Below are positions 1 through 64,000 of a stretch of 64,000 bases of DNA, piece after piece (the stretch's first letter is position 1; each line of letters starts with the position of its first letter). The position numbers were made by a program, and so were the translations under genes. Origin of the DNA: Gordonia hongkongensis (GTDB lineage: Bacteria; Actinomycetota; Actinomycetes; Mycobacteriales; Mycobacteriaceae); assembly GCF_023078355.1 (NCBI RefSeq), contig NZ_CP095552.1, positions 3,348,001-3,412,000 of the forward strand, in the 5' to 3' direction. Below the pieces are notes generated by a model. That model made no database searches and was not told the origin of the DNA. It was given only the letters and a program-made list of their open reading frames with translations.

Positions 1-1
1 G

Positions 2-376
2 TGCGCGATCGCCGAGATCGTGGTCGCCCGGCCCGACGGTGAACGCGGCTGGCAGTTCGCGGTCATCCGGTACGGACGGCTCGCCGCCGCCGGGCGCGCT
101 CGACGCGGAGTCTCGCCCATGCCCGTCGTCGACGCGCTCGTCGCGGCCGCGGAGACCGTGTTACCGGGCCCCGGTCCGCTGCGGGGCGCGCCGGCCGAGG
201 AGGTCGGCCTCGTGTACCGCTGGATGACCGAACCGGGCGCGCGCATCGTGTCGACGAGTGAGCCGGTCGCCCTGCCCGCCGGCTCCGCCGAACGCCGGCT
301 CGGGTGGTCGCAGTCGGCGCACGACGCACGTGCGGCCAGACCCGTCGCCGACTCTCGCACACGGCAGGCGAGCTGA
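2..376 (+). CDS. C-terminal fragment of a probable DEDD-exonuclease/GIY-YIG protein (Rv2191-like), 5' end outside window
   Basis: The frame is open from the first bases of the window to a TGA at 374-376, so only the last ~124 residues are seen. The visible part is an Ala/Arg-rich tail with no catalytic motif. The assignment rests on position: in M. tuberculosis the gene before trpD in this orientation is Rv2191, a DnaQ-like exonuclease fused to a UvrC-type GIY-YIG domain. The stretch around residues 6-30 (VVARPDGERGWQFAVIRYGR) looks like a folded C-terminal domain, but by itself does not identify the family. The product would act on DNA in the cytoplasm. Moderate confidence that it is a gene end, low confidence in the exact function. 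Confidence 0.5.
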   Translation, partial: CAIAEIVVARPDGERGWQFAVIRYGRLAAAGRARRGVSPMPVVDALVAAAETVLPGPGPLRGAPAEEVGLVYRWMTEPGARIVSTSEPVALPAGSAERRLGWSQSAHDARAARPVADSRTRQAS

Positions 377-390
377 GGGCCACGCACCAC

Positions 391-402
391 TAGGCTGGCG
401 AC
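391..402 (+). promoter_or_regulatory. -10 element TAGGCT placed for a leaderless start of the Lrp-like gene
   Basis: TAGGCT lies at 391-396 and the ATG begins at 403, six bases later, with no Shine-Dalgarno sequence between. A TANNNT hexamer 6-7 nt before the start codon is the usual geometry of leaderless transcripts in mycobacteria and relatives. It supports 403 as the start. Confidence 0.55.
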
Positions 403-681
403 ATGATCACCGCCATCGTCCTCATCCAGGCCGACATCCACCGGATCCCGGAGACCGCCCAGGCCGTCGCCGACATCCCCGGGGTCGAAGAGGTGTACTC
501 CTGTGCGGGCGACGTCGATCTGATCGCGAAGATCCGGGTCCGTGACCACGAACAGATCGCGACGGTCGTCACCGGCCAGATCAACCGGCTACCCGGGGTT
601 CTCAAGAGCGCGACACACATCGCGTTCCGCAGCTACTCCAGCTCCGACGTCGAGGGCGGTTTCTCCATCGGCGAGAACTGA
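403..681 (+). CDS. Lrp/AsnC ligand-binding (RAM) domain protein, stand-alone
   Basis: This 92-residue protein begins MITAIVLIQADIHRIPETAQ and consists only of the alpha/beta RAM domain (regulation of amino acid metabolism) that in full Lrp/AsnC regulators binds amino acids and mediates oligomerisation. The helix-turn-helix half is absent, and full-length members have about 150 residues, so this is the known stand-alone AsnC type. The segment GVEEVYSCAGDVDLIAKIRV (residues ~27-46) is the typical beta-alpha-beta core. It probably works as a small-molecule sensing oligomer rather than binding DNA alone. It lies convergent to trpD with a gap of under 50 bp, and its own -10 box sits 6 bp before the ATG. 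Confidence 0.85.
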   Translation: MITAIVLIQADIHRIPETAQAVADIPGVEEVYSCAGDVDLIAKIRVRDHEQIATVVTGQINRLPGVLKSATHIAFRSYSSSDVEGGFSIGEN

Positions 682-727
682 CCCGCCGAACACTGCGCCC
701 CACAAGGATTTCGGGGCAGCGTGACCG

Positions 728-1798
728 TCAGGCGGGCGCGGCGAGCCGGCCGCTGAGCTCGGCCCACCGCTGCAGCAGGTCGGCGGCGGCACCGTTGTCG
801 ATCGCATCGGCCGCCCGCTCCTTCGCGGCGCCGAGGGCATCGGTCAGTTCCGCCGAGCTCATCGGCGCCTCCTGCTCGAACGCGACGATGGCGCCGGCCG
901 AGTTCAGCAGCACCGCGTCCCGGACCGGGCCCGTGGTCCCGGCCAGCAACTCGCGGGCGATCGCGGCGTTGACCGTCGCATCTCCCCCCTGCAGCGCGGA
1001 GAGTTCCACGCGCGCGATCCCCAGATCCGTCGGGTCGACGGTGAGTTCGTTCACCTGCCCGGCGACGACCTGCCAGACCGTCGACGTGGTGGTGGTCGTC
1101 AGTTCGTCGAGACCGTCGTCGCCGCGGACCACCAGCGCGGAGCCGCCGCGCTCGGCGAAAGCCCGCGCCAGAACCGGCGCCAGGTCCGCGAAGGCGCAGC
1201 CGATCAGCCCCCGGCTGGGTGTCGCCGGATTGGTCAGCGGCCCCAGCACGTTGAAGACCGTCGGGATGCCGATCTCCTTGCGCGGCGGACCGGTGAAGCG
1301 GAACGCCGGATGGAACACCGGCGCGAAGCAGAAGCCGATCCCTAGTTCCGACACGCACTGCGCGACCGCGGCGGCGTCGAGGGAGATGTCGACGCCGAGC
1401 GCCTCCAGCACATCGGCACCGCCGCTCTTCGACGACGCCGCACGGTTGCCGTGCTTGACCACCGCGACGCCCGACGCAGCGATCACGATCGACGTCATCG
1501 TGGAGATGTTCACCGTGTGCGACCGGTCGCCGCCGGTCCCCACGACGTCGACGGCCGGGCGAGTGACGTCCACGAGCGTCGCGTGGTCGAGCATCGCGCG
1601 GGACAACCCGAGGAGCTCCGCCGGTGCGGCACCTTTCATCTTCACGCCGACGCCGAACGCGGCGATCTGGGCTCCGGTCGCACTGTCGGTCATGATCTCG
1701 TTCATCGCCCACGCCGCCTCGTCGGCGTCGAGGTCGAGGCGATCGGTGACCTTGCCGAGGATCTGCGGCCAGCTGAAGTCAGACTGTGCGGTGCTCAC
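728..1798 (-). CDS. trpD: Anthranilate phosphoribosyltransferase
   Basis: TrpD transfers the phosphoribosyl group of PRPP to anthranilate, the second step of the tryptophan branch, in the cytosol. The 356-residue product has the normal length. Diagnostic motifs are the PRPP/pyrophosphate loop GTGGD at residues 87-91 and the [12 protein letters not shown] loop at 115-126, followed by the C-terminal alpha/beta domain. The chosen start is GTG (V S T A Q). The gene stands apart from other trp genes, as in M. tuberculosis (Rv2192c), where it also sits beside ctaE. A hypothetical gene on the same strand ends 22 bp upstream of its start, so the two may be co-transcribed. Confidence 0.95.
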
Positions 1799-1819
1799 GG
1801 GGAGTCAGCATATTCGTGT

Positions 1820-2338
1820 TCAGAGCGGCGGACGCTGGAGGACGGCCCACTCGCGTGCGAATCCGCCGTGCCGCGAACCGAGGCTCGCCATCCGGGACCG
1901 TTCCTGCGACAGATGCATCGCGTCGAGCAACTGGACCCGCGCCAGGACCAGGACCACGAGCCGATCGTCGCGCGGCGCCGGCCTCGGCCCCCAGCGTTCG
2001 TCGTCGACGGACTCGTAACCGTCGAGCGCGGCCACCGCGGCCGCGTCGGCCCGCCGGTCGGAGGGCACCTCGACGACATGCCGGAGGATCACCTCGTCCG
2101 CGGCTCGCCACGACGACGCGTCGAGCGCCACCGAACTCGCGATGGCATCGTCGTCGGAACGGGCCACCACCTCCACCCGCTCATGCAGCGTCAGCGGACC
2201 GGCGCCGGCACGCGGGCGCAGCCGTGAGCGGAGCCGCGCCAGGCGACCCTGCTCGACGACTCGGCCGTTGAGATCACGGGGCCGGGCGGCGCCGAACTGG
2301 ACATGAACACACGGTAGCGAGCCGGGCGTCCGCCACAC
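1820..2338 (-). CDS. Hypothetical protein upstream of trpD
   Basis: A 172-residue frame with actinobacterial codon use (G or C in most third positions) fills the gap between trpD and ctaE. No family is recognised with confidence. The protein is soluble, acidic/arginine-rich, without membrane segments, and has two similar alpha/beta-looking halves (around [13 protein letters not shown] and [22 protein letters not shown]) that vaguely recall RraB-like folds. The only in-frame start is GTG at 2338, preceded by a purine-rich GGGAAGGG; the first ~15 residues may therefore be correct, but this is weakly supported. It is transcribed divergently from ctaE and probably with trpD. Confidence 0.5.
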
Positions 2339-2457
2339 CCTTCCCGGACACGCCGAGGGTCACCCGATTCGGGCCCGGACCTGCGACGAGAGAAATAGTC
2401 GGGGGCAATTTCCGACCCGGGTGGCCACGGCTTACTACGAACCGTCATACTTCACTT

Positions 2458-3069
2458 GTGACAAGCGCTGTAGGTACCTCAGGAACAGCCATCACCTCGC
2501 GCGTGCACTCGCTGAACCGGCCCAACATGGTCAGCGTCGGCACGATCGTGTGGCTGTCCAGTGAGCTCATGTTCTTCGCTGGCCTCTTCGCGATGTATTT
2601 CGTCGCCCGTGCCAACTCCGCCGTCGGCTGGCCGCCGCCACCGACCGAGCTGAATCTCGCCCTCGCCATCCCGGTGACGACGATTCTCATCCTGTCGTCG
2701 GTGACGTGCCAGATGGGTGTCTTCGCCGCCGAGCGCGGTGACGTCTTCGGCCTCCGCCGCTGGTACGTCATCACCCTCATCATGGGAACGATCTTCGTGA
2801 TCGGGCAGGCGTACGAGTACACCGTGCTGGTCGGCCACGGCACGACCCTCGCGTCGGATGCGTACGGCTCGGTCTTCTACATGACGACCGGGTTCCACGG
2901 CCTCCACGTGATCGGCGGTCTGATCGCGTTCGTGTATCTGCTCATCCGGACCAAGCTGTCGAAGTTCACGCCGGCGCAGGCAACCGCGGCCATCGTCGTC
3001 TCCTACTACTGGCATTTCGTCGACATCGTGTGGATCGGGCTGTTCGTCACGATCTACTTCATCCGATGA
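2458..3069 (+). CDS. ctaE: Cytochrome c oxidase subunit III (aa3-type)
   Basis: CtaE is a membrane subunit of the aa3 terminal oxidase, which in these bacteria is joined to the cytochrome bcc complex. The 203-residue protein has five hydrophobic segments, typical of short actinobacterial subunit III. Recognisable are [20 protein letters not shown] near the N-terminus and [13 protein letters not shown] with the conserved family histidine. The start is GTG at 2458. The gene is directly followed by qcrC, qcrA and qcrB, the standard actinobacterial ctaE-qcrCAB operon; the subunit I gene (ctaD) is not in the window, while ctaC and ctaF lie 6 kb away. Confidence 0.97.
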
Positions 3070-3143
3070 CGCCGGCCCGTTCCACCACGACCGAGCGCAG
3101 CTCGATCTAACAACAGTCCGTCCCGCTTAGTAGAGAGTCACAG

Positions 3144-4040
3144 ATGAGTTCATCTCCACCGCGTCCGTCGGATAGCGGCACCGAGGTCGGACCCGATGCC
3201 TCGGCCCGACGCTCCGCTGCACGCGACGCCGGCCGCCGCGCCAAGGCCCGACGCAAGCTCCGTCGGCGCGCAGGCGGCACCATCGTGCTGCTGGCCGGCC
3301 TCGTCATGGCGGGTGTGCTCGCCTCGGTGCTGACCCCCGAGCCGCAGGTCGCGGTCGCCGACGAGAGCAACGCCGCGATGATCGACGACGGTCGCAAGCT
3401 CTACGAGACCTCGTGCATCACCTGCCACGGCGCGAACCTCCAGGGCGTGCCCGAGCGCGGTCCCGCACTTCTCGGTGTCGGCGACGCCGCCGTGTACTTC
3501 CAGGTGTCGACCGGACGTATGCCGGCGGCGCGTGGTGAGGCGCAGGCCCAGCGCAAGCCGGCCAAGTTCACCACCGAGCAGATCGACCAGCTCGGCGCCT
3601 ACATCCAGGCCGAGGGTGGCGGACCGCAGGTGCCGCGCAATGCCGACGGCACCGTCGCGATGGAGTCACTGCGCGGCGACAGCATCGGACGCGGCAGTGA
3701 GCTGTTCCGATTGAACTGCGCGTCGTGCCACAACTTCACCGGTCGCGGTGGCGCACTGTCCTCGGGCAAGTTCGCGCCGAACCTCGACGGGGTGAACGAG
3801 GCGCAGATCTACACCGCGATGCTGACCGGTCCGCAGAACATGCCCAAGTTCTCGAACCGTCAGCTCGATCCGGAAGAGAAGCGGGACGTGATCGCCTACG
3901 TCAAGTACGTGAGCGAGGCCAAGCCCAGTGGTGGTCTGGGCCTCGGTGGTTTCGGCCCGGTCAGTGAAGGCATGGTCATGTGGTTCGTCGGCGTCATCGC
4001 CATCGTCGCCGGCGCCATGTGGATGGGATCTCGAGCATGA
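3144..4040 (+). CDS. qcrC: Cytochrome bc1 complex diheme cytochrome c subunit
   Basis: QcrC carries two c-type hemes and hands electrons from the Rieske protein straight to the oxidase CuA site, replacing a soluble cytochrome c. The 298-residue protein has an N-terminal membrane anchor (about 45-64), two heme-binding motifs CITCH (91-95) and CASCH (192-196), probable axial methionines in GRMPAA (M126) and QNMPKF (M233), and a C-terminal transmembrane helix (about 275-295). The length and two-heme layout match the actinobacterial family. It lies 74 bp after ctaE, and its TGA overlaps the ATG of qcrA (ATGA), indicating translational coupling. Confidence 0.97.
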
Positions 4041-5194
4041 GCGCGAACGACAAAGACGTCCCGTCGCGGGACGAACTCGAACAGATGAGCACCGATGAGC
4101 TCGTCAAACTCGGCACCAATCTCGACGGCGTCGAGATCATCCACCGGTCCGAGCGTTACTCGGTGCCGGGCACCAAGGTCGAGAAGCGCGCCGAGCGTCA
4201 GGTGGCCATCTGGTTCACCGTGGCCGGCGTGTCCGCCCTCGCGTGCCTCGGGATCTTCCTGTTCAACCACTGGGAATTCGCCCTCCCGGACGATCCGAAC
4301 TACTGGTGGTACACGTTCAACACGCCGCTCCTCGGCGTGACGTTCGGCCTGTCGGTGTTCGCCATCGGCGTCGCGCTGATCCTCATCACCAAGAAGTTCA
4401 TCCCGGCCGAGATCTCGGTTCAGGATCGTCACGACGGTGGATCGACCGAGGTCGACAAGAAGACGATCGTCGGTCTGCTCCAGGACACCGGCGCCACGTC
4501 CACCCTGGGTCGTCGCAAGATGATCATCGGCTCCGCCGGTTTCGGTCTCGGCGCCTTCGCGGTCACCGGACTCGTGGCCTTCCTCGGGGGCTTCATCAAG
4601 AACCCGTGGGCCGAGGGCCCCGACTCGCCGCTGTGGCATTCGGGATGGTCGCCGATCTACAACCCGCCGGAAGCGCCCAACGAGACCATCTACCTGCGGC
4701 GTGACACCGGCAACCCGTTCCAGGTCGCCCTGGTCCGGCCGGAAGATCTCGACGCCGGCGGTATGGAAACCGTGTTCCCGTGGCGTCGTTCGGACGGGTT
4801 CGGCGAGTCCGAGCACTCCCGCCATCTGCTGGAGGAGGGCCTGCACCAGGTCCGCAACCCCGTCATGCTCATCCGTCTGCGTCCCGAGGATGCGGCCCGT
4901 GCGGTCAAGCGCAAGGGTCAGGAGAGCTTCAACTACGGTGACTACTTCGCCTACACCAAGGTCTGCAGCCACCTCGGCTGCCCCGCCTCGCTCTACGAGC
5001 AGCGGAGCAACCGCATCCTGTGTCCCTGCCATCAGTCGCAGTTCGATGCGCTCGAGTACGCCAAGCCCATCTTCGGACCGGCCGCACGTGCGCTGGCACA
5101 GCTGCCGATCACGGTGAACAACGAGGGCTACCTCGTTGCCGCAGGCGACTTCATCGAGCCCGTCGGTCCGGCATTCTGGGAGCGTAAGTCATGA
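4037..5194 (+). CDS. qcrA: Cytochrome bc1 complex Rieske iron-sulfur subunit
   Basis: QcrA carries the 2Fe-2S Rieske cluster that takes electrons from quinol. The 385-residue protein has three predicted membrane helices (about 56-76, 97-117 and 163-185), an actinobacterial feature, then the soluble Rieske domain with CSHLGC (310-315) and CPCHQS (329-334) supplying the two Cys and two His ligands. The start at 4037 is chosen because its ATG overlaps the qcrC stop; an in-frame upstream extension lies inside qcrC and reads as Arg/His-rich non-protein sequence. The qcrB ATG overlaps the end of this gene in the same ATGA manner. Confidence 0.97.
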
Positions 5195-6813
5195 GCATCG
5201 CCGAACGCCTCGGCACTCAAGCCGAAGAAGTGGACTCGCGGTATCACCTCGCCGCGGGCATGCGTCGCCAGATCAACAAGGTCTTCCCCACCCACTGGTC
5301 CTTCATGCTGGGTGAGATCGCGCTGTACAGCTTCATCATCCTGCTGGTGTCGGGCGTCTACCTGTCGCTGTTCTTCGATCCGTCGATGACGCGCGTGGTG
5401 TACGACGGCGCCTACCAGCCGCTGAACGGCGTGATGATGACCAAGGCGTACGAGACGACGCTGAACATCTCGTTCGAGGTGCGCGGCGGTCTCTTCGTCC
5501 GTCAGATCCACCACTGGGCGGCACTGCTGTTCGCCGCGTCGATCATCATCCACATGATGCGCATCTTCTTCACCGGTGCGTTCCGACGTCCGCGTGAGGC
5601 CAACTGGATCATCGGTTGTCTCCTGCTGATCCTGGCGATGTTCGAGGGCTTCTTCGGTTACTCGCTCCCCGACGACCTCCTGTCGGGCACCGGCGTCCGC
5701 GCCGCCATGAGTGGCATCGTCCTCGGCATCCCGGTCGTCGGCACCTGGATTCACTGGGCACTGTTCGGCGGCGACTTCCCCGGCGTCATCATCATCCCGC
5801 GCCTCTACGTGCTGCACATCCTGCTCTTCCCGGGAATCATCCTGGCTCTGATCGGCGCACACCTCGCGCTGGTCTGGTACCAGAAGCACACGCAGTTCCC
5901 CGGCCCCGGCCGCACCGAGAAGAACGTCGTCGGCGTCCGCATCATGCCGGTCTTCGCCGCCAAGGCCGGCGCGATGTTCGCCTTCGTCACCGGCGTCCTG
6001 GCGATCATGTCGGGCGTCTTCCAGATCAACCCGGTCTGGAACATCGGTCCGTACAACCCGGCACAGGTGTCGGCCGGATCTCAGCCGGACATCTACATGA
6101 TGTGGACCGACGGTCTGATACGTCTGTTCCCGGCATGGGAGCTCTACCTGGGCAACTACACGGTGCCGATGTCGAACTGGGTCGTGCTGATCATGACCAT
6201 CATCTTCGGCCTGATGTTCGCCTACCCATGGATCGAGAAGAAGCTCACCGGCGACGACGCGCACCACAACCTGCTGCAGCGTCCCCGCGACACCCCGGTG
6301 CGGACGGCGATCGGCTCCATGGCGGTCTCGTTCTACATCCTGCTGACGATCGCATGTATGAACGACATCATCGCGTTCAAGTTCCACATCTCGCTGAACG
6401 CGACCACCTGGATCGGGCGCATCGGTCTGATCGTCCTGCCGCCGCTGGTCTACTTCATCGCCTACCGCTGGGCGCTCTCGCTGCAGCGCAGTGACCGCGA
6501 GGTCCTGGCACACGGCATCGAGACCGGCATCATCAAGCGGCTGCCGCAGGGTGAGTACATCGAGGTCCACCAGCCGCTCGGCCCGGTCGACAGCCATGGT
6601 CACCCGATCCCGCTCCCCTACGAGGGTGCGGCACTGCCCAAGCGGATGAACAAGCTCGGCTCCGCCGGTGCCCCGGGTACCGGTTCGATCCTCACGGCGG
6701 ATCCGCCGGAGGAGCAGCTGCGCAACGTCGAACTCGAGCACGAGATCGAGGCCGGCGAGCGTAAGGCCCTTCGCGAGCTGCAGGCCAAGGGCGGCAACCC
6801 CTTCGGCGAGTAG
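5191..6813 (+). CDS. qcrB: Cytochrome bc1 complex cytochrome b subunit
   Basis: QcrB is the quinol-oxidising diheme membrane core of the bcc complex. The 540-residue protein carries eight or more hydrophobic helices. Histidines suited to ligate the two b hemes are seen in [16 protein letters not shown] (H107/H108 and H121) and in YVLHILLF...[10 protein letters not shown] (H207 and H222). The long hydrophilic C-terminal tail (after ~residue 430) is characteristic of actinobacteria. Mutations of this protein confer resistance to Q203-type inhibitors in mycobacteria (general knowledge). It ends the operon and is followed by a strong hairpin at 6835-6878. Confidence 0.97.
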
Positions 6814-6834
6814 TCACACGAGGTCGCACGACCC

Positions 6835-6878
6835 ACCGCGGGCCGTCGAGCACCATCTGGTGCGCGACGGCCCGCGGT
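6835..6878 (+). terminator. Probable terminator of the ctaE-qcrCAB operon
   Basis: A 14-bp perfect stem (6835-6848 with 6865-6878) encloses a second 6-bp stem (6850-6855 with 6858-6863) separated by one A-G mismatch. It begins 22 bp after the qcrB stop and is followed by TCGTTGT, a weak U-tract as usual in high-GC actinobacteria. Confidence 0.75.
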
Positions 6879-7023
6879 TCGTTGTGCATAGTGGCTCACG
6901 TCGACGACCGACACCACTCCCCTCCCCCGGGGGTGGCTGCCGGCCCGGGTCCGATGTGGCACGGTGTACCCCATGCACCGGTCACCTCCCCGAAGTTGCG
7001 GTCTGTCCCAGATCACCCGCGGG

Positions 7024-8472
7024 ATGGGCACTCTCGATGCCGAGATCTACGATTCGATCGCCCGGTCCCCGAGCCCGCTCCTCGACGTGACGATGCCGAT
7101 ACTCACCCGGGCCGCCGACCATTCGAAGCTGTGGATGGCGATCGCTGCCGGGCTCGCCGTGTCCGGCCGTCCCTCGCTGCAGCGCGGTGCCGCACGCGGA
7201 CTGGTCTCGCTCGCCGTGACGAGTCTGGTCACCAACCAGGGGGCGAAGCGGATCCGCAACCGCTCGCGGCCCTCCCACGGACTGATCCCGTTGTCCCGGC
7301 GGGGTCGTCGACGCCCGACGTCGAACTCTCTGCCGTCCGGACACTCGGCCAGTGCTGCCGCCTTCGCCGTCGGTGTGGCCGTCGAGAATCCGTCCGCGGG
7401 TCTGTTGTTGTCGGCACTGGCCGGGCTCGTCGGGCTGTCCCGGGTGGCGACCGGGGCACACTACCCCGGCGACGTGGTCGCGGGGCTCGGCATCGGCGCC
7501 GTCATCGCCACCATCGGTGCCCGTGTCGTGCCGCCCATCACCGAACCGTCGCTGTCCCTGGCCGCCCCGTCCGTCGTCGACCTGGGACCCAACCCCGCCG
7601 GAACCGGGCTGGTCGTCGTCGTGAACCCGGGCTCCGCGGACGGACGGGGTCGCCGCGTGGTGGAGGCGATCCGCACCGGGCTGCCGGCCGCCGAGATCAT
7701 CGAGCTCGACGACACCGACGACATGGCAACCGTTTTCGCCGACGTGGCGGCCCGCGCGGAGATCCTGGGGGTGGCCGGCGGCGACGGCACCGTGGCATGT
7801 GCCGCCGCTCCTGCGCTCGCCGCCGACATCCCCGTCGCGGTCTTCCCGGCCGGCACGTTCAACCACTTCGCGCGCGACATCGGTTGCGGCACGGTGGACA
7901 CCACGATCGACGCGATCCGTTCGGGTTCGGCGTCCCGTGTCGACGCGATGTGGCTCAACGACTCCCGCCTGATCCTCAACACCGCGAGCATCGGCGCGCA
8001 CCCCGACTTCGTCCGGGTCCGCCGGCGCCTTCAGCGGCGCATCAGCCGGCCGCTCGCGACCGCCGCGGCCGTTCTCCACGTCCTCCGCAAAGATCCGCAC
8101 GTCCGAATCGAGGTGGAGGGCCGTGTACTCGATGCGTCGCTGTTCCTCGTCGGCAACTCGATCTACCAGCCCACCGGGTTCCTACCGTCGCGACGCATCC
8201 GGCTCGACGACGGCCTTCTCGACGTACGGATCCTCGAGACGAGCCATCGCTGGGCGACCCTGCGGCTCCTGGGTTCACTGGCGCTCGGTCGTCTCGAACG
8301 CTCCCACCTTTACCACGAGATGCAGGTCCCCGAGTTCCGCTTCACCGCCGTCGACGGCCCCGTCGCGGTGTCACACGACGGCGAGGTCGAGGAGTCGTTC
8401 TCGCAGGCCGACTTCCGCGTGGACTACCGCGTCCTGAAGGTCTTCCGGCCGGTCGGCCGGGAGCGTCCCTGA
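7024..8472 (+). CDS. Bifunctional PAP2-family phosphatase / diacylglycerol kinase-like lipid kinase
   Basis: Two domains are fused. The N-terminal part is a PAP2 phosphatase with the three signature motifs: KRIRNRSRP, SLPSGHSAS, and SRVATGAHYPGD, which bear the catalytic histidines. The C-terminal part is a diacylglycerol/sphingosine kinase catalytic domain with the nucleotide loop GGDGTV and the PAGTFNHFARD motif. Together they could remove and add phosphate on a lipid at the inner membrane; the substrate is unknown. I place the start at ATG 7024 (MGTLDAEIYDSIA); in-frame GTG 6964 and ATG 6973 upstream are alternatives adding 17-20 residues. It lies between the two halves of the respiratory gene cluster, where M. 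tuberculosis has Rv2197c and mmpS3. Confidence 0.9.
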   Translation: MGTLDAEIYDSIARSPSPLLDVTMPILTRAADHSKLWMAIAAGLAVSGRPSLQRGAARGLVSLAVTSLVTNQGAKRIRNRSRPSHGLIPLSRRGRRRPTSNSLPSGHSASAAAFAVGVAVENPSAGLLLSALAGLVGLSRVATGAHYPGDVVAGLGIGAVIATIGARVVPPITEPSLSLAAPSVVDLGPNPAGTGLVVVVNPGSADGRGRRVVEAIRTGLPAAEIIELDDTDDMATVFADVAARAEILGVAGGDGTVACAAAPALAADIPVAVFPAGTFNHFARDIGCGTVDTTIDAIRSGSASRVDAMWLNDSRLILNTASIGAHPDFVRVRRRLQRRISRPLATAAAVLHVLRKDPHVRIEVEGRVLDASLFLVGNSIYQPTGFLPSRRIRLDDGLLDVRILETSHRWATLRLLGSLALGRLERSHLYHEMQVPEFRFTAVDGPVAVSHDGEVEESFSQADFRVDYRVLKVFRPVGRERP

Positions 8473-8500
8473 CCGCTCACCGAGGGTCGCTCGGCGAAGA

Positions 8501-8542
8501 CACGAGAGCGCCCCACCGGAGATCCGGTGGGGCGCTCTCGTG
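8501..8542. terminator. Bidirectional terminator, perfect 20-bp inverted repeat
   Basis: Bases 8501-8520 are the exact reverse complement of 8523-8542, with only GA at the centre, so the hairpin has a stem of about 18-19 bp with a tight loop. It sits between the convergent PAP2/lipid kinase gene and ctaF and can end transcription from both sides. Confidence 0.8.
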
Positions 8543-8586
8543 GTGCGTGCGCGGCGCCGTGCGGCGTCGGCGTCAGTGCCTGTCGC

Positions 8587-9003
8587 TCAGTGCTTCTCGG
8601 GGCCGACGTGGTACTCGAAGACCAGTCCCGCCGCGGTGCCCATGATGACGACGGCCGCGAAGATCGCCAGCCAGAAGTTGCCGGTCGCGAAACCGACCGC
8701 AAACGTCGAGGCGCCGAGCGCGATCAGGATGGGCCACCAGGAGTGCGGGCTGAAGAAGCCCAGCTCCCCGGCGCCGTCCTCGACCTCGGCGTCCTCGTAG
8801 TCCTCGGGACGGATCTCGACGCGCCGGGCGACGAACCGGAAGAACGTGCCCGCGATGAGCGTCAGGCCGGCCGCGAAGAACAGGCCGACGACGCCGACCC
8901 ACTCGATGCCCTTGCTGGTGAACGCGGTGAAGAGGGTGTATGCGACGCCCGTCAGAAAGAAGAAGGCGGTCAGCATCTCGAAGAGGCGTGCCTCGATCTT
9001 CAT
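8587..9003 (-). CDS. ctaF: Cytochrome c oxidase subunit IV, actinobacterial type
   Basis: A 138-residue protein beginning [20 protein letters not shown], with four hydrophobic stretches and an acidic loop (about residues 70-85, [16 protein letters not shown]). This is the small subunit IV of actinobacterial aa3 oxidases (Rv2199c family). It stabilises the oxidase in the bcc-aa3 supercomplex. It lies 2 bp after the ctaC stop, so the two are surely co-transcribed and probably translationally coupled. The family's conserved SWWPI segment is visible in the third hydrophobic segment ([12 protein letters not shown]). Confidence 0.95.
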
Positions 9004-9005
9004 CG

Positions 9006-10103
9006 TCAGCTCACTTCCTTGGTGCAGTTGGCGAGGGTCGGGTTGTCGGGATCACCGGTGGCACCGACGGAGCCGTCGGTCGCGCGGCGGGTGTCGAACG
9101 GCACCGTGGTCACCGCTTCGGGTGCCTGGCAGATCGACGCGAGCGCTTCGGCGTTGGTGGCGCTGGGGTTCGCCTCGCGGAACCGGATGTAGCTGTCGAA
9201 GTCCTCCGGCGAGACGGCGCGGACCTCGAAGTTCATCATCGAGTGGTACGTACCGCACATCTCGGCACAGCGGCCGACGAAGGCGCCGGTCCGGTCGATC
9301 GACTTGATCTGGAAAATCGGGTCGGTCGCGTTCTGCTCGGGGAACGGGAAGACGTCGCGCTTGTAGAGGAATTCCGGCACCCAGAACGAGTGGATGACGT
9401 CGGCCGAGGCGATGTTGAACTCGATGCGCTTGCCGGTCGGCAGCACCAGGACCGGGATCTCCGACGACGAGCCGACCGTCTCGATGCGGTCGAACTTCAG
9501 GTAGTCGCGGACGTCGTCGTCACGGCCACCGGCCGGACCGGGGAGCTCACCGTGCTCGCCGCCCTCGTCGCTGCCGGCGTGCTCGGTCTCGGCGCCGCTA
9601 CCGGTCTGCGCTTGGATCTCGAACGGGTTGCCGTTCTGCTCGAAGCCGTTGTAGGTGGTGCCGTCGGAGAACTCGACCTGGTTGTAGCCGAACTTCCAGT
9701 TCCACTGGAACGCGGTGACGTCGACGACGACCTTGGAGTCGTTGTTCTTGCCCTCGACGTTGTTCTGCACGATGACCGTGAAGTAGAAGAGCACGGCGAT
9801 GATGACGAACGGGATCGCCGTGTAGGTGAGCTCCAGCGGCACATTGTATGCCGTCTGGCGCGGGAACACGCCCTTCTTGGCGTCGTTCGCGCGGTGGAAC
9901 GTGATCGTCCAGAAGATCAGCGCCCAGACCAGGACACCCATGACCAGCGCCGCGATGACCGACCAGGTCCACAGATCGACCATCTCTTTGCCGTCGGGCG
10001 TGACGCCCTCGGGCCAACCGAAACGCATCGCCTCACTGGCGCTGCAACCCGACATCAGCAGTGCGCCGAGGCCGAGAGCGGCGACGAATCCGAGTCGCTT
10101 CAT
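9006..10103 (-). CDS. ctaC: Cytochrome c oxidase subunit II (CuA-bearing lipoprotein)
   Basis: CtaC holds the dinuclear CuA centre that receives electrons from QcrC. From the ATG at 10103 the protein is 365 residues: a signal peptide with lipobox LMSGC (Cys20), two transmembrane helices (about 45-75 and 90-115), an acidic Gly/His/Glu-rich insert ([20 protein letters not shown]) typical of actinobacteria, and the cupredoxin domain with [12 protein letters not shown] (C279, C283, H287, M290) plus the histidine of [10 protein letters not shown]. The start is set by the lipoprotein signal; an in-frame extension of 54 codons upstream has no signal and lies in the intergenic region. It is divergent from asnB. 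Confidence 0.96.
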
Positions 10104-10506
10104 CGTCCGCGACGCTGATGAGACACGCCTCGCTCGGGGCCGTCCACCGTGTGCCAATTTCACGCCTTCCTGCTCGCTCACCGGCGCCCTCGCGCCGAGG
10201 TGAGTGCATGCCACATGACCTGCACGGGGCAAGGTCTTGCCGTGGACACACAGCAATTCTTGCACCTAGTACTACGCAGCGTAGACCAACCCGCGGAAGC
10301 TGTCGGAATCGGGGCGCGATCGGCGTCGTGTCCCCCTCCCTCGGTCCCGCACCGGCGCCCACGGGTCGCGCGCGACAGTCGCGTTCGCTCGCACGGCCCA
10401 CCGCGCCACATAGAAACTCCGCCCGCCGCTTCAGGCATACTCGGACGCGATCCGGCCCGGCGTCGGAATCGTGCGTGGACTGGCAACTGAACGGAGAGAA
10501 CGAGAC
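10104..10506. other. 403-bp divergent intergenic region between ctaC and asnB
   Basis: No gene is supported here; open frames in it are short and overlap in both directions. It must hold the promoters of ctaC (leftward) and asnB (rightward). The sequence shows one clear dyad at 10272-10284, listed separately, and AGGCATACT near 10432 as a possible asnB -10. A GGAGAG sequence just before the GTG at 10507 serves as ribosome binding site for asnB. Confidence 0.6.
10272..10284. promoter_or_regulatory. CTACG-CAG-CGTAG dyad, possible operator upstream of ctaC
   Basis: A perfect 5-bp inverted repeat with 3-bp spacer, extended imperfectly on both sides (AGTACTACGCAGCGTAGACC). It lies about 170 bp upstream of the ctaC start. 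The ACTAC...GTAG arrangement recalls BlaI/MecI-family operators, which in mycobacteria control respiratory and ATP synthase genes among others; that link is speculative. A hairpin role is also possible but the stem is short. Confidence 0.35.
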
Positions 10507-12432
10507 GTGTGTGGTCTGCTCGGCCTGCTGACATCCGACGGAACGGCCGCCGATGTCGTCGAACCGGTGGCGGTGGCCTCGCACTGCATGCGGCATCGCG
10601 GACCCGACGAGCCCGGTACATGGCACGACGACGACATCGTGTTCGGGTTCAATCGCCTCTCGATCATCGACATCGAGCATTCGCATCAGCCGCTGCGCTG
10701 GGGCCCGCCCGAGAATCCCGACCGTTACGCGCTGGTGTTCAACGGCGAGATCTACAACTACCTCGAGATCCGCGCCGAGCTGGCGAAGGACGAGGGGGTG
10801 CTGTTCCGGACCGAGGGTGACAGCGAGGCGATCGTCGCAGCGTTCCACCACTGGGGCCCCGACGCGGTCAAACGGCTTCGCGGCATGTTCGCCTTCGCGA
10901 TCTGGGACACCGAGAACCGCTCGCTCTTCCTCGCCCGCGACCCGTTCGGCATCAAGCCGCTGTTCGTGGCGTCGGGCCCCGGCGGGCTGATCTTCGGCAG
11001 CGAGAAGAAGAGCCTGCTCGAGCTGATCGAACGCGTCGGGCTGTCGACCGAGCTCGATCCCCGCGCGATCGAGCACTACACCGTGCTGCAGTACGTCCCG
11101 GAGCCCGAGACGATCCACGCGTCGATCCGGCGGCTCGAGTCGGGCTGCCACGCGACCGCCACGCCGGGCAGTCCCCTGTCGATCCGGCGGTACTTCACCC
11201 CGCAGTTCGGTGTTCGCCCGGTCACCGAGGCCACCCGGCAGAAGCGGTACGACGAGATCGCCGACGTCCTCGCCGATTCGGTCGCCAAGCACATGCGCGC
11301 CGACGTCACGGTCGGGTCGTTCCTGTCCGGCGGCATCGATTCGACGGCCATCGCGGCGCTCGCGATCCGGCACAACCCCGACCTCATCACCTTCACCACC
11401 GGCTTCGAGCGCGAGGGCTACTCGGAGGTCGACGTCGCCGCCGAGTCCGCGGAGGCGATCGGCGCTCGGCATGTCGTGAAGGTCGTCGGGCCGTCGGAGT
11501 TCATCGAGTCGATCCCGTCGATCGTCTGGTACCTCGACGATCCGGTCGCCGACCCGGCACTCGTCCCGCTGTACTTCGTGGCCGCCGAGGCGCGCAAGCG
11601 CGTCAAGGTGGTCCTGTCCGGCGAGGGCGCCGACGAGTTGTTCGGCGGCTACACGATCTACAAGGAACCGCTGTCCCTCGCCGCGTTCGACCGGCTGCCC
11701 CGTGCGCTGCGTCGTGCGGCGGGCAAGGTGTCCGAGCGGATTCCGGAGGGGACCCGCGGCAAGAGCCTGCTGCACCGCGGGTCGCTCACGCTTGAGGAGC
11801 GCTATTACGGCAACGCCCGCAGCTTCGACGACGCGCGGCTCCGCGCGGTGCTGCGCGACTACCGTCCCGAATGGACCCACACCGACGTGACCACCCCGAT
11901 CTACGCGATGAGCCAGGGCTGGGACCCGGTGGCCCGGATGCAGCATCTCGACCTCTTCACGTGGCTACGCGGCGACATCCTGGTCAAGGCCGACAAGATC
12001 ACCATGGCCAATTCGCTCGAGCTGCGGGTGCCGTTCCTCGACCCGGAGGTCTTCGCGATCGCCGAAGGTCTCCCCCACGACGAGAAGATCGCGCACGGCA
12101 CAACAAAATACGCGTTGCGCAAGGCGCTGGAGCAGATCGTCCCGGCGCACGTTCTGCATCGCAAGAAGCTCGGCTTCCCGGTCCCCATCCGCCACTGGCT
12201 GGCCGGCACCGAGATGTTCGACTGGGCGCACGACACGATCATGCATTCGCAGACCGATCACATCTTCGCCAAGGACGCGGTTGTCGCGATGCTCAACGAG
12301 CACCGAGAAGGCGTGGTGGACAACAGCCGTCGACTCTGGACGGTCCTGATGTTCATGGTCTGGCACGGCATCTTCGTCGAGGGCACGATCGTTCCGGAGA
12401 TCATCGACCACACCTATCCCGTGCGGGTCTGA
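10507..12432 (+). CDS. asnB: Asparagine synthase (glutamine-hydrolysing)
   Basis: AsnB makes asparagine from aspartate, ATP and glutamine. The GTG at 10507 puts the nucleophilic cysteine at position 2 (M-CGLLGLLTS), as required for the class II glutaminase domain after Met removal; a frame extension of 12 codons upstream is therefore not used. HRGPDEPG and NGEIYNY are further glutaminase motifs. The synthetase domain has the PP-loop SGGIDS at 274-279. The 641-residue length matches the family. In mycobacteria the equivalent gene Rv2201 also takes part in cell-wall amidation or drug tolerance phenotypes, but plain asparagine synthesis is the safe reading. A hairpin at 12444-12476 follows. Confidence 0.95.
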   Translation: MCGLLGLLTSDGTAADVVEPVAVASHCMRHRGPDEPGTWHDDDIVFGFNRLSIIDIEHSHQPLRWGPPENPDRYALVFNGEIYNYLEIRAELAKDEGVLFRTEGDSEAIVAAFHHWGPDAVKRLRGMFAFAIWDTENRSLFLARDPFGIKPLFVASGPGGLIFGSEKKSLLELIERVGLSTELDPRAIEHYTVLQYVPEPETIHASIRRLESGCHATATPGSPLSIRRYFTPQFGVRPVTEATRQKRYDEIADVLADSVAKHMRADVTVGSFLSGGIDSTAIAALAIRHNPDLITFTTGFEREGYSEVDVAAESAEAIGARHVVKVVGPSEFIESIPSIVWYLDDPVADPALVPLYFVAAEARKRVKVVLSGEGADELFGGYTIYKEPLSLAAFDRLPRALRRAAGKVSERIPEGTRGKSLLHRGSLTLEERYYGNARSFDDARLRAVLRDYRPEWTHTDVTTPIYAMSQGWDPVARMQHLDLFTWLRGDILVKADKITMANSLELRVPFLDPEVFAIAEGLPHDEKIAHGTTKYALRKALEQIVPAHVLHRKKLGFPVPIRHWLAGTEMFDWAHDTIMHSQTDHIFAKDAVVAMLNEHREGVVDNSRRLWTVLMFMVWHGIFVEGTIVPEIIDHTYPVRV

Positions 12433-12443
12433 TTCCCCGACAA

Positions 12444-12476
12444 CCGAAGCCGCCCACGAATCCGGGGCGGCTTCGG
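12444..12476. terminator. Bidirectional terminator between asnB and the Gdx exporter gene
   Basis: A perfect 12-bp stem, CCGAAGCCGCCC at 12444-12455 with its complement at 12465-12476, closes a 9-nt loop. It starts 12 bp after the asnB stop and lies 11 bp beyond the end of the leftward exporter gene, so it serves both. Confidence 0.8.
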
Positions 12477-12487
12477 TGGCGACGGGA

Positions 12488-12802
12488 TCAGTGCGCGAGC
12501 TTGAGACCGATGACCCCGCCGACGATCATCACCAGGAACAGCGCCTTGAGCAGCGAAACCGGTTCCTCACCGGTGGCCATCGCATAGACGACGGTCAGCA
12601 CCGCGCCGATACCGACCCACACCGCATAGGCGGTCCCGACCGGCAGATCGCGCATCGCATACGCCAGTCCGACCATGCTGGCGACCAGCGCGACCCCGAA
12701 CACGGCCGTCGGACCCAGCTTGCTGAAACCCTCCGACTTGCCCAGCGCGGTTGCCCACACGGCTTCCAGGACACCGGACACGATCAGAACGATCCACGAC
12801 AT
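12488..12802 (-). CDS. sugE: SMR-family guanidinium exporter (Gdx/SugE type)
   Basis: A 104-residue, four-helix small multidrug resistance protein. The start MSWIVLIVSGVLEAVWATAL aligns with E. coli SugE/Gdx (MSWIILVIAGLLEVVWAVGL) almost residue for residue, including the essential membrane glutamate E13; LPVGTAYAVWVGIGAV in helix 3 is the SMR signature and the end GGVIGLKLAH matches too. Members with this signature export guanidinium in exchange for protons, as an antiparallel dimer. The start at 12802 is fixed by homology and by GGAGGGAG seven bases upstream. A guanidine-III riboswitch lies directly before the ribosome binding site, which strongly supports the guanidinium role. Confidence 0.93.
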   Translation of the reverse strand: MSWIVLIVSGVLEAVWATALGKSEGFSKLGPTAVFGVALVASMVGLAYAMRDLPVGTAYAVWVGIGAVLTVVYAMATGEEPVSLLKALFLVMIVGGVIGLKLAH

Positions 12803-12816
12803 GACGCTCCCTCCGG

Positions 12817-12857
12817 GCCGTCTTGTCGCACACCGGGTACAGCACCCCTCGTCCGGG
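12817..12857 (-). promoter_or_regulatory. Guanidine-III riboswitch (ykkC-III) controlling the Gdx exporter
   Basis: Read on the minus strand, the segment starts CCGGACGAGG, continues with GTACCCGG and ends CGACAAGACGGC. These blocks, in this order and spacing, are the conserved core of the guanidine-III (formerly ykkC-III) aptamer as I know it. CCGG pairs with the CCGG of GTACCCGG, and GCTGT can pair with ACGGC, giving the expected pseudoknot. The aptamer ends 3 bp before the GGAGGGAG ribosome binding site, so guanidine binding probably controls access to it. Family consensus is recalled, not searched. Confidence 0.85.
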
Positions 12858-12943
12858 AGTCCTCGATCGGGACTCCGTTCCAACGTCTCACGCCGGGGCG
12901 GGGGTGGCAACGTCAGACGCGTCACCACCCCGGAGAACCGGAC

Positions 12944-13978
<1,035 letters not shown>

Positions 13979-14038
13979 TCACCCGGACAGGTGATGACGC
14001 AGACAGGTGTCCACGCTACTCACTCATCGGCAAACGAC

Positions 14039-14070
14039 ACCGGCCGCACCCCAAGTGGGATGCGGCCGGT
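14039..14070 (-). terminator. Probable terminator downstream of the IscA/ErpA-like gene
   Basis: ACCGGCCGCA at 14039-14048 is the exact complement of 14061-14070, extended inwards by CCC/GGG with one mismatch, with a short AAGT-centred loop. It lies 27 bp past the stop of the leftward Fe-S carrier gene and before adoK, and is followed on that strand by GTGTCGTTTG. It would separate the two leftward units. Confidence 0.65.
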
Positions 14071-14097
14071 ACCGGAAAATTGCTGACGTGTACGGCG

Positions 14098-14457
14098 TCA
14101 GTTGAACGAATCGCCGCAGGCGCAACTGCCGGTGGCATTCGGGTTGTCGATGGTGAAGCCCTGCTTCTCGATGGTGTCGACGAAGTCGATGGTGGCACCC
14201 TGCACGTAGGGGGCGCTCATGCGGTCGACGGCGAGGGTGACGCCACCGAAATCGGTGGTGATGTCGCCGTCGAGAGTGCGGTCGTCGAAGAAGAGCTGGT
14301 ATCGCAGACCCGCGCAACCACCCGGCTGTACGGCGATACGCAGCGCGAGGTCGTCGCGGCCCTCCTGGTCGAGCAGCGCCTTGGCCTTCGACGCGGCTGC
14401 GTCGCTGAGGATGACGCCGGTGCTCGTGGCTGTGCCCGTTTCGTTCTGCACGGTCAT
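14098..14457 (-). CDS. erpA: HesB/IscA/ErpA-family iron-sulfur cluster carrier
   Basis: A 119-residue A-type carrier that delivers Fe-S clusters to target enzymes. The three conserved cysteines are in GGCAGLRYQLFFDD and in the C-terminal CACGDSF (CxC). The start MTVQNETGTATSTG at 14457 is chosen because the family begins about here; an in-frame extension of 67 codons upstream is Arg/Pro-rich and unlike the family. The M. tuberculosis equivalent is Rv2204c. Candidates in this window that need Fe-S clusters include LipA and QcrA, but its clients are unknown. Symbol by family resemblance; iscA would fit as well. Confidence 0.85.
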   Translation of the reverse strand: MTVQNETGTATSTGVILSDAAASKAKALLDQEGRDDLALRIAVQPGGCAGLRYQLFFDDRTLDGDITTDFGGVTLAVDRMSAPYVQGATIDFVDTIEKQGFTIDNPNATGSCACGDSFN

Positions 14458-14673
14458 GGATGCTCCTGTAAGTGGTGTGGTCCCGGTGCATCGTGGCCCG
14501 ATGCCGTGGTTGGGGTGTGCCCTCACGGTCGTTCGGGGTTCACCCGCTCGCCGGGAGGTCGACCGGTGTGCCCGTGCGTACAACCGTACTCCTCCCCGTG
14601 GTATTCCCGTCCAGTCGGACGGGCGTTTCCGGGAGGTCGGCACCCGATTCGGCGGCACGGCGCGACGCCGAGG

Positions 14674-15756
14674 TCAGCCCGGACGGTCCGCCGCCCGGAA
14701 GTCGGATGCGACCGACGTCGCGAGCGCGACGAGCTGGTTCTCCGCATCGTTCATCGCGACCTCGACCGATCCGGCGATGTCGACGATCGCGTACGCGGCC
14801 GCGACACCGGCCGCTCGGATCTCGTCGAGGCCAAGTGCGACCTGCCCCGCGAGGACGATCGTCGGCGCACCCGCGCCCCGGGCGCCGATCGTCGAGGCCG
14901 CCTCGTGAAGTGCGGCGACCACCTTGCCCCGGAGCGTCTGGGCGTCGAACTTCCCCTCTCCGGTGACGACGACATCGGCCGCGGCCACCTCGGCCGCCAG
15001 CCCGGTCGCCTCCGCGACGACGGTGGCACCGGACACCCGGGTACCGCCGAGCGCGAGCAGCGCCGCACCCAGCCCGCCCGCGGCGCCGGCGCCGGGCTCA
15101 TCGGCGACATCCCGGTCGGCGAGCGCACTCAACACCTGTGCCCAGTGGGCGAGGCGCGTCTCGAGCAGTTCGACCGTCTCCGGGTCGGCGCCCTTCTGCG
15201 GACCGAAGACGGCGGCGGCTCCCGACGGCCCGAGCAGCGGGTTCTCCACATCGGACGCCACCACCAGATCCACACCCCGGAGTCGCTCCCGGGCGCGGTC
15301 GCCGCCGCCGAGGGCTGCCACGAGGCCGGCGCCGCCATCGGTGGTCGCACTGCCGCCGAGCCCGATCACGATCCGCTCGGCCCCGCGCGCCAGCGCCGCC
15401 GCGACGAGCTCGCCGACTCCGCGGGTATCGGCTGCCGTCGCCGTCCGCGGCGTCGGCGTCCCGCCCAGCTGGTGCAGACCGCACGCCTGGGCGCACTCGA
15501 TGTATGCGGTCGACGCGTCGTCGAGAAGCCATCGCGCGATGACCCCCGCCCCGAGCGGACCGGACACCGGTTCGGCGATCACGGTCCCGAACCGCGAGGC
15601 GAGCACGTCGACGAAGCCGGGTCCGCCATCCGACTGCGGAGCCACGACGAGCTCGTCCCCATGCCGTGCCGCACGCCACCCCCGGGCGATCGCCCGCGCG
15701 GCGACCACTGCGGACATGGTGTCACCGAACGAATCCGGCGCGATCAGGATCCGCAC
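14674..15756 (-). CDS. Glycerate kinase (GlxK/GckA class II type)
   Basis: A 360-residue protein with the family start RILIAPDSFGDTMSAVVAARAIARG and the conserved VAPQSDGGPGFVD motif, then the central ERIVIGLGGSATTDGGAG and VVTGEGKFDAQTLRGK motifs. Enzymes of this family phosphorylate glycerate to 2- or 3-phosphoglycerate, using ATP, in glyoxylate or serine degradation. The canonical family motif has Lys in APDSFKGS; here it is Phe-Gly-Asp, so the substrate could differ. Start is GTG at 15756. M. tuberculosis Rv2205c holds the same place. It is divergent from the next gene, with a 226-bp promoter region. Confidence 0.88.
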   Translation of the reverse strand: MRILIAPDSFGDTMSAVVAARAIARGWRAARHGDELVVAPQSDGGPGFVDVLASRFGTVIAEPVSGPLGAGVIARWLLDDASTAYIECAQACGLHQLGGTPTPRTATAADTRGVGELVAAALARGAERIVIGLGGSATTDGGAGLVAALGGGDRARERLRGVDLVVASDVENPLLGPSGAAAVFGPQKGADPETVELLETRLAHWAQVLSALADRDVADEPGAGAAGGLGAALLALGGTRVSGATVVAEATGLAAEVAAADVVVTGEGKFDAQTLRGKVVAALHEAASTIGARGAGAPTIVLAGQVALGLDEIRAAGVAAAYAIVDIAGSVEVAMNDAENQLVALATSVASDFRAADRPG

Positions 15757-15969
15757 CGGGATCCCGCCGTCGGCCCCGTGGGTGCTCCACCGCGCTTCGC
15801 GCCGTTCCCGGTCATGAGCACGGAGTGTAAGTGGCCGAACCCGACCCGGCAGCGCGACATCGACGCTGGACGGATCCGCGATACACCGCGCGAAGCCGCG
15901 GATCCCGAGTCCGCCGGGGTGACCACCCGAAAGCGACGACCACGCGTTTGTCTCGCAACATCGATCACC

Positions 15970-15982
15970 TAGGCTCTACAGC
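15970..15982 (+). promoter_or_regulatory. -10 element TAGGCT for a leaderless start of the DUF3043 gene
   Basis: TAGGCT at 15970-15975 is followed by exactly seven bases and then the GTG at 15983. No Shine-Dalgarno sequence is present, so transcription probably begins at the start codon. Confidence 0.6.
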
Positions 15983-16672
15983 GTGAAGCTGCCATGGAAG
16001 AAGGACGACACCCAGGCGGATTCCGGCGACAGCTCGGTCTCCACCTACACCGCCGGCGACGAGTCCGGCACCGACGTCGCGCCCTCCACCAGGGGCAGCA
16101 AGTACACCCCGGGCAAGGGTCGTCCGACGCCGTCCCGCCGACAGGCCGAGAACAAGCGACGCGGTCCCGTCGCACCGCCCCCGACGAACCGCGCCGAGGC
16201 GCGCGCCCGCAAGAAGGAACTGAAGTCCACGCTCTCCAAAGAGGAGAAGCGCGCACTCTCCGCCGAGCGCCGCGAGAAGCGGCTCCAGCAGCGCGAACGG
16301 ATGATGGCCGGCGACGAGGCCTACCTGATGCCGCGCGACAAGGGCGCCTCGCGGCGCTACACCCGCGACATCGTCGACGCCCGACGCAACTTCGCCGGGC
16401 TGTTCATGCCGTTCGCGATCCTGCTGATCGTGTTGATGTTCCTGGTCCCGCAGGCAGCGGCGCTGACCAACCTGATCCTGGTCGCCTTCGTCGTGCTGAT
16501 GGCGGCCGACGGTGTGATCCTGGGCCGCATGGTCAACCGGCGGGTCGCCGAACGTTTCCCCGAGTCCAGCGACGGCGGTTTCAAGCTGGGCTGGTACGCG
16601 TTCACGCGCGCGATGCAGCTGCGCAAGATGCGCGCCCCCAAGCCGATGGTCTCGCCGGGCGACGAAGTCTGA
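15983..16672 (+). CDS. DUF3043 domain-containing membrane protein
   Basis: A 229-residue protein of unknown function, equivalent to M. tuberculosis Rv2206. The first ~115 residues are hydrophilic and highly charged, with a Lys/Arg/Glu-rich likely coiled stretch (ARARKKELKSTLSKEEKRAL). Two closely spaced hydrophobic segments follow at about 140-160 and 163-180 (LFMPFAILLIVLMFLVPQAA and LILVAFVVLMAADGVIL), then a basic tail. It is therefore a membrane protein with a large cytoplasmic N-terminal region. Start GTG is supported by the -10 box seven bases before it. The next gene starts 3 bp after its stop, so it is in an operon with the cobalamin genes. Confidence 0.85.
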   Translation: MKLPWKKDDTQADSGDSSVSTYTAGDESGTDVAPSTRGSKYTPGKGRPTPSRRQAENKRRGPVAPPPTNRAEARARKKELKSTLSKEEKRALSAERREKRLQQRERMMAGDEAYLMPRDKGASRRYTRDIVDARRNFAGLFMPFAILLIVLMFLVPQAAALTNLILVAFVVLMAADGVILGRMVNRRVAERFPESSDGGFKLGWYAFTRAMQLRKMRAPKPMVSPGDEV

Positions 16673-16675
16673 TCG

Positions 16676-18544
16676 ATGACCGATCGCGCAGTGCGCACCC
16701 TCGTCCTCGGCGGCGTGCGCTCGGGTAAGTCCGCGCACGGAGAGTCGTTGCTCGACGGCCACCGTCAGATCCGCTACCTGGCCACGGGCCCGCTGACGTC
16801 CTCCGACGGGGAGTGGATGGATCGTGTCCGGCTCCATCGCGAACGCCGCGACGACCGGTACACGACGATCGAGACGACCGATCTCGGCCAGGCCCTGCGC
16901 GCCGCGCCCGACATCCCGGCCCTCGTCGACGACCTGGGCAACTGGCTCACCGCGCAGATCGACGCCGTCCACGGATGGACCTCGGGTTCGGAGATCGACC
17001 TGGACGGCCGGATCGACGACCTCTGCGATGCCCTGCGTGCGATGTCGGCCGACGTGGTGATCATCAGCCCGGAAGCCGGCCTCTCGCTCGTACCGCCCAC
17101 CCCCGCCGGGCGGGTGTTCCAGGACCTGCTCGGGACCCTCAACGTCCGGGTCGCCGAGGTGTGCGAGCGTGTCGATCTCGTCGTCGCCGGCCGGGTCCTG
17201 CACCTCCCCGCCGGAGCTCCCGCCGACGAGTCCGGAATCCCGCATGCAACAGCCGGCGCGGACCCGGCCGGCAACGCGGACCCGGCGTCGGACGCCCCGG
17301 TTTCGGCCACCCCGGCATCGGACACCCCGACGACGACTCCGTCCGCCTCCGACGACCCGACCGCGACGCCGCCGAGCACAGCAGCGGCGGCCGCGGTGGC
17401 AACCACTTTCGGCGCAGCACCCGAACCTGTTGCGGGCGTGGGTGTCTCGGAACGGCCCCGGCCCGACCCCACGGACGCCGAGGTGTTCGCACCGATCGCG
17501 CCGCCGGACGAGGCGGTCGCGCAGGATGCGCGGAAACGGCAGGCGGTACTCACCAAGCCGCCGGGGTCGCTGGGCCGCGTCGAGGAGATCGGCGTCTGGA
17601 TCGCCGCATGCCAGGGGCAGTGTCCGCCCGCGCCACTCATCTCCCCCACCGTCGTCGTCTTCGCCGGCGATCACGGTGTCGCACGCGGCGGCGTGTCGGC
17701 GTTCCCACCCGAGGTGACCGCGCAGATGGTCGCCAACATCGCCGCGGGGGGTGCCGCAGTGAACGTGATGGCGGGCCGTGTCGGCGCCGCGGTGAAGGTC
17801 GTCGACATGTCCGTCGACGCCGACACCCCGCCGGAACTGTCGCGGTACAAGGTCCGTCGCAGCAGCGAAGACCTCCGCACCACCGACACCATCAGCCTCG
17901 CCGAGGCACGTGAGGCGCTGGCCGCCGGACGCGCCATCGCCGACGACCTCGTCGACTCGGGCACCGACCTGCTCATCGCCGGCGAGATGGGCATCGGCAA
18001 CACCACCCCGGCGACCGTCCTCATCGGCGCGCTGACCCGGCGCGAGCCGGTCGAGATCGTCGGCCGCGGCACCGGCGTCGACGACGCCGGATGGATGCGG
18101 AAGACGGCCGCGATCCGAGACGGAATGCGTCGCGCGCGCAAGGTCATCCACGACCCCCTCGCGCTGCTCGCCGCGGTCGGCGGCGCCGATCTCGCCGCCA
18201 CCGTCGGCTTCCTCGCCCAAGCGGCGCTGCGTCGGACGCCGGTCATTCTCGACGGCGTGGTGATCACTGCCGCGGCGATGGTCGCCAACGAACTCGCACC
18301 GGGGGCGATACGCTGGTGGATCGCCGGACACCGATCGGTCGAACCCGCCCACCAGATCGCGCTCGACCACCTCGATCTCGTTCCGGTACTCGACCTCTCG
18401 ATGCGCCTGGGCGAAGGCAGCGGTGCCGTCCTGGCACTGCCGATCGTGCAGTCGGCAGCAGACCTGCTCGGCTCGATGGCCACCTTCGACGAGGCGGGGG
18501 TGTCCGACCGGGAGGCTGAGCACGCCACCGTCGAGACGACCTGA
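16676..18544 (+). CDS. cobUT: Fused CobU-CobT: adenosylcobinamide kinase/guanylyltransferase + nicotinate-nucleotide:DMB phosphoribosyltransferase
   Basis: Residues 1 to ~185 are CobU: P-loop GGVRSGKS at 12-19, then FYLATGP-like RYLATGP and the guanylyltransferase region with [13 protein letters not shown] linker of about 85 residues rich in Ala, Pro, Thr and Asp follows. From ~275 to 622 the protein is a full-length Cob[34 protein letters not shown] (near 437) and the C-terminal MRLGEGSGA (near 576) that carries the catalytic glutamate. CobU activates adenosylcobinamide with GTP; CobT makes alpha-ribazole phosphate; CobS, encoded next, joins both products. M. tuberculosis keeps cobT here as a separate gene (Rv2207). 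The fusion has no frame break. Confidence 0.93.
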
Positions 18545-18561
18545 CGCCGAACCGATCCGAG

Positions 18562-19359
18562 ATGATCTCGCCGATCCGGGCGCTGCGAACCGCGTTCAGC
18601 TGGCTCACGGTGGTACCCGTCGGTGGTCACGCAGGCGCTTCCGCACCCGACCGGGAGCTGGGAGCGGCGGTCATGGCGTCGGTCCCGGTGATCGGCGCTG
18701 CCCTGGGCGCGGCGTCGGCAGGACTGGCTTTCGGGCTCGCGCAGACCGACCTCCCGGCGGTCACGGCGGGCGTGCTGATCGTCGTGCTGCTCGGCGTCGT
18801 CACCCGGGGCATGCACCTCGACGGGCTCGCCGACACCGCGGACGGACTCGGGTGCTACGGGCCGCCCGATCGTGTCACCGAGGTCATGCGCAGCGGCACC
18901 GTCGGACCGTTCGGCGTCGCGACGCTTGTCCTCACACTCGCCGTGCAGTCGACCGGGTTCGCCGCGCTCGCCGACGGGTCTCGTTGGTACGACCTCGCTT
19001 TCGCGATCGCCCTCGGGCGGTTCGGCGCAGTCGTCGGCACCCGGCGGTCCCTGGAACCGGCCCACCACAACGGTTTCGGCGCCCTGGTCGCGGGGACCCA
19101 GCGCACCTCGGTCGCCGCGTGGTTCGTGGTGGCCCTGCTCGCAACCGTGCCGCTCGGACTGTCCGCCAACGGATTCGACGGCGGCCACGTCGAGGTGGCC
19201 GCCGTCGTCCAGGGGTGTGCGATCGTGCTGGCCGTGACCGCCTTCGCGTGGTGGTTCACGAGGCACTGCGCTCGCCGGATGGGTGGGATGACCGGCGACG
19301 TGCTGGGCGCGACCATCGAACTCGGGGTCGCGATCGGTGTCGTCGGCCTCCTGCTCTGA
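18562..19359 (+). CDS. cobS: Adenosylcobinamide-GDP ribazoletransferase (cobalamin synthase)
   Basis: CobS is the membrane enzyme that couples adenosylcobinamide-GDP with alpha-ribazole (phosphate) to give adenosylcobalamin (phosphate). The 265-residue protein has about six hydrophobic segments and the family's metal-binding motif in TRGMHLDGLADTADGLGCYG (about residues 74-93), plus GPFGVATLVL. The start MISPIRALRTAFSWLTVVPV fits the family N-terminus. It lies 17 bp after cobUT, whose two products are its substrates, so the operon encodes the nucleotide-loop assembly steps together. It converges on ilvE, with only 16 bp between the two stops. Confidence 0.95.
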   Translation: MISPIRALRTAFSWLTVVPVGGHAGASAPDRELGAAVMASVPVIGAALGAASAGLAFGLAQTDLPAVTAGVLIVVLLGVVTRGMHLDGLADTADGLGCYGPPDRVTEVMRSGTVGPFGVATLVLTLAVQSTGFAALADGSRWYDLAFAIALGRFGAVVGTRRSLEPAHHNGFGALVAGTQRTSVAAWFVVALLATVPLGLSANGFDGGHVEVAAVVQGCAIVLAVTAFAWWFTRHCARRMGGMTGDVLGATIELGVAIGVVGLLL

Positions 19360-19375
19360 GGCGTCGTGGCGCCGC

Positions 19376-20482
19376 TCAGCGGCGGTAGAGCTCCGTCATC
19401 CACCCGTGGGTGTCGGCGAAGGTGCCGCGCTGGATGCCGGTCAGGGTGTCACGCAACGCCTGCGTCACCTCACCGGTCTCACCGTTGTTGATGGTGTAGT
19501 CCTCGCCCTCACCCTTGACCCGACCGACCGGGGTGATGACCGCGGCGGTGCCACAGGCGAACACCTCGGTGATGTCGCCCGACGCCACGCCCTTGCGCAG
19601 CTCCTCGGTGGTGATCTTGCGTTCCTCGACCTCGAAGCCGGCATCGGTGGCCAGCGTCAGCAACGACGAACGGGTGATGCCGGGCAGCAGTGAGCCCGAC
19701 AACTCGGGGGTCACCAGCCGGGCGTCGGCGCCTGAGCCGAACACGAAGAACAGATTCATGCCGCCCATCTCCTCGATGAAGCGGCGTTCGATCGCGTCGA
19801 GCCACACGACCTGGTCGCACCCCTGCTCGGTGGCCTGCCGCTGGGCGAGGAACGCGGCGGCGTAGTTGCCACCGCACTTGGCGAATCCGGTGCCGCCCGG
19901 TGCCGCGCGCACATACTCGGTGGACAGCCAGACACTCACCGGCTTGATCCCACCGGCGAAGTAGGCGCCCGCCGGCGAGGCGATGACCGAGTAGATGTAG
20001 CTGGAGGACGGGGCGTTGACGCCGAGGCTGGCCTGCGACGCGAACATGAACGGCCGGAGGTAGAGCGCCTCTTCGCCGCCGGCGGCGGGCACCCACTCGT
20101 TGTCGGCCTCGAGCAGGGCCTTGAGCGAGGCGATGAAATCCTCGACCGGCAGCGCGGGCATCGCGAGCCGCTCCGCGCTGCGCTGGAGACGCGCGGCGTT
20201 CGCCTCGGGGCGGAACGCGGCGATCGAACCGTCCGGCTGCCGATAGGCCTTGAGCCCCTCGAACACCTCTTGGCCGTAGTGCAGAACCGTGGCCGCGGGG
20301 TCGAGGGCGATCGGACCGTACGGCTTCACCGTGGCGCTGTGCCAACCCACCCCTGCGTCGTAATCGATCATCACCATGTTGTCGGTGAAGTGGCGCCCGA
20401 ATCCGGGGGCGGACAGGATCTCCGCGCGCCGGCCCTCAGACACCGGGTGCGGATGCTCGGTACGGTTGAACTCCAAGGTCAT
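19376..20482 (-). CDS. ilvE: Branched-chain amino acid aminotransferase
   Basis: IlvE catalyses the last step of leucine, isoleucine and valine synthesis with PLP. The 368-residue, class IV protein shows [26 protein letters not shown], the PLP-lysine region [18 protein letters not shown], and [13 protein letters not shown] near the end; it matches Rv2210c in length and place. The ATG at 20482 is preferred: TACGAT, a good -10 box, lies 6 bp before it and there is no ribosome binding site, suggesting a leaderless message. A GTG immediately upstream (20485) would add one residue. Confidence 0.94.
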
Positions 20483-20494
20483 CACGCCATCGTA
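20483..20494 (-). promoter_or_regulatory. -10 element TACGAT before ilvE, leaderless geometry
   Basis: On the minus strand TACGAT (20494-20489) is followed by six bases and the ATG at 20482. Confidence 0.5.
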
Positions 20495-20573
20495 CCGCCG
20501 GGCACAAAAGCATTTCCCGGCCCGGTCGGCTGACCCCCGGGGCTGCGTGGGACGTCGCGCGAGGGCCCGCAGG

Positions 20574-21683
20574 TCACACGTGCGACGGCACGAACGGCGG
20601 GATCACGACCTCGCACGCCAGGTCCCGCCCGCGGACGTCGACGACGACCTCGTCGCCTTTGCGCACCCCGGACGCCGTATCGAGCAGGGCCAGTGCGATG
20701 CCCTGTTTGAGGGTGGGCGAGAACGTCCCCGACGTACAGGTGCCGATCTGCTGGTCCTTCCCCGCCAGGCGGACCACGCACCCCGCACGCGGTACCCCGC
20801 GGCCGGTCGCCCGCAACCCGTACAGACGACGCGTCGGTCCGGCCTCCTTCTCGGCGAGTAGGGCGTCGCGTCCGAAGAACGACGGCTTGTCCCAGCCGAC
20901 CGCCCAACTCGACCGCGCCTGCACCGGCGAGATGTCGGGCCCCAGCTCGTGGCCGTGCAGCGCATATCCCATCTCGGTGCGCAGGGTGTCCCGTGCGCCC
21001 AGGCCCGCAGGCAACCCGCCGGCTGCCGTGATCGCCTCCAGCAGGACGTCGAACACGGCGCCCGCATCGTCCCACCGCGGCACGATCTCGTACCCGCGTT
21101 CACCGGTGTATCCGGTGCGACACACGCGGACCGGTGCCACGCCACTGGCGGTCGTCAGGTCGGCGTCGGCGAACGCCATGTACTCCATGTCGGCGGGCAG
21201 TCCGAGCCCGCTCAGGATCTCGGGCGACTTCGGCCCCTGCACCGCCAGGACGGCGAGGTCGCGGTGCTGGTCGGTGATCGAGATCCCCTCTGGCGCAACC
21301 GCTTGCAGCTGGGCGACCACGGACGCGGTGTTCGCCGCGTTGGGCACCAGGAACACCTCGTCCTCGCCGACGAGGTAGGCGATCAGGTCGTCGACGACGC
21401 CGCCGGAGTCGTTGCAGCACAACGTGTATTGGGCTTTGCCGGGGACGATCTTGCCGAGGTCGTTGGTGAGCGTCGAGTTGACGAAGGCCGCCGCACCCGC
21501 GCCGGACACCAGTGCCTTGCCGAGGTGGCTGACATCGAAGATGCCCACGCTCTCCCGCACCGCGGCGTGCTCGGCGACCGTGCCGGAGTACGACACCGGC
21601 ATGTTCCAGCCGCCGAACTCGGCGAAGGTGGCCCCCAGTGCGGCATGACGGTCGGCGATCGGCCCGGCGAGGAATTCACTCAT
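20574..21683 (-). CDS. gcvT: Glycine cleavage system aminomethyltransferase (T protein)
   Basis: GcvT takes the aminomethyl group from the lipoylated H protein and passes methylene to tetrahydrofolate, releasing ammonia. The 369-residue protein shows the family landmarks GAFGGW-like [36 protein letters not shown] [19 protein letters not shown], and [11 protein letters not shown]. The start at 21683 ([14 protein letters not shown]) is supported by a -10 box seven bases upstream; longer in-frame extension would overlap the divergent peptidase gene. The neighbouring lipB/lipA genes make the lipoyl cofactor that the partner H protein needs; gcvH and gcvP are not in the window. Confidence 0.95.
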
Positions 21684-21696
21684 GCCGCCCACGCTA
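21684..21696 (-). promoter_or_regulatory. -10 element TAGCGT before gcvT, leaderless geometry
   Basis: On the minus strand TAGCGT (21696-21691) precedes the gcvT ATG by exactly seven bases, with no Shine-Dalgarno sequence. Confidence 0.55.
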
Positions 21697-21792
21697 TCGG
21701 GCGACCCCGCCGGCCGGGCACGGACGCGGCGTTCGTCTGCACGTCTTCCCGCTGGGACTCGGCGCCGCCGGAGCTGTGGCAGAGTTGACCGG

Positions 21793-23340
21793 GTGAGCAA
21801 GAACGACACCGTCGACCGCACGCGCGGCCCCGAACTCGAACTGTCCACCTCGATCGGCAAGGACGACTCCGCCCTGGTCATCGGCCTGATCAGCGCCTCG
21901 TCCCCCGACGACGCCGAGAAGGCCGGCCCCACAGCCGAACCGACCCTCGCCATCGGCGACGGCATCCTCGACGACGCCCAGGCCGCCGCCATCACCGCCG
22001 CTCTCACCGCCCTCGGCGCAACCGGGTCCCACGGCGAGGTCACCCGGATTGCGGCCCCGGAGTCGCTGCCCGTCGACATCGTCGTCGCCGTCGGCCTGGG
22101 CGATGCCGACAACCTCGACGACGCCGACCAGGTCCGGCAGGCCGCCGGTGTCGTCGCCCGTGAACTCGACGGTCACGAGTCGGTCGCCACCACGCTCTCG
22201 GCCGTCGACCTGGCTGCCGCCGCCGAGGGACTGTTCCTCGGCGCCTACCGGTTCGACGAGTTCCGTTCGGACAAGTCGAAGCCCAAGAAGACTCCGCCGC
22301 AACGCATCACGCTGCTGGTCGAATCGAAGTCCAAGGAGGCCAAGGCCGCCGTGGAGCGCGCGGTCGCGGTGGCCGACTCGGTGGCGATCGCCCGCGACTT
22401 CGTCAACACCCCGCCGAGCCACCTCTATCCCGAGGAGTTCGCCGCCCGCGCCCGCACCCTCGGCAGCAAGGACGGACTCAAGGTCGAGATCCTCGACGAC
22501 AAGCAGCTGGAGGCGCAGGGTTACGGCGGGATCATCGGCGTCGGCAAGGGTTCGTCCCGGCTGCCGCGCCTCGTCCGGCTGACCCACACCGCGAAGAAGT
22601 CGCCGAAGAAGGTCGCGCTCGTCGGCAAGGGCATCACCTTCGACACCGGCGGAATCTCGATCAAACCCGCCGCCAACATGGACGCGATGACCTCGGACAT
22701 GGGCGGCGCGGCCGCGGTCATCGCTGCGACGATCCTGGCCGCCCGACTCGATGTCGACGTGACGGTGATCGCCACCGTCCCCATGGCCGAGAACATGCCG
22801 TCGTCGACTGCGCAGCGCCCGGGCGACGTGCTCACCCAGTACGGCGGCCGCACGGTCGAGGTCCTCAACACCGACGCCGAGGGACGGCTGATCCTCGCCG
22901 ATGCCATCGTGCGGGCCTGCGAGGACGATCCCGACTATCTCATCGACACCGCGACCCTGACCGGCGCCCAGATGGTGGCACTCGGCACCCGGACACCGGG
23001 CGTCATGGGCACCGACGGGTTCCGCGACCGGGTCGCGGCCCGGTCGGCCGATGTAGGTGAGAACGCCTGGGCGATGCCGCTCCCGGCCGAGCTGCGCGCA
23101 GACCTGAAGTCCCGCGTCGCGGACCTGGCGAACGTGACCCCCCACCGCTGGGGCGGGATGCTCGCCGCGGGCATCTTCCTGAAGGAGTTCGTGCCCGAGG
23201 ACGTGCAGTGGGCCCACATCGACATCGCCGGGCCCGCCTTCAACACCGGCGGCCCCTGGGGTTACACGACGAAGGGCGGTACGGGCGTCCCCGTCCGGAC
23301 CATCGCGGCCGTGCTCGAGGACATCGCCGCGCACGGCTGA
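21793..23340 (+). CDS. pepA: Leucyl aminopeptidase (M17 family, PepA/PepB)
   Basis: A cytosolic hexameric two-metal aminopeptidase that removes N-terminal amino acids. The 515-residue product has a divergent N-terminal domain and the conserved catalytic domain with [16 protein letters not shown], the metal-binding region SDMGGAAAV, and the signature NTDAEGRL that holds metal ligands. The start at GTG 21793 is chosen because the family begins shortly before [17 protein letters not shown], and CAGAGT, a fair -10, lies seven bases upstream; an extension of 37 codons further upstream would read through the gcvT promoter. M. tuberculosis names its equivalent pepB (Rv2213). A strong hairpin follows at 23348. 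Confidence 0.93.
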
Positions 23341-23347
23341 GAACACC

Positions 23348-23388
23348 TCCGGCGAGCCGCGGCCGAGACCGGTGCCGCGGCCGCCGGA
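23348..23388 (+). terminator. Probable terminator of the aminopeptidase gene
   Basis: TCCGGCG-A-GCCGCGGC at 23348-23363 pairs with GCCGCGGC-CGCCGGA at 23374-23388, a 15-bp stem with one bulged A and a 10-nt loop, starting 7 bp after the stop. Confidence 0.7.
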
Positions 23389-23582
23389 GAATCGTTACCG
23401 ACGAGTACGAGCCGAACCGAGTCGGCGGCTCACCGTACGGGTAGGGTTGGCCGCGGGGATGAGCGGCTGATCCGCCACTCATCTGCGCGGTCTTCCACCG
23501 CCTCCCGACCCCCGTGCCCACGGCGCACACACCACTGGGCATCACCTACAGACCACCACGTCGAGTTCAGGAGTTCACAACG

Positions 23583-25391
23583 ATGGCCTTCTCCGTCCAG
23601 ATGCCCGCCCTTGGTGAAAGTGTCACCGAGGGGACAGTCACCCGGTGGCTGAAGGAGGAGGGCGACACCGTCGAGGCCGACGAGCCGTTGCTCGAGGTGT
23701 CGACCGACAAGGTGGACACCGAGATCCCCGCCCCCACTTCGGGTGTGCTGACCAAGATCCTCGCGCAGGAGGACGACGTCGTCGAGGTCGGCGGCGATCT
23801 CGCCCTGATCGGTGACGCCGACGAGGCCGGTTCCGACGACTCCGGTTCGGACGATTCCGATTCCGACGCCGCCGGCGGCGACGAGCCGTCCGAGGCCGCC
23901 CCCGAGCCCGAGCAGGCCGCCGAGGAGCCCTCCGTCGACGAGGACGCGCCCGCCGAGAAGCCCACCGCCGACACCGGCTCGGGCTCGGCCGAGGGCACCG
24001 ACGTACTCATGCCCGAACTCGGCGAGTCGGTCACCGAGGGCACGGTCACCAACTGGCTGAAGGCCGTCGGCGACGAGGTCGCCGCCGACGAACCCCTGCT
24101 CGAGGTCTCCACCGACAAGGTCGACACCGAGATCCCCTCGCCGGTCGCCGGCACCCTGCTCGAGATCCTCGCGCAGGAGGACGACGTGATCGAGGTCGGC
24201 GGCAAGCTCGCCGTCATCGGTGATGCCTCGGCGGCTCCGTCGAAGAAGAAGCCCGAGCCGGAACCCGAGCCCGAACCGGAACCCGAGCCCGAGCAGGAGT
24301 CCGCGCCGGAGCCGGAGCCCGAGCAGGCGCCTGCCCCCGAGGAAGAGCAGAAGCCGCAGCCGAAGGCCCAGGAGTCCAAGGCCCCCGAGCCCAAGGCACA
24401 GGCCGCGGAGAAGTCCGACCCGCCGACCGTCGAGTCGACCCCGTACGTGACGCCGCTGGTGCGCAAGCTCGCCGCGGAGAACAACATCGACCTGAACGCC
24501 ATCAAGGGCACCGGTGTCGGTGGCCGCATCCGCAAGCAGGACGTGCTCGCCGCGGCCGAGGAGGCCAAGGCCCCGGCGCAGGAGTCCGCCCCGGCCGCCA
24601 AGCCCGCGGCATCGTCGGCGCCGGCCGCGTCGTCGGGCTCGCCGGAGATCCGGCCCGAGCTCGCCGAGCTGCGCGGGACGACGCAGAAGATCAACCGCAT
24701 CCGTCAGATCACCGCGAAGAAGACCCGCGAGTCGCTGCAGCAGAGCGCACAGCTCACCCAGGTCTTCGAGGTCGACATGACCCGCATCGCCGGGCTCCGC
24801 AAGGCGGCGAAGGAGAGCTTCAAGGCGTCCGAGGGCGTCAACCTGACGTACCTGCCGTTCATCGCGAAGGCCGTCGTGGCGGCGCTGAAGGCGCATCCCA
24901 ACGTCAACGCGTCGATCGACGAGGACAAGAAGGAGATCACCTACTACGACAAGGTGCATCTCGGCATCGCCGTCGACACCCCGCAGGGGCTGCTGTCGCC
25001 GGTCATCCACAACGCCGACGACCTGTCGATCGCCGGTCTGGCCCGCGCCATCGCCGACATCGCGTCCCGGGCGCGCTCCAACGGCCTCAAGCCCGACGAG
25101 CTCGCCGGCGGCACGTTCACCATCACCAACATCGGAAGCCAGGGCGCGCTGTTCGACACCCCGATCCTGGTGCCGCCGCAGGCGGCGATGCTGGGCACCG
25201 GCGCGATCGTCAAGCGCCCGGTCGTCATCACCGGTGAGGACGGTTCGGAATCGATCGCGGTGCGGTCGATGTCCTACCTGCCGCTGACCTACGATCACCG
25301 TCTGATCGACGGCGCCGACGCGGGTCGCTTCCTCACCACGGTGAAGAAGCGTCTCGAAGAGGCCGCCTTCGCCGCGGACCTGGGCCTCTAG
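23583..25391 (+). CDS. dlaT: Dihydrolipoamide acyltransferase (E2) with two lipoyl domains
   Basis: A 602-residue E2 core of a 2-oxoacid dehydrogenase complex. Order of domains: lipoyl domain 1 (residues 2-78, lipoylated Lys43 in STDKVD), acidic linker, lipoyl domain 2 (140-215, Lys179), a long Pro/Glu-rich linker with repeated PE units, E3/E1-binding domain (288-322, [19 protein letters not shown]), a second linker, and the catalytic domain (370-602) with [13 protein letters not shown] (D571, H572). In M. tuberculosis the equivalent Rv2215 is DlaT, the E2 of pyruvate dehydrogenase and peroxynitrite reductase; many annotations call it sucB (2-oxoglutarate type). The genes that attach lipoate follow at once. 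Confidence 0.93.
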
Positions 25392-25428
25392 CCCAGATCT
25401 CCTTCAGACGGCACACCGAGGACACAGA

Positions 25429-26328
25429 ATGCGCATCGCCGTCGCCGGATCATCGGGACTCATCGGCAACGCCCTGGTCAACTCGCTGCGCGCGGCGGGC
25501 CACACGGTCACACGTCTGGTCCGCCGGGAGGCACGCGCCGATGACGAGTTCAGCTGGGATCCCGAGACCATCGGCGTCCCGCCGGAGAGTCTCGACGGCG
25601 TCGAGGCGGTGGTCTCGCTGGGCGGCGTGGGAGTCGGCGACGGTCGCTGGACCGGCCGGTTCAAACAGGAACTCCGGGACTCGCGGATCACCCCCACCGA
25701 ACTGCTCGCCGAGGCCGTCCGCGATCTCGGCATCCCGACGTTCGTGAGTGCCAGCGCCACGGGCTATTACGGGAACACCGGTGGCCACGCCGCGGTCGAG
25801 ACCGACGGCCCCGGCGAGGGATTCCTCGCCGACCTGGTCGTCGACTGGGAGCGCGCCGCCACCGCCGGCGTCGGCGCGGACACGCGTCTGGTCCTGCTCC
25901 GTACGGCGCCGGTCCTCAGCACCCAGGGCGGCCTGCTGGGCAAACTCCGGCCGTTGTTCAAGCTCGGGCTCGGCGGACCGATCGGCGACGGCAAGCAGTA
26001 CTTCTCGTGGATCAGCCTGATCGACGAGATCCGCGCCATCGAGTTCCTCCTCGACTCCGACCTGTCCGGACCGGTGAACCTGAGTTCGCCGGGCGCCGTC
26101 CCGTTCGGTGAGTTCACCTCGGCTCTGGGCCGGGCCGTGCACCGCCCGACGATCCTGCAGGTACCCGCCTTCGCGGCGCGCCGGGTCGGCGGCGAGATGG
26201 CCGAGGAAATGATTCTGTTCAGTCAGCGCGTTACACCCAAGGTGCTGACCGATCACGGATTCACCTTCACCCATCCCGGTGTCGACGAGGCCCTCGCCTA
26301 CGCCACCGGTTCCACCAGTCATGACTGA
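25429..26328 (+). CDS. TIGR01777-family NAD(P)-dependent epimerase-like protein
   Basis: A 299-residue short-chain dehydrogenase-like protein. It begins [20 protein letters not shown], a Rossmann nucleotide loop (GxxGxxG), and contains [21 protein letters not shown] with the active-site Tyr, and a C-terminal half of the DUF1731 type ([16 protein letters not shown]...[11 protein letters not shown]). This is the SulA/YfcH-like family of unknown substrate. It lies between the E2 gene and lipB, the same as Rv2216 in M. tuberculosis, and its last 8 bp overlap the start of lipB, so it is co-translated with the lipoate genes. Confidence 0.88.
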
Positions 26329-27040
26329 GCGGCCGATCCGCGGGAGTGCCGAACCGGTCGAGGTCCGCCATCTCGGCGTCGTCGACTACCAGACGGCCTA
26401 CGACCTGCAGCACGGCCTGGCGACCGACCGCGCCGACGGCGTCCTGGATCACGACGTGCTGCTCCTGCTTGAGCATCCGTCCATTTACACGGCGGGCAAG
26501 CGCACGGAGGACGCCGACCGGCCCACCAACGGCGCGCCGGTCGTCGACGTCGACCGCGGCGGCCGGATCACCTGGCACGGACCGGGACAACTCGTCGGCT
26601 ATCCGATCGTGAAGCTCGCCGAGCCGCTCGACGTCGTCGAGTACGTGCGTCGCCTCGAGGCGGCCCTCATCTCGGTCTGCGCCGGTCTCGGCGTGACCAC
26701 CTGCCGCGTCGACGGACGTTCCGGCGTGTGGATCACCGACGACGCCGGGGAACGCAAACTCGGACAGATCGGTATCCGCGTGGCACGCGGCGTGGCCCTG
26801 CACGGATTCGCACTCAACATCGACCCCGACATGTCGGCGTTCGAGGCGATCGTCCCCTGCGGGATCGCCGACGCCGGGGTCACGTCCCTGGCCCGCGAAC
26901 TGGGGCGGCCGTTGTCGGTGGCCTCTCTGCTCGACGTCACCGCCGATGCCGTGCTCACCGCGCTCGACGCCACTGCGAGCCCGGTCGCGTCGGCACAGTC
27001 CTCTCCATCCACTTCTGCGAGCGTAGGATCGATCCAGTGA
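26321..27040 (+). CDS. lipB: Octanoyl-[acyl-carrier-protein]:protein octanoyltransferase
   Basis: LipB moves octanoate from acyl carrier protein to lipoyl domains, for example those of the E2 encoded upstream. The 239-residue protein has [21 protein letters not shown] (the family signature), the [13 protein letters not shown] segment and the catalytic cysteine in IVPCGIAD. The ATG at 26321 overlaps the previous gene by 8 bp; an in-frame extension of 14 codons lies inside that gene and is not needed. The Ser/Thr-rich C-terminal tail (after ~220) is not conserved. The TGA overlaps the lipA GTG (GTGA). Confidence 0.95.
27024..27036 (+). promoter_or_regulatory. -10 element TAGGAT within the end of lipB, placed for lipA
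   Basis: TAGGAT at 27024-27029 is followed by seven bases and the lipA GTG at 27037. lipA may thus have a private leaderless promoter in addition to read-through from lipB. Confidence 0.5.
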
Positions 27041-28125
27041 CCGCGTCCCCCATCACCCCCGGACCCGGTGCCCCCGAAGCCACACCCTCGGCCTCGGCAT
27101 CCGCACCACAGACCCCGACCCCGGCCCCTGAGGGCCGCAAGCTGCTCCGGCTCGAGGTGCGCAACGCGCAGACCCCCATCGAGCGCAAGCCGGAGTGGAT
27201 CCGCACCCGCGCGACGATGGGCCCGGAGTTCACCGAACTCAAGGGCCTGGTCAAGCGCGAGGGTCTGCACACCGTCTGCGAAGAGGCCGGCTGCCCCAAC
27301 ATCTACGAATGCTGGGAAGACCGCGAGGCGACGTTCCTCATCGGCGGCGAGCAGTGCACCCGACGCTGCGACTTCTGCCAGATCGACACCGGCAAGCCCG
27401 CCGAACTCGACCGCGACGAACCGCGTCGTGTCGCCGAGAGCGTCCAGGCGATGGGCCTGCGCTACTCGACGATCACCGGCGTCGCCCGCGACGACCTGCC
27501 CGACGAGGGTGCCTGGCTCTACGCCGAGACCGTCCGCGCGATCCACCGCCTCAACCCCGGTACCGGTGTGGAAAACCTCATCCCGGACTTCCACGCCAAG
27601 CCCGACCTGCTGGCCGAGGTCTTCGACGCCCGGCCCGAGGTACTTGCGCACAACCTCGAGACCGTGCCGCGCATCTTCAAGCGCATCCGCCCGGCGTTCC
27701 GCTACGAGCGGTCTCTCGAAGTCCTCACCGCCGCACGTGATTTCGGCCTGGTGACGAAGTCGAACCTCATCCTCGGGATGGGCGAGACCCCGCAGGAGGT
27801 GCAGTCGGCGATCGTGGATCTGCACGAGGCGGGCTGCGACATCCTGACCATCACGCAGTACCTGCGTCCCTCGCCGCGGCATCATCCGGTTGAGCGGTGG
27901 GTCAAGCCCGAGGAGTTCGTCGATCACTCCGAGTTCGCCGAGGAAGTCGGATTCGCCGGCGTCATGGCGGGTCCGCTGGTGCGGTCGTCGTACCGGGCGG
28001 GCCGCCTGTACGCGCAGGCGATGGCCCATCACGGTCGCGAGATCTCACCGGCTCTCGCGCACCTGGCGGCCGAGGGATCGGCCAGCCAGGAGGCCTCCAG
28101 CCTGATGGCACGCCTCGCCCGCTGA
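27037..28125 (+). CDS. lipA: Lipoyl synthase (radical SAM)
   Basis: LipA inserts two sulfur atoms into octanoyl domains. From the GTG at 27037 the protein is 362 residues. Both cluster motifs are seen: [12 protein letters not shown] for the auxiliary 4Fe-4S cluster and CTRRCDFC for the radical SAM cluster; the conserved RSSYRAG is near the C-terminus. The first ~35 residues are a Pro/Ala/Ser-rich, unconserved extension. A far longer in-frame opening upstream overlaps lipB and is rejected. The gene is coupled to lipB by the GTGA overlap and has a -10 box seven bases before the start. Confidence 0.96.
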
Positions 28126-28189
28126 CGCCCCGCGCGTCCGGTGATCATCGGACGGTCACCCGATGCCCCGATCGCTCGATCCACGGACG

Positions 28190-28201
28190 TAAACTGGCCT
28201 C
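28190..28201 (+). promoter_or_regulatory. -10 element TAAACT before the DUF4191 gene, leaderless geometry
   Basis: TAAACT at 28190-28195 precedes the ATG at 28202 by six bases, without a Shine-Dalgarno sequence. Confidence 0.55.
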
Positions 28202-28942
28202 ATGGCAAAGGCGCAGGTGAGCAAAGAGGTCAAGGCCGAGAAGAAGAAGGCCCGTAAGGCCGCATCGAAGGAACGGCGCCAGCAGCTCTGGCAGGCCTTC
28301 CAGATGCAGCGCAAGGAAGACAAACGACTCATCCCCTACATGGTGGGTGTCATCGTCCTGTCGATCGCGGTCTTCACCGCTCTCGGATTCGTCCTCGGTT
28401 CGCCGTGGCTGCTGATCCCGCTCGGCGTGGTGCTGGGCATCCTCGGCGCCTTCATCCTGTTCGGCCGCCGCGTCCAGAAGAACGTGTACACCAAGGCCGA
28501 GGGACAGCCCGGCGCCGCCGGATGGGCACTGGGCAACATGCGCGGGCAATGGCGGGTCAAGCAGGCCGTGGCCGGCACCTCCCAGCTCGACGCCGTGCAC
28601 CGTGTCATCGGCAAGCCGGGCATCATCCTGGTCGCCGAGGGCTCCCCGACCCGCATCAAGTCGCTGCTCGGCCAGGAGAAGAAGAAGGTCGCGCGGGTCG
28701 TCGGCGACACCCCGATCTACGAGATCATGGTCGGCAACGACGACGGCCAGGTCCCGCTGTCGAAGCTCGAGCGGCACCTCAACAAGCTGCCCAGCAACAT
28801 CGACCGTAAGCGGATGGAGACCCTGGAGGGCCGGCTGTCCGCCCTCGGCAGCAAGGCCCCCGGCCCCGGCATGCCGAAGGGTCCCCTGCCCGCGAACGCC
28901 AAGATGCGCAGCATGCAGCGCACGGCGCGCCGCCGCGGCTGA
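28202..28942 (+). CDS. DUF4191 domain-containing membrane protein
   Basis: A 246-residue protein of unknown function, equivalent to Rv2219. It starts with a very basic segment (AKAQVSKEVKAEKKKARKAA, residues 2-21), then two adjacent hydrophobic segments (about 46-65 and 68-90), and a C-terminal soluble domain of ~140 residues with VAEGSPTRIKSLLGQEKKKVARV and DGQVPLSKLERHLNKLP. The protein is an inner-membrane protein with both termini probably cytoplasmic. It follows lipA in all mycolata I know of, but no role in lipoylation is established. Start supported by the -10 box. Confidence 0.85.
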   Translation: MAKAQVSKEVKAEKKKARKAASKERRQQLWQAFQMQRKEDKRLIPYMVGVIVLSIAVFTALGFVLGSPWLLIPLGVVLGILGAFILFGRRVQKNVYTKAEGQPGAAGWALGNMRGQWRVKQAVAGTSQLDAVHRVIGKPGIILVAEGSPTRIKSLLGQEKKKVARVVGDTPIYEIMVGNDDGQVPLSKLERHLNKLPSNIDRKRMETLEGRLSALGSKAPGPGMPKGPLPANAKMRSMQRTARRRG

Positions 28943-28961
28943 CGCTTCCGCGTGGCCCGAC

Positions 28962-30290
28962 TCAACCCATACGGGTCATCGTCGGTAATGAGCGACCCGA
29001 GCGCGTCTCAAGGACGAAAAGATACGGCCCCACGATCTGCACGTCGACGTCGTCCGCGTCTCGCGTCTCTTTCAACCGCCACGCCTGCTCACCGCTCTGC
29101 GGGTCATAGGCAACCAACGCCCGCGGGCCGGGTTCGTCTTGCTCCTCGTCTCCTTCGAAGATCAGGCGTGTGCCGTCAAAGGCCTTGTACCGCTGGTGAG
29201 TGCTCATCGGGATCGTTGCCCCGGCGACGCCGGAAGCGGCCTCGATGAAAGTCCACCGGTAGCCGACATCGGCCAGCGCCTGCACGCCGACGTAGCGGCC
29301 ACCCAGGAGGGAGACGTCGTCGACGATGTTGCCCTCGACGGACCAGAGCAGCTTCCCGTTCACGGTGGACACTGCGCCGGCGATCGGGCGGTCGGATTTG
29401 TTCTCGCCCCGGACGGGTAACAATGCACCCTCGGTCGCGGTCGGGCGCCCGTTCGGGAGTTCGAGATCCGCCAACAGGCCGTGTTCGATACCCTGCCGAT
29501 CGAAGAGCCTCAGGGATCGGCGTGGATACACGGTGTGACTGACCGCGAAACCGGTTCCCGTCGCCGCGACCCTGATCCAGGTATTCGCACTTCCCTGCGC
29601 GTCATCATCACCGGCCGCGCCACCCGGGCCGCGAAGCTCGTCGTCGGCGGCGGAGTCGTAGAGGACGTCGCCGGTAGGCAGCGACAGGACCCGAACTCCT
29701 GCTTCAGTGTCGCCGACGACAATCACGTCGCCAGCCTCGGACAAAGCCGGGTCACCTATCTGCTCGGGAAGCACCTGGGTCCACCGCTGTCGCCCGTCGG
29801 ATTCGAACGCCGTCAGGGTGGTCGTGGCCCGATAGCTCACAGAGTCGTACAACACCGACGTGACCAGAAAGCCGTCTGCTGCGCGGACGATCTGGCTCCG
29901 GCCAGACCGCACGGTCGCGGTCGCCGGGACCGCGCCCGTGGCAGCCTCGAGAAATGCCACTTCGGTCTGTCGGTCACTCACCGAGGCGACACAGGCGAGT
30001 CGTCGGTCCCGACTCAACGCGCAGTCACTGGCCAGAAACATTGACGGGTTGCGCCACAGCGCTCTTCCGTTCGTCTGGTCGAGCGCCACGACCCCGCCTG
30101 CCGACGTGAGGTCCGATGACGCACCAGCGATGACCATCCGGTCGTCGGCGGCGAGGGGAATCACGTACGTCGCGGGTTCCGGCGAGCCGAGAGCGAGTTC
30201 CTCCGACGTTTCCCACAGCGGTTCGGGTTGCGTGGGTAAGACGCGGATGATCGGGTCCTCGCCGTGCTCCCCCGTCGGCGCACCGAGCAC
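28962..30290 (-). CDS. Beta-propeller (PQQ-like) protein 1, body cut from its membrane anchor by a stop codon
   Basis: A 442-residue frame starting at a GTG. It contains repeated propeller-blade patterns: GGVVALDQTNGRALWRNP, VRVLSLPTGDVLYDSA, VNGKLLWSVEGN and LVAYDPQSGEQAWRLKE. It is similar throughout to the next gene, which has an N-terminal membrane anchor. Here the matching anchor is encoded in the same frame just upstream (30306-30434) but a TAA at 30305-30303 lies between. So either the gene is a pseudogene, the sequence has an error, or translation restarts at the GTG and gives a cytoplasmic propeller that has lost its export. No function is recognised for either paralogue; the intact one should be exposed outside the membrane. 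Confidence 0.7.
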   Translation of the reverse strand: MLGAPTGEHGEDPIIRVLPTQPEPLWETSEELALGSPEPATYVIPLAADDRMVIAGASSDLTSAGGVVALDQTNGRALWRNPSMFLASDCALSRDRRLACVASVSDRQTEVAFLEAATGAVPATATVRSGRSQIVRAADGFLVTSVLYDSVSYRATTTLTAFESDGRQRWTQVLPEQIGDPALSEAGDVIVVGDTEAGVRVLSLPTGDVLYDSAADDELRGPGGAAGDDDAQGSANTWIRVAATGTGFAVSHTVYPRRSLRLFDRQGIEHGLLADLELPNGRPTATEGALLPVRGENKSDRPIAGAVSTVNGKLLWSVEGNIVDDVSLLGGRYVGVQALADVGYRWTFIEAASGVAGATIPMSTHQRYKAFDGTRLIFEGDEEQDEPGPRALVAYDPQSGEQAWRLKETRDADDVDVQIVGPYLFVLETRSGRSLPTMTRMG

Positions 30291-30302
30291 GGTACCCGAT
30301 CC

Positions 30303-30434
30303 TTAGACAGTGCGCGGTACCGCCAGCGTCACGGTCAGCACAGTCGCGAGCGCGAGCGTCCCGAGTACGAGGATCGCCAGCCCGGCCGTCGTACCGGTTC
30401 CGCGACGGGCCCTCGGGGATCGCGAGGGCGGCAT
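30303..30434 (-). pseudogene. Severed N-terminal membrane anchor of beta-propeller protein 1
   Basis: From the ATG at 30434 the frame encodes MPPSRSPRARRGTGTTAG, then a hydrophobic helix LAILVLGTLALATVLTVTLA and VPRTV, ending at the TAA 30305-30303. The next codons in the same frame (GSGTVLGAPTGEHGED) lead into the propeller body. The intact neighbour reads TLAVPRSVDGHAAV at this point, so the stop falls inside a conserved region. Sequence 12 codons later resumes with a usable GTG. Confidence 0.65.
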
Positions 30435-30469
30435 TCCGACCGAGTGATGGTCGCCCGGGTACGGCCGGG

Positions 30470-31909
30470 TCAAGGCTTCGCATCCAACAGACGAAGCGAA
30501 CCCGACTCGCCGGCCACACCGGTGATGACCTGGAAGAGGTACGGTCCGACGAAACGGTATTCGCGCTCGCCGTCCGGGTTTCCAAGCGTCCATACCTCAC
30601 GTCCGCTCGACAGTTCGTAGGCGACCATCTTCGGGACACCGTAGTTCGAACCGAACCTGTCTGCGAAGACGGCCCGAACTCCGTCGAAAGCAAGGAGACG
30701 GTTGTTCCCGGCGGCCATGGTCGTCGCGCTCTGCGGTTTGTCGAGGTCGAGGACCACCCATTCCTCGGAGTTGCTGCCGGTCGTCTCAGAACCGGCCACA
30801 TACTGCTCACCCAATAGTTCGGTACCGAGAAGGCTGCCGGCGAACGCCGTCAGAGCGACGACCTCGAGCGTCTCCAATGAGGCGGCACCGATGGCCTGAC
30901 GGTTGTCCACATCGGTTCCGGTGACGGGGATGAGGTCTCCTTCTGAACCGGACGGCGCGAAGGGCAGGACGACGCCGTCGATCGCGCCGCGTAGGGTGCC
31001 GCTGTCGTCATAGACGGTGGTGGTACGGGCGCTCGTCAGGATGCTGACCGCGAAGCCGGGCCGGGCCACGGCGACCTGGATGATGGCCGACCCGCCCGGA
31101 CCACCGTGGGGCTCGAGGTCCCGGGCGGAGTCGTACAGCACAGTTCCACTGTCGAGGGCGTACACCCGCGCTCCGCGCTTGTAGTCAGAGACCGCCACCA
31201 CGTTGCCGGACTCGGACAGTTCCGGATCGGATAGCCCCACGGGAGGACGCTGCACCCAGGAACGCGAACCGTCGGAACTGAACCAGTTCAAGGTCGCCGC
31301 ATAAACGGCCTCGGTTTCGACGAACCGCCGGCTCGTGACGAGGAAGCCGTTACCTGCGGAGGCGAGGGTCGGGTCTTGTGGACCGTCTGCGATCTCGAAC
31401 GATTTCGTCGCCGTCACCGCACCGGTGCCGACCGCGATGAACCCGAGATCGACGGTGCTCGGCGCACTCCCGCGACGGAGGCAGGCGAGTCTGCCATCGC
31501 GGCTGAGAGCGCAGGTCTCGGCTCGAAACGCCGACGTCTCGGGCCAGAGTTGCCTGCCGTCCGCAGCGTCGAAGGCCATCAGTTCGGTGACGGATGCGCT
31601 CGTGGGACCGCCGACGACGATCTGCCGATCAGCTGCGAGCACCGTCGGCACCCGGGTGGTGTCCGGGGTTCGCAGCCCGGCGATGTCAGACATGTCCGCC
31701 GACCACCGCGGGGTCGGGGTGGTTGCCAGGGGGTCGACATCGGGATACCTGTCGTCGGCCGCGCTGCGGTCCGCGGTCGTCGCGCTGTCTGCCACCACCG
31801 CGGCGTGCCCGTCAACAGACCGAGGCACCGCCAGAGTGACGATCACCCCCATCGCAACGATCACCGTGCCCATGAAAAGGGCCACGACGGCCCCCGACTT
31901 CCCCCGCAT
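30470..31909 (-). CDS. Membrane-anchored beta-propeller (PQQ-like) protein 2
   Basis: A 479-residue protein with a short basic start (MRGKSG), one hydrophobic helix at about 7-28 (VVALFMGTVIVAMGVIVTLA), then a large outside domain with repeated blade patterns such as ELMAFDAADGRQLWPETSAF, ARVYALDSGTVLYDSARD and MVAYELSSGREVWTLGNPDG. Such WD/PQQ-like repeats form a beta-propeller; none of the catalytic residues of true PQQ dehydrogenases is evident. It is a paralogue of the disrupted gene 35 bp downstream. The pair lies between the DUF4191 gene and an RDD protein, where M. tuberculosis has nothing comparable. Probably a binding or scaffold protein on the outer face of the membrane; function unknown. 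Confidence 0.75.
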   Translation of the reverse strand: MRGKSGAVVALFMGTVIVAMGVIVTLAVPRSVDGHAAVVADSATTADRSAADDRYPDVDPLATTPTPRWSADMSDIAGLRTPDTTRVPTVLAADRQIVVGGPTSASVTELMAFDAADGRQLWPETSAFRAETCALSRDGRLACLRRGSAPSTVDLGFIAVGTGAVTATKSFEIADGPQDPTLASAGNGFLVTSRRFVETEAVYAATLNWFSSDGSRSWVQRPPVGLSDPELSESGNVVAVSDYKRGARVYALDSGTVLYDSARDLEPHGGPGGSAIIQVAVARPGFAVSILTSARTTTVYDDSGTLRGAIDGVVLPFAPSGSEGDLIPVTGTDVDNRQAIGAASLETLEVVALTAFAGSLLGTELLGEQYVAGSETTGSNSEEWVVLDLDKPQSATTMAAGNNRLLAFDGVRAVFADRFGSNYGVPKMVAYELSSGREVWTLGNPDGEREYRFVGPYLFQVITGVAGESGSLRLLDAKP

Positions 31910-31999
31910 GCGACCACTAAATCACAGCGACGATGACCATCCCGCCCCTAGTTCCACAGCGAATCGATAGGCGTATGGAGAACGAGCTGCCGCCCCGGG

Positions 32000-32506
32000 T
32001 CAGCGGGTCCGGACGAGCGCGGTGCCGGTTGCGCGGTCGTGCAGAGCGCGCCCGTTGTAGTCGTTGATCAGCGCCGGGACCAGGAAGATCATCAGCAGCT
32101 GGCGGAAGAAGGCCCGGACGATCCCGACCGCCGCCGGGCTCTGCTCGCCGGTCGCTTCGGCGGTGTTGCGCTCGACGCCGTAATCCACTCGCGCCACGCG
32201 CATCCCGATGACGAGCTGGCCCGGGGTGAACCCGAACAGCGTCACCGCGAAGATGCCCATGACGAACCACACGCCCATCTGCGCGGTGCCCAGATGCGGC
32301 GAGTTGAAGCCACCGAAGAACGCCATCGCGAGCCCGCCGGCGATCAGCCAGTCGACGAGCAGGCCGGCCACCCGCGGCCAGCCGGTGGCCAGCGACCCGG
32401 GACCGCTCTGCGGTAGGCCGAGATCCTGTCCCCGGTACTCGTTGTCCACGCCGTTCTCGGGACCGATCTGCGGTCCCGACAGCCAGGAACCCGTGACTCG
32501 TCCCAT
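32000..32506 (-). CDS. RDD family membrane protein
   Basis: A 168-residue protein with the RDD-type core: RVAGLLVDWLIAGGLAMAFFGG (helix 1, Arg at its start and Asp in the helix), a second helix VWFVMGIFAVTLFGFTPGQLVIGMRV with the TPGQ motif, and a third with AFFRQLLMIFLVPALI. RDD proteins are small membrane proteins, some of which act in Na+/H+ antiport; here no function can be given. It lies upstream of and divergent from glnA1, as Rv2219A does in M. tuberculosis. GAGGAGT nine bases before the ATG at 32506 is a good ribosome binding site. Confidence 0.85.
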   Translation of the reverse strand: MGRVTGSWLSGPQIGPENGVDNEYRGQDLGLPQSGPGSLATGWPRVAGLLVDWLIAGGLAMAFFGGFNSPHLGTAQMGVWFVMGIFAVTLFGFTPGQLVIGMRVARVDYGVERNTAEATGEQSPAAVGIVRAFFRQLLMIFLVPALINDYNGRALHDRATGTALVRTR

Positions 32507-32687
32507 CGGTGATGACTCCTCTCACGCGACCGCGCAACCCCCTCGGTCCGCGTCGTCGCCGCACTGGGAACCATCGTAGTCGCTGGTTGTCGTGACCCGT
32601 CCCGCCCGTTGGCCCCTGCCGCTAGGGTTGGGATGCGCCGAGTGCGACGGCCCCCGATCACGCTGTGTAGCCAACACCACTGCGCGT

Positions 32688-32703
32688 GTAACACGGGGGA
32701 AAC
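32688..32703 (+). promoter_or_regulatory. GlnR-like box GTAAC-N6-GAAAC upstream of glnA1
   Basis: GTAAC (32688-32692), six bases, GAAAC (32699-32703). This equals the half-site pair of actinobacterial GlnR boxes (gTnAc-N6-GaAAc). It lies six bases before the -35 element of the glnA1 promoter, where an activator would stand. The preceding bases (TGCGCGTGTAACACGG from 32681) recur exactly upstream of glnA2. Confidence 0.7.
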
Positions 32704-32709
32704 ACGGAC

Positions 32710-32739
32710 TTGACGCATGGGCAACTTCGCCTCCATACG
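32710..32739 (+). promoter_or_regulatory. SigA-type promoter of glnA1
   Basis: TTGACG (32710-32715) and CATACG (32734-32739) with an 18-bp spacer. The expected transcript start near 32746 leaves a leader of about 80 nt before the GTG at 32829. Confidence 0.5.
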
Positions 32740-32828
32740 GTTGCCGCTGAGATCCGCTGCTGTTTCTCAGTGGCGGATGTGGCGTGTCCCCATACACGGA
32801 CCACCGATCACGAAGGAGTCACCGCACG

Positions 32829-34262
32829 GTGTACAGCAGTAAAGAAGAACTACTCGAGGGCATCAAGAAGGAAGGTGTCGAGTACGTCGACATCCGTTTC
32901 TGCGACCTGCCCGGTGTCATGCAGCACTTCTCGATCCCCGCGTCGGCCTTCGACGAGGACGTCTTCGAGGACGGGCTGGCGTTCGACGGATCGTCGGTGC
33001 GTGGCTTCCAGTCGATCAACGAGTCGGACATGATGCTGCTGCCCGACCCGGCCACCGCGCGGATCGATCCGTTCCGCAAGGCCAAGACGATGAACCTCAG
33101 CTTCTTCGTCCACGACCCGTTCACCCGCGAGGCCTACAGCCGCGACCCGCGCAACGTCGCCCGCAAGGCCGAGGACTACCTCGCCTCCACCGGCGTCGCC
33201 GACACCTGCTTCTTCGGTGCCGAGGCCGAGTTCTACATCTTCGACTCGGTGTCCTTCGGTTCCGAGATGAACGGCACCTTCTACGAGGTCGAGTCCGAGT
33301 CCGGCTGGTGGAACACCGCGTCGCCGACCGATCCCGACGGCAGCCCCAACCTCGGCTACAAGGTCCGCCCGAAGGGTGGGTACTTCCCCGTCGCACCGTA
33401 CGACCACTACGTCGACCTGCGTGACGAGATGTCCACCAACCTGCAGAACTCGGGCTTCGAGCTCGAGCGCGGCCACCACGAGGTCGGCACCGCGGGCCAG
33501 GCGGAGATCAACTACAAGTTCAACACTCTGCTCCACGCAGCCGATGACGTGCAGCTGTTCAAGTACATCATCAAGAACACCGCATGGCAGAACGGCAAGT
33601 CGGTCACCTTCATGCCGAAGCCGCTCTTCGGCGACAACGGTTCGGGCATGCACGCCCACCAGTCGCTGTGGAAGGACGGCAAGCCGCTGTTCCACGACGA
33701 GGCCGGCTACGCGGGCCTGTCGGACCTGGCGCGCTACTACATCGGTGGCATCCTGCACCACGCACCGTCGCTGCTGGCGTTCACCAACCCGACCGTGAAC
33801 TCCTACAAGCGTCTGGTGCCGGGCTACGAGGCCCCGATCAACCTGGTCTACAGCCAGCGCAACCGGTCGGCCTGTGTGCGTATCCCGATCACCGGCAACA
33901 ACCCGAAGGCCAAGCGCCTCGAGTTCCGTTGCCCGGACAGCTCGGGCAACCCGTACCTGGCGTTCGCCGCGATGATGATGGCCGGCCTGGACGGCATCAA
34001 GAACAAGATCGAGCCGCACGAGCCCGTCGACAAGGACCTCTACGAGCTCCCGCCGGAAGAGGCCAAGAGCATCCCGCAGGCCCCGACCTCGCTGGCCGCG
34101 GTCATCGACCGTCTCGAAGAGGATCACGAATACCTCACCGCCGGTGGCGTGTTCACCGAGGACCTCATCGAGACCTGGATCGCGCTCAAGCGTGAGAACG
34201 AGATCGAGCCGGTGCAGATCCGTCCGCACCCGTACGAGTTCTCGCTGTACTACGACTGCTGA
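32829..34262 (+). CDS. glnA: Glutamine synthetase type I (GlnA1), adenylylation-regulated
   Basis: Makes glutamine from glutamate, ammonia and ATP; forms a dodecamer in the cytosol. The 477-residue product has the GS-beta signatures: [44 protein letters not shown] (glutamate/ATP site), [11 protein letters not shown], and the adenylylation loop [10 protein letters not shown] with Tyr405. Regulation by GlnE, encoded 4.6 kb away, is therefore expected. The GTG at 32829 is chosen because of GAAGGAG ten bases upstream and because the first residues ([20 protein letters not shown]) match the family; an upstream ATG in frame has no such support. A hairpin follows the gene at 34284. Confidence 0.97.
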
Positions 34263-34283
34263 GCCCAGGCTCCGACGTCGACT

Positions 34284-34331
34284 CGGCCCGCTCCGCGATC
34301 GCTCTCCGATCGCCGAGCGGGCCGTTTCGTT
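34284..34331 (+). terminator. Terminator of glnA1
   Basis: CGGCCCGCT at 34284-34292 pairs with AGCGGGCCG at 34316-34324, with an inner CGATCG/CGATCG pair, followed by TTTCGTT. It lies 21 bp after the stop. Confidence 0.75.
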
Positions 34332-34394
34332 GTCGGCCGACTCGATCCATCAATCCGCGCGAGCAGCCGTGTCCGACCGTCCCGCCGTGCGACG

Positions 34395-34658
34395 ATGAGC
34401 CGCATGGGCACACTGCTGACGTCCGACGAGTTCGAGATCCGCCTGCTGTTCGCGGAGTCGGTCCCGGAGGTGATGCAGTTCGTCCGCGACGTGGTCCGGC
34501 AGCGCGAACCGATCGCCCTCGAGCTCGAGGGGTCGGCGCACATCGTGAATCTCGCCAACGTCCGGCACTTCTCGTTGGTCGACGAGACCGACGACGTCGT
34601 AGCGGATTCCGACGAGCGGACAACGGTCGTTCTCTCCATCGCCGAGGCCAAGGAGTGA
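34395..34658 (+). CDS. Small hypothetical protein after glnA1
   Basis: An 87-residue acidic protein (MSRMGTLLTSDEFEIRLLFAESVPEV...). No family recognised. The pattern of alternating hydrophobic residues (ELEGSAHIVNLANVRHFSLV) suggests a small beta-rich domain. Codon use is like that of neighbours. Start may instead be the ATG at 34404 (MGTLLTSDEF), which has GACGAT, a weak -10, seven bases before it. It faces the leftward alcohol dehydrogenase gene, with 36 bp between the ends. Confidence 0.55.
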   Translation: MSRMGTLLTSDEFEIRLLFAESVPEVMQFVRDVVRQREPIALELEGSAHIVNLANVRHFSLVDETDDVVADSDERTTVVLSIAEAKE

Positions 34659-34694
34659 CGACCCGAGCCAGCGCCGCCGGACCAGGCCGGACCG

Positions 34695-35753
34695 TCAGTC
34701 GCCGGCGGCGATGATCACCTTGAGCGCGTGCTCGTCGGCAGCGTTCGCGAACGTGTCGTACGCCTCGTCGAACTGATCGAACGTGAACCGGTGGGTGATG
34801 AACTTCTCCGGGGAGATGTCCCCGCGTTCGATGCTCTCCAGGAGTTCGGGTGCGGTCGTGGCGTTGACCAATCCGGTGGTGATCGTGAGGTTGTTGATCC
34901 AGTCCCGCTCGATCGGGAAGGTGACGCTCTCCCCGTGCACGCCGACGTTGGCGACATGACCGCCGGGACGGACGGAATCGAGCGCGACGCCGAACGTCGC
35001 GGGCACCCCGACCGCCTCGATCGCCACGTCCACCCCGAGCCCGCCTCGGCTGAGTTCCTTGAGTTGCGCGACCACGTCCCCGCCTGCGTTGACGTCGATC
35101 GTGTCGGTCGCACCGAAGTCGCGCGACTGCTCGAGCCGGAACTTGTTGCCGTCCACGGCGATCACCTTCGACGCGCCGGCCGCCGACGCCGTCATCACCG
35201 ACGCCAGCCCGACCGGCCCGACCCCGACGACGGCGACGACGTCGCCCTCTGCGACGGCGCCGTAGAGCACCCCGATCTCGTAGCCGGTCGGCAGGATGTC
35301 GCTGAGCATCGTGCCCTGCTCGGGAGTCACCTTCTCGGGAAGCGCGATCAGACCGTTGTCCGCGAACGGAACCCGGACGTACTCGGCCTGGGTGCCGTCG
35401 ATGAGGTGACCGAAGATCCAGCCGATGCCACCCACTGTCTGGCAGTGCGACGTCAGACCCGCTCGGCAGAACTCGCACGTTCCACACTTGCTCACGCAGG
35501 ACACGATCACGCGATCCCCGACCCGAACCCGCTCGCAGCCCGGACCGACCTCGGTGACCACTCCGACGCCCTCGTGCCCGAGGATCCGACCCGGCGTGAC
35601 CGCCGCTACGTCGCCCTTGAGGATGTGCAGATCGGTTCCGCAGATGGTGGTCACCTCCATCTTGACGATGGCGTCCGTCGGTTCCAGCAGGACCGGATTC
35701 GGAACGTCCTCCCAGGCCTTCTGACCTGGACCGTGATACACGAGAGCTTTCAT
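34695..35753 (-). CDS. Zinc-dependent alcohol dehydrogenase
   Basis: A 352-residue medium-chain dehydrogenase. Catalytic zinc ligands are in TTICGTDLH and GHEGVGVV; the structural zinc site is in CVSKCGTCEFCRAGLTSHC with four cysteines; the NAD(P) loop is VVGVGPVGLASV. Such proteins oxidise secondary or primary alcohols, or the reverse. The ATG at 35753 has AAGGAG six bases upstream; an extension of 23 codons lacks homology. The next gene upstream on the same strand is a cyclase-family hydrolase 100 bp away, so both may serve one catabolic route; substrate unknown. Confidence 0.9.
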   Translation of the reverse strand: MKALVYHGPGQKAWEDVPNPVLLEPTDAIVKMEVTTICGTDLHILKGDVAAVTPGRILGHEGVGVVTEVGPGCERVRVGDRVIVSCVSKCGTCEFCRAGLTSHCQTVGGIGWIFGHLIDGTQAEYVRVPFADNGLIALPEKVTPEQGTMLSDILPTGYEIGVLYGAVAEGDVVAVVGVGPVGLASVMTASAAGASKVIAVDGNKFRLEQSRDFGATDTIDVNAGGDVVAQLKELSRGGLGVDVAIEAVGVPATFGVALDSVRPGGHVANVGVHGESVTFPIERDWINNLTITTGLVNATTAPELLESIERGDISPEKFITHRFTFDQFDEAYDTFANAADEHALKVIIAAGD

Positions 35754-35853
35754 GGCCGACTCCTTGTGGTTGCGGGTCCTCGCGCGAAGATTAGGCATGG
35801 GTGCGCTCGCAGAACGTCTCACCTTGAGACGACTGCCCGGCCGGGAAGAAGTC

Positions 35854-36813
35854 TCACTTGATGGCGACAGGGTTGACAGGAGAACCGGTGGCCTCGTTGA
35901 TCTTCAGCGGCGCGGCCACGTAGAAGAACGTGTAGACCCCGTCGTCGGCGCAATCGGCGGCGAGCTTCTCGAGGTCGCAGATCTCGGTGAACGCCACGCC
36001 GAGGTTGCGCATGAGCGCGTTGTGCAGCACCAGAGCGGCGCCGTTGTTCGGGTCCACGGTCACCCCGTTCGCGATGGTGTCGGTCACGAGATTCGGTATC
36101 TCCATCTCCTGGAACCAGGACACGAGTTCGCGGGAGTAGACGAGGCCGGATTCGCAGAAGTCGCTGTAGAACTCGACGGCGTTCTCGAAGAACAGTTGCA
36201 GGTGATTGGTTCGGATCACCACGATGTCGCGCGGCTGGATCTCCGTGCCCTGGTACTCGGCACACGCGATCAGATCCTCGTGGTCGAACGTCTCGTACGG
36301 CTCCAGGTAGGCCTTACCCCGGTGACGTGCGATGTCGAGGAGCACGGCGCGACCGACCACTCCACGCTCGGCGATCGGCGCGACGCTGGCCCTCGACAAG
36401 CCCCCGATCGTGGTCCTCGAGTCGTACCCGTTCCAGATCTGGCCGTCGTACCAGACGTGGCCGAGCGCGTCGTACTGCGTGGAACCCTGGAGCGATGCGG
36501 TGAGCTTGTCGTCGGCGCAGTGCATGCCTCCGGGGAAAGCAGGCCCTTTGCCGTCATCCCAGTGCGATTCGTCAAGGGTCATCTCGCGAGTGGCAGGGCT
36601 ACGACCCGGCCACACGGGGTCACCGTGGGGATCGCCGATCAGGCGCTGAAGCGTGAACACCGCGCCCCGCCTGATCTGCGCCGCGCCCGCCAAGACCTGT
36701 GCGGCCGTCAGATGGTTCAGGCTGCCCACCTCGTCATCGGGTCCCCATCTGCCCCAATTGGTGGGCGAGTCGGCGAGGATCTCGCTGAGATCGGGCACGG
36801 CGGCATCTGCCAT
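35854..36813 (-). CDS. Cyclase family protein (putative metal-dependent hydrolase)
   Basis: A 319-residue member of the cyclase/kynurenine-formamidase superfamily. The region STQYDALGHVWYDGQIWNGY corresponds to the metal-binding HxGTHxDxPxH area, here in the GTQ/D-LGH form seen in the larger cyclase subfamily; ARHRGKAYLEPYETFDHED and DIVVIRTNH follow as in that subfamily. Likely reaction: hydrolysis of an amide or ester, substrate unknown. Start MADAAVPDLSEILADSPTNW. A 23-bp inverted repeat lies 114 bp upstream and may be its operator. The cyclase plus dehydrogenase pair suggests a small catabolic operon not present at this place in M. tuberculosis. Confidence 0.85.
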   Translation of the reverse strand: MADAAVPDLSEILADSPTNWGRWGPDDEVGSLNHLTAAQVLAGAAQIRRGAVFTLQRLIGDPHGDPVWPGRSPATREMTLDESHWDDGKGPAFPGGMHCADDKLTASLQGSTQYDALGHVWYDGQIWNGYDSRTTIGGLSRASVAPIAERGVVGRAVLLDIARHRGKAYLEPYETFDHEDLIACAEYQGTEIQPRDIVVIRTNHLQLFFENAVEFYSDFCESGLVYSRELVSWFQEMEIPNLVTDTIANGVTVDPNNGAALVLHNALMRNLGVAFTEICDLEKLAADCADDGVYTFFYVAAPLKINEATGSPVNPVAIK

Positions 36814-36926
36814 CGATTCACCTTCCGCAGGGTGTCAGCGCGCGACGCGCGCTGGATGTGCAATCGGGTGCCGAGCGGCAACGCTGACGTGCGTCGAAAC
36901 AGCACCCGCAATACGGCATGTGATCC

Positions 36927-36949
36927 GTAACACTTTTGGGACTTGTTAC
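36927..36949. promoter_or_regulatory. Inverted repeat GTAACA-N11-TGTTAC, possible operator
   Basis: Perfect 6-bp arms at 36927-36932 and 36944-36949 with 11 bp between. It lies in the divergent region between the leftward cyclase gene and the rightward small gene at 36987. It is AT-richer than its surroundings. Arm content matches no regulator that I can name with certainty. Confidence 0.45.
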
Positions 36950-36974
36950 CCTGCCGACTCACCGAATACGACCG

Positions 36975-36986
36975 TAGTTTGGACGA
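36975..36986 (+). promoter_or_regulatory. -10 element TAGTTT before the 61-residue protein gene
   Basis: TAGTTT at 36975-36980, six bases, then ATG at 36987; leaderless geometry and no ribosome binding site. Confidence 0.5.
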
Positions 36987-37172
36987 ATGACCCGTGATGT
37001 ATACGTCGAAGACCTCGTACCCGGTGACCGGATTCGCCTCGAAGGCACCCCGCGAGTGGTTCGCACCACCAGCCGTCTCGACGACAACCAGCTACGCATC
37101 GAGCTCGTCAAGGGCCACGACGACCTGAGTGAGGTCATCCTGGACCGCACCGTCAAGCTGCAGGTCAACTGA
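36987..37172 (+). CDS. Small conserved-looking hypothetical protein (61 residues)
   Basis: MTRDVYVEDLVPGDRIRLEG and onwards: a compact, all-beta-looking sequence with RVVRTTSRLDDNQLRIELVKG, ending LDRTVKLQVN. The pattern resembles small SH3-like or Hint-like beta barrels (DLVPGDRI is a common turn). No function can be given. A -10 box six bases before the ATG and normal codon use support it as a real gene. It faces the leftward heme oxygenase gene, 41 bp away. Confidence 0.65.
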   Translation: MTRDVYVEDLVPGDRIRLEGTPRVVRTTSRLDDNQLRIELVKGHDDLSEVILDRTVKLQVN

Positions 37173-37213
37173 CGCCTGATTCGACGATCCCGACGTTCGG
37201 GCGGACCTATGGG

Positions 37214-37876
37214 TCAGGCCGCCCGGGCGCCGTCGAGATCGCCGAACACCGCCTGATTGTGGTCGAAGGCCGCGATGGCCTCGTCGACGAGCCGTTCGAT
37301 CCCTGCGGCGTCGAGCGGTAGCGCGTCGAGCCGTGCCCGGTAGGCGTCCTTGTAGCGCTTGAGCTTGTCGATCTCGTCGAACGAGTAGAAGCTCAGCGCC
37401 GCGTCGTCGACCCCGTAGTGCTCTCGCATGCGGTGGGCCACCACCTGGCCACCGCTGAGGTCGCCGAGATAGCGGGTGTAGTGGTGTGCGACATATCGTG
37501 CCGGGTCGTCACGCGTGGACTCGATCGCGGTCACATAGCGCGCGACCGCCGGCAGCGGCGACGCCGTCGACGGGTCGATGCCGAAGGAGGCGAGGTCGGC
37601 GCCGAGGCGTTGCAGGCGAAGCAGTTTCGGGTCGAGCACGGCGTCGGCCACCGGGTCCCCCGCCAGGTCGGCACCGACACGCTCGAGCGCCTCGTAGACG
37701 AAGTACAACTGGACCGCCAGGCGCTGATACTCGCCGGAGTCCAACCGGCCCGACATCAGATCGTCGATGAACGGCGCATGCTCGGCGCGCTCGTGCGCCA
37801 CCGCTGTGGCCGAACGCAGACGTTCGGAGATACTCGGGCGGTCGTGTGGTCCGACGTTCTCGGGATCGGGCGTCAT
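37214..37876 (-). CDS. hmuO: Heme oxygenase (biliverdin-producing)
   Basis: Breaks heme to biliverdin, CO and Fe2+, serving iron acquisition from heme. The 220-residue protein matches corynebacterial HmuO in order: proximal histidine in TAVAHERAEHAPF (H28, equal to HmuO H20), then YVAHHYTRYLGDLSGGQV with the distal-helix glycines, YSFDEIDKLKRYKDAYR, and the end AFDHNQAVFGDL. The ATG at 37876 overlaps the stop of the upstream nuclease gene (ATGA); a longer in-frame opening lies antisense in that gene and is rejected. Canonical M. tuberculosis lacks this HmuO type and uses MhuD instead. No heme transport genes are near. Confidence 0.93.
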   Translation of the reverse strand: MTPDPENVGPHDRPSISERLRSATAVAHERAEHAPFIDDLMSGRLDSGEYQRLAVQLYFVYEALERVGADLAGDPVADAVLDPKLLRLQRLGADLASFGIDPSTASPLPAVARYVTAIESTRDDPARYVAHHYTRYLGDLSGGQVVAHRMREHYGVDDAALSFYSFDEIDKLKRYKDAYRARLDALPLDAAGIERLVDEAIAAFDHNQAVFGDLDGARAA

Positions 37877-38823
37877 GATGCCACCAGTGTTACCACCAGA
37901 GTCCGGTGATCGGAACCCGGCAGGTAGTGGGTGTCCATCGACGTGGCCACGAAACCGCGCAGGATGACCCGGTCGATGGCGACCAGCGGCCGGTTGCCGA
38001 GCTGCTTGTCGGTGGGATAGCTCGGCAGGAACCCGGCACCGGCCATGTCGGTGCCGTCGACGAGCCCGTTGGTCAGCAGGCTGCGGTACTTCGCGTGATT
38101 CCAGGTGGAGTTGTAGTCCCCGATCGCGATCACCCGGCCGGGTGGGAGCTCGGCGAAATGTGCGGCGAGCGTGTCCATGTCGTCGTGCCAGTCCCAGTTG
38201 CGACCCCACAGCGGCGCCGCCGGGTGGATGGCCAGGACCTGGGTCCCGGCGGCGCCGGGCAGGTCGGTGCGGGCCTGCAGGTTGTGCAGCACCGTCCCCG
38301 GGATGTTGTATCGCTCGTCCAGCGGGCGCTTGCTGAACATCGCGGTGCCGGCCGCGTAGGTGTACGGAATGGCGAACTCGTGCGGCAGCGAGCGGCCGAT
38401 CTCACTGCGCCGCAGACGTTCCAGCGCCTCGGGGGTGACCTCTTGGAGGGACACGAGGTCCGGATCGGCATCGGCGACGATCTTCTCGAGCGCACCCAGG
38501 TCGCCTCCGCCGAAGAGGAGGTTGGCGGAGACGACGGTGAACCGCTCGCCGGACGGCGCCGCGTTGGCGATGACCAGCGGCACCTGGGTGTAGGCCAGAC
38601 CGCCGACGGCCACGAGCGCAATCGCCAGCATGAACCAGCGCCGCAGGACCGCGAAGACGACGATCGCGATCACTCCGGGGATCAACGCGAACTGCACGGC
38701 GCTGGTGAGGTACAGCGCGACGTCACCGCGGGACGGGTAGAAGTGCAGGAACACGCCCAGCACCACGCCGGCGAGCATCGCCCACCCCAGGACGTACGCG
38801 GCCGCCCACAGAAATCTCGTCAT
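37873..38823 (-). CDS. Endonuclease/exonuclease/phosphatase family membrane protein
   Basis: A 316-residue protein. Three N-terminal hydrophobic helices (about 5-28, 38-60 and 66-85) anchor it; the rest is an EEP-fold domain with VVSANLLFGGGD, LVSLQEVTPEAL (metal-binding Glu), the ...IGDYNSTWNH motif (Asp/Asn) and LPGSDHRTLVVTL (catalytic Asp-His) at the end. Substrate may be a nucleic acid, phosphoinositide or other phosphodiester outside the membrane. It is translationally coupled to heme oxygenase, but a functional tie is not obvious. The family is common in mycolic-acid actinomycetes. Confidence 0.88.
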   Translation of the reverse strand: MTRFLWAAAYVLGWAMLAGVVLGVFLHFYPSRGDVALYLTSAVQFALIPGVIAIVVFAVLRRWFMLAIALVAVGGLAYTQVPLVIANAAPSGERFTVVSANLLFGGGDLGALEKIVADADPDLVSLQEVTPEALERLRRSEIGRSLPHEFAIPYTYAAGTAMFSKRPLDERYNIPGTVLHNLQARTDLPGAAGTQVLAIHPAAPLWGRNWDWHDDMDTLAAHFAELPPGRVIAIGDYNSTWNHAKYRSLLTNGLVDGTDMAGAGFLPSYPTDKQLGNRPLVAIDRVILRGFVATSMDTHYLPGSDHRTLVVTLVAS

Positions 38824-38899
38824 CGCTCCCCCATGTGATCCGGTGTTCCCCCGCCGGAGTCAGCTGCGCCCTTCCACGCCCGTCCGCTTCTCTCCGCGC

Positions 38900-41800
38900 T
38901 CAGGCCCCGAAGACCTTCAGCACCACGGCCTTGGCCCGGCGCGTCACCCGGAGATAATTCTCCAGGAACTCGTTGGCCTGGTCCTCCGGCCATCCCGCGG
39001 CAAACGCGATCTGGCGCAGTTGTGCACCCGGCCCAGGTAGTTGATCGATCGGCTTGCCACGCACCAGGACCAGCGCGTTGCGCGCCTTCGTCGCGGTCGT
39101 CCAGGCGTCCTTCAACAGCGCGACGTCGTTCTCCGACAACAACTCCGCCGCGCCGATGGCATCCAGTGAGTCCAGCGTCGACGTGTTGTGCAGGCTCCGA
39201 TAGCGGTGCGCATACTTCAGCTGCAGGAGCTGCACCGTCCACTCGATGTCGGCGAGACCACCGCGGCCGAGCTTGGTGTGGGTGGCCGGGTCGGCTCCGC
39301 GCGGCAGTCGCTCGGCGTCCACGCGGGCCTTGATCCGGCGGATCTCCCGAACGGCGTCGTTGCTGACACCGCCGGCCGGATACCGCACGTGGTCGATCAT
39401 GTGCAGGAAGTCGATGCCGAGCGCCTCGTCGCCTGCGACCTGGTGCGCGCGCAGCAACGCCTGGACCTCCCAGGGCTGGGCCCATTGCGCGTAGTACGCG
39501 GCGTAGGACGCGAGGGTTCGCACGATGGGGCCGTTCCGGCCCTCGGGCCGTAGTCCGGTGTCGACCTCCAGCGGCGGGTCCGCGCTGGGGCTGCCGAGCA
39601 TCGACCGCACGTTCTCCGCGATCGTCTGTGCCCACTTGAGTGCCTCGGACTCCTCGGCGTCTCGATCGGGCTGGCAGACGAACATCACGTCGGCGTCCGA
39701 GCCGTAGCCGAGTTCGCCGCCACCGAGCCGGCCCATGCCGATCACCGCGATGCGCGCCGGCGCCCGAGTTCCCCGCTCGCGCTCGGAGATGTTGATAGCC
39801 ACGGTGAGCGCTGCGTTGAGCACCGCCGCCCACACGCTGGACAGTGCCTTGCAGACGGCAGGCACGTCCAACAGTCCCAGTACGTCGGCGGACGCGATGC
39901 GGACGAGCTCGGCGCGCCGATGCGAACGCGCTACGGCCACAGCGCGTTTCATGTCCTGCTGGCGGACCGTCGAGGCGACGAGGCCCTTGGCGACGTCCTC
40001 GGGGCGCACGTTGCACAGCTTGGGCCCGTCCGGCCCGTCGGAGTACTGGTGGATCACCTCGGGGGAACGCATCAGCATGTTCGCGATGTACTCCGACGTC
40101 CCGAGCACCTTCATCAGCCGCGCCGCCACCACGCCGTCGTCGCGCAGCAGTCGCAGGAACCAGTCGGTGTCCTCCATCACGTCGCACAGCCGGCGGTAGT
40201 TCAGCAGGCCGGCATCGGGATCCGGTGTGTCCCCGATGTGTTCGAGCAACTGCGGCAGGATGAGCAGCTGGATCTGACCACGGCGTCCCGGCGCGTTCGA
40301 CAGCGCGCGGATATGGCTCAGTGCCCGATCGGGTTTCGCGTAACCCAGTGCGGCCAGCCGCCTCTCGGCGGAGGTGTCGGTCAGGGTGAGCTCGTCGGTC
40401 TTGAAGCGCGTGACCGCCTCGAGCAGCGGGCGGTAGAACAGCTTCTGGTGCAAGCGGCGGACCCGCAGGCTCTGGTGGCGGATCTGTTCGCGCAGCACCC
40501 CAGTCGCGTCGAGTTCGCCCTCTCGCCGGATGTGCGCGGCGCGGGCGAGCCAGCGCAACGCCTCGTGGTCGTCGGGCTGCGGCAAGAGATGCGTCCGGGA
40601 CATGCGCTGCAGCTGCAGCCGATGTTCGAGGAGACGCAAGAACTGGTACGACGCACTGAGATTCGCGGCGTCGTCGCGTCCGACGTAACCGCCCGCGGTG
40701 AGCGCGGCCAGCGCGTCGACGGTCGGCATCACGCGCAGGTTCTCGTCCACCCGGCCGTGCACCATCTGCAGGAGCTGGACCGCGAACTCGACGTCGCGCA
40801 GACTGCCGCGCCCGAGTTTGAGGTTGCGCTCGCGCTCGTCCTCGGGGAGCAGGGATTCGACGCGGCGTCGCATCTTCTGCACTTCGGGCACGAAGTCGGG
40901 CCGCTCGGCCGCCTTCCACACCATCGGTTTGACCGCGGCGATGTAATCGTCGGCGAGCTGCATGTCACCGGTCATCGCCCGGGCCTTGAGCAGCGCTTGG
41001 AACTCCCAGGTCTTGGCCCACCGTTCGTAGTAGGCCACATGCGATTCCAGGGTTCGGGTCAGCGCTCCGGACTTCCCCTCGGGCCGTAGCGCGGCATCGA
41101 CCTCGAAGAACGCGAGCGAACCGATGCGCATCATCTCGCCCGCGATCCGCGCCGCGGTACCGTCGGCCGGGTCACTGACGAAGATGACGTCGACGTCGCT
41201 GACGTAGTTCAGTTCGCGCGCACCGCATTTGCCCATCGCGACCACGGCGAGCCGGACCGGGATGGGATCGTCCCCGCAGACCTCGGCGAAGGCGACGGCG
41301 AGGGCGGCGGTCAGGGCGGCGTCGGCGCAGTCGGACAGGTAGGCACCCACCTCGGGCAACCACATCACCGGTTCGTCCTCGACGGTCGAGGCGACGTCGT
41401 GGGCCGCGAGTTGCAGGATCAGGTTGCGGTAGGCCAGGCGGAGTGCGATGACGGCCTTCGGGCCGGTGAGCGCCGACCGGTACACGCGGTTGCCCTTCTC
41501 GACCTCGCCCGGAACGGGCTCGGCACCGACGGAGGCGAGCATCAGACGGTCGACCTCGGCACGGTCGGGCAACTCGTCGGCGAGCAGGAGCCGCCAGCTC
41601 GACGGTTCGGCGACCAGGTGATCGGCGAGCGCGTCCGACGAACCGATGACCGCGAACAGGCGCCCACGGAATGCGCGCTCCGCGCGCACCAGGCCGTCGA
41701 TCTCGGACCACTCGTCGCCGACGGCGCTGCGCAACCGCACGAGCGTACGGAGGGCCAGGTCGGCGTCGGGAGACCGCGACAGGGCCCACAACACGTCGAC

Positions 41801-41929
41801 CGATTCTGGCGTGTTCCACCCGAGATCGGCGAGGTTCCGGGGTGCGGAGTCGTCGAGCAGACCCAGCCGGCCCGCGCTGGGGACGGTGCTGCGTCCGGCT
41901 CGCCCCGGGGGTCCCGATCGTGTTGTCAC
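38900..41929 (-). CDS. glnE: Bifunctional glutamine synthetase adenylyltransferase/deadenylase
   Basis: GlnE attaches AMP to, and removes it from, the Tyr of GlnA1 in response to nitrogen state. The 1009-residue protein has two nucleotidyltransferase domains: [20 protein letters not shown] (deadenylylating half, about residues 240-260) and [20 protein letters not shown] (adenylylating half, about residues 730-750), each followed by a helical domain. The start at GTG 41929 ([20 protein letters not shown]) is chosen by likeness to M. tuberculosis GlnE; an ATG 33 bp upstream in frame would add 11 residues. It lies between glnA1 and glnA2 as in M. tuberculosis. GlnE is essential in that species because of GlnA1 control (general knowledge). 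Confidence 0.95.
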
Positions 41930-41995
41930 ATCACAAAAGTAGCGACCGGATCCGATCGGCACGACATCGCGGTCCCCGACCGGGCAAGGCAGCCC

Positions 41996-43335
41996 TTACA
42001 GCGGCAGGTAGTTCTGCAGCTCGAACGGGGTCACGAGGCTGCGGTAATTGGTCCATTCCGTCCACTTGTTGCGCAGGAAGTAGTCGAACACGTGCTCGCC
42101 GAGGGCCTCGGCGACCAGCTCCGAGTTCTCCATCTCCTTCAGCGCGTCGGCGAGGCTGCCGGGGAGTTCCTTGTAGCCCATCGCGCGACGCTCGGCCGAG
42201 GTGAGCGCCCAGACGTCGTCCTCGGCCTCGTCGGGCAGCTCGTAGTCCTCGTTGATGCCCTTGAGCCCGGCGGCCAGCAGCACCGCGAAGGTCAGGTACG
42301 GATTGCAGGCGGAGTCGGGGCTGCGGACCTCGATGCGGCGCGAGGACGCCTTGTTCGGCGTGTAGAGCGGGAGTCGGATCAGCGCCGAGCGGTTGGCGCC
42401 GCCCCAGGTGGCCGCGGTCGGCGCCTCACCACCGTGGATGAGCCGCTTGTAGCTGTTCACCCACTGGTTGGTGACCGCACTGATCTCCGAGGCGTGATGC
42501 AGGATGCCGGCGATGAACTTCTTTCCGGTGACCGAGAGCTGCATCGGGTCGTCGGGGTTGTGGAAGGCGTTGAGGTCGCCCTCGAACAGGCTGAGGTGGG
42601 TGTGCATCGCCGACCCGGGATGCTCACTGAACGGCTTGGGCATGAACGTCGCCCAGACGCCCTCGTTGATCGCGACCTCCTTGATGAGGTAGCGGAACGT
42701 CATGACGTTGTCGGCCATCGACAGCGCGTCGGCGTAGCGCAGGTCGATCTCCTGCTGACCGGGCGCGCCCTCGTGGTGGGAGAACTCGACCGAGATGCCC
42801 ATCGACTCCAGGGCCTCGATGGCATGCCGCCGGAAGTTGGGCGCGGCGTCGTGGACGGCCTGGTCGAAGTACCCCCGGAGTCCGCGGGAGTCGGCACCGA
42901 CCCGTCCAGGGGCGCCTCTTTGAGCAGGAAGAACTCGATCTCGGGGTGGACGTAGCAGCTGAAGCCGAGGTCGGCGGCCTTGTTGAGCTGCCGGCGCAGC
43001 ACATGCCGTGAGTCGGCCCAACTGGGAGTGCCGTCGGGCATCGCGATGTCGCAGAACATCCGCGCGGAATGGTGCCGACCGGCCGAGGTGGTCCACGGCA
43101 GCACCTGGAAGGTCGACGGATCGGGCTTGGCCACGGTGTCGGCTTCCGAGACCCGGGAGAATCCCTCGATGGACGAGCCGTCGAAGCCGATACCCTCGGC
43201 GAACGCGCCCTCGAGTTCGGCCGGGGCGATCGCCACGGACTTCAGATAACCGAGGACGTCGGTGAACCACAGTCGGACGAAGCGGATGTCGCGCTCTTCG
43301 AGGGTCCGCAGCACGAATTCCTTTTGGCGATCCAT
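41996..43335 (-). pseudogene. glnA2: Glutamine synthetase GlnA2, interrupted by a single-base frameshift
   Basis: The first ~152 codons (MDRQKEFVLRTLEERDIRFV ... DGSSIEGFSRVSEAD ... EIEFFLLKEAPLDGSVPTPADSGG) are in one frame and the rest (GYFDQAVHDAAPNFRRHAIE ... HHEGAPGQQEIDLRY ... FELQNYLPL) in another. Both parts match M. tuberculosis GlnA2 (446 residues) end to end. The switch falls in a run of five C on the plus strand at 42872-42876; a sixth C would restore DSGGYFDQAVHD, the expected sequence. As read, translation stops early and the enzyme lacks its active site. A sequencing or assembly slip in the homopolymer is as likely as real loss. In Streptomyces and mycobacteria GlnA2-type enzymes are linked with poly-glutamate or polyamine metabolism; start ATG 43347 (MSATMDRQ) is an alternative. 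Confidence 0.85.
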
Positions 43336-43347
43336 GGTCGCCGACAT

Positions 43348-43661
43348 TAGAAGTACGCTGTTAAATCCGTGTTACACGCGCAATTCCAACTCGCTGTGCT
43401 GCAGTTTTACGGACGGCATCCCACATCGTGAGACGTCCGACCAGTAGCTGGGACGCCGGGCCGGACACGAAATCCCAAGTGAACTGCCGACAGAGACGCA
43501 CACGGCGATCTCGGACCCCTTTTCGCCTGTGACCAATTGCATAAAGGTGGCAGGTCACAACCGGTCGTCCTGGTGAAACAATGGCCTACGTCCGTGTTCA
43601 ACCCGGGTACCCGCCGCGCCCTCTCCGGCCAGTCGGGACTCGAGGCAGAAAAGAGACAACG
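43348..43661. other. Intergenic region between glnA2 and panB
   Basis: About 310 bp without a supported gene. It holds the operator-like sequence at 43360-43382 for glnA2. Towards panB there is AAAGAGAC ten bases before the ATG as a weak ribosome binding site. M. tuberculosis has two protease genes (Rv2223c, Rv2224c) in this interval; they are absent here, and no remnant is visible. Confidence 0.5.
43360..43375 (-). promoter_or_regulatory. GlnR-like box GTAAC-N6-TTAAC before glnA2
   Basis: On the minus strand GTAAC (43375-43371), six bases, TTAAC (43364-43360). The first half-site lies in a 16-bp sequence, TGCGCGTGTAACACGG (43382-43367), that is identical to one upstream of glnA1. The second half differs from GAAAC in two bases. 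It lies only 13-25 bp before the start codons, so it overlaps the promoter or leader of glnA2. Confidence 0.55.
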
Positions 43662-44507
43662 ATGTCCGATTCCTCGGTATACGGCGCGTCCGCCCCCGCC
43701 CAGTCCGCCAAGCGACGCGTGACCCGCATCCACCACCTCGCGCAGATGAAGGCCGAGGGCGAGAAGTGGTCGATGCTCACCGCATACGACTACTCCTCCG
43801 CCCGCATCTTCGACGCCGCCGAGATCCCCGTCCTGCTGGTCGGCGACTCCGCCGCCAACGTCGTCCTGGGCTACGACACCACCATCCCGGTCACCGTCGA
43901 CGAGATGATCCCGCTCATCCGCGCCGTCGTACGCGGCGCACCGCATGCACTGGTCGTCGCCGACATGCCGTTCGGCAGCTACGAGATCGGTCCGCAACAC
44001 GCGCTCGAGAACGCGTTCCGGATCTTCAAGGAGACCGGTGCGCACGCGGTGAAGCTCGAGGGCGGCGAACGCGTCGCCCCGCAGATCGCGGCGCTGACCG
44101 CGGCCGGTATCCCGGTCATGGCCCACATCGGGTTCACCCCGCAGAGCGTCAACGGGCTCGGCGGATTCCGCGTCCAGGGCCGCGGGGACGGCGCCGATCA
44201 GCTCGTCGCCGACGCCATCGCCGTCCAGGAGGCGGGCGCCTTCGCCGTGGTGATGGAGATGGTGCCGGCCGATCTCGCCGGTCAGATCACCCGCAAGCTG
44301 ACCATCCCGACCGTCGGCATCGGCGCGGGCAACGAGACCGACGCGCAGGTCCTCGTGTGGCAGGACATGGCCGGACTCACCCACGGCAAGACCGCGAAGT
44401 TCGTCAAGCGCTTCGCCGATGTCGGAGGCGAATTGCGCTCGGCCGCCGAGCAATACGCCGACGAGGTGCGCCGAGGAGTGTTCCCCGGCCCCGAACACAG
44501 CTACTGA
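43662..44507 (+). CDS. panB: 3-methyl-2-oxobutanoate hydroxymethyltransferase
   Basis: PanB makes ketopantoate from 2-oxoisovalerate and methylene-tetrahydrofolate, the first committed step to pantothenate and CoA. The 281-residue protein has all landmarks: [37 protein letters not shown] (metal and substrate binding; cited in pieces as TAYDYSSA and LVGDSAANV), [31 protein letters not shown] and the catalytic [18 protein letters not shown]. The ATG at 43662 is chosen since the first 27 codons of a longer opening lack homology. Same place as Rv2225. Confidence 0.96.
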
Positions 44508-44523
44508 GCCCGGGCGTCAGCAC

Positions 44524-44536
44524 TACGCTGACGTCC
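44524..44536 (+). promoter_or_regulatory. -10 element TACGCT before the prolyl aminopeptidase gene
   Basis: TACGCT (44524-44529) is followed by seven bases and ATG 44537. A 7-bp hairpin, CGTCAGC/GCTGACG (44515-44521 with 44527-44533), covers the same spot; it could be a panB terminator or chance. Confidence 0.5.
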
Positions 44537-45520
44537 ATGCGGAACTTCTACCCGGAGATCGAGCCCTACGCCTCCGGCCATCTCGACGTCGGCGACGGCC
44601 AGCAGGTCTACTGGGAGACCTCCGGCAACCCAAACGGCAAACCCGCCGTGTTCGTGCACGGCGGGCCCGGGGGCGGGACGTCCCCGGCGCAGCGCCGGAT
44701 CTTCGACCCGGCGAGGTACCGGATCGTCCTGTTCGACCAGCGCGGCTGCGGACAGTCCCGGCCCCACATCGCCGACGGCGCGGACCTCGCCGTGAACACG
44801 ACACCCCACCTCATCGCCGACATGGAGCGCCTCCGTACTCATCTCGGGATCGACCGCTGGCAGGTCTTCGGCGGTTCCTGGGGTTCGACACTCGGCCTCG
44901 CCTACGCGCAAGCCCATCCCGACCGGGTCACCGAGCTGGTGCTGCGCGGCATCTTCCTGTTGCGGCGCAGCGAGATCGACTGGTACTACAACGGCGGGGC
45001 CGCCCACATCTACCCCGACCTGTGGGAGAGCTACCTCGAGCCCATCCCCGTCGACGAACGCGACGGGGACCTCGTCGCGGCCTATCACCGCCTGCTCACC
45101 TCCGGGGACGCCGCGACGGCCCGCGCCGCCGCCCGCGCCTGGACGGGTTGGGAGCAGGCGACCAGCTATCTCCTCCCCCGCCCCGACGAGGAGTCGGACG
45201 GTTCCTCGACGGACGACCCCCAGAAAAAGGACACCGACCGCTTCGACCTCGCCTTCGCATCGATCGAGAACCACTACTTCGTCAATCACGGATTCCTGCG
45301 CGACGGTCAGCTCCTCGACGAGATCGACACGATTGCCTCCATCCCCGGCGTGATCGTGCAGGGCCGCTACGACGTCGTGTGCCCGATGCGCAGCGCCTGG
45401 GACCTGCACCGCGCCTGGCCGGCTGCCGATCTCCGCATCGTCGCCGACGCCGGGCACGCGTCGTACGAGCCGGGTATCAGACATCACCTGATCGAGGCCA
45501 CGGACCGGTTCGCGCGGTAG
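44537..45520 (+). CDS. pip: Prolyl aminopeptidase (proline iminopeptidase), S33 family
   Basis: A 327-residue alpha/beta-hydrolase that removes N-terminal proline from peptides. Motifs: HGGPGGGTSPAQRRIFDP (oxyanion hole region), FDQRGCGQSRPH, the nucleophile elbow GGSWGSTL, GRYDVVCPM with the catalytic Asp, and the His in DAGHASYEPGI. A WYYNGGAAHIYPDLWESYLEPI segment typical of Pip follows the nucleophile. A 15-20 residue Ser/Asp-rich insert (EESDGSSTDDPQKKDTD) is unusual. The start is set by the leaderless -10 box; it is 29 bp after panB. It is not at this place in M. tuberculosis. Confidence 0.93.
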   Translation: MRNFYPEIEPYASGHLDVGDGQQVYWETSGNPNGKPAVFVHGGPGGGTSPAQRRIFDPARYRIVLFDQRGCGQSRPHIADGADLAVNTTPHLIADMERLRTHLGIDRWQVFGGSWGSTLGLAYAQAHPDRVTELVLRGIFLLRRSEIDWYYNGGAAHIYPDLWESYLEPIPVDERDGDLVAAYHRLLTSGDAATARAAARAWTGWEQATSYLLPRPDEESDGSSTDDPQKKDTDRFDLAFASIENHYFVNHGFLRDGQLLDEIDTIASIPGVIVQGRYDVVCPMRSAWDLHRAWPAADLRIVADAGHASYEPGIRHHLIEATDRFAR

Positions 45521-45587
45521 CCGACGCCAGTACTCCGCACGCACCACTAAGCTCGACGGACAGCCGTCGAGAAACCAGGAGGAACAG

Positions 45588-47081
45588 GTGGCCGCATCCG
45601 AGCAGGTCGAGGTGGAGCTGAAGTTCGACGTGGACGCCGGACACGTGGCCCCCGACCTGCGGGTGCTGCCCGGTGTCGTGTCGGCGACGACCCCGGAGAC
45701 GTTCTCGCTCGACGCCACCTATTTCGACACCGAGAACCTCGACCTCGCCGGCAACAAGATCACCATGCGGCGGCGTACCGGCGGAAGCGACCAGGGCTGG
45801 CACCTCAAGCGCCCCACGGGCATTCCGGGAACCCGGCGAGAGCTGCACGTGGGCTTCGACGAGGCTCCCGCGGACGGCGACGTCCCCGACGCGCTGTCAA
45901 CACCGGTTCTGGCCCACATCCGCGAACGCACCCTGATGCCGGTCGCCGTCATCTCCACGACGCGCACCGTGACCCGGTTGCTCGGCGCCGACGACGAGCC
46001 GCTCGCCGAACTCGCCGAGGACCTCGTCACTGCCCAGTCGCTCCTGCCCGGCGGTCACAGCCAGCAGTGGGCGGAGTGGGAGTTCGAGCTCCTCGCCGGT
46101 GGCACGCCGAAGCTCCTGAAGGCCGCCGACAAGGCGCTGCGTGCCGGGGGCGGCCGCGAGGCGTCGAGCGCGTCGAAACTCGCCCGTGCGATCGGCGCCA
46201 CCCCGACCGTGCACGAACCGCGCCTGTCCAAGCGACCCACCGCACTCGAACTCGTCGTCACCGACATTGCGCTGCATCGCAATTCGCTGGTCGCCTACGA
46301 TCCGCTGGTGCGCGTCGACGCCCCCGACGCGGTGCACCAGATGCGCGTGGCGTGCCGCCGCCTGCGCAGCGTGTTGTCGGGCTTCCCCACCGTCCTCGAC
46401 GCCGGGCGCACCGCCCACATCGGCGCCGAGCTGAAGCTGCTCGCCCAGATCCTCGGCGATGCACGCGATTCAGAGGTGCAGCTCGAGTTGAGCGAATCAC
46501 TGCTGCGTGGCGAGAACGCCTCGCCGGAGCTGCTCGCCGAGCTCGCCGGCACCGAGGTCACCGCCCACGATCGCGCCCTGCGCGCGGCACACGCCGCGAT
46601 GTCGTCGAAGCGGTACTTCGCCCTGCTCGACAGCATCGACGGCCTGATCGCGTCGCCCCCACCGGGCCCCGACGCCGACCTCCCGGCGACCACGGTCGTC
46701 GACAAGGCGATCGCCCGCAGCCGCAAGCACATCCACCGCGCACAGGCTCGTCTCGCCGGCTTCGCCGAGGGTTCCGACGAGTGGGAAGAGCAGCTGCACA
46801 CCATCCGCAAGCGGGCCAAGCGGCTGCGCTACAGCATCGACGCGACCGAACCGCTCGGGAAGAAGAAGTATCGCGAGATCGGCGTGGCGGCCAAGAAGAT
46901 CCAGTCCGCGCTGGGCGATTTCAACGACACCCGGATCAACCGGACGCGACTCGCACAGATCGCCTCGGCCGGCACCCTCGGCGGCCCCGACATGTTCGTA
47001 CTCGGCCGAATCGACGCCCGACTCGAGGCCGACGGGCACCGCGCGATCGCCGCGTACCGCCGAGTCGCCAAGGAACTCTGA
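45588..47081 (+). CDS. CYTH and CHAD domain-containing protein
   Basis: A 497-residue protein equivalent to Rv2226. The N-terminal CYTH (triphosphate tunnel) domain starts VEVELKFDVD with the ExExK signature and carries several Lys/Arg/Glu pairs up to about residue 200. The C-terminal CHAD domain (about 220-497) has VHQMRVACRRLRSVLSGF and the repeated conserved histidines and arginines, e.g. LHTIRKRAKRLRYSID, that bind polyphosphate. The protein probably hydrolyses or binds triphosphate or polyphosphate and may localise to polyphosphate granules. Start is GTG at 45588 with AGGAGGAA upstream. Confidence 0.92.
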   Translation: MAASEQVEVELKFDVDAGHVAPDLRVLPGVVSATTPETFSLDATYFDTENLDLAGNKITMRRRTGGSDQGWHLKRPTGIPGTRRELHVGFDEAPADGDVPDALSTPVLAHIRERTLMPVAVISTTRTVTRLLGADDEPLAELAEDLVTAQSLLPGGHSQQWAEWEFELLAGGTPKLLKAADKALRAGGGREASSASKLARAIGATPTVHEPRLSKRPTALELVVTDIALHRNSLVAYDPLVRVDAPDAVHQMRVACRRLRSVLSGFPTVLDAGRTAHIGAELKLLAQILGDARDSEVQLELSESLLRGENASPELLAELAGTEVTAHDRALRAAHAAMSSKRYFALLDSIDGLIASPPPGPDADLPATTVVDKAIARSRKHIHRAQARLAGFAEGSDEWEEQLHTIRKRAKRLRYSIDATEPLGKKKYREIGVAAKKIQSALGDFNDTRINRTRLAQIASAGTLGGPDMFVLGRIDARLEADGHRAIAAYRRVAKEL

Positions 47082-47091
47082 CCAACCGGCC

Positions 47092-47298
47092 GCTGGTTGA
47101 GCCGGCACCGAGCGAAGCGGGCCGCCCCCCTGCTGGTTGAGCCGGCACCGAGCGGAGCGGGCCGTCCCCCTGCTGGTTGAGTCGGCACCGAGCGAAGCGG
47201 GCCGCCCCCCTGCTGGTTGAGCCGGCACCGAGCGAAGCGAGGCGCCCCCCTGCTGGTTGAGCCGGCACCGAGCGGAGCGAGGCGCCGAGTCGAAGCCA
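47092..47298. repeat. Tandem repeat, 5 copies of a 40-bp unit
   Basis: Units start at 47092, 47132, 47172, 47212 and 47252, spacing exactly 40 bp. Each reads GCTGGTTGAGCCGGCACCGA, then GCG(A/G)AGCG, then a variable GCC-rich end with a run of C. Copies differ at only 1-4 positions. The last copy runs on into GCGCCGAGTCGAAGCC. The array fills the gap between the CYTH-CHAD gene and the convergent ribonuclease gene. Single copies of related GGTTGAGC...GAGTCGAAGCC elements are common between genes in Gordonia and related genomes, from general knowledge; the tandem form is less usual. Confidence 0.95.
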
Positions 47299-47313
47299 CT
47301 CCGCCACCACCGC

Positions 47314-48754
47314 TCACACCGGGCGGAACTCCACCGTCCGGGTCACTTCGTCAGCTTTGGTGAGTTCGACGACCACGCGGTCGCCGGGGCGTAGATCACC
47401 CGCGCAGCGCGCGATCACCGGCGGATCGGACAGGAAAATCTGCGCCTGCCTGCGCTCGGTCGCGCCCGACATCACGACCGCGTCGAACCGCTCACCCACC
47501 CGCTCACGCAAGATGACGGCTTCCGCCAGGTCGATGCTCGCGCGATCCGCGGTGGCGCCGAGAGTGTCGGCCGACCGCAGGATCTTGGGCAGCGTCGGCA
47601 ACGCGCGGTGCACCCAGTCCGGTACCGGCGTACCGGATGCGATCGCCAGACACACCTCGGTGGCGAACCGGTCCCCGAGCCGCCGCAGGTGCGGTGACAT
47701 GGGCATAGAGCCCACCGATCGCCGAATGCCGCATCAGCGCGTCATCGACGGGCTCGTCGGGTCCGGTGAGGGCGAGGTAATTGGCACCCCGCATGAGCCC
47801 GGCCGCGGCCGATTGCAGGGCGAGCGTGCTCGGCTCGCCACCCGGTAGCCCCGCCAGGAACCGGCCCACCGGCAAGCCGGCCGGCCACTGAACCCCGAGG
47901 GCCCGGGCAGCGGCACGCAGATCCTCGATCGCGTCCTCCTCGGCCGGCGGCAGGGTGCGCAGCAGCCCGACACCGGCCTCGGCCATGATCGTGCCCGCGC
48001 ACATCCCGGCCAGCAGCGACACCTGCGAGTTCCACATGTCGGCGGGTGTGTGTGCCTCGAGATCAAGACGCCACCCGTCGGCCGTGCGGACGACCGTCTG
48101 GTCGGGCAGGTCGAGTTCGACCGCGCCCCGCGCCAGCGCGACCTCGCGTCGCAGTTCGCCGAATGCAGGCAGGGCGGCGATGGCGGGATGCAGCCGGCCG
48201 GCGGCGGCATCGGCCGAGACCCCGGCGTAGTCGAGGCGCGCGACCGAGGCGATGCGGGACCGCCGCACCCGGACATCGGTCACCGATCCGTCGCCGGCCA
48301 CCCGGATGGTCCACAGCACACACAGTCTGACCTGCTCCGGCAGAAGGGAACCCGCGCCCTCGGACAGTGCGCGAGGGTGCAACGGGACCGACCCGTCCGG
48401 GAAGTACACGGTCGCGCCGCGTCGCCGGCTCTCCTGGTCGAGAGCACCTTCGGGGGTGATCAGGGCCGCGACATCGGCGATCGCGTAGTCGACGACGAAC
48501 CCGTCGCCGTCGGCGGTGAGGTGCACCGCCTGGTCGAGATCTCGGGAGGTCGGCGGGTCGATCGTGACGAAGGGGACGCCGGTGTGGTCCTCGCGGACGT
48601 CGGCGTACCGGTCGGCACCCGGAGCGCCGGAGTCGATCATCTGCGCGGTGGCCCGGGCTTCGGCGAGGGCATCGTCGCCGTACTCCTCGTCGACGCCCAG
48701 TTCGGTGCGTATGCCGGCGAAGTCGATGTCGGGGGCGGAGAGGATGCGCTTCAC
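47314..48754 (-). pseudogene. RNB-domain ribonuclease (RNase II/R family), interrupted by a frameshift
   Basis: From GTG 48754 (VKRILSAPDIDFAGIRTEL) the frame runs through the RNB catalytic signature IDPPTSRDLDQAVH and YAIADVAALI to HSAIGGLYAHVTAP. The family continues with LRRLGDRFATEVCLAIASG, which is present but in the +1 frame, ending at 47314. The switch is at about 47688 (plus strand AGGTGCGG), where two C/G bases appear to be missing from the expected Thr-Ala-Pro-Leu-Arg. So the product as read loses its C-terminal ~130 residues including the end of the RNB domain. Either recent loss or sequence error. Enzymes of this family degrade RNA 3' to 5'. GGGGAG precedes the start. Confidence 0.8.
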
Positions 48755-48778
48755 TCCCCCAACCCTAGAGAAGAGTGA

Positions 48779-49202
<424 letters not shown>

Positions 49203-49206
49203 ACTC

Positions 49207-49231
49207 AGGATACGCCCGGGGCGACGGCACA
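49207..49231 (-). promoter_or_regulatory. Promoter of rnpB
   Basis: On the minus strand a -10 hexamer TATCCT lies at 49212-49207, about six bases before the predicted RNA 5' end near 49201. A TTTTGT about 16 bases further upstream may act as the -35. Confidence 0.55.
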
Positions 49232-49243
49232 AAACATCCGCGG

Positions 49244-49936
49244 TCAGACGCGCCAGTGCGCGGCGTCGTTGACGAGCCGCACAACGGAGCCGCCGTCGTC
49301 GAAGTACTCGGCGATCGACACCGACGCGAGGTCGAGGTGCAGCCGGAACAGCAGTTCGGGTCCGACGCCGAGCGCGTCCTGCAGCAGCGTCTTGATGGGC
49401 GTGACATGCGAGACCAGCACCACGGTCTGACCCGGATACCTCTCCAGCAGTTCGGCTTTCGTCCGCGAAATGCGTTCGGCGACCTGCGCGAAGCTCTCCC
49501 CGCCGGGCGCGGGCACGGTGATGTCGGACAGCCACGCGCGGTGCAGATCCGGGTCACGCTGCGACGCCTCGGTGAACGTCAGACCCTCCCAGTCACCGAA
49601 GTCGTTCTCGATCAGCCCGGGATGTTCGACGACGTCGATCCCGGTCAGGGCGGCGACCTCCTCGGCCGTCGACCGTGCACGCCGCAGCGGCGAGGTCACG
49701 ATCGCGGCGATCCCCTCCTCGCGCACCACGCGCGCGGCGGCGGCGCGGGCCTGGCGTCGGCCCTCGTCGGTGAGGTCGGGATTGCCCCGCCCGGAGTAGC
49801 GCCGCTCCACCGACAGCGGCGTCTGGCCGTGCCGGAGCAGGATCAACCGGGTCGGATCGCTGCGCCGACCCTGCCACGACGGCGCCTTGGTCGCCGAATC
49901 TCCCTCGGGGACAGACTCTTCGGCGGTCGCGGTCAC
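49244..49936 (-). CDS. Histidine phosphatase family protein (phosphatase half of the Rv2228c type)
   Basis: A 230-residue phosphoglycerate-mutase-fold phosphatase: LILLRHGQTPLSVERRYSGRG (catalytic His), EGLTFTE, and VVLVSHVTPIKTLL with the second histidine. In M. tuberculosis the equivalent Rv2228c has this domain after an N-terminal RNase HI domain and hydrolyses alpha-ribazole phosphate among other substrates (CobC activity). Here the RNase HI half is absent: only ~28 unrelated residues precede the phosphatase domain, and the upstream gene ends 4 bp away. A CobC-type role would complement cobUT-cobS, but is inferred. Start is GTG at 49936. Confidence 0.88.
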   Translation of the reverse strand: MTATAEESVPEGDSATKAPSWQGRRSDPTRLILLRHGQTPLSVERRYSGRGNPDLTDEGRRQARAAAARVVREEGIAAIVTSPLRRARSTAEEVAALTGIDVVEHPGLIENDFGDWEGLTFTEASQRDPDLHRAWLSDITVPAPGGESFAQVAERISRTKAELLERYPGQTVVLVSHVTPIKTLLQDALGVGPELLFRLHLDLASVSIAEYFDDGGSVVRLVNDAAHWRV

Positions 49937-49940
49937 GAAT

Positions 49941-50678
49941 CTAGATCCCGGACTCGGCGGTGCGCACGAGGATCGCGCCGCACTCTTCGCACCGGATCAC
50001 CTCGTCGGACTGTGCCGCGGCGATGGTGGCGATGGTCCCGCGGTCGAGTTCCATCCGGCAGGCACCGCATCGGCGTGCCCGCAGCAGGCCGGCGCCGATG
50101 CGGCCGCCGGCGCGTTGCTTGTCGTACATCGCGAGCAGCGGCGCATCGATCTCGGCTTCGAGGGTCTCGCGGCGCTCCCGCGCGCGCGACAGGTCCTCGT
50201 CGATGGTCTCGAGCGACTTGTCGCGCCGGACCTGCGCTTCGGCGACCTTCTCTTCGAGGTGGCTGATGGTCGCCGCGGCCCGGGTGCGTTCGGACTCGAC
50301 GGCCTCCTGCTGCTCCATCAGCGACAGCATCTCGTCCTCGAGCACCGCTCGCCGACGACCCAGGCCCGCGAGCTCGTGTTGCAACTCCGACAACGCTTTC
50401 GGCGCCAGGCCACCGGCGGTCAACAGGGCCGAGTCCTTGGCCTCACGGTTGGCCATACCGGTCACCTCGGAGTCGATCCGGCGGTACTCGCGTCCGAGGT
50501 CCTCGGCGGCGATCTCCGCGCGCACCAGATCGTCACGGGCGGCATCGATCGCGGAATTGTGTTCGGCGATCTCGGCGTCCTCCGGCAGGGTCTTGCGGCG
50601 ATGAACGAGACGATTGATCTCGGCATCGGAGTCCGCGAGATCGAGCAGCAGTCGCTGCACGGCGGCGTCGACTTTCAT
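49941..50678 (-). CDS. Coiled-coil zinc-ribbon protein (Rv2229c/CT398-like)
   Basis: A 245-residue protein. Residues ~5-185 form a long helical hairpin or coiled coil (many Glu/Leu/Arg heptads, e.g. EDEMLSLMEQQEAVESERTR), followed by a C4 zinc ribbon with CGACRMELD and CEECGAILV at about 204-236. Family members are widespread in actinobacteria; a nucleic-acid or flagellar/secretion related role was suggested for distant relatives but no function is settled. It lies between the Nif3-like gene and the phosphatase gene, 4 bp apart from the latter, same order as Rv2230c-Rv2229c-Rv2228c. Confidence 0.88.
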   Translation of the reverse strand: MKVDAAVQRLLLDLADSDAEINRLVHRRKTLPEDAEIAEHNSAIDAARDDLVRAEIAAEDLGREYRRIDSEVTGMANREAKDSALLTAGGLAPKALSELQHELAGLGRRRAVLEDEMLSLMEQQEAVESERTRAAATISHLEEKVAEAQVRRDKSLETIDEDLSRARERRETLEAEIDAPLLAMYDKQRAGGRIGAGLLRARRCGACRMELDRGTIATIAAAQSDEVIRCEECGAILVRTAESGI

Positions 50679-50759
50679 TGCGGTCTCCTCTTCGGCGAAA
50701 GTCCCCCCACCGTACGCGGGGGGCGCGCGAGAGCCGGCGGCGGCTCGGTTTCTCCCGAG

Positions 50760-51902
50760 TCAGCCCGCACTGTGCAGCGCGAACGGATCGGTCGGCGCCT
50801 CGAAGACGCTCACCGGCGTGCCCAATTCGGCCTCGAGCAGCGCCTCGACCTGCGCACACCACGGGAACTCGGTCGCCCAGTGTCCGGCGTCGACCAGCGC
50901 CGGCCCGCCGTCGCGCAGACTCTCGTCGACCGGATGATGACGGAGATCACCGGTCAGGTAGACGTCGACGCCGAGACCGCGGACACGTCCGAGCAAGGAG
51001 TCGCCGGCCCCGCCGCACACCGCGACGGTCCGCACCAGCGCGTCCGGGTCTCCCGCGGCGCGGACACCCGCCGGGGTGCGCAACACCCGGGCGGCCTCGG
51101 CGACGAAGTCGCGCAACGTCATCGACTCGGTGAGCGACCCGACGCGGCCCAGCCCGACATCGCTGCCCAGGTCGGCCAGTTCGAACACGTCGAAGGCCGG
51201 CTCCTCGTACGGATGCGCGTCGCGCAAGGCGCGCAGGACGCCGGCCCGCAGTCCGCGCGAGGCGACCATCTCGACCCGCGCCTCGTCGACGTGGGTGCGC
51301 ATCCCGATCTCGCCGATGGTCGGCGAGGCGTCCTCGCCGGCCTCGAACTGCCCGGTTCCGACGACCGTCCACGAGCAGTCCCGGTAGTCGCCGATCGCCC
51401 CCGCACCCGCGGCGAACATCGCCTCGCTGACCTGCTCGACGTTGCCCTCCGGCACCATCACGACCCACTTGTCCATCGCCGCAACCGGTTTCGGGTCGAT
51501 GGGAACGGTGCCGCGCAACCCCAGCCGGTCGGCCAGCGCGTCGGAGACGCCGGGGCGCGCACTGTCGGCGTTGGTGTGTGCGCACAGCAGCGCGATCCCG
51601 TTGCGGATGAGCCGATGGACGATCCGGCCCTTGGGGGTGTCGGCGGCCACAGTGGTGACACCGCGCAGGAGGAGCGGGTGATGGGCGACGACGATCCCTG
51701 CGCCGGCCGCGACCGCGGCGTCGACCACCGCATCGGTGACGTCCACGCACACCAGCACGCCGCGCGCCGGGTCGGCCCGGTCGCCACACACCAGACCGAC
51801 CGCATCCCACGATTCGGCGAGGGCGGGCGGATAAGCCCGCTCCACGACGTCGACCACGTCGCCCACCGTCACAGTCGCGTCAGACGCGTTCGCCGGTTCC
51901 AC
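50760..51902 (-). CDS. Nif3-like dinuclear metal centre hexameric protein
   Basis: A 380-residue member of the NIF3/GTP cyclohydrolase I type 2 family. The metal-binding histidines and acidic residues are in GIVVAHHPLLL, CAHTNAD and (near the C-terminus) DAGHWATEFP. An inserted PII-like domain (around residues 130-230, with HVDEARVEMVASRGLRAGVL and HPYEEPAFDVFEL) is typical of the longer form. The biochemical role is unknown. Start at GTG 51902 is strongly supported by GAGGAGA nine bases upstream; a start 72 bp further up would run deeper into the neighbour. It overlaps the end of the aminotransferase gene by 23 bp. Confidence 0.9.
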   Translation of the reverse strand: MEPANASDATVTVGDVVDVVERAYPPALAESWDAVGLVCGDRADPARGVLVCVDVTDAVVDAAVAAGAGIVVAHHPLLLRGVTTVAADTPKGRIVHRLIRNGIALLCAHTNADSARPGVSDALADRLGLRGTVPIDPKPVAAMDKWVVMVPEGNVEQVSEAMFAAGAGAIGDYRDCSWTVVGTGQFEAGEDASPTIGEIGMRTHVDEARVEMVASRGLRAGVLRALRDAHPYEEPAFDVFELADLGSDVGLGRVGSLTESMTLRDFVAEAARVLRTPAGVRAAGDPDALVRTVAVCGGAGDSLLGRVRGLGVDVYLTGDLRHHPVDESLRDGGPALVDAGHWATEFPWCAQVEALLEAELGTPVSVFEAPTDPFALHSAG

Positions 51903-53022
51903 TGTCGATCTCCTCTCGTACCAACTCGATCGCCCGCGTGAGCGCGCGGACCTGCGGAAGTGCCCGGACGGCAAGACGAAGATGCGAGTCGCCGAGGCCG
52001 ACGAAATTGGCGCAGCTGCGCACCGCGAATGCGTGGCGGATCAGCCGCTGCTTCACCTCGGTGGCGTGGGCCATCTCGACGAGCAGGAAGGGCGCCGCGG
52101 GCTCGGCCGCCACTCGGAGCCCGATCCGCGTCAGCTCGGCGACCATCTCGCTGCGCTCGTCGGCGACCCGCCGCGCGACCGCGGCGCAGTATCGCTGCCC
52201 CTGTTGCTCGACACAGGCGGTCAGCGCGGCCAGCGCGGGGGTCGACACGGCCCACGGTCGTCGGCCGGCGCGGAGTCGGTCGAGCAGGTCGACCGGCCCG
52301 AGCAGATAACCCGCGCGGAGTCCAGCGAGACCGAAAGTCTTTGTCACACTGCGGATCACGAGAAGGTCGGGCCAGTCGACCGAGGCGAGGGACTGGGGTT
52401 CGAGTGACCCGTCGGCGCCCAGGGTGAGGTCGGCGAAGGCCTCGTCGACGACGAGGATCCGTCCCGGCCTGCGCAATGCGGCGATGGCCTCGACCGGGTG
52501 CAGCACCGACGTCGGGTTCGTGGGATTGCCCAGGATGACGAGATCGGCGTCGTCCGGCACGGCGGTCCCGCTGTCTCCCGGACCGGGCAGCTCCCAGGGT
52601 GCGGCCAGCGCGACCTGCGTGATCGGGATGCCCGCGGCGCGGAGCACGACCTCCGGCTCGGTGAACGACGGTTGGATCAGGGCCGCGTGACGAACCCCCA
52701 GCCGCGGGAGCATCTCGAACCCGTCGGCGGCTCCGGAAAGCAGCAGCACTTCCTCGGGGCGACGGCCGTGTGCCGCGGCGATCGCGTCGACGGCTCGTCG
52801 CTCCTGCGCTCCGGTCGGATATCGCGCAAGATCGTCGAGTCCCGACCGGATGGCGTCGAGGACGAACGCGGGCGGTGTACCGCGGACGTTCACGGCGAAG
52901 TCGACGAGCCCCGGCGCGGCGTCCTGGTCGCCGTGACGTTCCGGGTCGGTCAGATCGGCGCGCGGCGGCGGTGTCCCGGCCGGACCGGTCCCGACGTCGA
53001 GCGCGTCGTACCCAACTGTCAT
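51880..53022 (-). CDS. cobC: PLP-dependent aminotransferase, Rv2231c/CobC-like
   Basis: A 380-residue fold-type I aminotransferase related to histidinol-phosphate aminotransferase. Seen are the substrate loop FAVNVRGTPPAFV (as in CobC/CobD threonine-phosphate decarboxylases), NPTNPTSV, VVDEAFAD, and the PLP lysine in SVTKTFGLAGLRAGY. Salmonella CobD/Pseudomonas CobC make aminopropanol phosphate for cobinamide; this actinobacterial type is annotated CobC, and M. tuberculosis Rv2231c was reported to have decarboxylase-like or aminotransferase activity (memory, not checked). The ATG at 53022 begins MTVGYDALDVG. The nearby cobD-type gene and cobUT-cobS support a cobalamin role. Confidence 0.82.
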   Translation of the reverse strand: MTVGYDALDVGTGPAGTPPPRADLTDPERHGDQDAAPGLVDFAVNVRGTPPAFVLDAIRSGLDDLARYPTGAQERRAVDAIAAAHGRRPEEVLLLSGAADGFEMLPRLGVRHAALIQPSFTEPEVVLRAAGIPITQVALAAPWELPGPGDSGTAVPDDADLVILGNPTNPTSVLHPVEAIAALRRPGRILVVDEAFADLTLGADGSLEPQSLASVDWPDLLVIRSVTKTFGLAGLRAGYLLGPVDLLDRLRAGRRPWAVSTPALAALTACVEQQGQRYCAAVARRVADERSEMVAELTRIGLRVAAEPAAPFLLVEMAHATEVKQRLIRHAFAVRSCANFVGLGDSHLRLAVRALPQVRALTRAIELVREEIDSGTGERV

Positions 53023-53052
53023 GTGTTCAGACCTTACGTGCACGATGGAGAC

Positions 53053-53739
53053 GTGACGACGACGCCGGATCCCCGCCATCCCGAAACCGTCCTACTCGTC
53101 GACCTCGACGGCACGGTCACCGACAGTTTCGCAGGTATCGAGAACAGCTTTCGGCATGCTCTCGCCGTGGTCGGGGCGCCCGAGCCCGATCCGCGCATCG
53201 TGGCCGGCATCGCCGGGCCGCCGATGATCGACACGCTGAATGCCCTGGGCCTCTCCCCCGAGACGGCCGACAAGGCGATGCGCGCGTACCGAGAGCGATA
53301 CACCGAGGTCGGCTGGCTGGAGAACTCGGTGTTCGACGGGATGGCCGAGCTGCTCGCCGATCTGGCCGCCGGCGGCCGGACCCTGGCGATCGCGACGTCG
53401 AAGAACCAGACAACCGCGCGTCGGATCCTCGAGCACTTCGGTCTGGCCGGACACTTCCGCTGCATCGCCGGGGCCAGCGACGACGGTACCCGCCGCGAGA
53501 AAGCCGACGTGATCGCCTCCGCCCTCGCCGAACTCGGACTGCCCACCGACCCGCAGACCGGGCACGTCACCACTCCGGTCGTGATGATCGGCGACCGCAG
53601 CCATGACGTGCTGGGCGCGGCCGAATTCGGCATCTCAGCGATTCTCGTGCGGTGGGGTTACGCTCTGGGCGGGGAGGACCAGGGTGCGACCTGGGTGGTC
53701 GAGTCCGTGGCCGAACTCCGCGACGTCCTGGGTGCGTGA
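53053..53739 (+). CDS. HAD-family hydrolase (PtkA-like)
   Basis: A 228-residue haloacid-dehalogenase-fold protein: nucleophile motif LLVDLDGTVTDSF, IATSKNQTTARRIL (motif II/III region), and VMIGDRSHDVLGAA (motif IV). It resembles phosphoglycolate phosphatases. The M. tuberculosis protein at this place, Rv2232 (PtkA), lies next to ptpA and was reported to act as a tyrosine kinase phosphorylating PtpA; whether this one does so is open. The start is GTG 53053 with GGAG just upstream; a longer in-frame opening is antisense to the aminotransferase gene. Confidence 0.88.
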   Translation: MTTTPDPRHPETVLLVDLDGTVTDSFAGIENSFRHALAVVGAPEPDPRIVAGIAGPPMIDTLNALGLSPETADKAMRAYRERYTEVGWLENSVFDGMAELLADLAAGGRTLAIATSKNQTTARRILEHFGLAGHFRCIAGASDDGTRREKADVIASALAELGLPTDPQTGHVTTPVVMIGDRSHDVLGAAEFGISAILVRWGYALGGEDQGATWVVESVAELRDVLGA

Positions 53740-53789
53740 CCTCGTACCCGACGACCGGCTGAGGCGCACATCGACTTGTTGAGGTAGCA

Positions 53790-54269
53790 GTGTCTGACGA
53801 ACTTCACATCTGCTTCGTGTGTACGGGCAACATCTGCCGGTCACCGATGGCGCAGAACATCTTCCGAACGGCACTCGACGACGCCGGACTCGGCGGCAAG
53901 GTGCGTGTGTCCAGTTGCGGGACGAGCGGCTATCACATCGGTGAGCCGGCCGACAATCGCGCGCGAACCGAATTGGTCGCGCACGGCTACTCCGACGCAC
54001 ATGTCGCCGCGTTGATCGGACCTGAACATTTCGAGGCCGACCTCCTGCTCGCGATGGACGAGGGCCACGTGCGCGAACTCGAACGCAAACGTCTCGGCGA
54101 CCGCACACGACTGCTGCGCTCGTTCGATCCGTCCGCGCCCGCCGACGACCTCGATCTCGCCGACCCGTACTACGGCACCCCCGACGACTTCGTGGTGACA
54201 CGCGAACAGATCGAGGGTTCGATGCCGGGCCTGATCGACTGGGTGCGGGCCGAACTCGGGGTGTCCTGA
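53790..54269 (+). CDS. ptpA: Low molecular weight protein tyrosine phosphatase
   Basis: A 159-residue phosphatase with the P-loop VCTGNICRS (catalytic Cys11, Arg17) at the N-terminus and the acid/base Asp in DLADPYYG. In M. tuberculosis PtpA is secreted into macrophages; in an environmental relative the role is more likely internal, and no secretion signal is seen. GTG at 53790 is chosen; GAGG lies eight bases upstream. It follows the HAD gene by 50 bp, the same pair as Rv2232/Rv2234. Confidence 0.95.
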   Translation: MSDELHICFVCTGNICRSPMAQNIFRTALDDAGLGGKVRVSSCGTSGYHIGEPADNRARTELVAHGYSDAHVAALIGPEHFEADLLLAMDEGHVRELERKRLGDRTRLLRSFDPSAPADDLDLADPYYGTPDDFVVTREQIEGSMPGLIDWVRAELGVS

Positions 54270-54286
54270 CTCCGGTCCGCGTCTCC

Positions 54287-55291
54287 TCAGGCCGCCGGCG
54301 CGATGAGATTGTGCACGAAGCGGATCTTGGTCAGAACCGTCTCGGGCAGCACGAACGGGTAGAGGTCGGGATGGCCCATCGACCGGTTGATCTGATTGAG
54401 CGCCCAGGTCAGCGGTAGCCACTCGTCGATGACCCGGTCGAATCCCACGTCCCCGGGCGGCACCCCGTCGAAGGTCGTGCCCGCGGGCGCCATGGCGAAC
54501 GCCGCTGCGGTGTCGAGCGTGTCGCGGATGTGCAGGTAGTGCGCGAACGTCTCCGCGAAATCCTCCGCCGGGTGCATCGTCGCGTATGAGGACACGAAGT
54601 CCTGCCGCCAGCCCTCGGGAGCGCCCTCGCTGTAGTGGCGGTCGAGAGCCGCCTGATAGTCGTCGTCGGGGTTTCCGAACAGCTCCTCGAAGCCCGCTCG
54701 TCGCTCGTCGGTGATGAGGACGAGTTGGTAGTAGTGGCCGATCTCATGCCGGAAGTGCCCGAGGACGGTCCGGTACGGTTCGGCGAGTTCGACGCGCATC
54801 TGTTCGCGGTGGACGTCGTCCCCCTCGGCGAGGTCGAGGGTGATGACGCCGTCTGCATGACCGGTGATGACCGACTGCTTCGCACTGGAGAGCAGGTCGA
54901 AGGCCAGCCCGGACTCCGGGTTCTCCTCCCGGGTCTCGATGGGGAGCCCGAGTTCGTCGAGTTCCAGGATGAGGCGACGCTTGGCGGTCTCGGTCTGGCC
55001 GAAGATGACCAGCGCCTCGGGATCGTCGTCGCCGGGACGGGTACGGGTGAGGCGGCACGACTCACACATGGTCGGCTTGCCGCTCCACTTCACCAGCCAA
55101 TTGCATTGCGCGACCTTGGTATTGGCACAGCGTTCGAGCAGCACGCCGTCCACCTCCACGCGCGCCTGGTCGTCGAGGACGTGGATGGTCCTGGTCTTCA
55201 GCCAGAAGCCGAGCGGGCTCCGGCAGTTCAGACACAGACTGTTCTCGAAGGAGAGACGCTGACCGCACTTCAAGCAGAGGAAGTCTCGCAT
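54287..55291 (-). CDS. Zinc-ribbon metallopeptidase-like protein (putative zinc-binding metallopeptidase)
   Basis: A 334-residue protein. The N-terminus is a zinc ribbon (FLCLKCGQ and SLCLNCRSPLGFW), a second metal site is suggested by ERCANTKVAQCNWL and TMCESCRLTR, and the C-terminal domain has the metallopeptidase motif FRHEIGHYYQL (HExxH) with a downstream PAEDFAETFAHYLHIRDTLD that supplies further ligands. This matches the bacterial putative zinc-binding metallopeptidase family; substrate unknown. It starts at ATG 55291, divergent from the SURF1 gene with only 36 bp between starts. It is not part of the M. tuberculosis order at this place. Confidence 0.87.
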   Translation of the reverse strand: MRDFLCLKCGQRLSFENSLCLNCRSPLGFWLKTRTIHVLDDQARVEVDGVLLERCANTKVAQCNWLVKWSGKPTMCESCRLTRTRPGDDDPEALVIFGQTETAKRRLILELDELGLPIETREENPESGLAFDLLSSAKQSVITGHADGVITLDLAEGDDVHREQMRVELAEPYRTVLGHFRHEIGHYYQLVLITDERRAGFEELFGNPDDDYQAALDRHYSEGAPEGWRQDFVSSYATMHPAEDFAETFAHYLHIRDTLDTAAAFAMAPAGTTFDGVPPGDVGFDRVIDEWLPLTWALNQINRSMGHPDLYPFVLPETVLTKIRFVHNLIAPAA

Positions 55292-55314
55292 TTCGATCAG
55301 GCTACCCCGCTCGG

Positions 55315-55327
55315 TAGCCTGGGCGGT
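55315..55327 (+). promoter_or_regulatory. -10 element TAGCCT before the SURF1 gene, leaderless geometry
   Basis: TAGCCT (55315-55320), seven bases, GTG 55328. This supports 55328 over an overlapping out-of-frame GTG at 55326. Confidence 0.5.
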
Positions 55328-56311
55328 GTGCACGTACTGCGAACGATCCTCCGGCCCGGGTGGATTGCCCTCGGTCTCGTGGTCGCGGCGTTCGCGGTGG
55401 CCTGCTTCACCCTGCTCGCGCCCTGGCAGCTGGGCAAGAACTCCGACACCGAACGCCGCAACGACCTGATCCGCACTGCCACGTCGATCGAGACGGCACC
55501 GTTGGCGGAGGTGGCGCCGTCGTCGACCTTCGTGCCGTCCTCGGAGTGGCGTTCGGTCGCGGTGACCGGGCGGTACCTGACGGACCGGCAGGCTCTCGTC
55601 CGGCTCCGCAACGTCGATCAGCGCCCCGCGGTGGAGGTGCTCACCCCGTTCGCGGTCAGCGGGTCCGACCGGGTCATCCTCGTCAACCGCGGTTTCGTCC
55701 GCCCGGTCGAGGGAGCGGTCCCCGACATCCCGGCCCCGCCCGTCGGCGAGCAAACCGTCGACGGCCGCATCCGGGCCGCCGAGAGCGTGAGCACCGACCG
55801 CGGCACACGCGTCGAGAACGGCGCACTGACCGTCGCGACCATCAACCCGGGGCTGGTGTCCGCGGCGACGTCCACCCCGATGGACGACTTCTACCTGCAG
55901 CTCTCCCCCGACCAGCCGGGCTCGCTCGGCGAGATCCCGCTGCCCCAGCTCGACACCGGCCCCTACCTGTCGTACGGCTTGCAGTGGCTCGCCTTCGGCG
56001 TAATGGCCCCCCTCGGCGTCGGCTACTTCCTCTACTCCGAGATCCGCGCCCGTCGCCGGGCTGCCGCTGCCGCGACCGAGACTTCGGCGACCGCGGCCGC
56101 CGGCACCGCCGTCGACCAGCCGTCCGACCCGGTCGCCGCCACCACGACCGTCGAGTCCCGCTCCCAGCGCCGGCAGCACCGTCGAGAGGAATTGCGGGCC
56201 GCCGCCGGGACGACGGTGACCCAGCAGGTCGGCGACATCGGCCATGGCCCGCGCGCCGGTGACGAATCCGGCGACGTCCGCGACAAGCTCACCCGGCGAT
56301 ACGGCGGCTGA
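55328..56311 (+). CDS. SURF1-family cytochrome oxidase assembly protein
   Basis: SURF1 proteins help insert heme a into cytochrome oxidase subunit I. The 327-residue protein has two membrane helices, at about 11-30 (WIALGLVVAAFAVACFTLLA) and 215-235 (LQWLAFGVMAPLGVGYFLY), with a periplasmic domain between, containing SSEWRSVAVTGRYL and ILVNRGFVRP, the SURF1 landmarks. The C-terminal ~85 residues are an Ala/Thr-rich cytoplasmic tail. Its likely target, the aa3 oxidase, has subunits II, III and IV encoded 45 kb away in this window. Same place as Rv2235. Confidence 0.92.
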   Translation: MHVLRTILRPGWIALGLVVAAFAVACFTLLAPWQLGKNSDTERRNDLIRTATSIETAPLAEVAPSSTFVPSSEWRSVAVTGRYLTDRQALVRLRNVDQRPAVEVLTPFAVSGSDRVILVNRGFVRPVEGAVPDIPAPPVGEQTVDGRIRAAESVSTDRGTRVENGALTVATINPGLVSAATSTPMDDFYLQLSPDQPGSLGEIPLPQLDTGPYLSYGLQWLAFGVMAPLGVGYFLYSEIRARRRAAAAATETSATAAAGTAVDQPSDPVAATTTVESRSQRRQHRREELRAAAGTTVTQQVGDIGHGPRAGDESGDVRDKLTRRYGG

Positions 56312-57293
56312 GCCGCCTCGCCGCGGCTCCGACGCCCGGTCGTACCACGGCGACGACCGCGCAGGTGAGCACCGTCGCGCGTTGCACGCGCCGCGACAAG
56401 GCGACCGCAGCCCGGAGATCGGCCGGCCCCGGCGCCGGTCCGGAACCGAGCGTCGGACGCATCTCGACGCCGTACGGGTAGACGGTCCGACCGCCCAGCT
56501 GCACCCCCAGCGCCCCGGCGAACCCGGCTTCGACGACCCCCGCGTTCGGACTCGGGTGGGCACTGCTGTCCCGGCGCCACGCCGCGATCGTCCGCCGCGG
56601 GGCGCCGCCGATCACCACCAGCAGCGAACCCGCCAGCCGCGCGGGCAGCAGGTTCACGAGATCGTCGAGGCGCGCGGCCGCCCAGCCGAAGTTCCGGTAG
56701 CGCTCACTCCGATAGCCGACCATCGCATCGAGCGTGTTGACCGCCCGATACCCCAGCACTCCGGGGACACCCGCCAATGCACCCCACACCAGCGGACCGA
56801 CGGTCGCATCGGAGGTGTTCTCGGCGATCGACTCGAGAGCTGCACGGCAGAGCCCCGCCTCGTCGAGTGACTCCGGGTCCCGGCCGCACAGGCTGGGAAT
56901 GAGCGCTCGCGCACCCTCGAGGTCCTCGGCCTCCAACGCTTGCGCGACCGCATCGCCGACCCGACACAGCGACGTGCCGCCCAGCGCCACCCACGTCGAC
57001 GCCGCGGTCACCGCGACGCCGACAACGCCTGCAGATCGCCGACCGGGCAACGCCGCGAGCGCCACCGTCGAACCGACCATCACCCCGACCAGCCCGACGC
57101 CCGCCGCCCGCGAGTCCCGGTACATACGCCGCTCGACCGCACCCGTCAGCCGTCCGAATCCGGCCACCGGGTGACCGCGCGACGGATCACCGAACAGCTC
57201 GTCGAGCACGAACCCGGCCACCAACCCCGCCGCGGTGACGTCACCACGACGGCGATCGGGGTGCGGACTACGGAAACGCGACGGTCTGGGCAC
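56289..57293 (-). CDS. cobD: Adenosylcobinamide-phosphate synthase (CobD/CbiB)
   Basis: A membrane enzyme that attaches aminopropanol (phosphate) to adenosylcobyrate. Seen are VAGFVLDELFGDPSRGHPVAGFGRL (N-terminus), CRAALESIAENTSDATVGPLVW (signature), GYRAVNTLDAMVGYRSERY and the SSAHPSPNAGVVEAGFAGAL motif. The start is uncertain: GTG 57293 gives 334 residues and GTG 57221 gives 310, closer to the conserved region; the ATG further upstream at 57443 crosses a repeat and is unlikely. It overlaps the SURF1 gene end by 23 bp, tail to tail. Together with cobC-like, cobUT and cobS the window holds most late cobalamin steps. Confidence 0.9.
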   Translation of the reverse strand: MPRPSRFRSPHPDRRRGDVTAAGLVAGFVLDELFGDPSRGHPVAGFGRLTGAVERRMYRDSRAAGVGLVGVMVGSTVALAALPGRRSAGVVGVAVTAASTWVALGGTSLCRVGDAVAQALEAEDLEGARALIPSLCGRDPESLDEAGLCRAALESIAENTSDATVGPLVWGALAGVPGVLGYRAVNTLDAMVGYRSERYRNFGWAAARLDDLVNLLPARLAGSLLVVIGGAPRRTIAAWRRDSSAHPSPNAGVVEAGFAGALGVQLGGRTVYPYGVEMRPTLGSGPAPGPADLRAAVALSRRVQRATVLTCAVVAVVRPGVGAAARRLSRRIAG

Positions 57294-57327
57294 CGCGCGA
57301 TGGTATCCACCCGGGCTCGTGTGCCTC

Positions 57328-57393
57328 CGGCCCGCTCGCTTCGCTCCCGGCGCCGGCACCCATTCGGCCCGCTCGCTTCGCTCCCGGCGCCGG
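57328..57393. repeat. Two direct copies of a 28-bp GC-rich element
   Basis: CGGCCCGCTCGCTTCGCTCC followed by CGGCGCCGG occurs at 57328 and again at 57365, 37 bp apart. It resembles, in reverse complement, the GAGCGAAGCG core of the 40-bp tandem repeat at 47092, so both may belong to one family of intergenic elements. It lies between the divergent cobD and spermidine-synthase-like genes. Confidence 0.75.
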
Positions 57394-57415
57394 GCCCGTG
57401 CCACACTTGGCCCCC

Positions 57416-58225
57416 GTGGCCCGGACAACCGCACACCCGACACCCGGTCGGTACGACATCGACACCGGCGTCGCCGAGTTGAGCCCCGACACCATCGCGG
57501 GCGGGTGGCTGCTGACCATCAACGGGGCGCACAGCTCGCACATCCACCCCGACGACCCGACCGCGCTCGACTTCGACTACCTGCGGCAGATGGCGGCCGT
57601 CATCGACGAACGGCACCCGACGACCGATCGACTCCGGGTCCTGCATCTCGGTGGGGCGGCCTGCGCGCTGGCGCGCCACCTCGACCACCGCTACCCGGAC
57701 GCCCGCCAGGTGGCCGTCGAGATCGACGCCGAACTCGCACGCCTCGTACGGGAGTGGTTCGACCTCCCGCGGGCGCCGAAACTCCGGATCCGGGTCTGCG
57801 ATGCGCGGCAGGTCGTCGAGTCGCTGCAACCGGGCACCCGCGAGGTCGTCGTACGGGACGCGTTCGCCGGCGATCGCACCTCACGGCACCTCACGACGCG
57901 CGAATTCACCGAACGCGTCCGCGACGTTCTCGTCCCCGGCGGCCTGTATCTCGCCAACTGCGGCGACAGCCGGGACCTCGCCGGCGCCCGCGCCGAAGCC
58001 GCGACCGTCGGATCGGTGTTCGGCCATCTCGCGCTCATCGCCGACGCCGCGATGTTCAAAGGTCGACGCACCGGCAACATCGTGATCGCGGGCAGCGACA
58101 CCCCGCTCGATCCGTCGGCCTCCCTCGTCCGCACCCTGCTCAGCGATCCGCTACCGGCGCAAATCCTCTCCGGTGACCGGGCCCGCGAGTTCGCCCGCGG
58201 CGAGGCCCTGACCGACGAGCCGTGA
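57416..58225 (+). CDS. Spermidine-synthase-like (SpeE fold) methyltransferase-type protein
   Basis: A 269-residue protein with the SpeE/Rossmann pattern: LRVLHLGGAACALARHLDHRYPDARQVAVEID (nucleotide-binding loop and acidic residue; here quoted as HLGGAACALARHL and VAVEID), followed by LRIRVCDARQVV and VVVRDAFAGD, equivalents of the SpeE catalytic region, although the usual DxxD aspartates are only partly present. Such actinobacterial proteins are called fused MFS/spermidine synthase-like or polyamine aminopropyltransferase-like; true polyamine synthesis is not shown. GTG 57416 is chosen; GTG 57398 would add six residues. Confidence 0.8.
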   Translation: MARTTAHPTPGRYDIDTGVAELSPDTIAGGWLLTINGAHSSHIHPDDPTALDFDYLRQMAAVIDERHPTTDRLRVLHLGGAACALARHLDHRYPDARQVAVEIDAELARLVREWFDLPRAPKLRIRVCDARQVVESLQPGTREVVVRDAFAGDRTSRHLTTREFTERVRDVLVPGGLYLANCGDSRDLAGARAEAATVGSVFGHLALIADAAMFKGRRTGNIVIAGSDTPLDPSASLVRTLLSDPLPAQILSGDRAREFARGEALTDEP

Positions 58226-58356
58226 AGCACCGGGGTGGTCGCGCGGCCGCCCGCCGGACGCGGTGTCGTGACCCGGCTGCCGGCACACGCTGCACACCCG
58301 TTGTCGCCAATGGATAGGGTTGGGTTCGATCCCGACGCCGAGGAACCGAGGATGAC

Positions 58357-60336
58357 GTGAGCGATCCATCGTCGCGTGCGGGTACGACGCTGGGTCCGTA
58401 CCGCATCGACAGACTCCTGGGTCGTGGCGGGATGGGTGAGGTCTACGAGGCCTACGACACCGTCCGGGAACGCCGCGTCGCCCTGAAACTCCTGCCCCCA
58501 CACCTGGTGCACGACAAGGACTTCCGCGAGCGCTTCGAGCGGGAGTCGAAGACCGCGGCGAAGCTCTCCGACCCGCACGTCATCCCGATCCACGACTGGG
58601 GCGAGAAGGACGGCGTCCTCTTCATCGACATGCGGCTCGTCGACGGGCAGGACCTGCGCAAGCTGCTCGCCGCCGGTCCGCTGCCCGCCGCCCGGGCGGT
58701 TGCGATCCTCGGCCAGGTGGCGTCGGCTCTCGACGCCGCGCACCGCAACGGCCTCGTCCACCGAGACATCAAGCCGGACAACATCCTCGTCGACGCCGAC
58801 GACTTCGCCTACCTCGTCGACTTCGGCATCGCGCAGGGCGCAAGCGACAGCCGCCTCACCCAGATCGGGACCGCGCTCGGGACACTCGCCTACATGGCGC
58901 CGGAGCGGTTCGGCGACGACCCCGCCGGGCCGAGTTCGGACAACTACGCGTTGGCCTGCGTGTTGTACGAAAGTGTCACCGGTCAGACCCCGTATCCGGT
59001 GAAAACCGACCAGGGTCTGATGGCCGCGCACATCACCAAGGAACCGCCGACGATGGGCGGTCCGCTCGACCCGGTCATCGCGCGCGGACTCGCCAAGGAT
59101 CCGGCGCAGCGCTATCCGACGGCGCGCGAACTGATCCGGGCCGCGGCGTCGGCGCTGACCGAACCGCCCGCGTCGTCGGCACCGCCGACGGTGACACCGC
59201 GCATCGTGACACCGCCCCCGATGGCCCCGCCCACCTACGCGCCCGGAGGGGCCGGCGCCGACGCGTTTCGCAAGCCCGGGAGTCCGGTCCCCTCGGATCG
59301 CACGGTCATCTCGCCCGGCACACCCGCGCCCGGACAGCCCGGCAGCGCCCCCGGGTTCGGGCCACCGCCGGGACAGTCCGGCCCGCAACGACATTCGGGT
59401 CCCCAGTCCTATTCGGGCCCCCAGTCGCATTCGGGCGCGCCGTCCTACCCGGGTCCCCAACGCTCGGGTCCCCAGTCCTATTCGGCTCCCCAGCGCTCCA
59501 GCCCGCAACAGTTCTCCGGCCCGCAACAGTTCGCGGGCCCGGGCCAGTGGGGCACCCCGACCGCCCCGCCGCGGAAATCGAACACCGGACGGAATGTGGC
59601 CATCGCGGTGGGTGCCGGGCTGGTCGTGATCGCGCTGGCGGTCACCGGCATCATCGTGGTCCTGGCCGGTTCGGGCGGCGGCGACCCGGCCCCGCCGAGC
59701 ACGTCGACCAGCGCGATCCCGGCGGGCACCGTTGCGTGCGACTACCCGACACGGACCGCGGTCGGCGGCATCACCCAGCCCGCTCCCGCCCCGAGCCAGC
59801 CGAACACCGGAACGGTCGACGCGCAGATCCCCATTGCCGGCCAGGGCACGATCGACCTGACGCTCGACCGTGCCGAGGCGCCCTGCAACGTGGGGGCGAT
59901 GGTGTCGTTGATCGAGTCCGGTTTCTACGACAACAGCAAGTGTCACCGCGCGTCGCGGCAGTACCTGATCTGCGGCTCGTCCGGCGGCCGGGAGGGCACC
60001 AACCCGGGCTGGACCAGCCCGGACGAGCTGCCCGAGAACCTGCCGTCGGCGGGCACCGACGACGACGGCGTACCACAGGTCACCTATCCGCGCGGCACCG
60101 TCGGCATCCTCGATCTGCCAGACGACGAAGGCGCGACCGGCTCGACGACGTTCTTCCTGCTCGCCGACGACACCGACCTCCCGCTGACCTACTCGACCGT
60201 CGGCACCATCGACCCGTCCGGACTCGCCGTCCTCGACAAGGTCCTGGCAGGCGGTTTCACCCCGAATGCCCCGGGTGCGGCGTCGGGCCCGCCGAAGCAG
60301 AACCTGCTGATCCAAAAAGCGACCGTCGGCGGGTGA
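58357..60336 (+). CDS. Transmembrane Ser/Thr protein kinase with extracellular cyclophilin-type domain
   Basis: A 659-residue receptor-type kinase. Residues 10-270 are an active-looking kinase domain: glycine loop LGRGGMGEVY, Lys44, HRDIKPDN (135-142), DFG (155-157), GTLAYMAPERF. A long Pro/Ser/Gln-rich linker (about 275-408) with repeats such as SGPQSYSGPQSHSG follows, then one transmembrane helix (about 413-437), and an outside domain of ~200 residues that matches actinobacterial PpiB-type cyclophilins: DAQIPIAGQGTIDLTLDRAEAP, CNVGAMVSLIESGFYDNSKCHR, CGSSGGREGTNPGW and STFFLL-like TTFFLLADD. It could sense or fold peptides outside and signal inside. A 17-bp hairpin follows. Start GTG 58357. 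Confidence 0.92.
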   Translation: MSDPSSRAGTTLGPYRIDRLLGRGGMGEVYEAYDTVRERRVALKLLPPHLVHDKDFRERFERESKTAAKLSDPHVIPIHDWGEKDGVLFIDMRLVDGQDLRKLLAAGPLPAARAVAILGQVASALDAAHRNGLVHRDIKPDNILVDADDFAYLVDFGIAQGASDSRLTQIGTALGTLAYMAPERFGDDPAGPSSDNYALACVLYESVTGQTPYPVKTDQGLMAAHITKEPPTMGGPLDPVIARGLAKDPAQRYPTARELIRAAASALTEPPASSAPPTVTPRIVTPPPMAPPTYAPGGAGADAFRKPGSPVPSDRTVISPGTPAPGQPGSAPGFGPPPGQSGPQRHSGPQSYSGPQSHSGAPSYPGPQRSGPQSYSAPQRSSPQQFSGPQQFAGPGQWGTPTAPPRKSNTGRNVAIAVGAGLVVIALAVTGIIVVLAGSGGGDPAPPSTSTSAIPAGTVACDYPTRTAVGGITQPAPAPSQPNTGTVDAQIPIAGQGTIDLTLDRAEAPCNVGAMVSLIESGFYDNSKCHRASRQYLICGSSGGREGTNPGWTSPDELPENLPSAGTDDDGVPQVTYPRGTVGILDLPDDEGATGSTTFFLLADDTDLPLTYSTVGTIDPSGLAVLDKVLAGGFTPNAPGAASGPPKQNLLIQKATVGG

Positions 60337-60359
60337 CCCGCGGAGTCCATGTGGATCCA

Positions 60360-60396
60360 GTTGCGGTTTGTCCCGGCAACCGGGACAAACCGCAAC
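60360..60396 (+). terminator. Terminator of the kinase-cyclophilin gene, perfect 17-bp stem
   Basis: Bases 60360-60376 are the exact complement of 60380-60396, with a 3-nt loop (CAA). It starts 23 bp after the kinase stop. No U-tract follows, so it may act as a bidirectional or I-shaped high-GC terminator. Confidence 0.65.
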
Positions 60397-60429
60397 CGGA
60401 ATTCTGGGCCATCACCGATCGGCGCGCGC

Positions 60430-61127
60430 ACAGGCACGGATCGCGGTGCTCTCCGTGAGCTCGACGCCGCGTTGGGTGGGGTTGCCGCCGCTTGGTGGTT
60501 GGGCCTCCACCCGAAAGAACCTCGAAAACACCTCGTGGCCACCGGTTCTCACAGAGCGCATACGCGCTCGTCAGCGACTGCGGTGGTCCGGCACCGCCGC
60601 TTGACGACGCCGACGTCACCACGCACGCCGACCTCAGGGTCACCGCAGCGGCGCTCACCGCCCTCGACGCCTCCGCCGAACTCGGAATCACTGTCCCCGA
60701 TTCGGCTCTTCTCTCCGGCACGGTGAAACTCACCGACCTATAGGCCGCACACTCGCGCCACCCCGGGCGGCATGGTTCTCCGGCCATCACTCAGTACTTG
60801 CGACTCCTCGGCGACGGCACGCGATCGGAGGCGGAGCGAATCGTGGCCACGTTGTTTCGCGAGTCGGGCATAGTGAGCTGGACACCGAACGTGAGCGCCG
60901 AGGGATACGTCATCGACATGGCCTTCACCCGGGAGAAGCTGGCTGTCGAAATCGACGGATTCGCCTACCACCGCGATGTCACGACGTTTCAGCCAGACCG
61001 GACAAAGCGCAATGCGCTCATCGCCGCGGGCTGGACCGTCCTGAACTTCACCTGGGCCGACATCGTCGAACGCGGCGATCAGGTGGTGACCACGGTGAGA
61101 AATGCGTTCAGCCGTTCGGCCGCCTGA
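60430..61127 (+). pseudogene. Decayed AbiEi-type antitoxin / DUF559 protein gene
   Basis: Three homologous pieces can be read. Piece 1 (about 60430-60600): LDAALGGVAAAWWLGLHPKE and TAVVRHRRL. Piece 2 in another frame from 60600: DDADVTTHADLRVTAAALTA and LDASAELGITVPDS, ended by TAG at 60741-60743. Piece 3 in the same frame as piece 2 (60744-61127): AAHSRHPGRHGSP, then the DUF559 endonuclease-like end GTRSEAERIVATLFRESGI, VEIDGFAYHRDV, NALIAAGWTVLNFTW. A base seems lost near 60603 (ttg-gac expected). The N-terminal DNA-binding part is missing. Full proteins of this type (about 280-300 residues) are frequent in mycolic-acid actinomycetes and are called AbiEi-family antitoxin domain proteins. 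No partner toxin gene is adjacent. Confidence 0.75.
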
Positions 61128-61146
61128 GCCGCAAAGGGCCACCCGA

Positions 61147-61971
61147 CTAGATCACGTAGTTCATCCGGCTCAGGATCGCTTGTCCGAGAGCCTGATCGCC
61201 GTGCAACTCCACCGCGGACGGATCGGCATCCCGTCGGCCACCGGCGTACCGCGCAAGATTCATCGCATCCAGCCGGATACGCACGTCGGCAGCGTCGTCG
61301 CCGCCGTCGAACTCGTCGACGACACCTGCCCGGTCCCCGACGGCGATTCGCACGGTCCGCGGAGACACCCCGGTGATGTCGAAGAGGACGGTGCTGCCCT
61401 TCGGTGCATCGGCTCGCTTCCCGACGACGAAGGGCAACGACGCGCCGATCTCGTCGAGTGCGAACGACGCCGGGCCCGGCTCTGCCACGGCGGAACGATC
61501 GGTGCCGTCACGCAGGTCGATCTCGTGCACCCAACAGTCGAAGATCCGAATCCGCATGAATCGCCCATACGTGTCCGGCCCGGCGGGCGTCATCGCCTCG
61601 GCATCGAAGTCGTTCTGCGACATGGATTTCAACGCCTCGGTCCGGACGCCGATGATCTCGTCGAGGGCGGCAACCACCTCAGCACGCGGCTTCGGGCGGT
61701 AATGGTCGACCCACTTCTCGTTCAGTTCGCCGATCGGGTTACGGACGTGGTCGAGGGCGCTGACCGTACGGGTGGCCTCGACGTCGCGGCCGTCGAGCAT
61801 GCTCTCGGTCCCGACGATGTGGGCGACGATGTCGGCATTGGTCCAGCCGGGCAGAACCGACGGCGCCGACCACGCATCGTCGTCGAGCGCGCGGGCCAGG
61901 TCGCCGATCACGCCCCACTGCGCGATCAGAGCCTCGGTCACCTCGTCGATCGGCAGGATCGTCGTCGCCAT
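61147..61971 (-). CDS. Maleylpyruvate isomerase family mycothiol-dependent enzyme
   Basis: A 274-residue DinB-like protein with the N-terminal mycothiol-dependent metalloenzyme domain: TEALIAQWGVIGDLARAL, the metal-binding His in PGWTNADIVAHIVGTESML, and RIFDCWVHEIDLRDG with the further His. The C-terminal domain (about 170-274) is of the MDMPI_C/SCP-2-like type and ends RYAGGRRDADPSAVELHGDQ. Such enzymes use mycothiol, the thiol of actinomycetes, as cofactor or substrate; the exact reaction is unknown. It lies between the two kinase genes on the other strand, and is divergent from the second one with 157 bp between. Confidence 0.88.
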   Translation of the reverse strand: MATTILPIDEVTEALIAQWGVIGDLARALDDDAWSAPSVLPGWTNADIVAHIVGTESMLDGRDVEATRTVSALDHVRNPIGELNEKWVDHYRPKPRAEVVAALDEIIGVRTEALKSMSQNDFDAEAMTPAGPDTYGRFMRIRIFDCWVHEIDLRDGTDRSAVAEPGPASFALDEIGASLPFVVGKRADAPKGSTVLFDITGVSPRTVRIAVGDRAGVVDEFDGGDDAADVRIRLDAMNLARYAGGRRDADPSAVELHGDQALGQAILSRMNYVI

Positions 61972-62115
61972 CGTTCCTCCTCGGGTCTGGATCGGCGATC
62001 AGGGTCGCCGGCGGGTCACTCGGTTCAACCGTATCGGGGACCGATCTGCGGATCCCGGGACCCGCCGAACGGAGGACACTGCGCGGTGTCGGCCCCGGCG
62101 AACGACCCGGGCACC

Positions 62116-62128
62116 TACGCTTGTCCGC
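62116..62128 (+). promoter_or_regulatory. -10 element TACGCT before kinase 2, leaderless geometry
   Basis: TACGCT (62116-62121), seven bases, GTG 62129. This supports the choice of start. Confidence 0.55.
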
Positions 62129-63694
62129 GTGTCTGCATCCGTGCGCGCCGGCGACCGGCTCGGTCCGTACCTCATCGACGGGTTGATCGGCCGGGGCGGA
62201 ATGGGCGAGGTGTACCGCGCGACCGACACCCGCAAGGACCGGGTCGTCGCCCTGAAGCTGCTCAGCCCGCAGGTCGCCGACGACCCGGCCTTCCGTGACC
62301 GGTTCCACCGCGAGTCGCGTGTCGCCGCCCGCCTCAACGATCCACACGTCATCCCGATCCACGACTGGGGAGAGATCGACGGGCGCCTGTTCATCGACAT
62401 GCGCCTGGTCGACGGCCGCGACCTACGCACCCTGCTCCTGCAGGACGGACCCCTGCCGGCTGAACGCGCGCTGCGGATCGTCGGTCAAATCGGTGACGCC
62501 CTCGATGCAGCGCATCGATCCGGCCTCGTCCACCGCGACGTCAAACCCGACAACATTCTCGTCGACGATCGCGACTTCGCGTACCTCGTGGATTTCGGTC
62601 TCGCACAGGCGGACACCGACACACGGTTCACGAGCACCGGCACCGCAGTCGGTTCCTTCGGCTACATGGCGCCGGAGCGGTTCGGCGACGATGCCGTGGG
62701 GCCGCCCGCCGACATCTACGCGCTGGCGTGCGTGCTGTTCGAATGTCTCGCCGGAGTGCACCCGTTCGCCTCGGCGACCACCATCGAGCGGTTGATCGCC
62801 GCCCACCTCACCGCCCCGCCGCCGCGCCTCGGTGCCGCGATCGATCACGTCATCGCCCGCGGGATGGCGAAAGATCCGTCGCAGCGCCAGCTCTCGGCGG
62901 CGGCGCTGGTCGCCGACGCCGGCGGTGCCCTGCGGTCGGAGCCTCTCGGTGGCGCGCCGACGATCGTCCCGGCCGGAACCCCCACCGTCGTGCCCGCCAC
63001 CCCGTCGGCATCGACACCCGCCGCTCCAGCCGGGCCGTGGGACGCCACCCGGGCCGCGGTCTGGACCACACCGCCCCGCCGCCGGTCACCTCTCGTTCCC
63101 ATCGTCGTGGCGACGTCCGTCGTGCTGCTGATCTGCGCCGGCGTCGTCGCCTGGGCGATCGTCACGACCGAGCGGGACAACCCGGCGACCACAGCCGCCG
63201 ACGCATCCGCAGTGTCCACGACCACCGAGGCGGCGCCCCAGCCAACGACGCCGACGCCGGCCGAACCGACGCCCCTTCCCGGACCGACTTCGCAACCGGG
63301 CCCCGCGTCGCAGCCGGGTCCGGCACCCCGGCCGTCGGCGAGTCCTCAACCCGCAATCGTCCCCGGCGATCTCGGTCTCACCGTGCCGATGACCCGGCCG
63401 GCGTGCGACGGCACGGGGATCGTCGTGGTCGCCAACGCGACCGCACCCGGGAACTACCCCGGCGAGGTGCAGTCCTATTTGAACCAGTACCCGGGTGCGA
63501 GCTACTTGCGCACAGATCAGTCGTGTCCGTCGCTGAAGCAGGTGAGCGATGACGGCACTCCGATCTATGCGGTCTACTACGTCGCGGGCCGCACTCTCGA
63601 GGACATCTGCACGATGCGCAACCAGATCGGCGGCCTTGCATACGGCCGCTGGCTCGACTACACCACCGACCCGGAATCGCAGATCACCTGCTGA
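62129..63694 (+). CDS. Transmembrane Ser/Thr protein kinase, cysteine-containing extracellular domain
   Basis: A 521-residue receptor-type kinase whose kinase domain (about 8-270) is strikingly close to that of the gene at 58357: GRGGMGEVYRATD, Lys43, DPHVIPIHDWGE, HRDVKPDN (135-142), DFG, GSFGYMAPERFGDDAVGPPAD. After a linker with Pro/Ala/Thr comes one transmembrane helix (about 321-342), a Pro/Gln/Thr-rich stalk, and an outside domain of ~100 residues with four cysteines (RPACDG, TDQSCPS, EDICTM, QITC) that could form two disulfides. This domain is of no family I know. Longer openings upstream run through the divergent isomerase gene and are rejected. Confidence 0.92.
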   Translation: MSASVRAGDRLGPYLIDGLIGRGGMGEVYRATDTRKDRVVALKLLSPQVADDPAFRDRFHRESRVAARLNDPHVIPIHDWGEIDGRLFIDMRLVDGRDLRTLLLQDGPLPAERALRIVGQIGDALDAAHRSGLVHRDVKPDNILVDDRDFAYLVDFGLAQADTDTRFTSTGTAVGSFGYMAPERFGDDAVGPPADIYALACVLFECLAGVHPFASATTIERLIAAHLTAPPPRLGAAIDHVIARGMAKDPSQRQLSAAALVADAGGALRSEPLGGAPTIVPAGTPTVVPATPSASTPAAPAGPWDATRAAVWTTPPRRRSPLVPIVVATSVVLLICAGVVAWAIVTTERDNPATTAADASAVSTTTEAAPQPTTPTPAEPTPLPGPTSQPGPASQPGPAPRPSASPQPAIVPGDLGLTVPMTRPACDGTGIVVVANATAPGNYPGEVQSYLNQYPGASYLRTDQSCPSLKQVSDDGTPIYAVYYVAGRTLEDICTMRNQIGGLAYGRWLDYTTDPESQITC

Positions 63695-63764
63695 CCGCGC
63701 CCCTACAGGGACGACGCGACGAACAAGGACCGGACCTGTCCGCATCGTCGGGCAGGATGGGCAC

Positions 63765-64000
63765 ATGTTGGAAACCTCCGCGCGGTTGCTCGCGTTGCTG
63801 TCGCTACTGCAGACACGACGCGAGTGGTCGGGCCCCGAACTCGCCGAGCGCCTCGACATCACCACCCGCACCGTGCGGCGCGACATCGACAAACTGCGCG
63901 AGCTGGGCTACCCGGTGGACGCCAACGTCGGCTCGCGCGGTGGCTATCGGCTGGGCGCCGGCGCGGAGATGCCGCCGCTGCTGCTCGACGACCAGGAGGT
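63765..64000 (+). CDS. YafY/WYL-type helix-turn-helix transcriptional regulator, 3' end outside window
   Basis: The 78 visible residues begin MLETSARLLALLSLLQTRRE and form a DeoR/HTH_11-type winged helix with LAERLDITTRTVRRDIDKLRELGYPVDA and the wing GSRGGYRLGAG, followed by the start of the effector part (EMPPLLLDDQE). This pattern is typical of regulators with a C-terminal WYL domain, which would lie beyond the window. CAGGAT six bases before the ATG may be a -10 element. Neighbouring kinase 2 ends 70 bp upstream. Confidence 0.88.
   Translation, partial: MLETSARLLALLSLLQTRREWSGPELAERLDITTRTVRRDIDKLRELGYPVDANVGSRGGYRLGAGAEMPPLLLDDQE

Follow-up and report, generated by a model that had tools for sequence, protein, structure and literature searches.

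In a 2025 review, guanidine-III is predicted to be a translational switch that raises access to the Shine-Dalgarno sequence, and it is also described as shielding its mRNA from RNase E (PMC12186494). The guanidine-II and guanidine-III elements treated there are translational ON riboswitches, in which the ligand-bound fold frees the ribosome binding site. A ykkC-III element has already been listed in a Gordonia genome paper (PMC11117675). On the protein side, five residues of the guanidinium/H+ antiporter Gdx-Clo have been named, E13, W16, S42, Y59 and W62, with W16 conserved in Gdx and glycine or alanine at that position in the Qac subtype (PMC7695847). Given the review and the Gordonia listing (PMC12186494, PMC11117675), the switch analyzed here is of an already known type. 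The arrangement of aptamer and gdx gene is well understood and translational ON control is already in print; the fresh element is only a predicted hairpin that encloses the start codon. Among the matches listed by a full-text literature search, whose reach stopped short of the 2017 guanidine-III validation paper, there was no description of such a hairpin; that paper may or may not have drawn it already, and we do not claim that it is absent from print.

We analyzed a stretch of 64,000 nucleotides from Gordonia hongkongensis (contig NZ_CP095552.1, positions 3,348,001 to 3,412,000), referred to here as the window. The original prediction had recognized a ykkC-III aptamer on the minus strand from its conserved blocks and pairings, and a search of the whole window with the Rfam covariance models bore this out with a significant, full-length match to RF01763 at 12878-12812 (minus strand; model positions 1-67 of 67; E 2e-10), scoring 62.1 bits against a gathering score of 36 bits. 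The covariance search gave a single guanidine-III match in the genome (5.4 Mb, two contigs). The parts of the aptamer are as follows.

12812..12878, minus strand: guanidine-III (ykkC-III, RF01763) aptamer (62.1 bits, full model)
12870..12876, minus strand: P1 5' strand, GGAGUCC (sequence and fold)
12856..12862, minus strand: P1 3' strand, GGACUCC, its last C common to the pseudoknot strand (sequence and fold)
12853..12856, minus strand: pseudoknot 5' strand, CCGG, with the conserved ACGAG after it (partner strand 12836-12833; relatives show two-sided changes)
12839..12845, minus strand: P2 5' strand, GUGCUGU (covariance match and core pairing)
12833..12836, minus strand: pseudoknot 3' strand, CCGG (pairing analysis of cores)
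12815..12821, minus strand: P2 3' strand, ACGGCCC (covariance match and core pairing)

The window element resembles described RF01763 members in its full-length match, its P1, P2, pseudoknot and pocket blocks, its actinobacterial host and the SMR gene directly downstream; it differs by a U.C mismatch within P2 and is otherwise typical. All four pseudoknot pairs form, as do six of the seven P2 pairs, and the combination at the remaining one (T.C in the DNA) occurs in 24 of 97 distinct cores, the window included. We consider its identity as a guanidine-III aptamer practically certain, and on family knowledge it would bind guanidine. The placement originally predicted, 12807-12860, has the site right, but it omits the P1 5' strand (12876-12870) and wrongly includes the Shine-Dalgarno sequence; the 3 bp predicted between aptamer and ribosome binding site are in fact a gap of 0 nt, with P2 ending at 12815 and GGAGGGAG starting at 12814. 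The family, ligand class, type of downstream gene and translational control that had been proposed all hold as far as sequence can show, the last on the basis of this 0-nt spacing and of the modeled start-codon hairpin described below. The only other Rfam match above cut-off in the window is a bacterial class A RNase P RNA at 48781-49195 (minus strand, 249.6 bits).

The pairings were examined across relatives in a test on 97 distinct cores, out of 127 rows, with 500 shuffles. Standard pairs filled 91.0% of P2 cells, compared with 77.2% in the shuffles (maximum 79.5%). For the pseudoknot the figure was 99.0%, which includes two odd cells of L048 caused by a one-base offset (by eye this locus reads C-G, U-A, G-C, G-C), compared with 97.2% in the shuffles (maximum 97.9%), none of which was as high. 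Two-sided changes produce G-C in L136 and U-A in L062, L074 and L079 at the first pseudoknot pair, and U-A in L056 at the second; by reading, L137 carries the same change as L136. Departures from pairing occur in L120 (C.A) and L138 (A.A).

Some relatives depart from the window in their architecture. In L136 (G031) and L137 (G030), a variant aptamer with compensated pseudoknot and P2 lies ahead of a pair of neighboring SMR genes (products of 104 and 119 aa), which perhaps encode a two-subunit exporter. In L133 (G012) and L073 (Gordonia effusa), the P2/pseudoknot loop is longer by about 26 bases, among them a CCUCC that could pair with the Shine-Dalgarno sequence.

Downstream of the aptamer lies the following gene.

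12488..12802, minus strand: gdx-type SMR gene, 104 aa, start codon 12802-12800 (open reading frame; PF00893; 6wk5; five residues)

Its product matches the Pfam family PF00893 (Multi_Drug_Res) at 74.5 bits. The top-scoring relative among solved structures is the SMR entry 6wk5 (E 5.7e-22, 81.2 bits), which we take to be Gdx-Clo and whose sequence is identical to those of 6wk8, 6wk9, 7szt and 8tgy; the best EmrE-type entry scores 35.4 bits (E 1.1e-7). Sequence comparison finds E13, W16, S42, Y59 and W62 at the same positions as in Gdx-Clo, and the likeness to the Gdx antiporters thus comprises these five residues, the length and the best solved match, the window protein being known here by its sequence alone. 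We are very confident that the product is a Gdx, and from what is known of the family it would act by guanidinium/H+ antiport. That the name 'quaternary ammonium efflux' misleads, as had been argued, is a fair point but a mild one, as the NCBIfam model that carries it (NF008512, SugE equivalog) is the best of 21 models yet scores below its own cut-off (96.9 vs 126 bits). A second SMR gene, 45% identical, lies elsewhere in the genome (G000:C1:3517774-3518082), away from the single guanidine-III match.

The window aptamer abuts the Shine-Dalgarno sequence of this gdx-type gene, that is, it occupies the 5' leader of a guanidine-related gene, and the same linkage was seen across genomes. In a genus set of 59 genomes (the window's included), searched with stricter filters that can miss weak matches, an aptamer above cut-off was present in 50, and in every one of these the distance from the first base of the CAAG block to a gdx-type start is 23-32 nt. 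A search for gdx in the nine aptamer-less genomes gave no match, one of them having only a 29%-identical SMR protein (E 6.7e-5). All nine (L139-L147) contain the kinase gene with asnB adjacent to it, indicating that switch and gene are missing there together. The kinase-asnB spacers of these genomes, read in six of the nine, differ, some having inverted repeats of their own. A second set consisted of the best 80 of at least 552 confirmed gdx relatives in named records; in 77 of these best 80 loci the aptamer lies directly upstream of gdx. The exceptions are L065 and L098, where the gdx relative has no guanidine-III match above cut-off in the locus sequence, and L106, which lies at a contig edge.

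The two sets give 130 loci, of which 122 were used in the start and folding tests. Omitted were L048, L049, L056, L075 and L077 (Rfam match, missed by the text pattern), L065 and L098 (no match) and L106 (contig edge). Among the 122, the named Gordonia loci L040, L060 and L073 encode proteins identical to those of L016, L134 and L133 and are counted twice; counts given as distinct merge such duplicates only where the DNA is identical.

The neighborhood of the aptamer-gdx unit varies. Within the flanks examined, 12 of the 50 genus loci have the kinase upstream and 10 have asnB downstream, and elsewhere the unit is placed differently. The kinase-gdx-asnB order of the window is shared with Gordonia amicalis L040, whose kinase and asnB products are 92% and 93% identical. 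A protein tree (121 proteins, 104 columns; L022, cut short, was omitted) does not group the genus together and contains nine label changes, at least three of them forced by starred branches, and a tree constrained to unite the genus, from which the two tandem-gene rows were removed, gave a borderline p-AU of 0.045. The tree and this value hint, short of proof, that the unit has moved between genomes.

Other guanidine-related genes were also sought. The genome gave no match to the guanidine-I riboswitch and none over cut-off to the urea/guanidine carboxylase model, the best reaching 960 vs 1303.85 bits over positions 445-1119 only. A link between arr and guanidine has been proposed (PMC8492726). 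Here, arr is present in the genome about 3.2 Mb from the window aptamer in contig coordinates, and hence is not linked to the guanidine switch.

Two further features flank the unit.

12883..12915, minus strand: conserved upstream element TGACGTTGCC...GTGAGACGT, probably a promoter (TGACRTTGCC-type box)
12444..12476, no strand assigned: 12-bp hairpin in the gap between gdx and asnB, which converge (direct reading)

Of 122 loci, 20 have a TGACRTTGCC-type box at a distance of 59-62 nt upstream of the pseudoknot strand, compared with 0 of 1768 control windows. This box is a trait of the window's own clade, its carriers including Kocuria, Mycolicibacterium and Dietzia records, and no canonical -10 was found in the window's upstream element. 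Among 118 distinct upstreams, 55 have a TANNNT -10-like motif that precedes the pseudoknot strand by 20-40 nt, in most cases by 25-35 nt, compared with about 1% of controls taken 150-1000 nt upstream, which are largely coding. From the positions of the two motifs, transcripts probably start close to P1, as would fit the RNase E protection described for guanidine-III (PMC12186494). More tentatively, promoter, aptamer and gdx may travel from genome to genome as a single small cassette. Downstream, the 12-bp hairpin is perhaps a terminator shared by gdx and asnB, and a terminator scan found no canonical terminators in 12400-14100. By eye, a further hairpin, GGGGUGG...CCACCCC, lies at 12901-12931 between the kinase gene and the switch and would belong either to the promoter region or to the kinase gene, as its terminator.

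Between aptamer and gene, three stretches make up the predicted start-codon hairpin.

12819..12830, minus strand: switching strand UGCGACAAGACG; when bound, pocket and part of the P2 3' strand; when unbound, predicted 5' arm of the hairpin (modeled fraction 0.87; minimum-energy fold)
12807..12814, minus strand: Shine-Dalgarno sequence GGAGGGAG, directly after P2 (sequence)
12795..12806, minus strand: CGUC-A-UGUCGUG, 3' arm of the predicted hairpin, including the AUG at 12802-12800 (start-region tests and fold)

In the predicted folds, UGCGACA-A-GACG (12830-12819) pairs with CGUC-A-UGUCGUG (12806-12795), placing the start codon in the stem. The nearly invariant aptamer strand CGACAAGACGG is complementary to YYGUC-AUG-UCG at the start codon, with the Shine-Dalgarno sequence enclosed between them. 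We compared this complementarity with a background of 291 starts from the window and the loci examined, with the in-frame ATG located two codons further upstream taken as the start of L044 and L045. The window duplex is stronger than with any of the 291 background starts, and 10 of 291 match it when the non-coding part alone is swapped. With 43 start regions of the window as the reference, duplex strength was at or below the 5% tail in 35 of the 50 genus loci. A non-coding GTC directly before the start was found at 52 of 111 distinct gdx starts compared with 17 of 291 background starts (Fisher 4e-20, relatedness ignored). The pairing weakens when only the eight non-coding nucleotides are swapped: the median rank of the real upstream is the 10th percentile of background, and 46 of 111 are at or below 5%. 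Sorted by genus into 40 bins, one of which pools unnamed genera and one of which stems from a mislabeled title, the loci have GTC in half or more of the rows in 23; in the window's own genus bin it is the commonest triplet (18 rows) but is found in fewer than half of the rows. With so little variation in the aptamer strand, covariation with the start region cannot be demonstrated, and partner shuffling over 13 column pairs of the start hairpin was informative at one only (q+7:a-5, 1 of 1000).

Folding ensembles were modeled for the same loci. The hairpin fraction in the window is 0.87, a value reached by none of 291 substituted starts, and it exceeds 0.4 in 72 of 122 loci (the other 50 do not) compared with 3.6% of 732 substitutions. 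This alternative hairpin, which would exclude the bound aptamer, is strong in the window ensemble and weak or absent in many relatives. In L055, L080, L091, L105 and L136 it is lengthened by matching bases of their own spacers. In 98 of 122 loci, the switching strand pairs downstream to a greater extent than when the spacer is shuffled (mean 0.53 vs 0.29). A broader measure for the hairpin stays below 0.2 in 29 of 122. The whole window leader folds modestly better than its shuffles (z -1.59; 16 of 200 equal it).

The bound state was modeled by forcing P2 and keeping the pseudoknot bases unpaired, a crude stand-in. On going from unbound to bound, opening the window start region becomes cheaper in the model, at 8.5 instead of 15.2 kcal/mol, a fall matched by 5 of 291 substitutions, and the unpaired fraction of the AUG rises from 0.34 to 0.81. 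The opening cost is lower when bound in 103 of 122 loci, with means of 11.1 unbound and 7.7 bound kcal/mol, compared with 10.8 and 9.9 for substitutions, so that, on average, the unbound start region is barely more closed than in the substitutions and the gain comes mostly from a more open bound state. At the loci nearest by tree path, L018 and L025, the hairpin forms, and the opening cost changes by only -0.9 and +0.8 kcal/mol. Separately, sequestration of the Shine-Dalgarno sequence alone, by pairing with the CUCCC just before the pseudoknot, was ruled out over 50 loci: its modeled mean unpaired fraction is 0.54 unbound and 0.48 bound, and is higher when bound in only 16 of the 50.

Taken as a whole, we give a probability of roughly 0.85 to the reading that a guanidine-III riboswitch acts at the level of translation on one guanidinium exporter gene, gdx. 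The aptamer and gene are observed side by side, with a start region complementary to the aptamer strand, and the predicted switching would proceed as follows. Without guanidine, the aptamer strand CGACAAGACG would pair with CGUC-AUG-UCG, holding the AUG in the stem and the Shine-Dalgarno sequence in the loop, and little exporter would be made. Guanidinium binding would stabilize the CCGG/CCGG pseudoknot and P2, both of which use the CGACAAGACG strand, freeing start codon and Shine-Dalgarno sequence so that exporter could be made. Since one strand would serve both pocket/P2 and hairpin, bound aptamer and hairpin should be mutually exclusive, and guanidine should accordingly turn translation ON, a direction of control that we hold to be highly likely. 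That the start-codon hairpin is the OFF state of the window is, from the modeled folds, probable, with less assurance. Compared with the guanidine-II and -III switches as described in the review (PMC12186494), the predicted OFF hairpin would hold the start codon and codon 2 in its stem, not only the Shine-Dalgarno sequence.

Other readings account for part of these data. Complementarity at the start might be a by-product of a conserved MSW protein start and of inheritance, with the Shine-Dalgarno sequence merely nearby and regulation following another local route. Ser2 (TCN) alone does give part of the pairing, the relatives do have common ancestry, and the 50 loci whose hairpin fraction stays within 0.4 fit this explanation; the drop in pairing when only the non-coding nucleotides are swapped, and the prevalence of GTC across genus bins, argue against it, and we regard it as rather unlikely. 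The aptamer could instead act mainly on mRNA lifetime, a bound aptamer near the 5' end blocking RNase E scanning and any start-codon effect being secondary. Such a role would agree with the protection from RNase E for which the review cites Richards and Belasco 2021 (PMC12186494), and with the TANNNT placement, by which transcripts may begin at or just before P1, but it leaves both the non-coding GTC and the 0-nt Shine-Dalgarno spacing unexplained, and the window itself lacks a TANNNT motif at that place. We consider it unlikely as the main mode of action, while family knowledge suggests that the mRNA may be protected from RNase E here as well.

It is also conceivable that the SMR protein is a multidrug (Qac) exporter and not a guanidinium exporter, in keeping with the SugE name of the nearest NCBIfam model and with the resistance to quaternary ammonium compounds that some Gdx proteins also confer (PMC12186494). 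Tryptophan at position 16, where Qac proteins have glycine or alanine (PMC7695847), the margin of 6wk5 over the best EmrE-type entry and the tie of the gene to a guanidine aptamer make this very improbable. Translational control of a guanidinium exporter, with the start-codon hairpin as its predicted OFF state, is the reading that we prefer.

These results assign a likely function to a gene that annotation would name drug efflux, and they describe a guanidine-response unit that genomes of the genus have or lack in its entirety. The predicted hairpin would open the switching step of actinobacterial guanidine-III leaders to direct test by a few point changes. More tentatively, actinobacterial guanidine-III switches may have a common platform in which the pocket strand CGACAAGAC doubles as an anti-start strand against a conserved non-coding GUC, the AUG and codon 2. 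If this is true, the first codons of the exporter and its leader would be constrained by the RNA switch.
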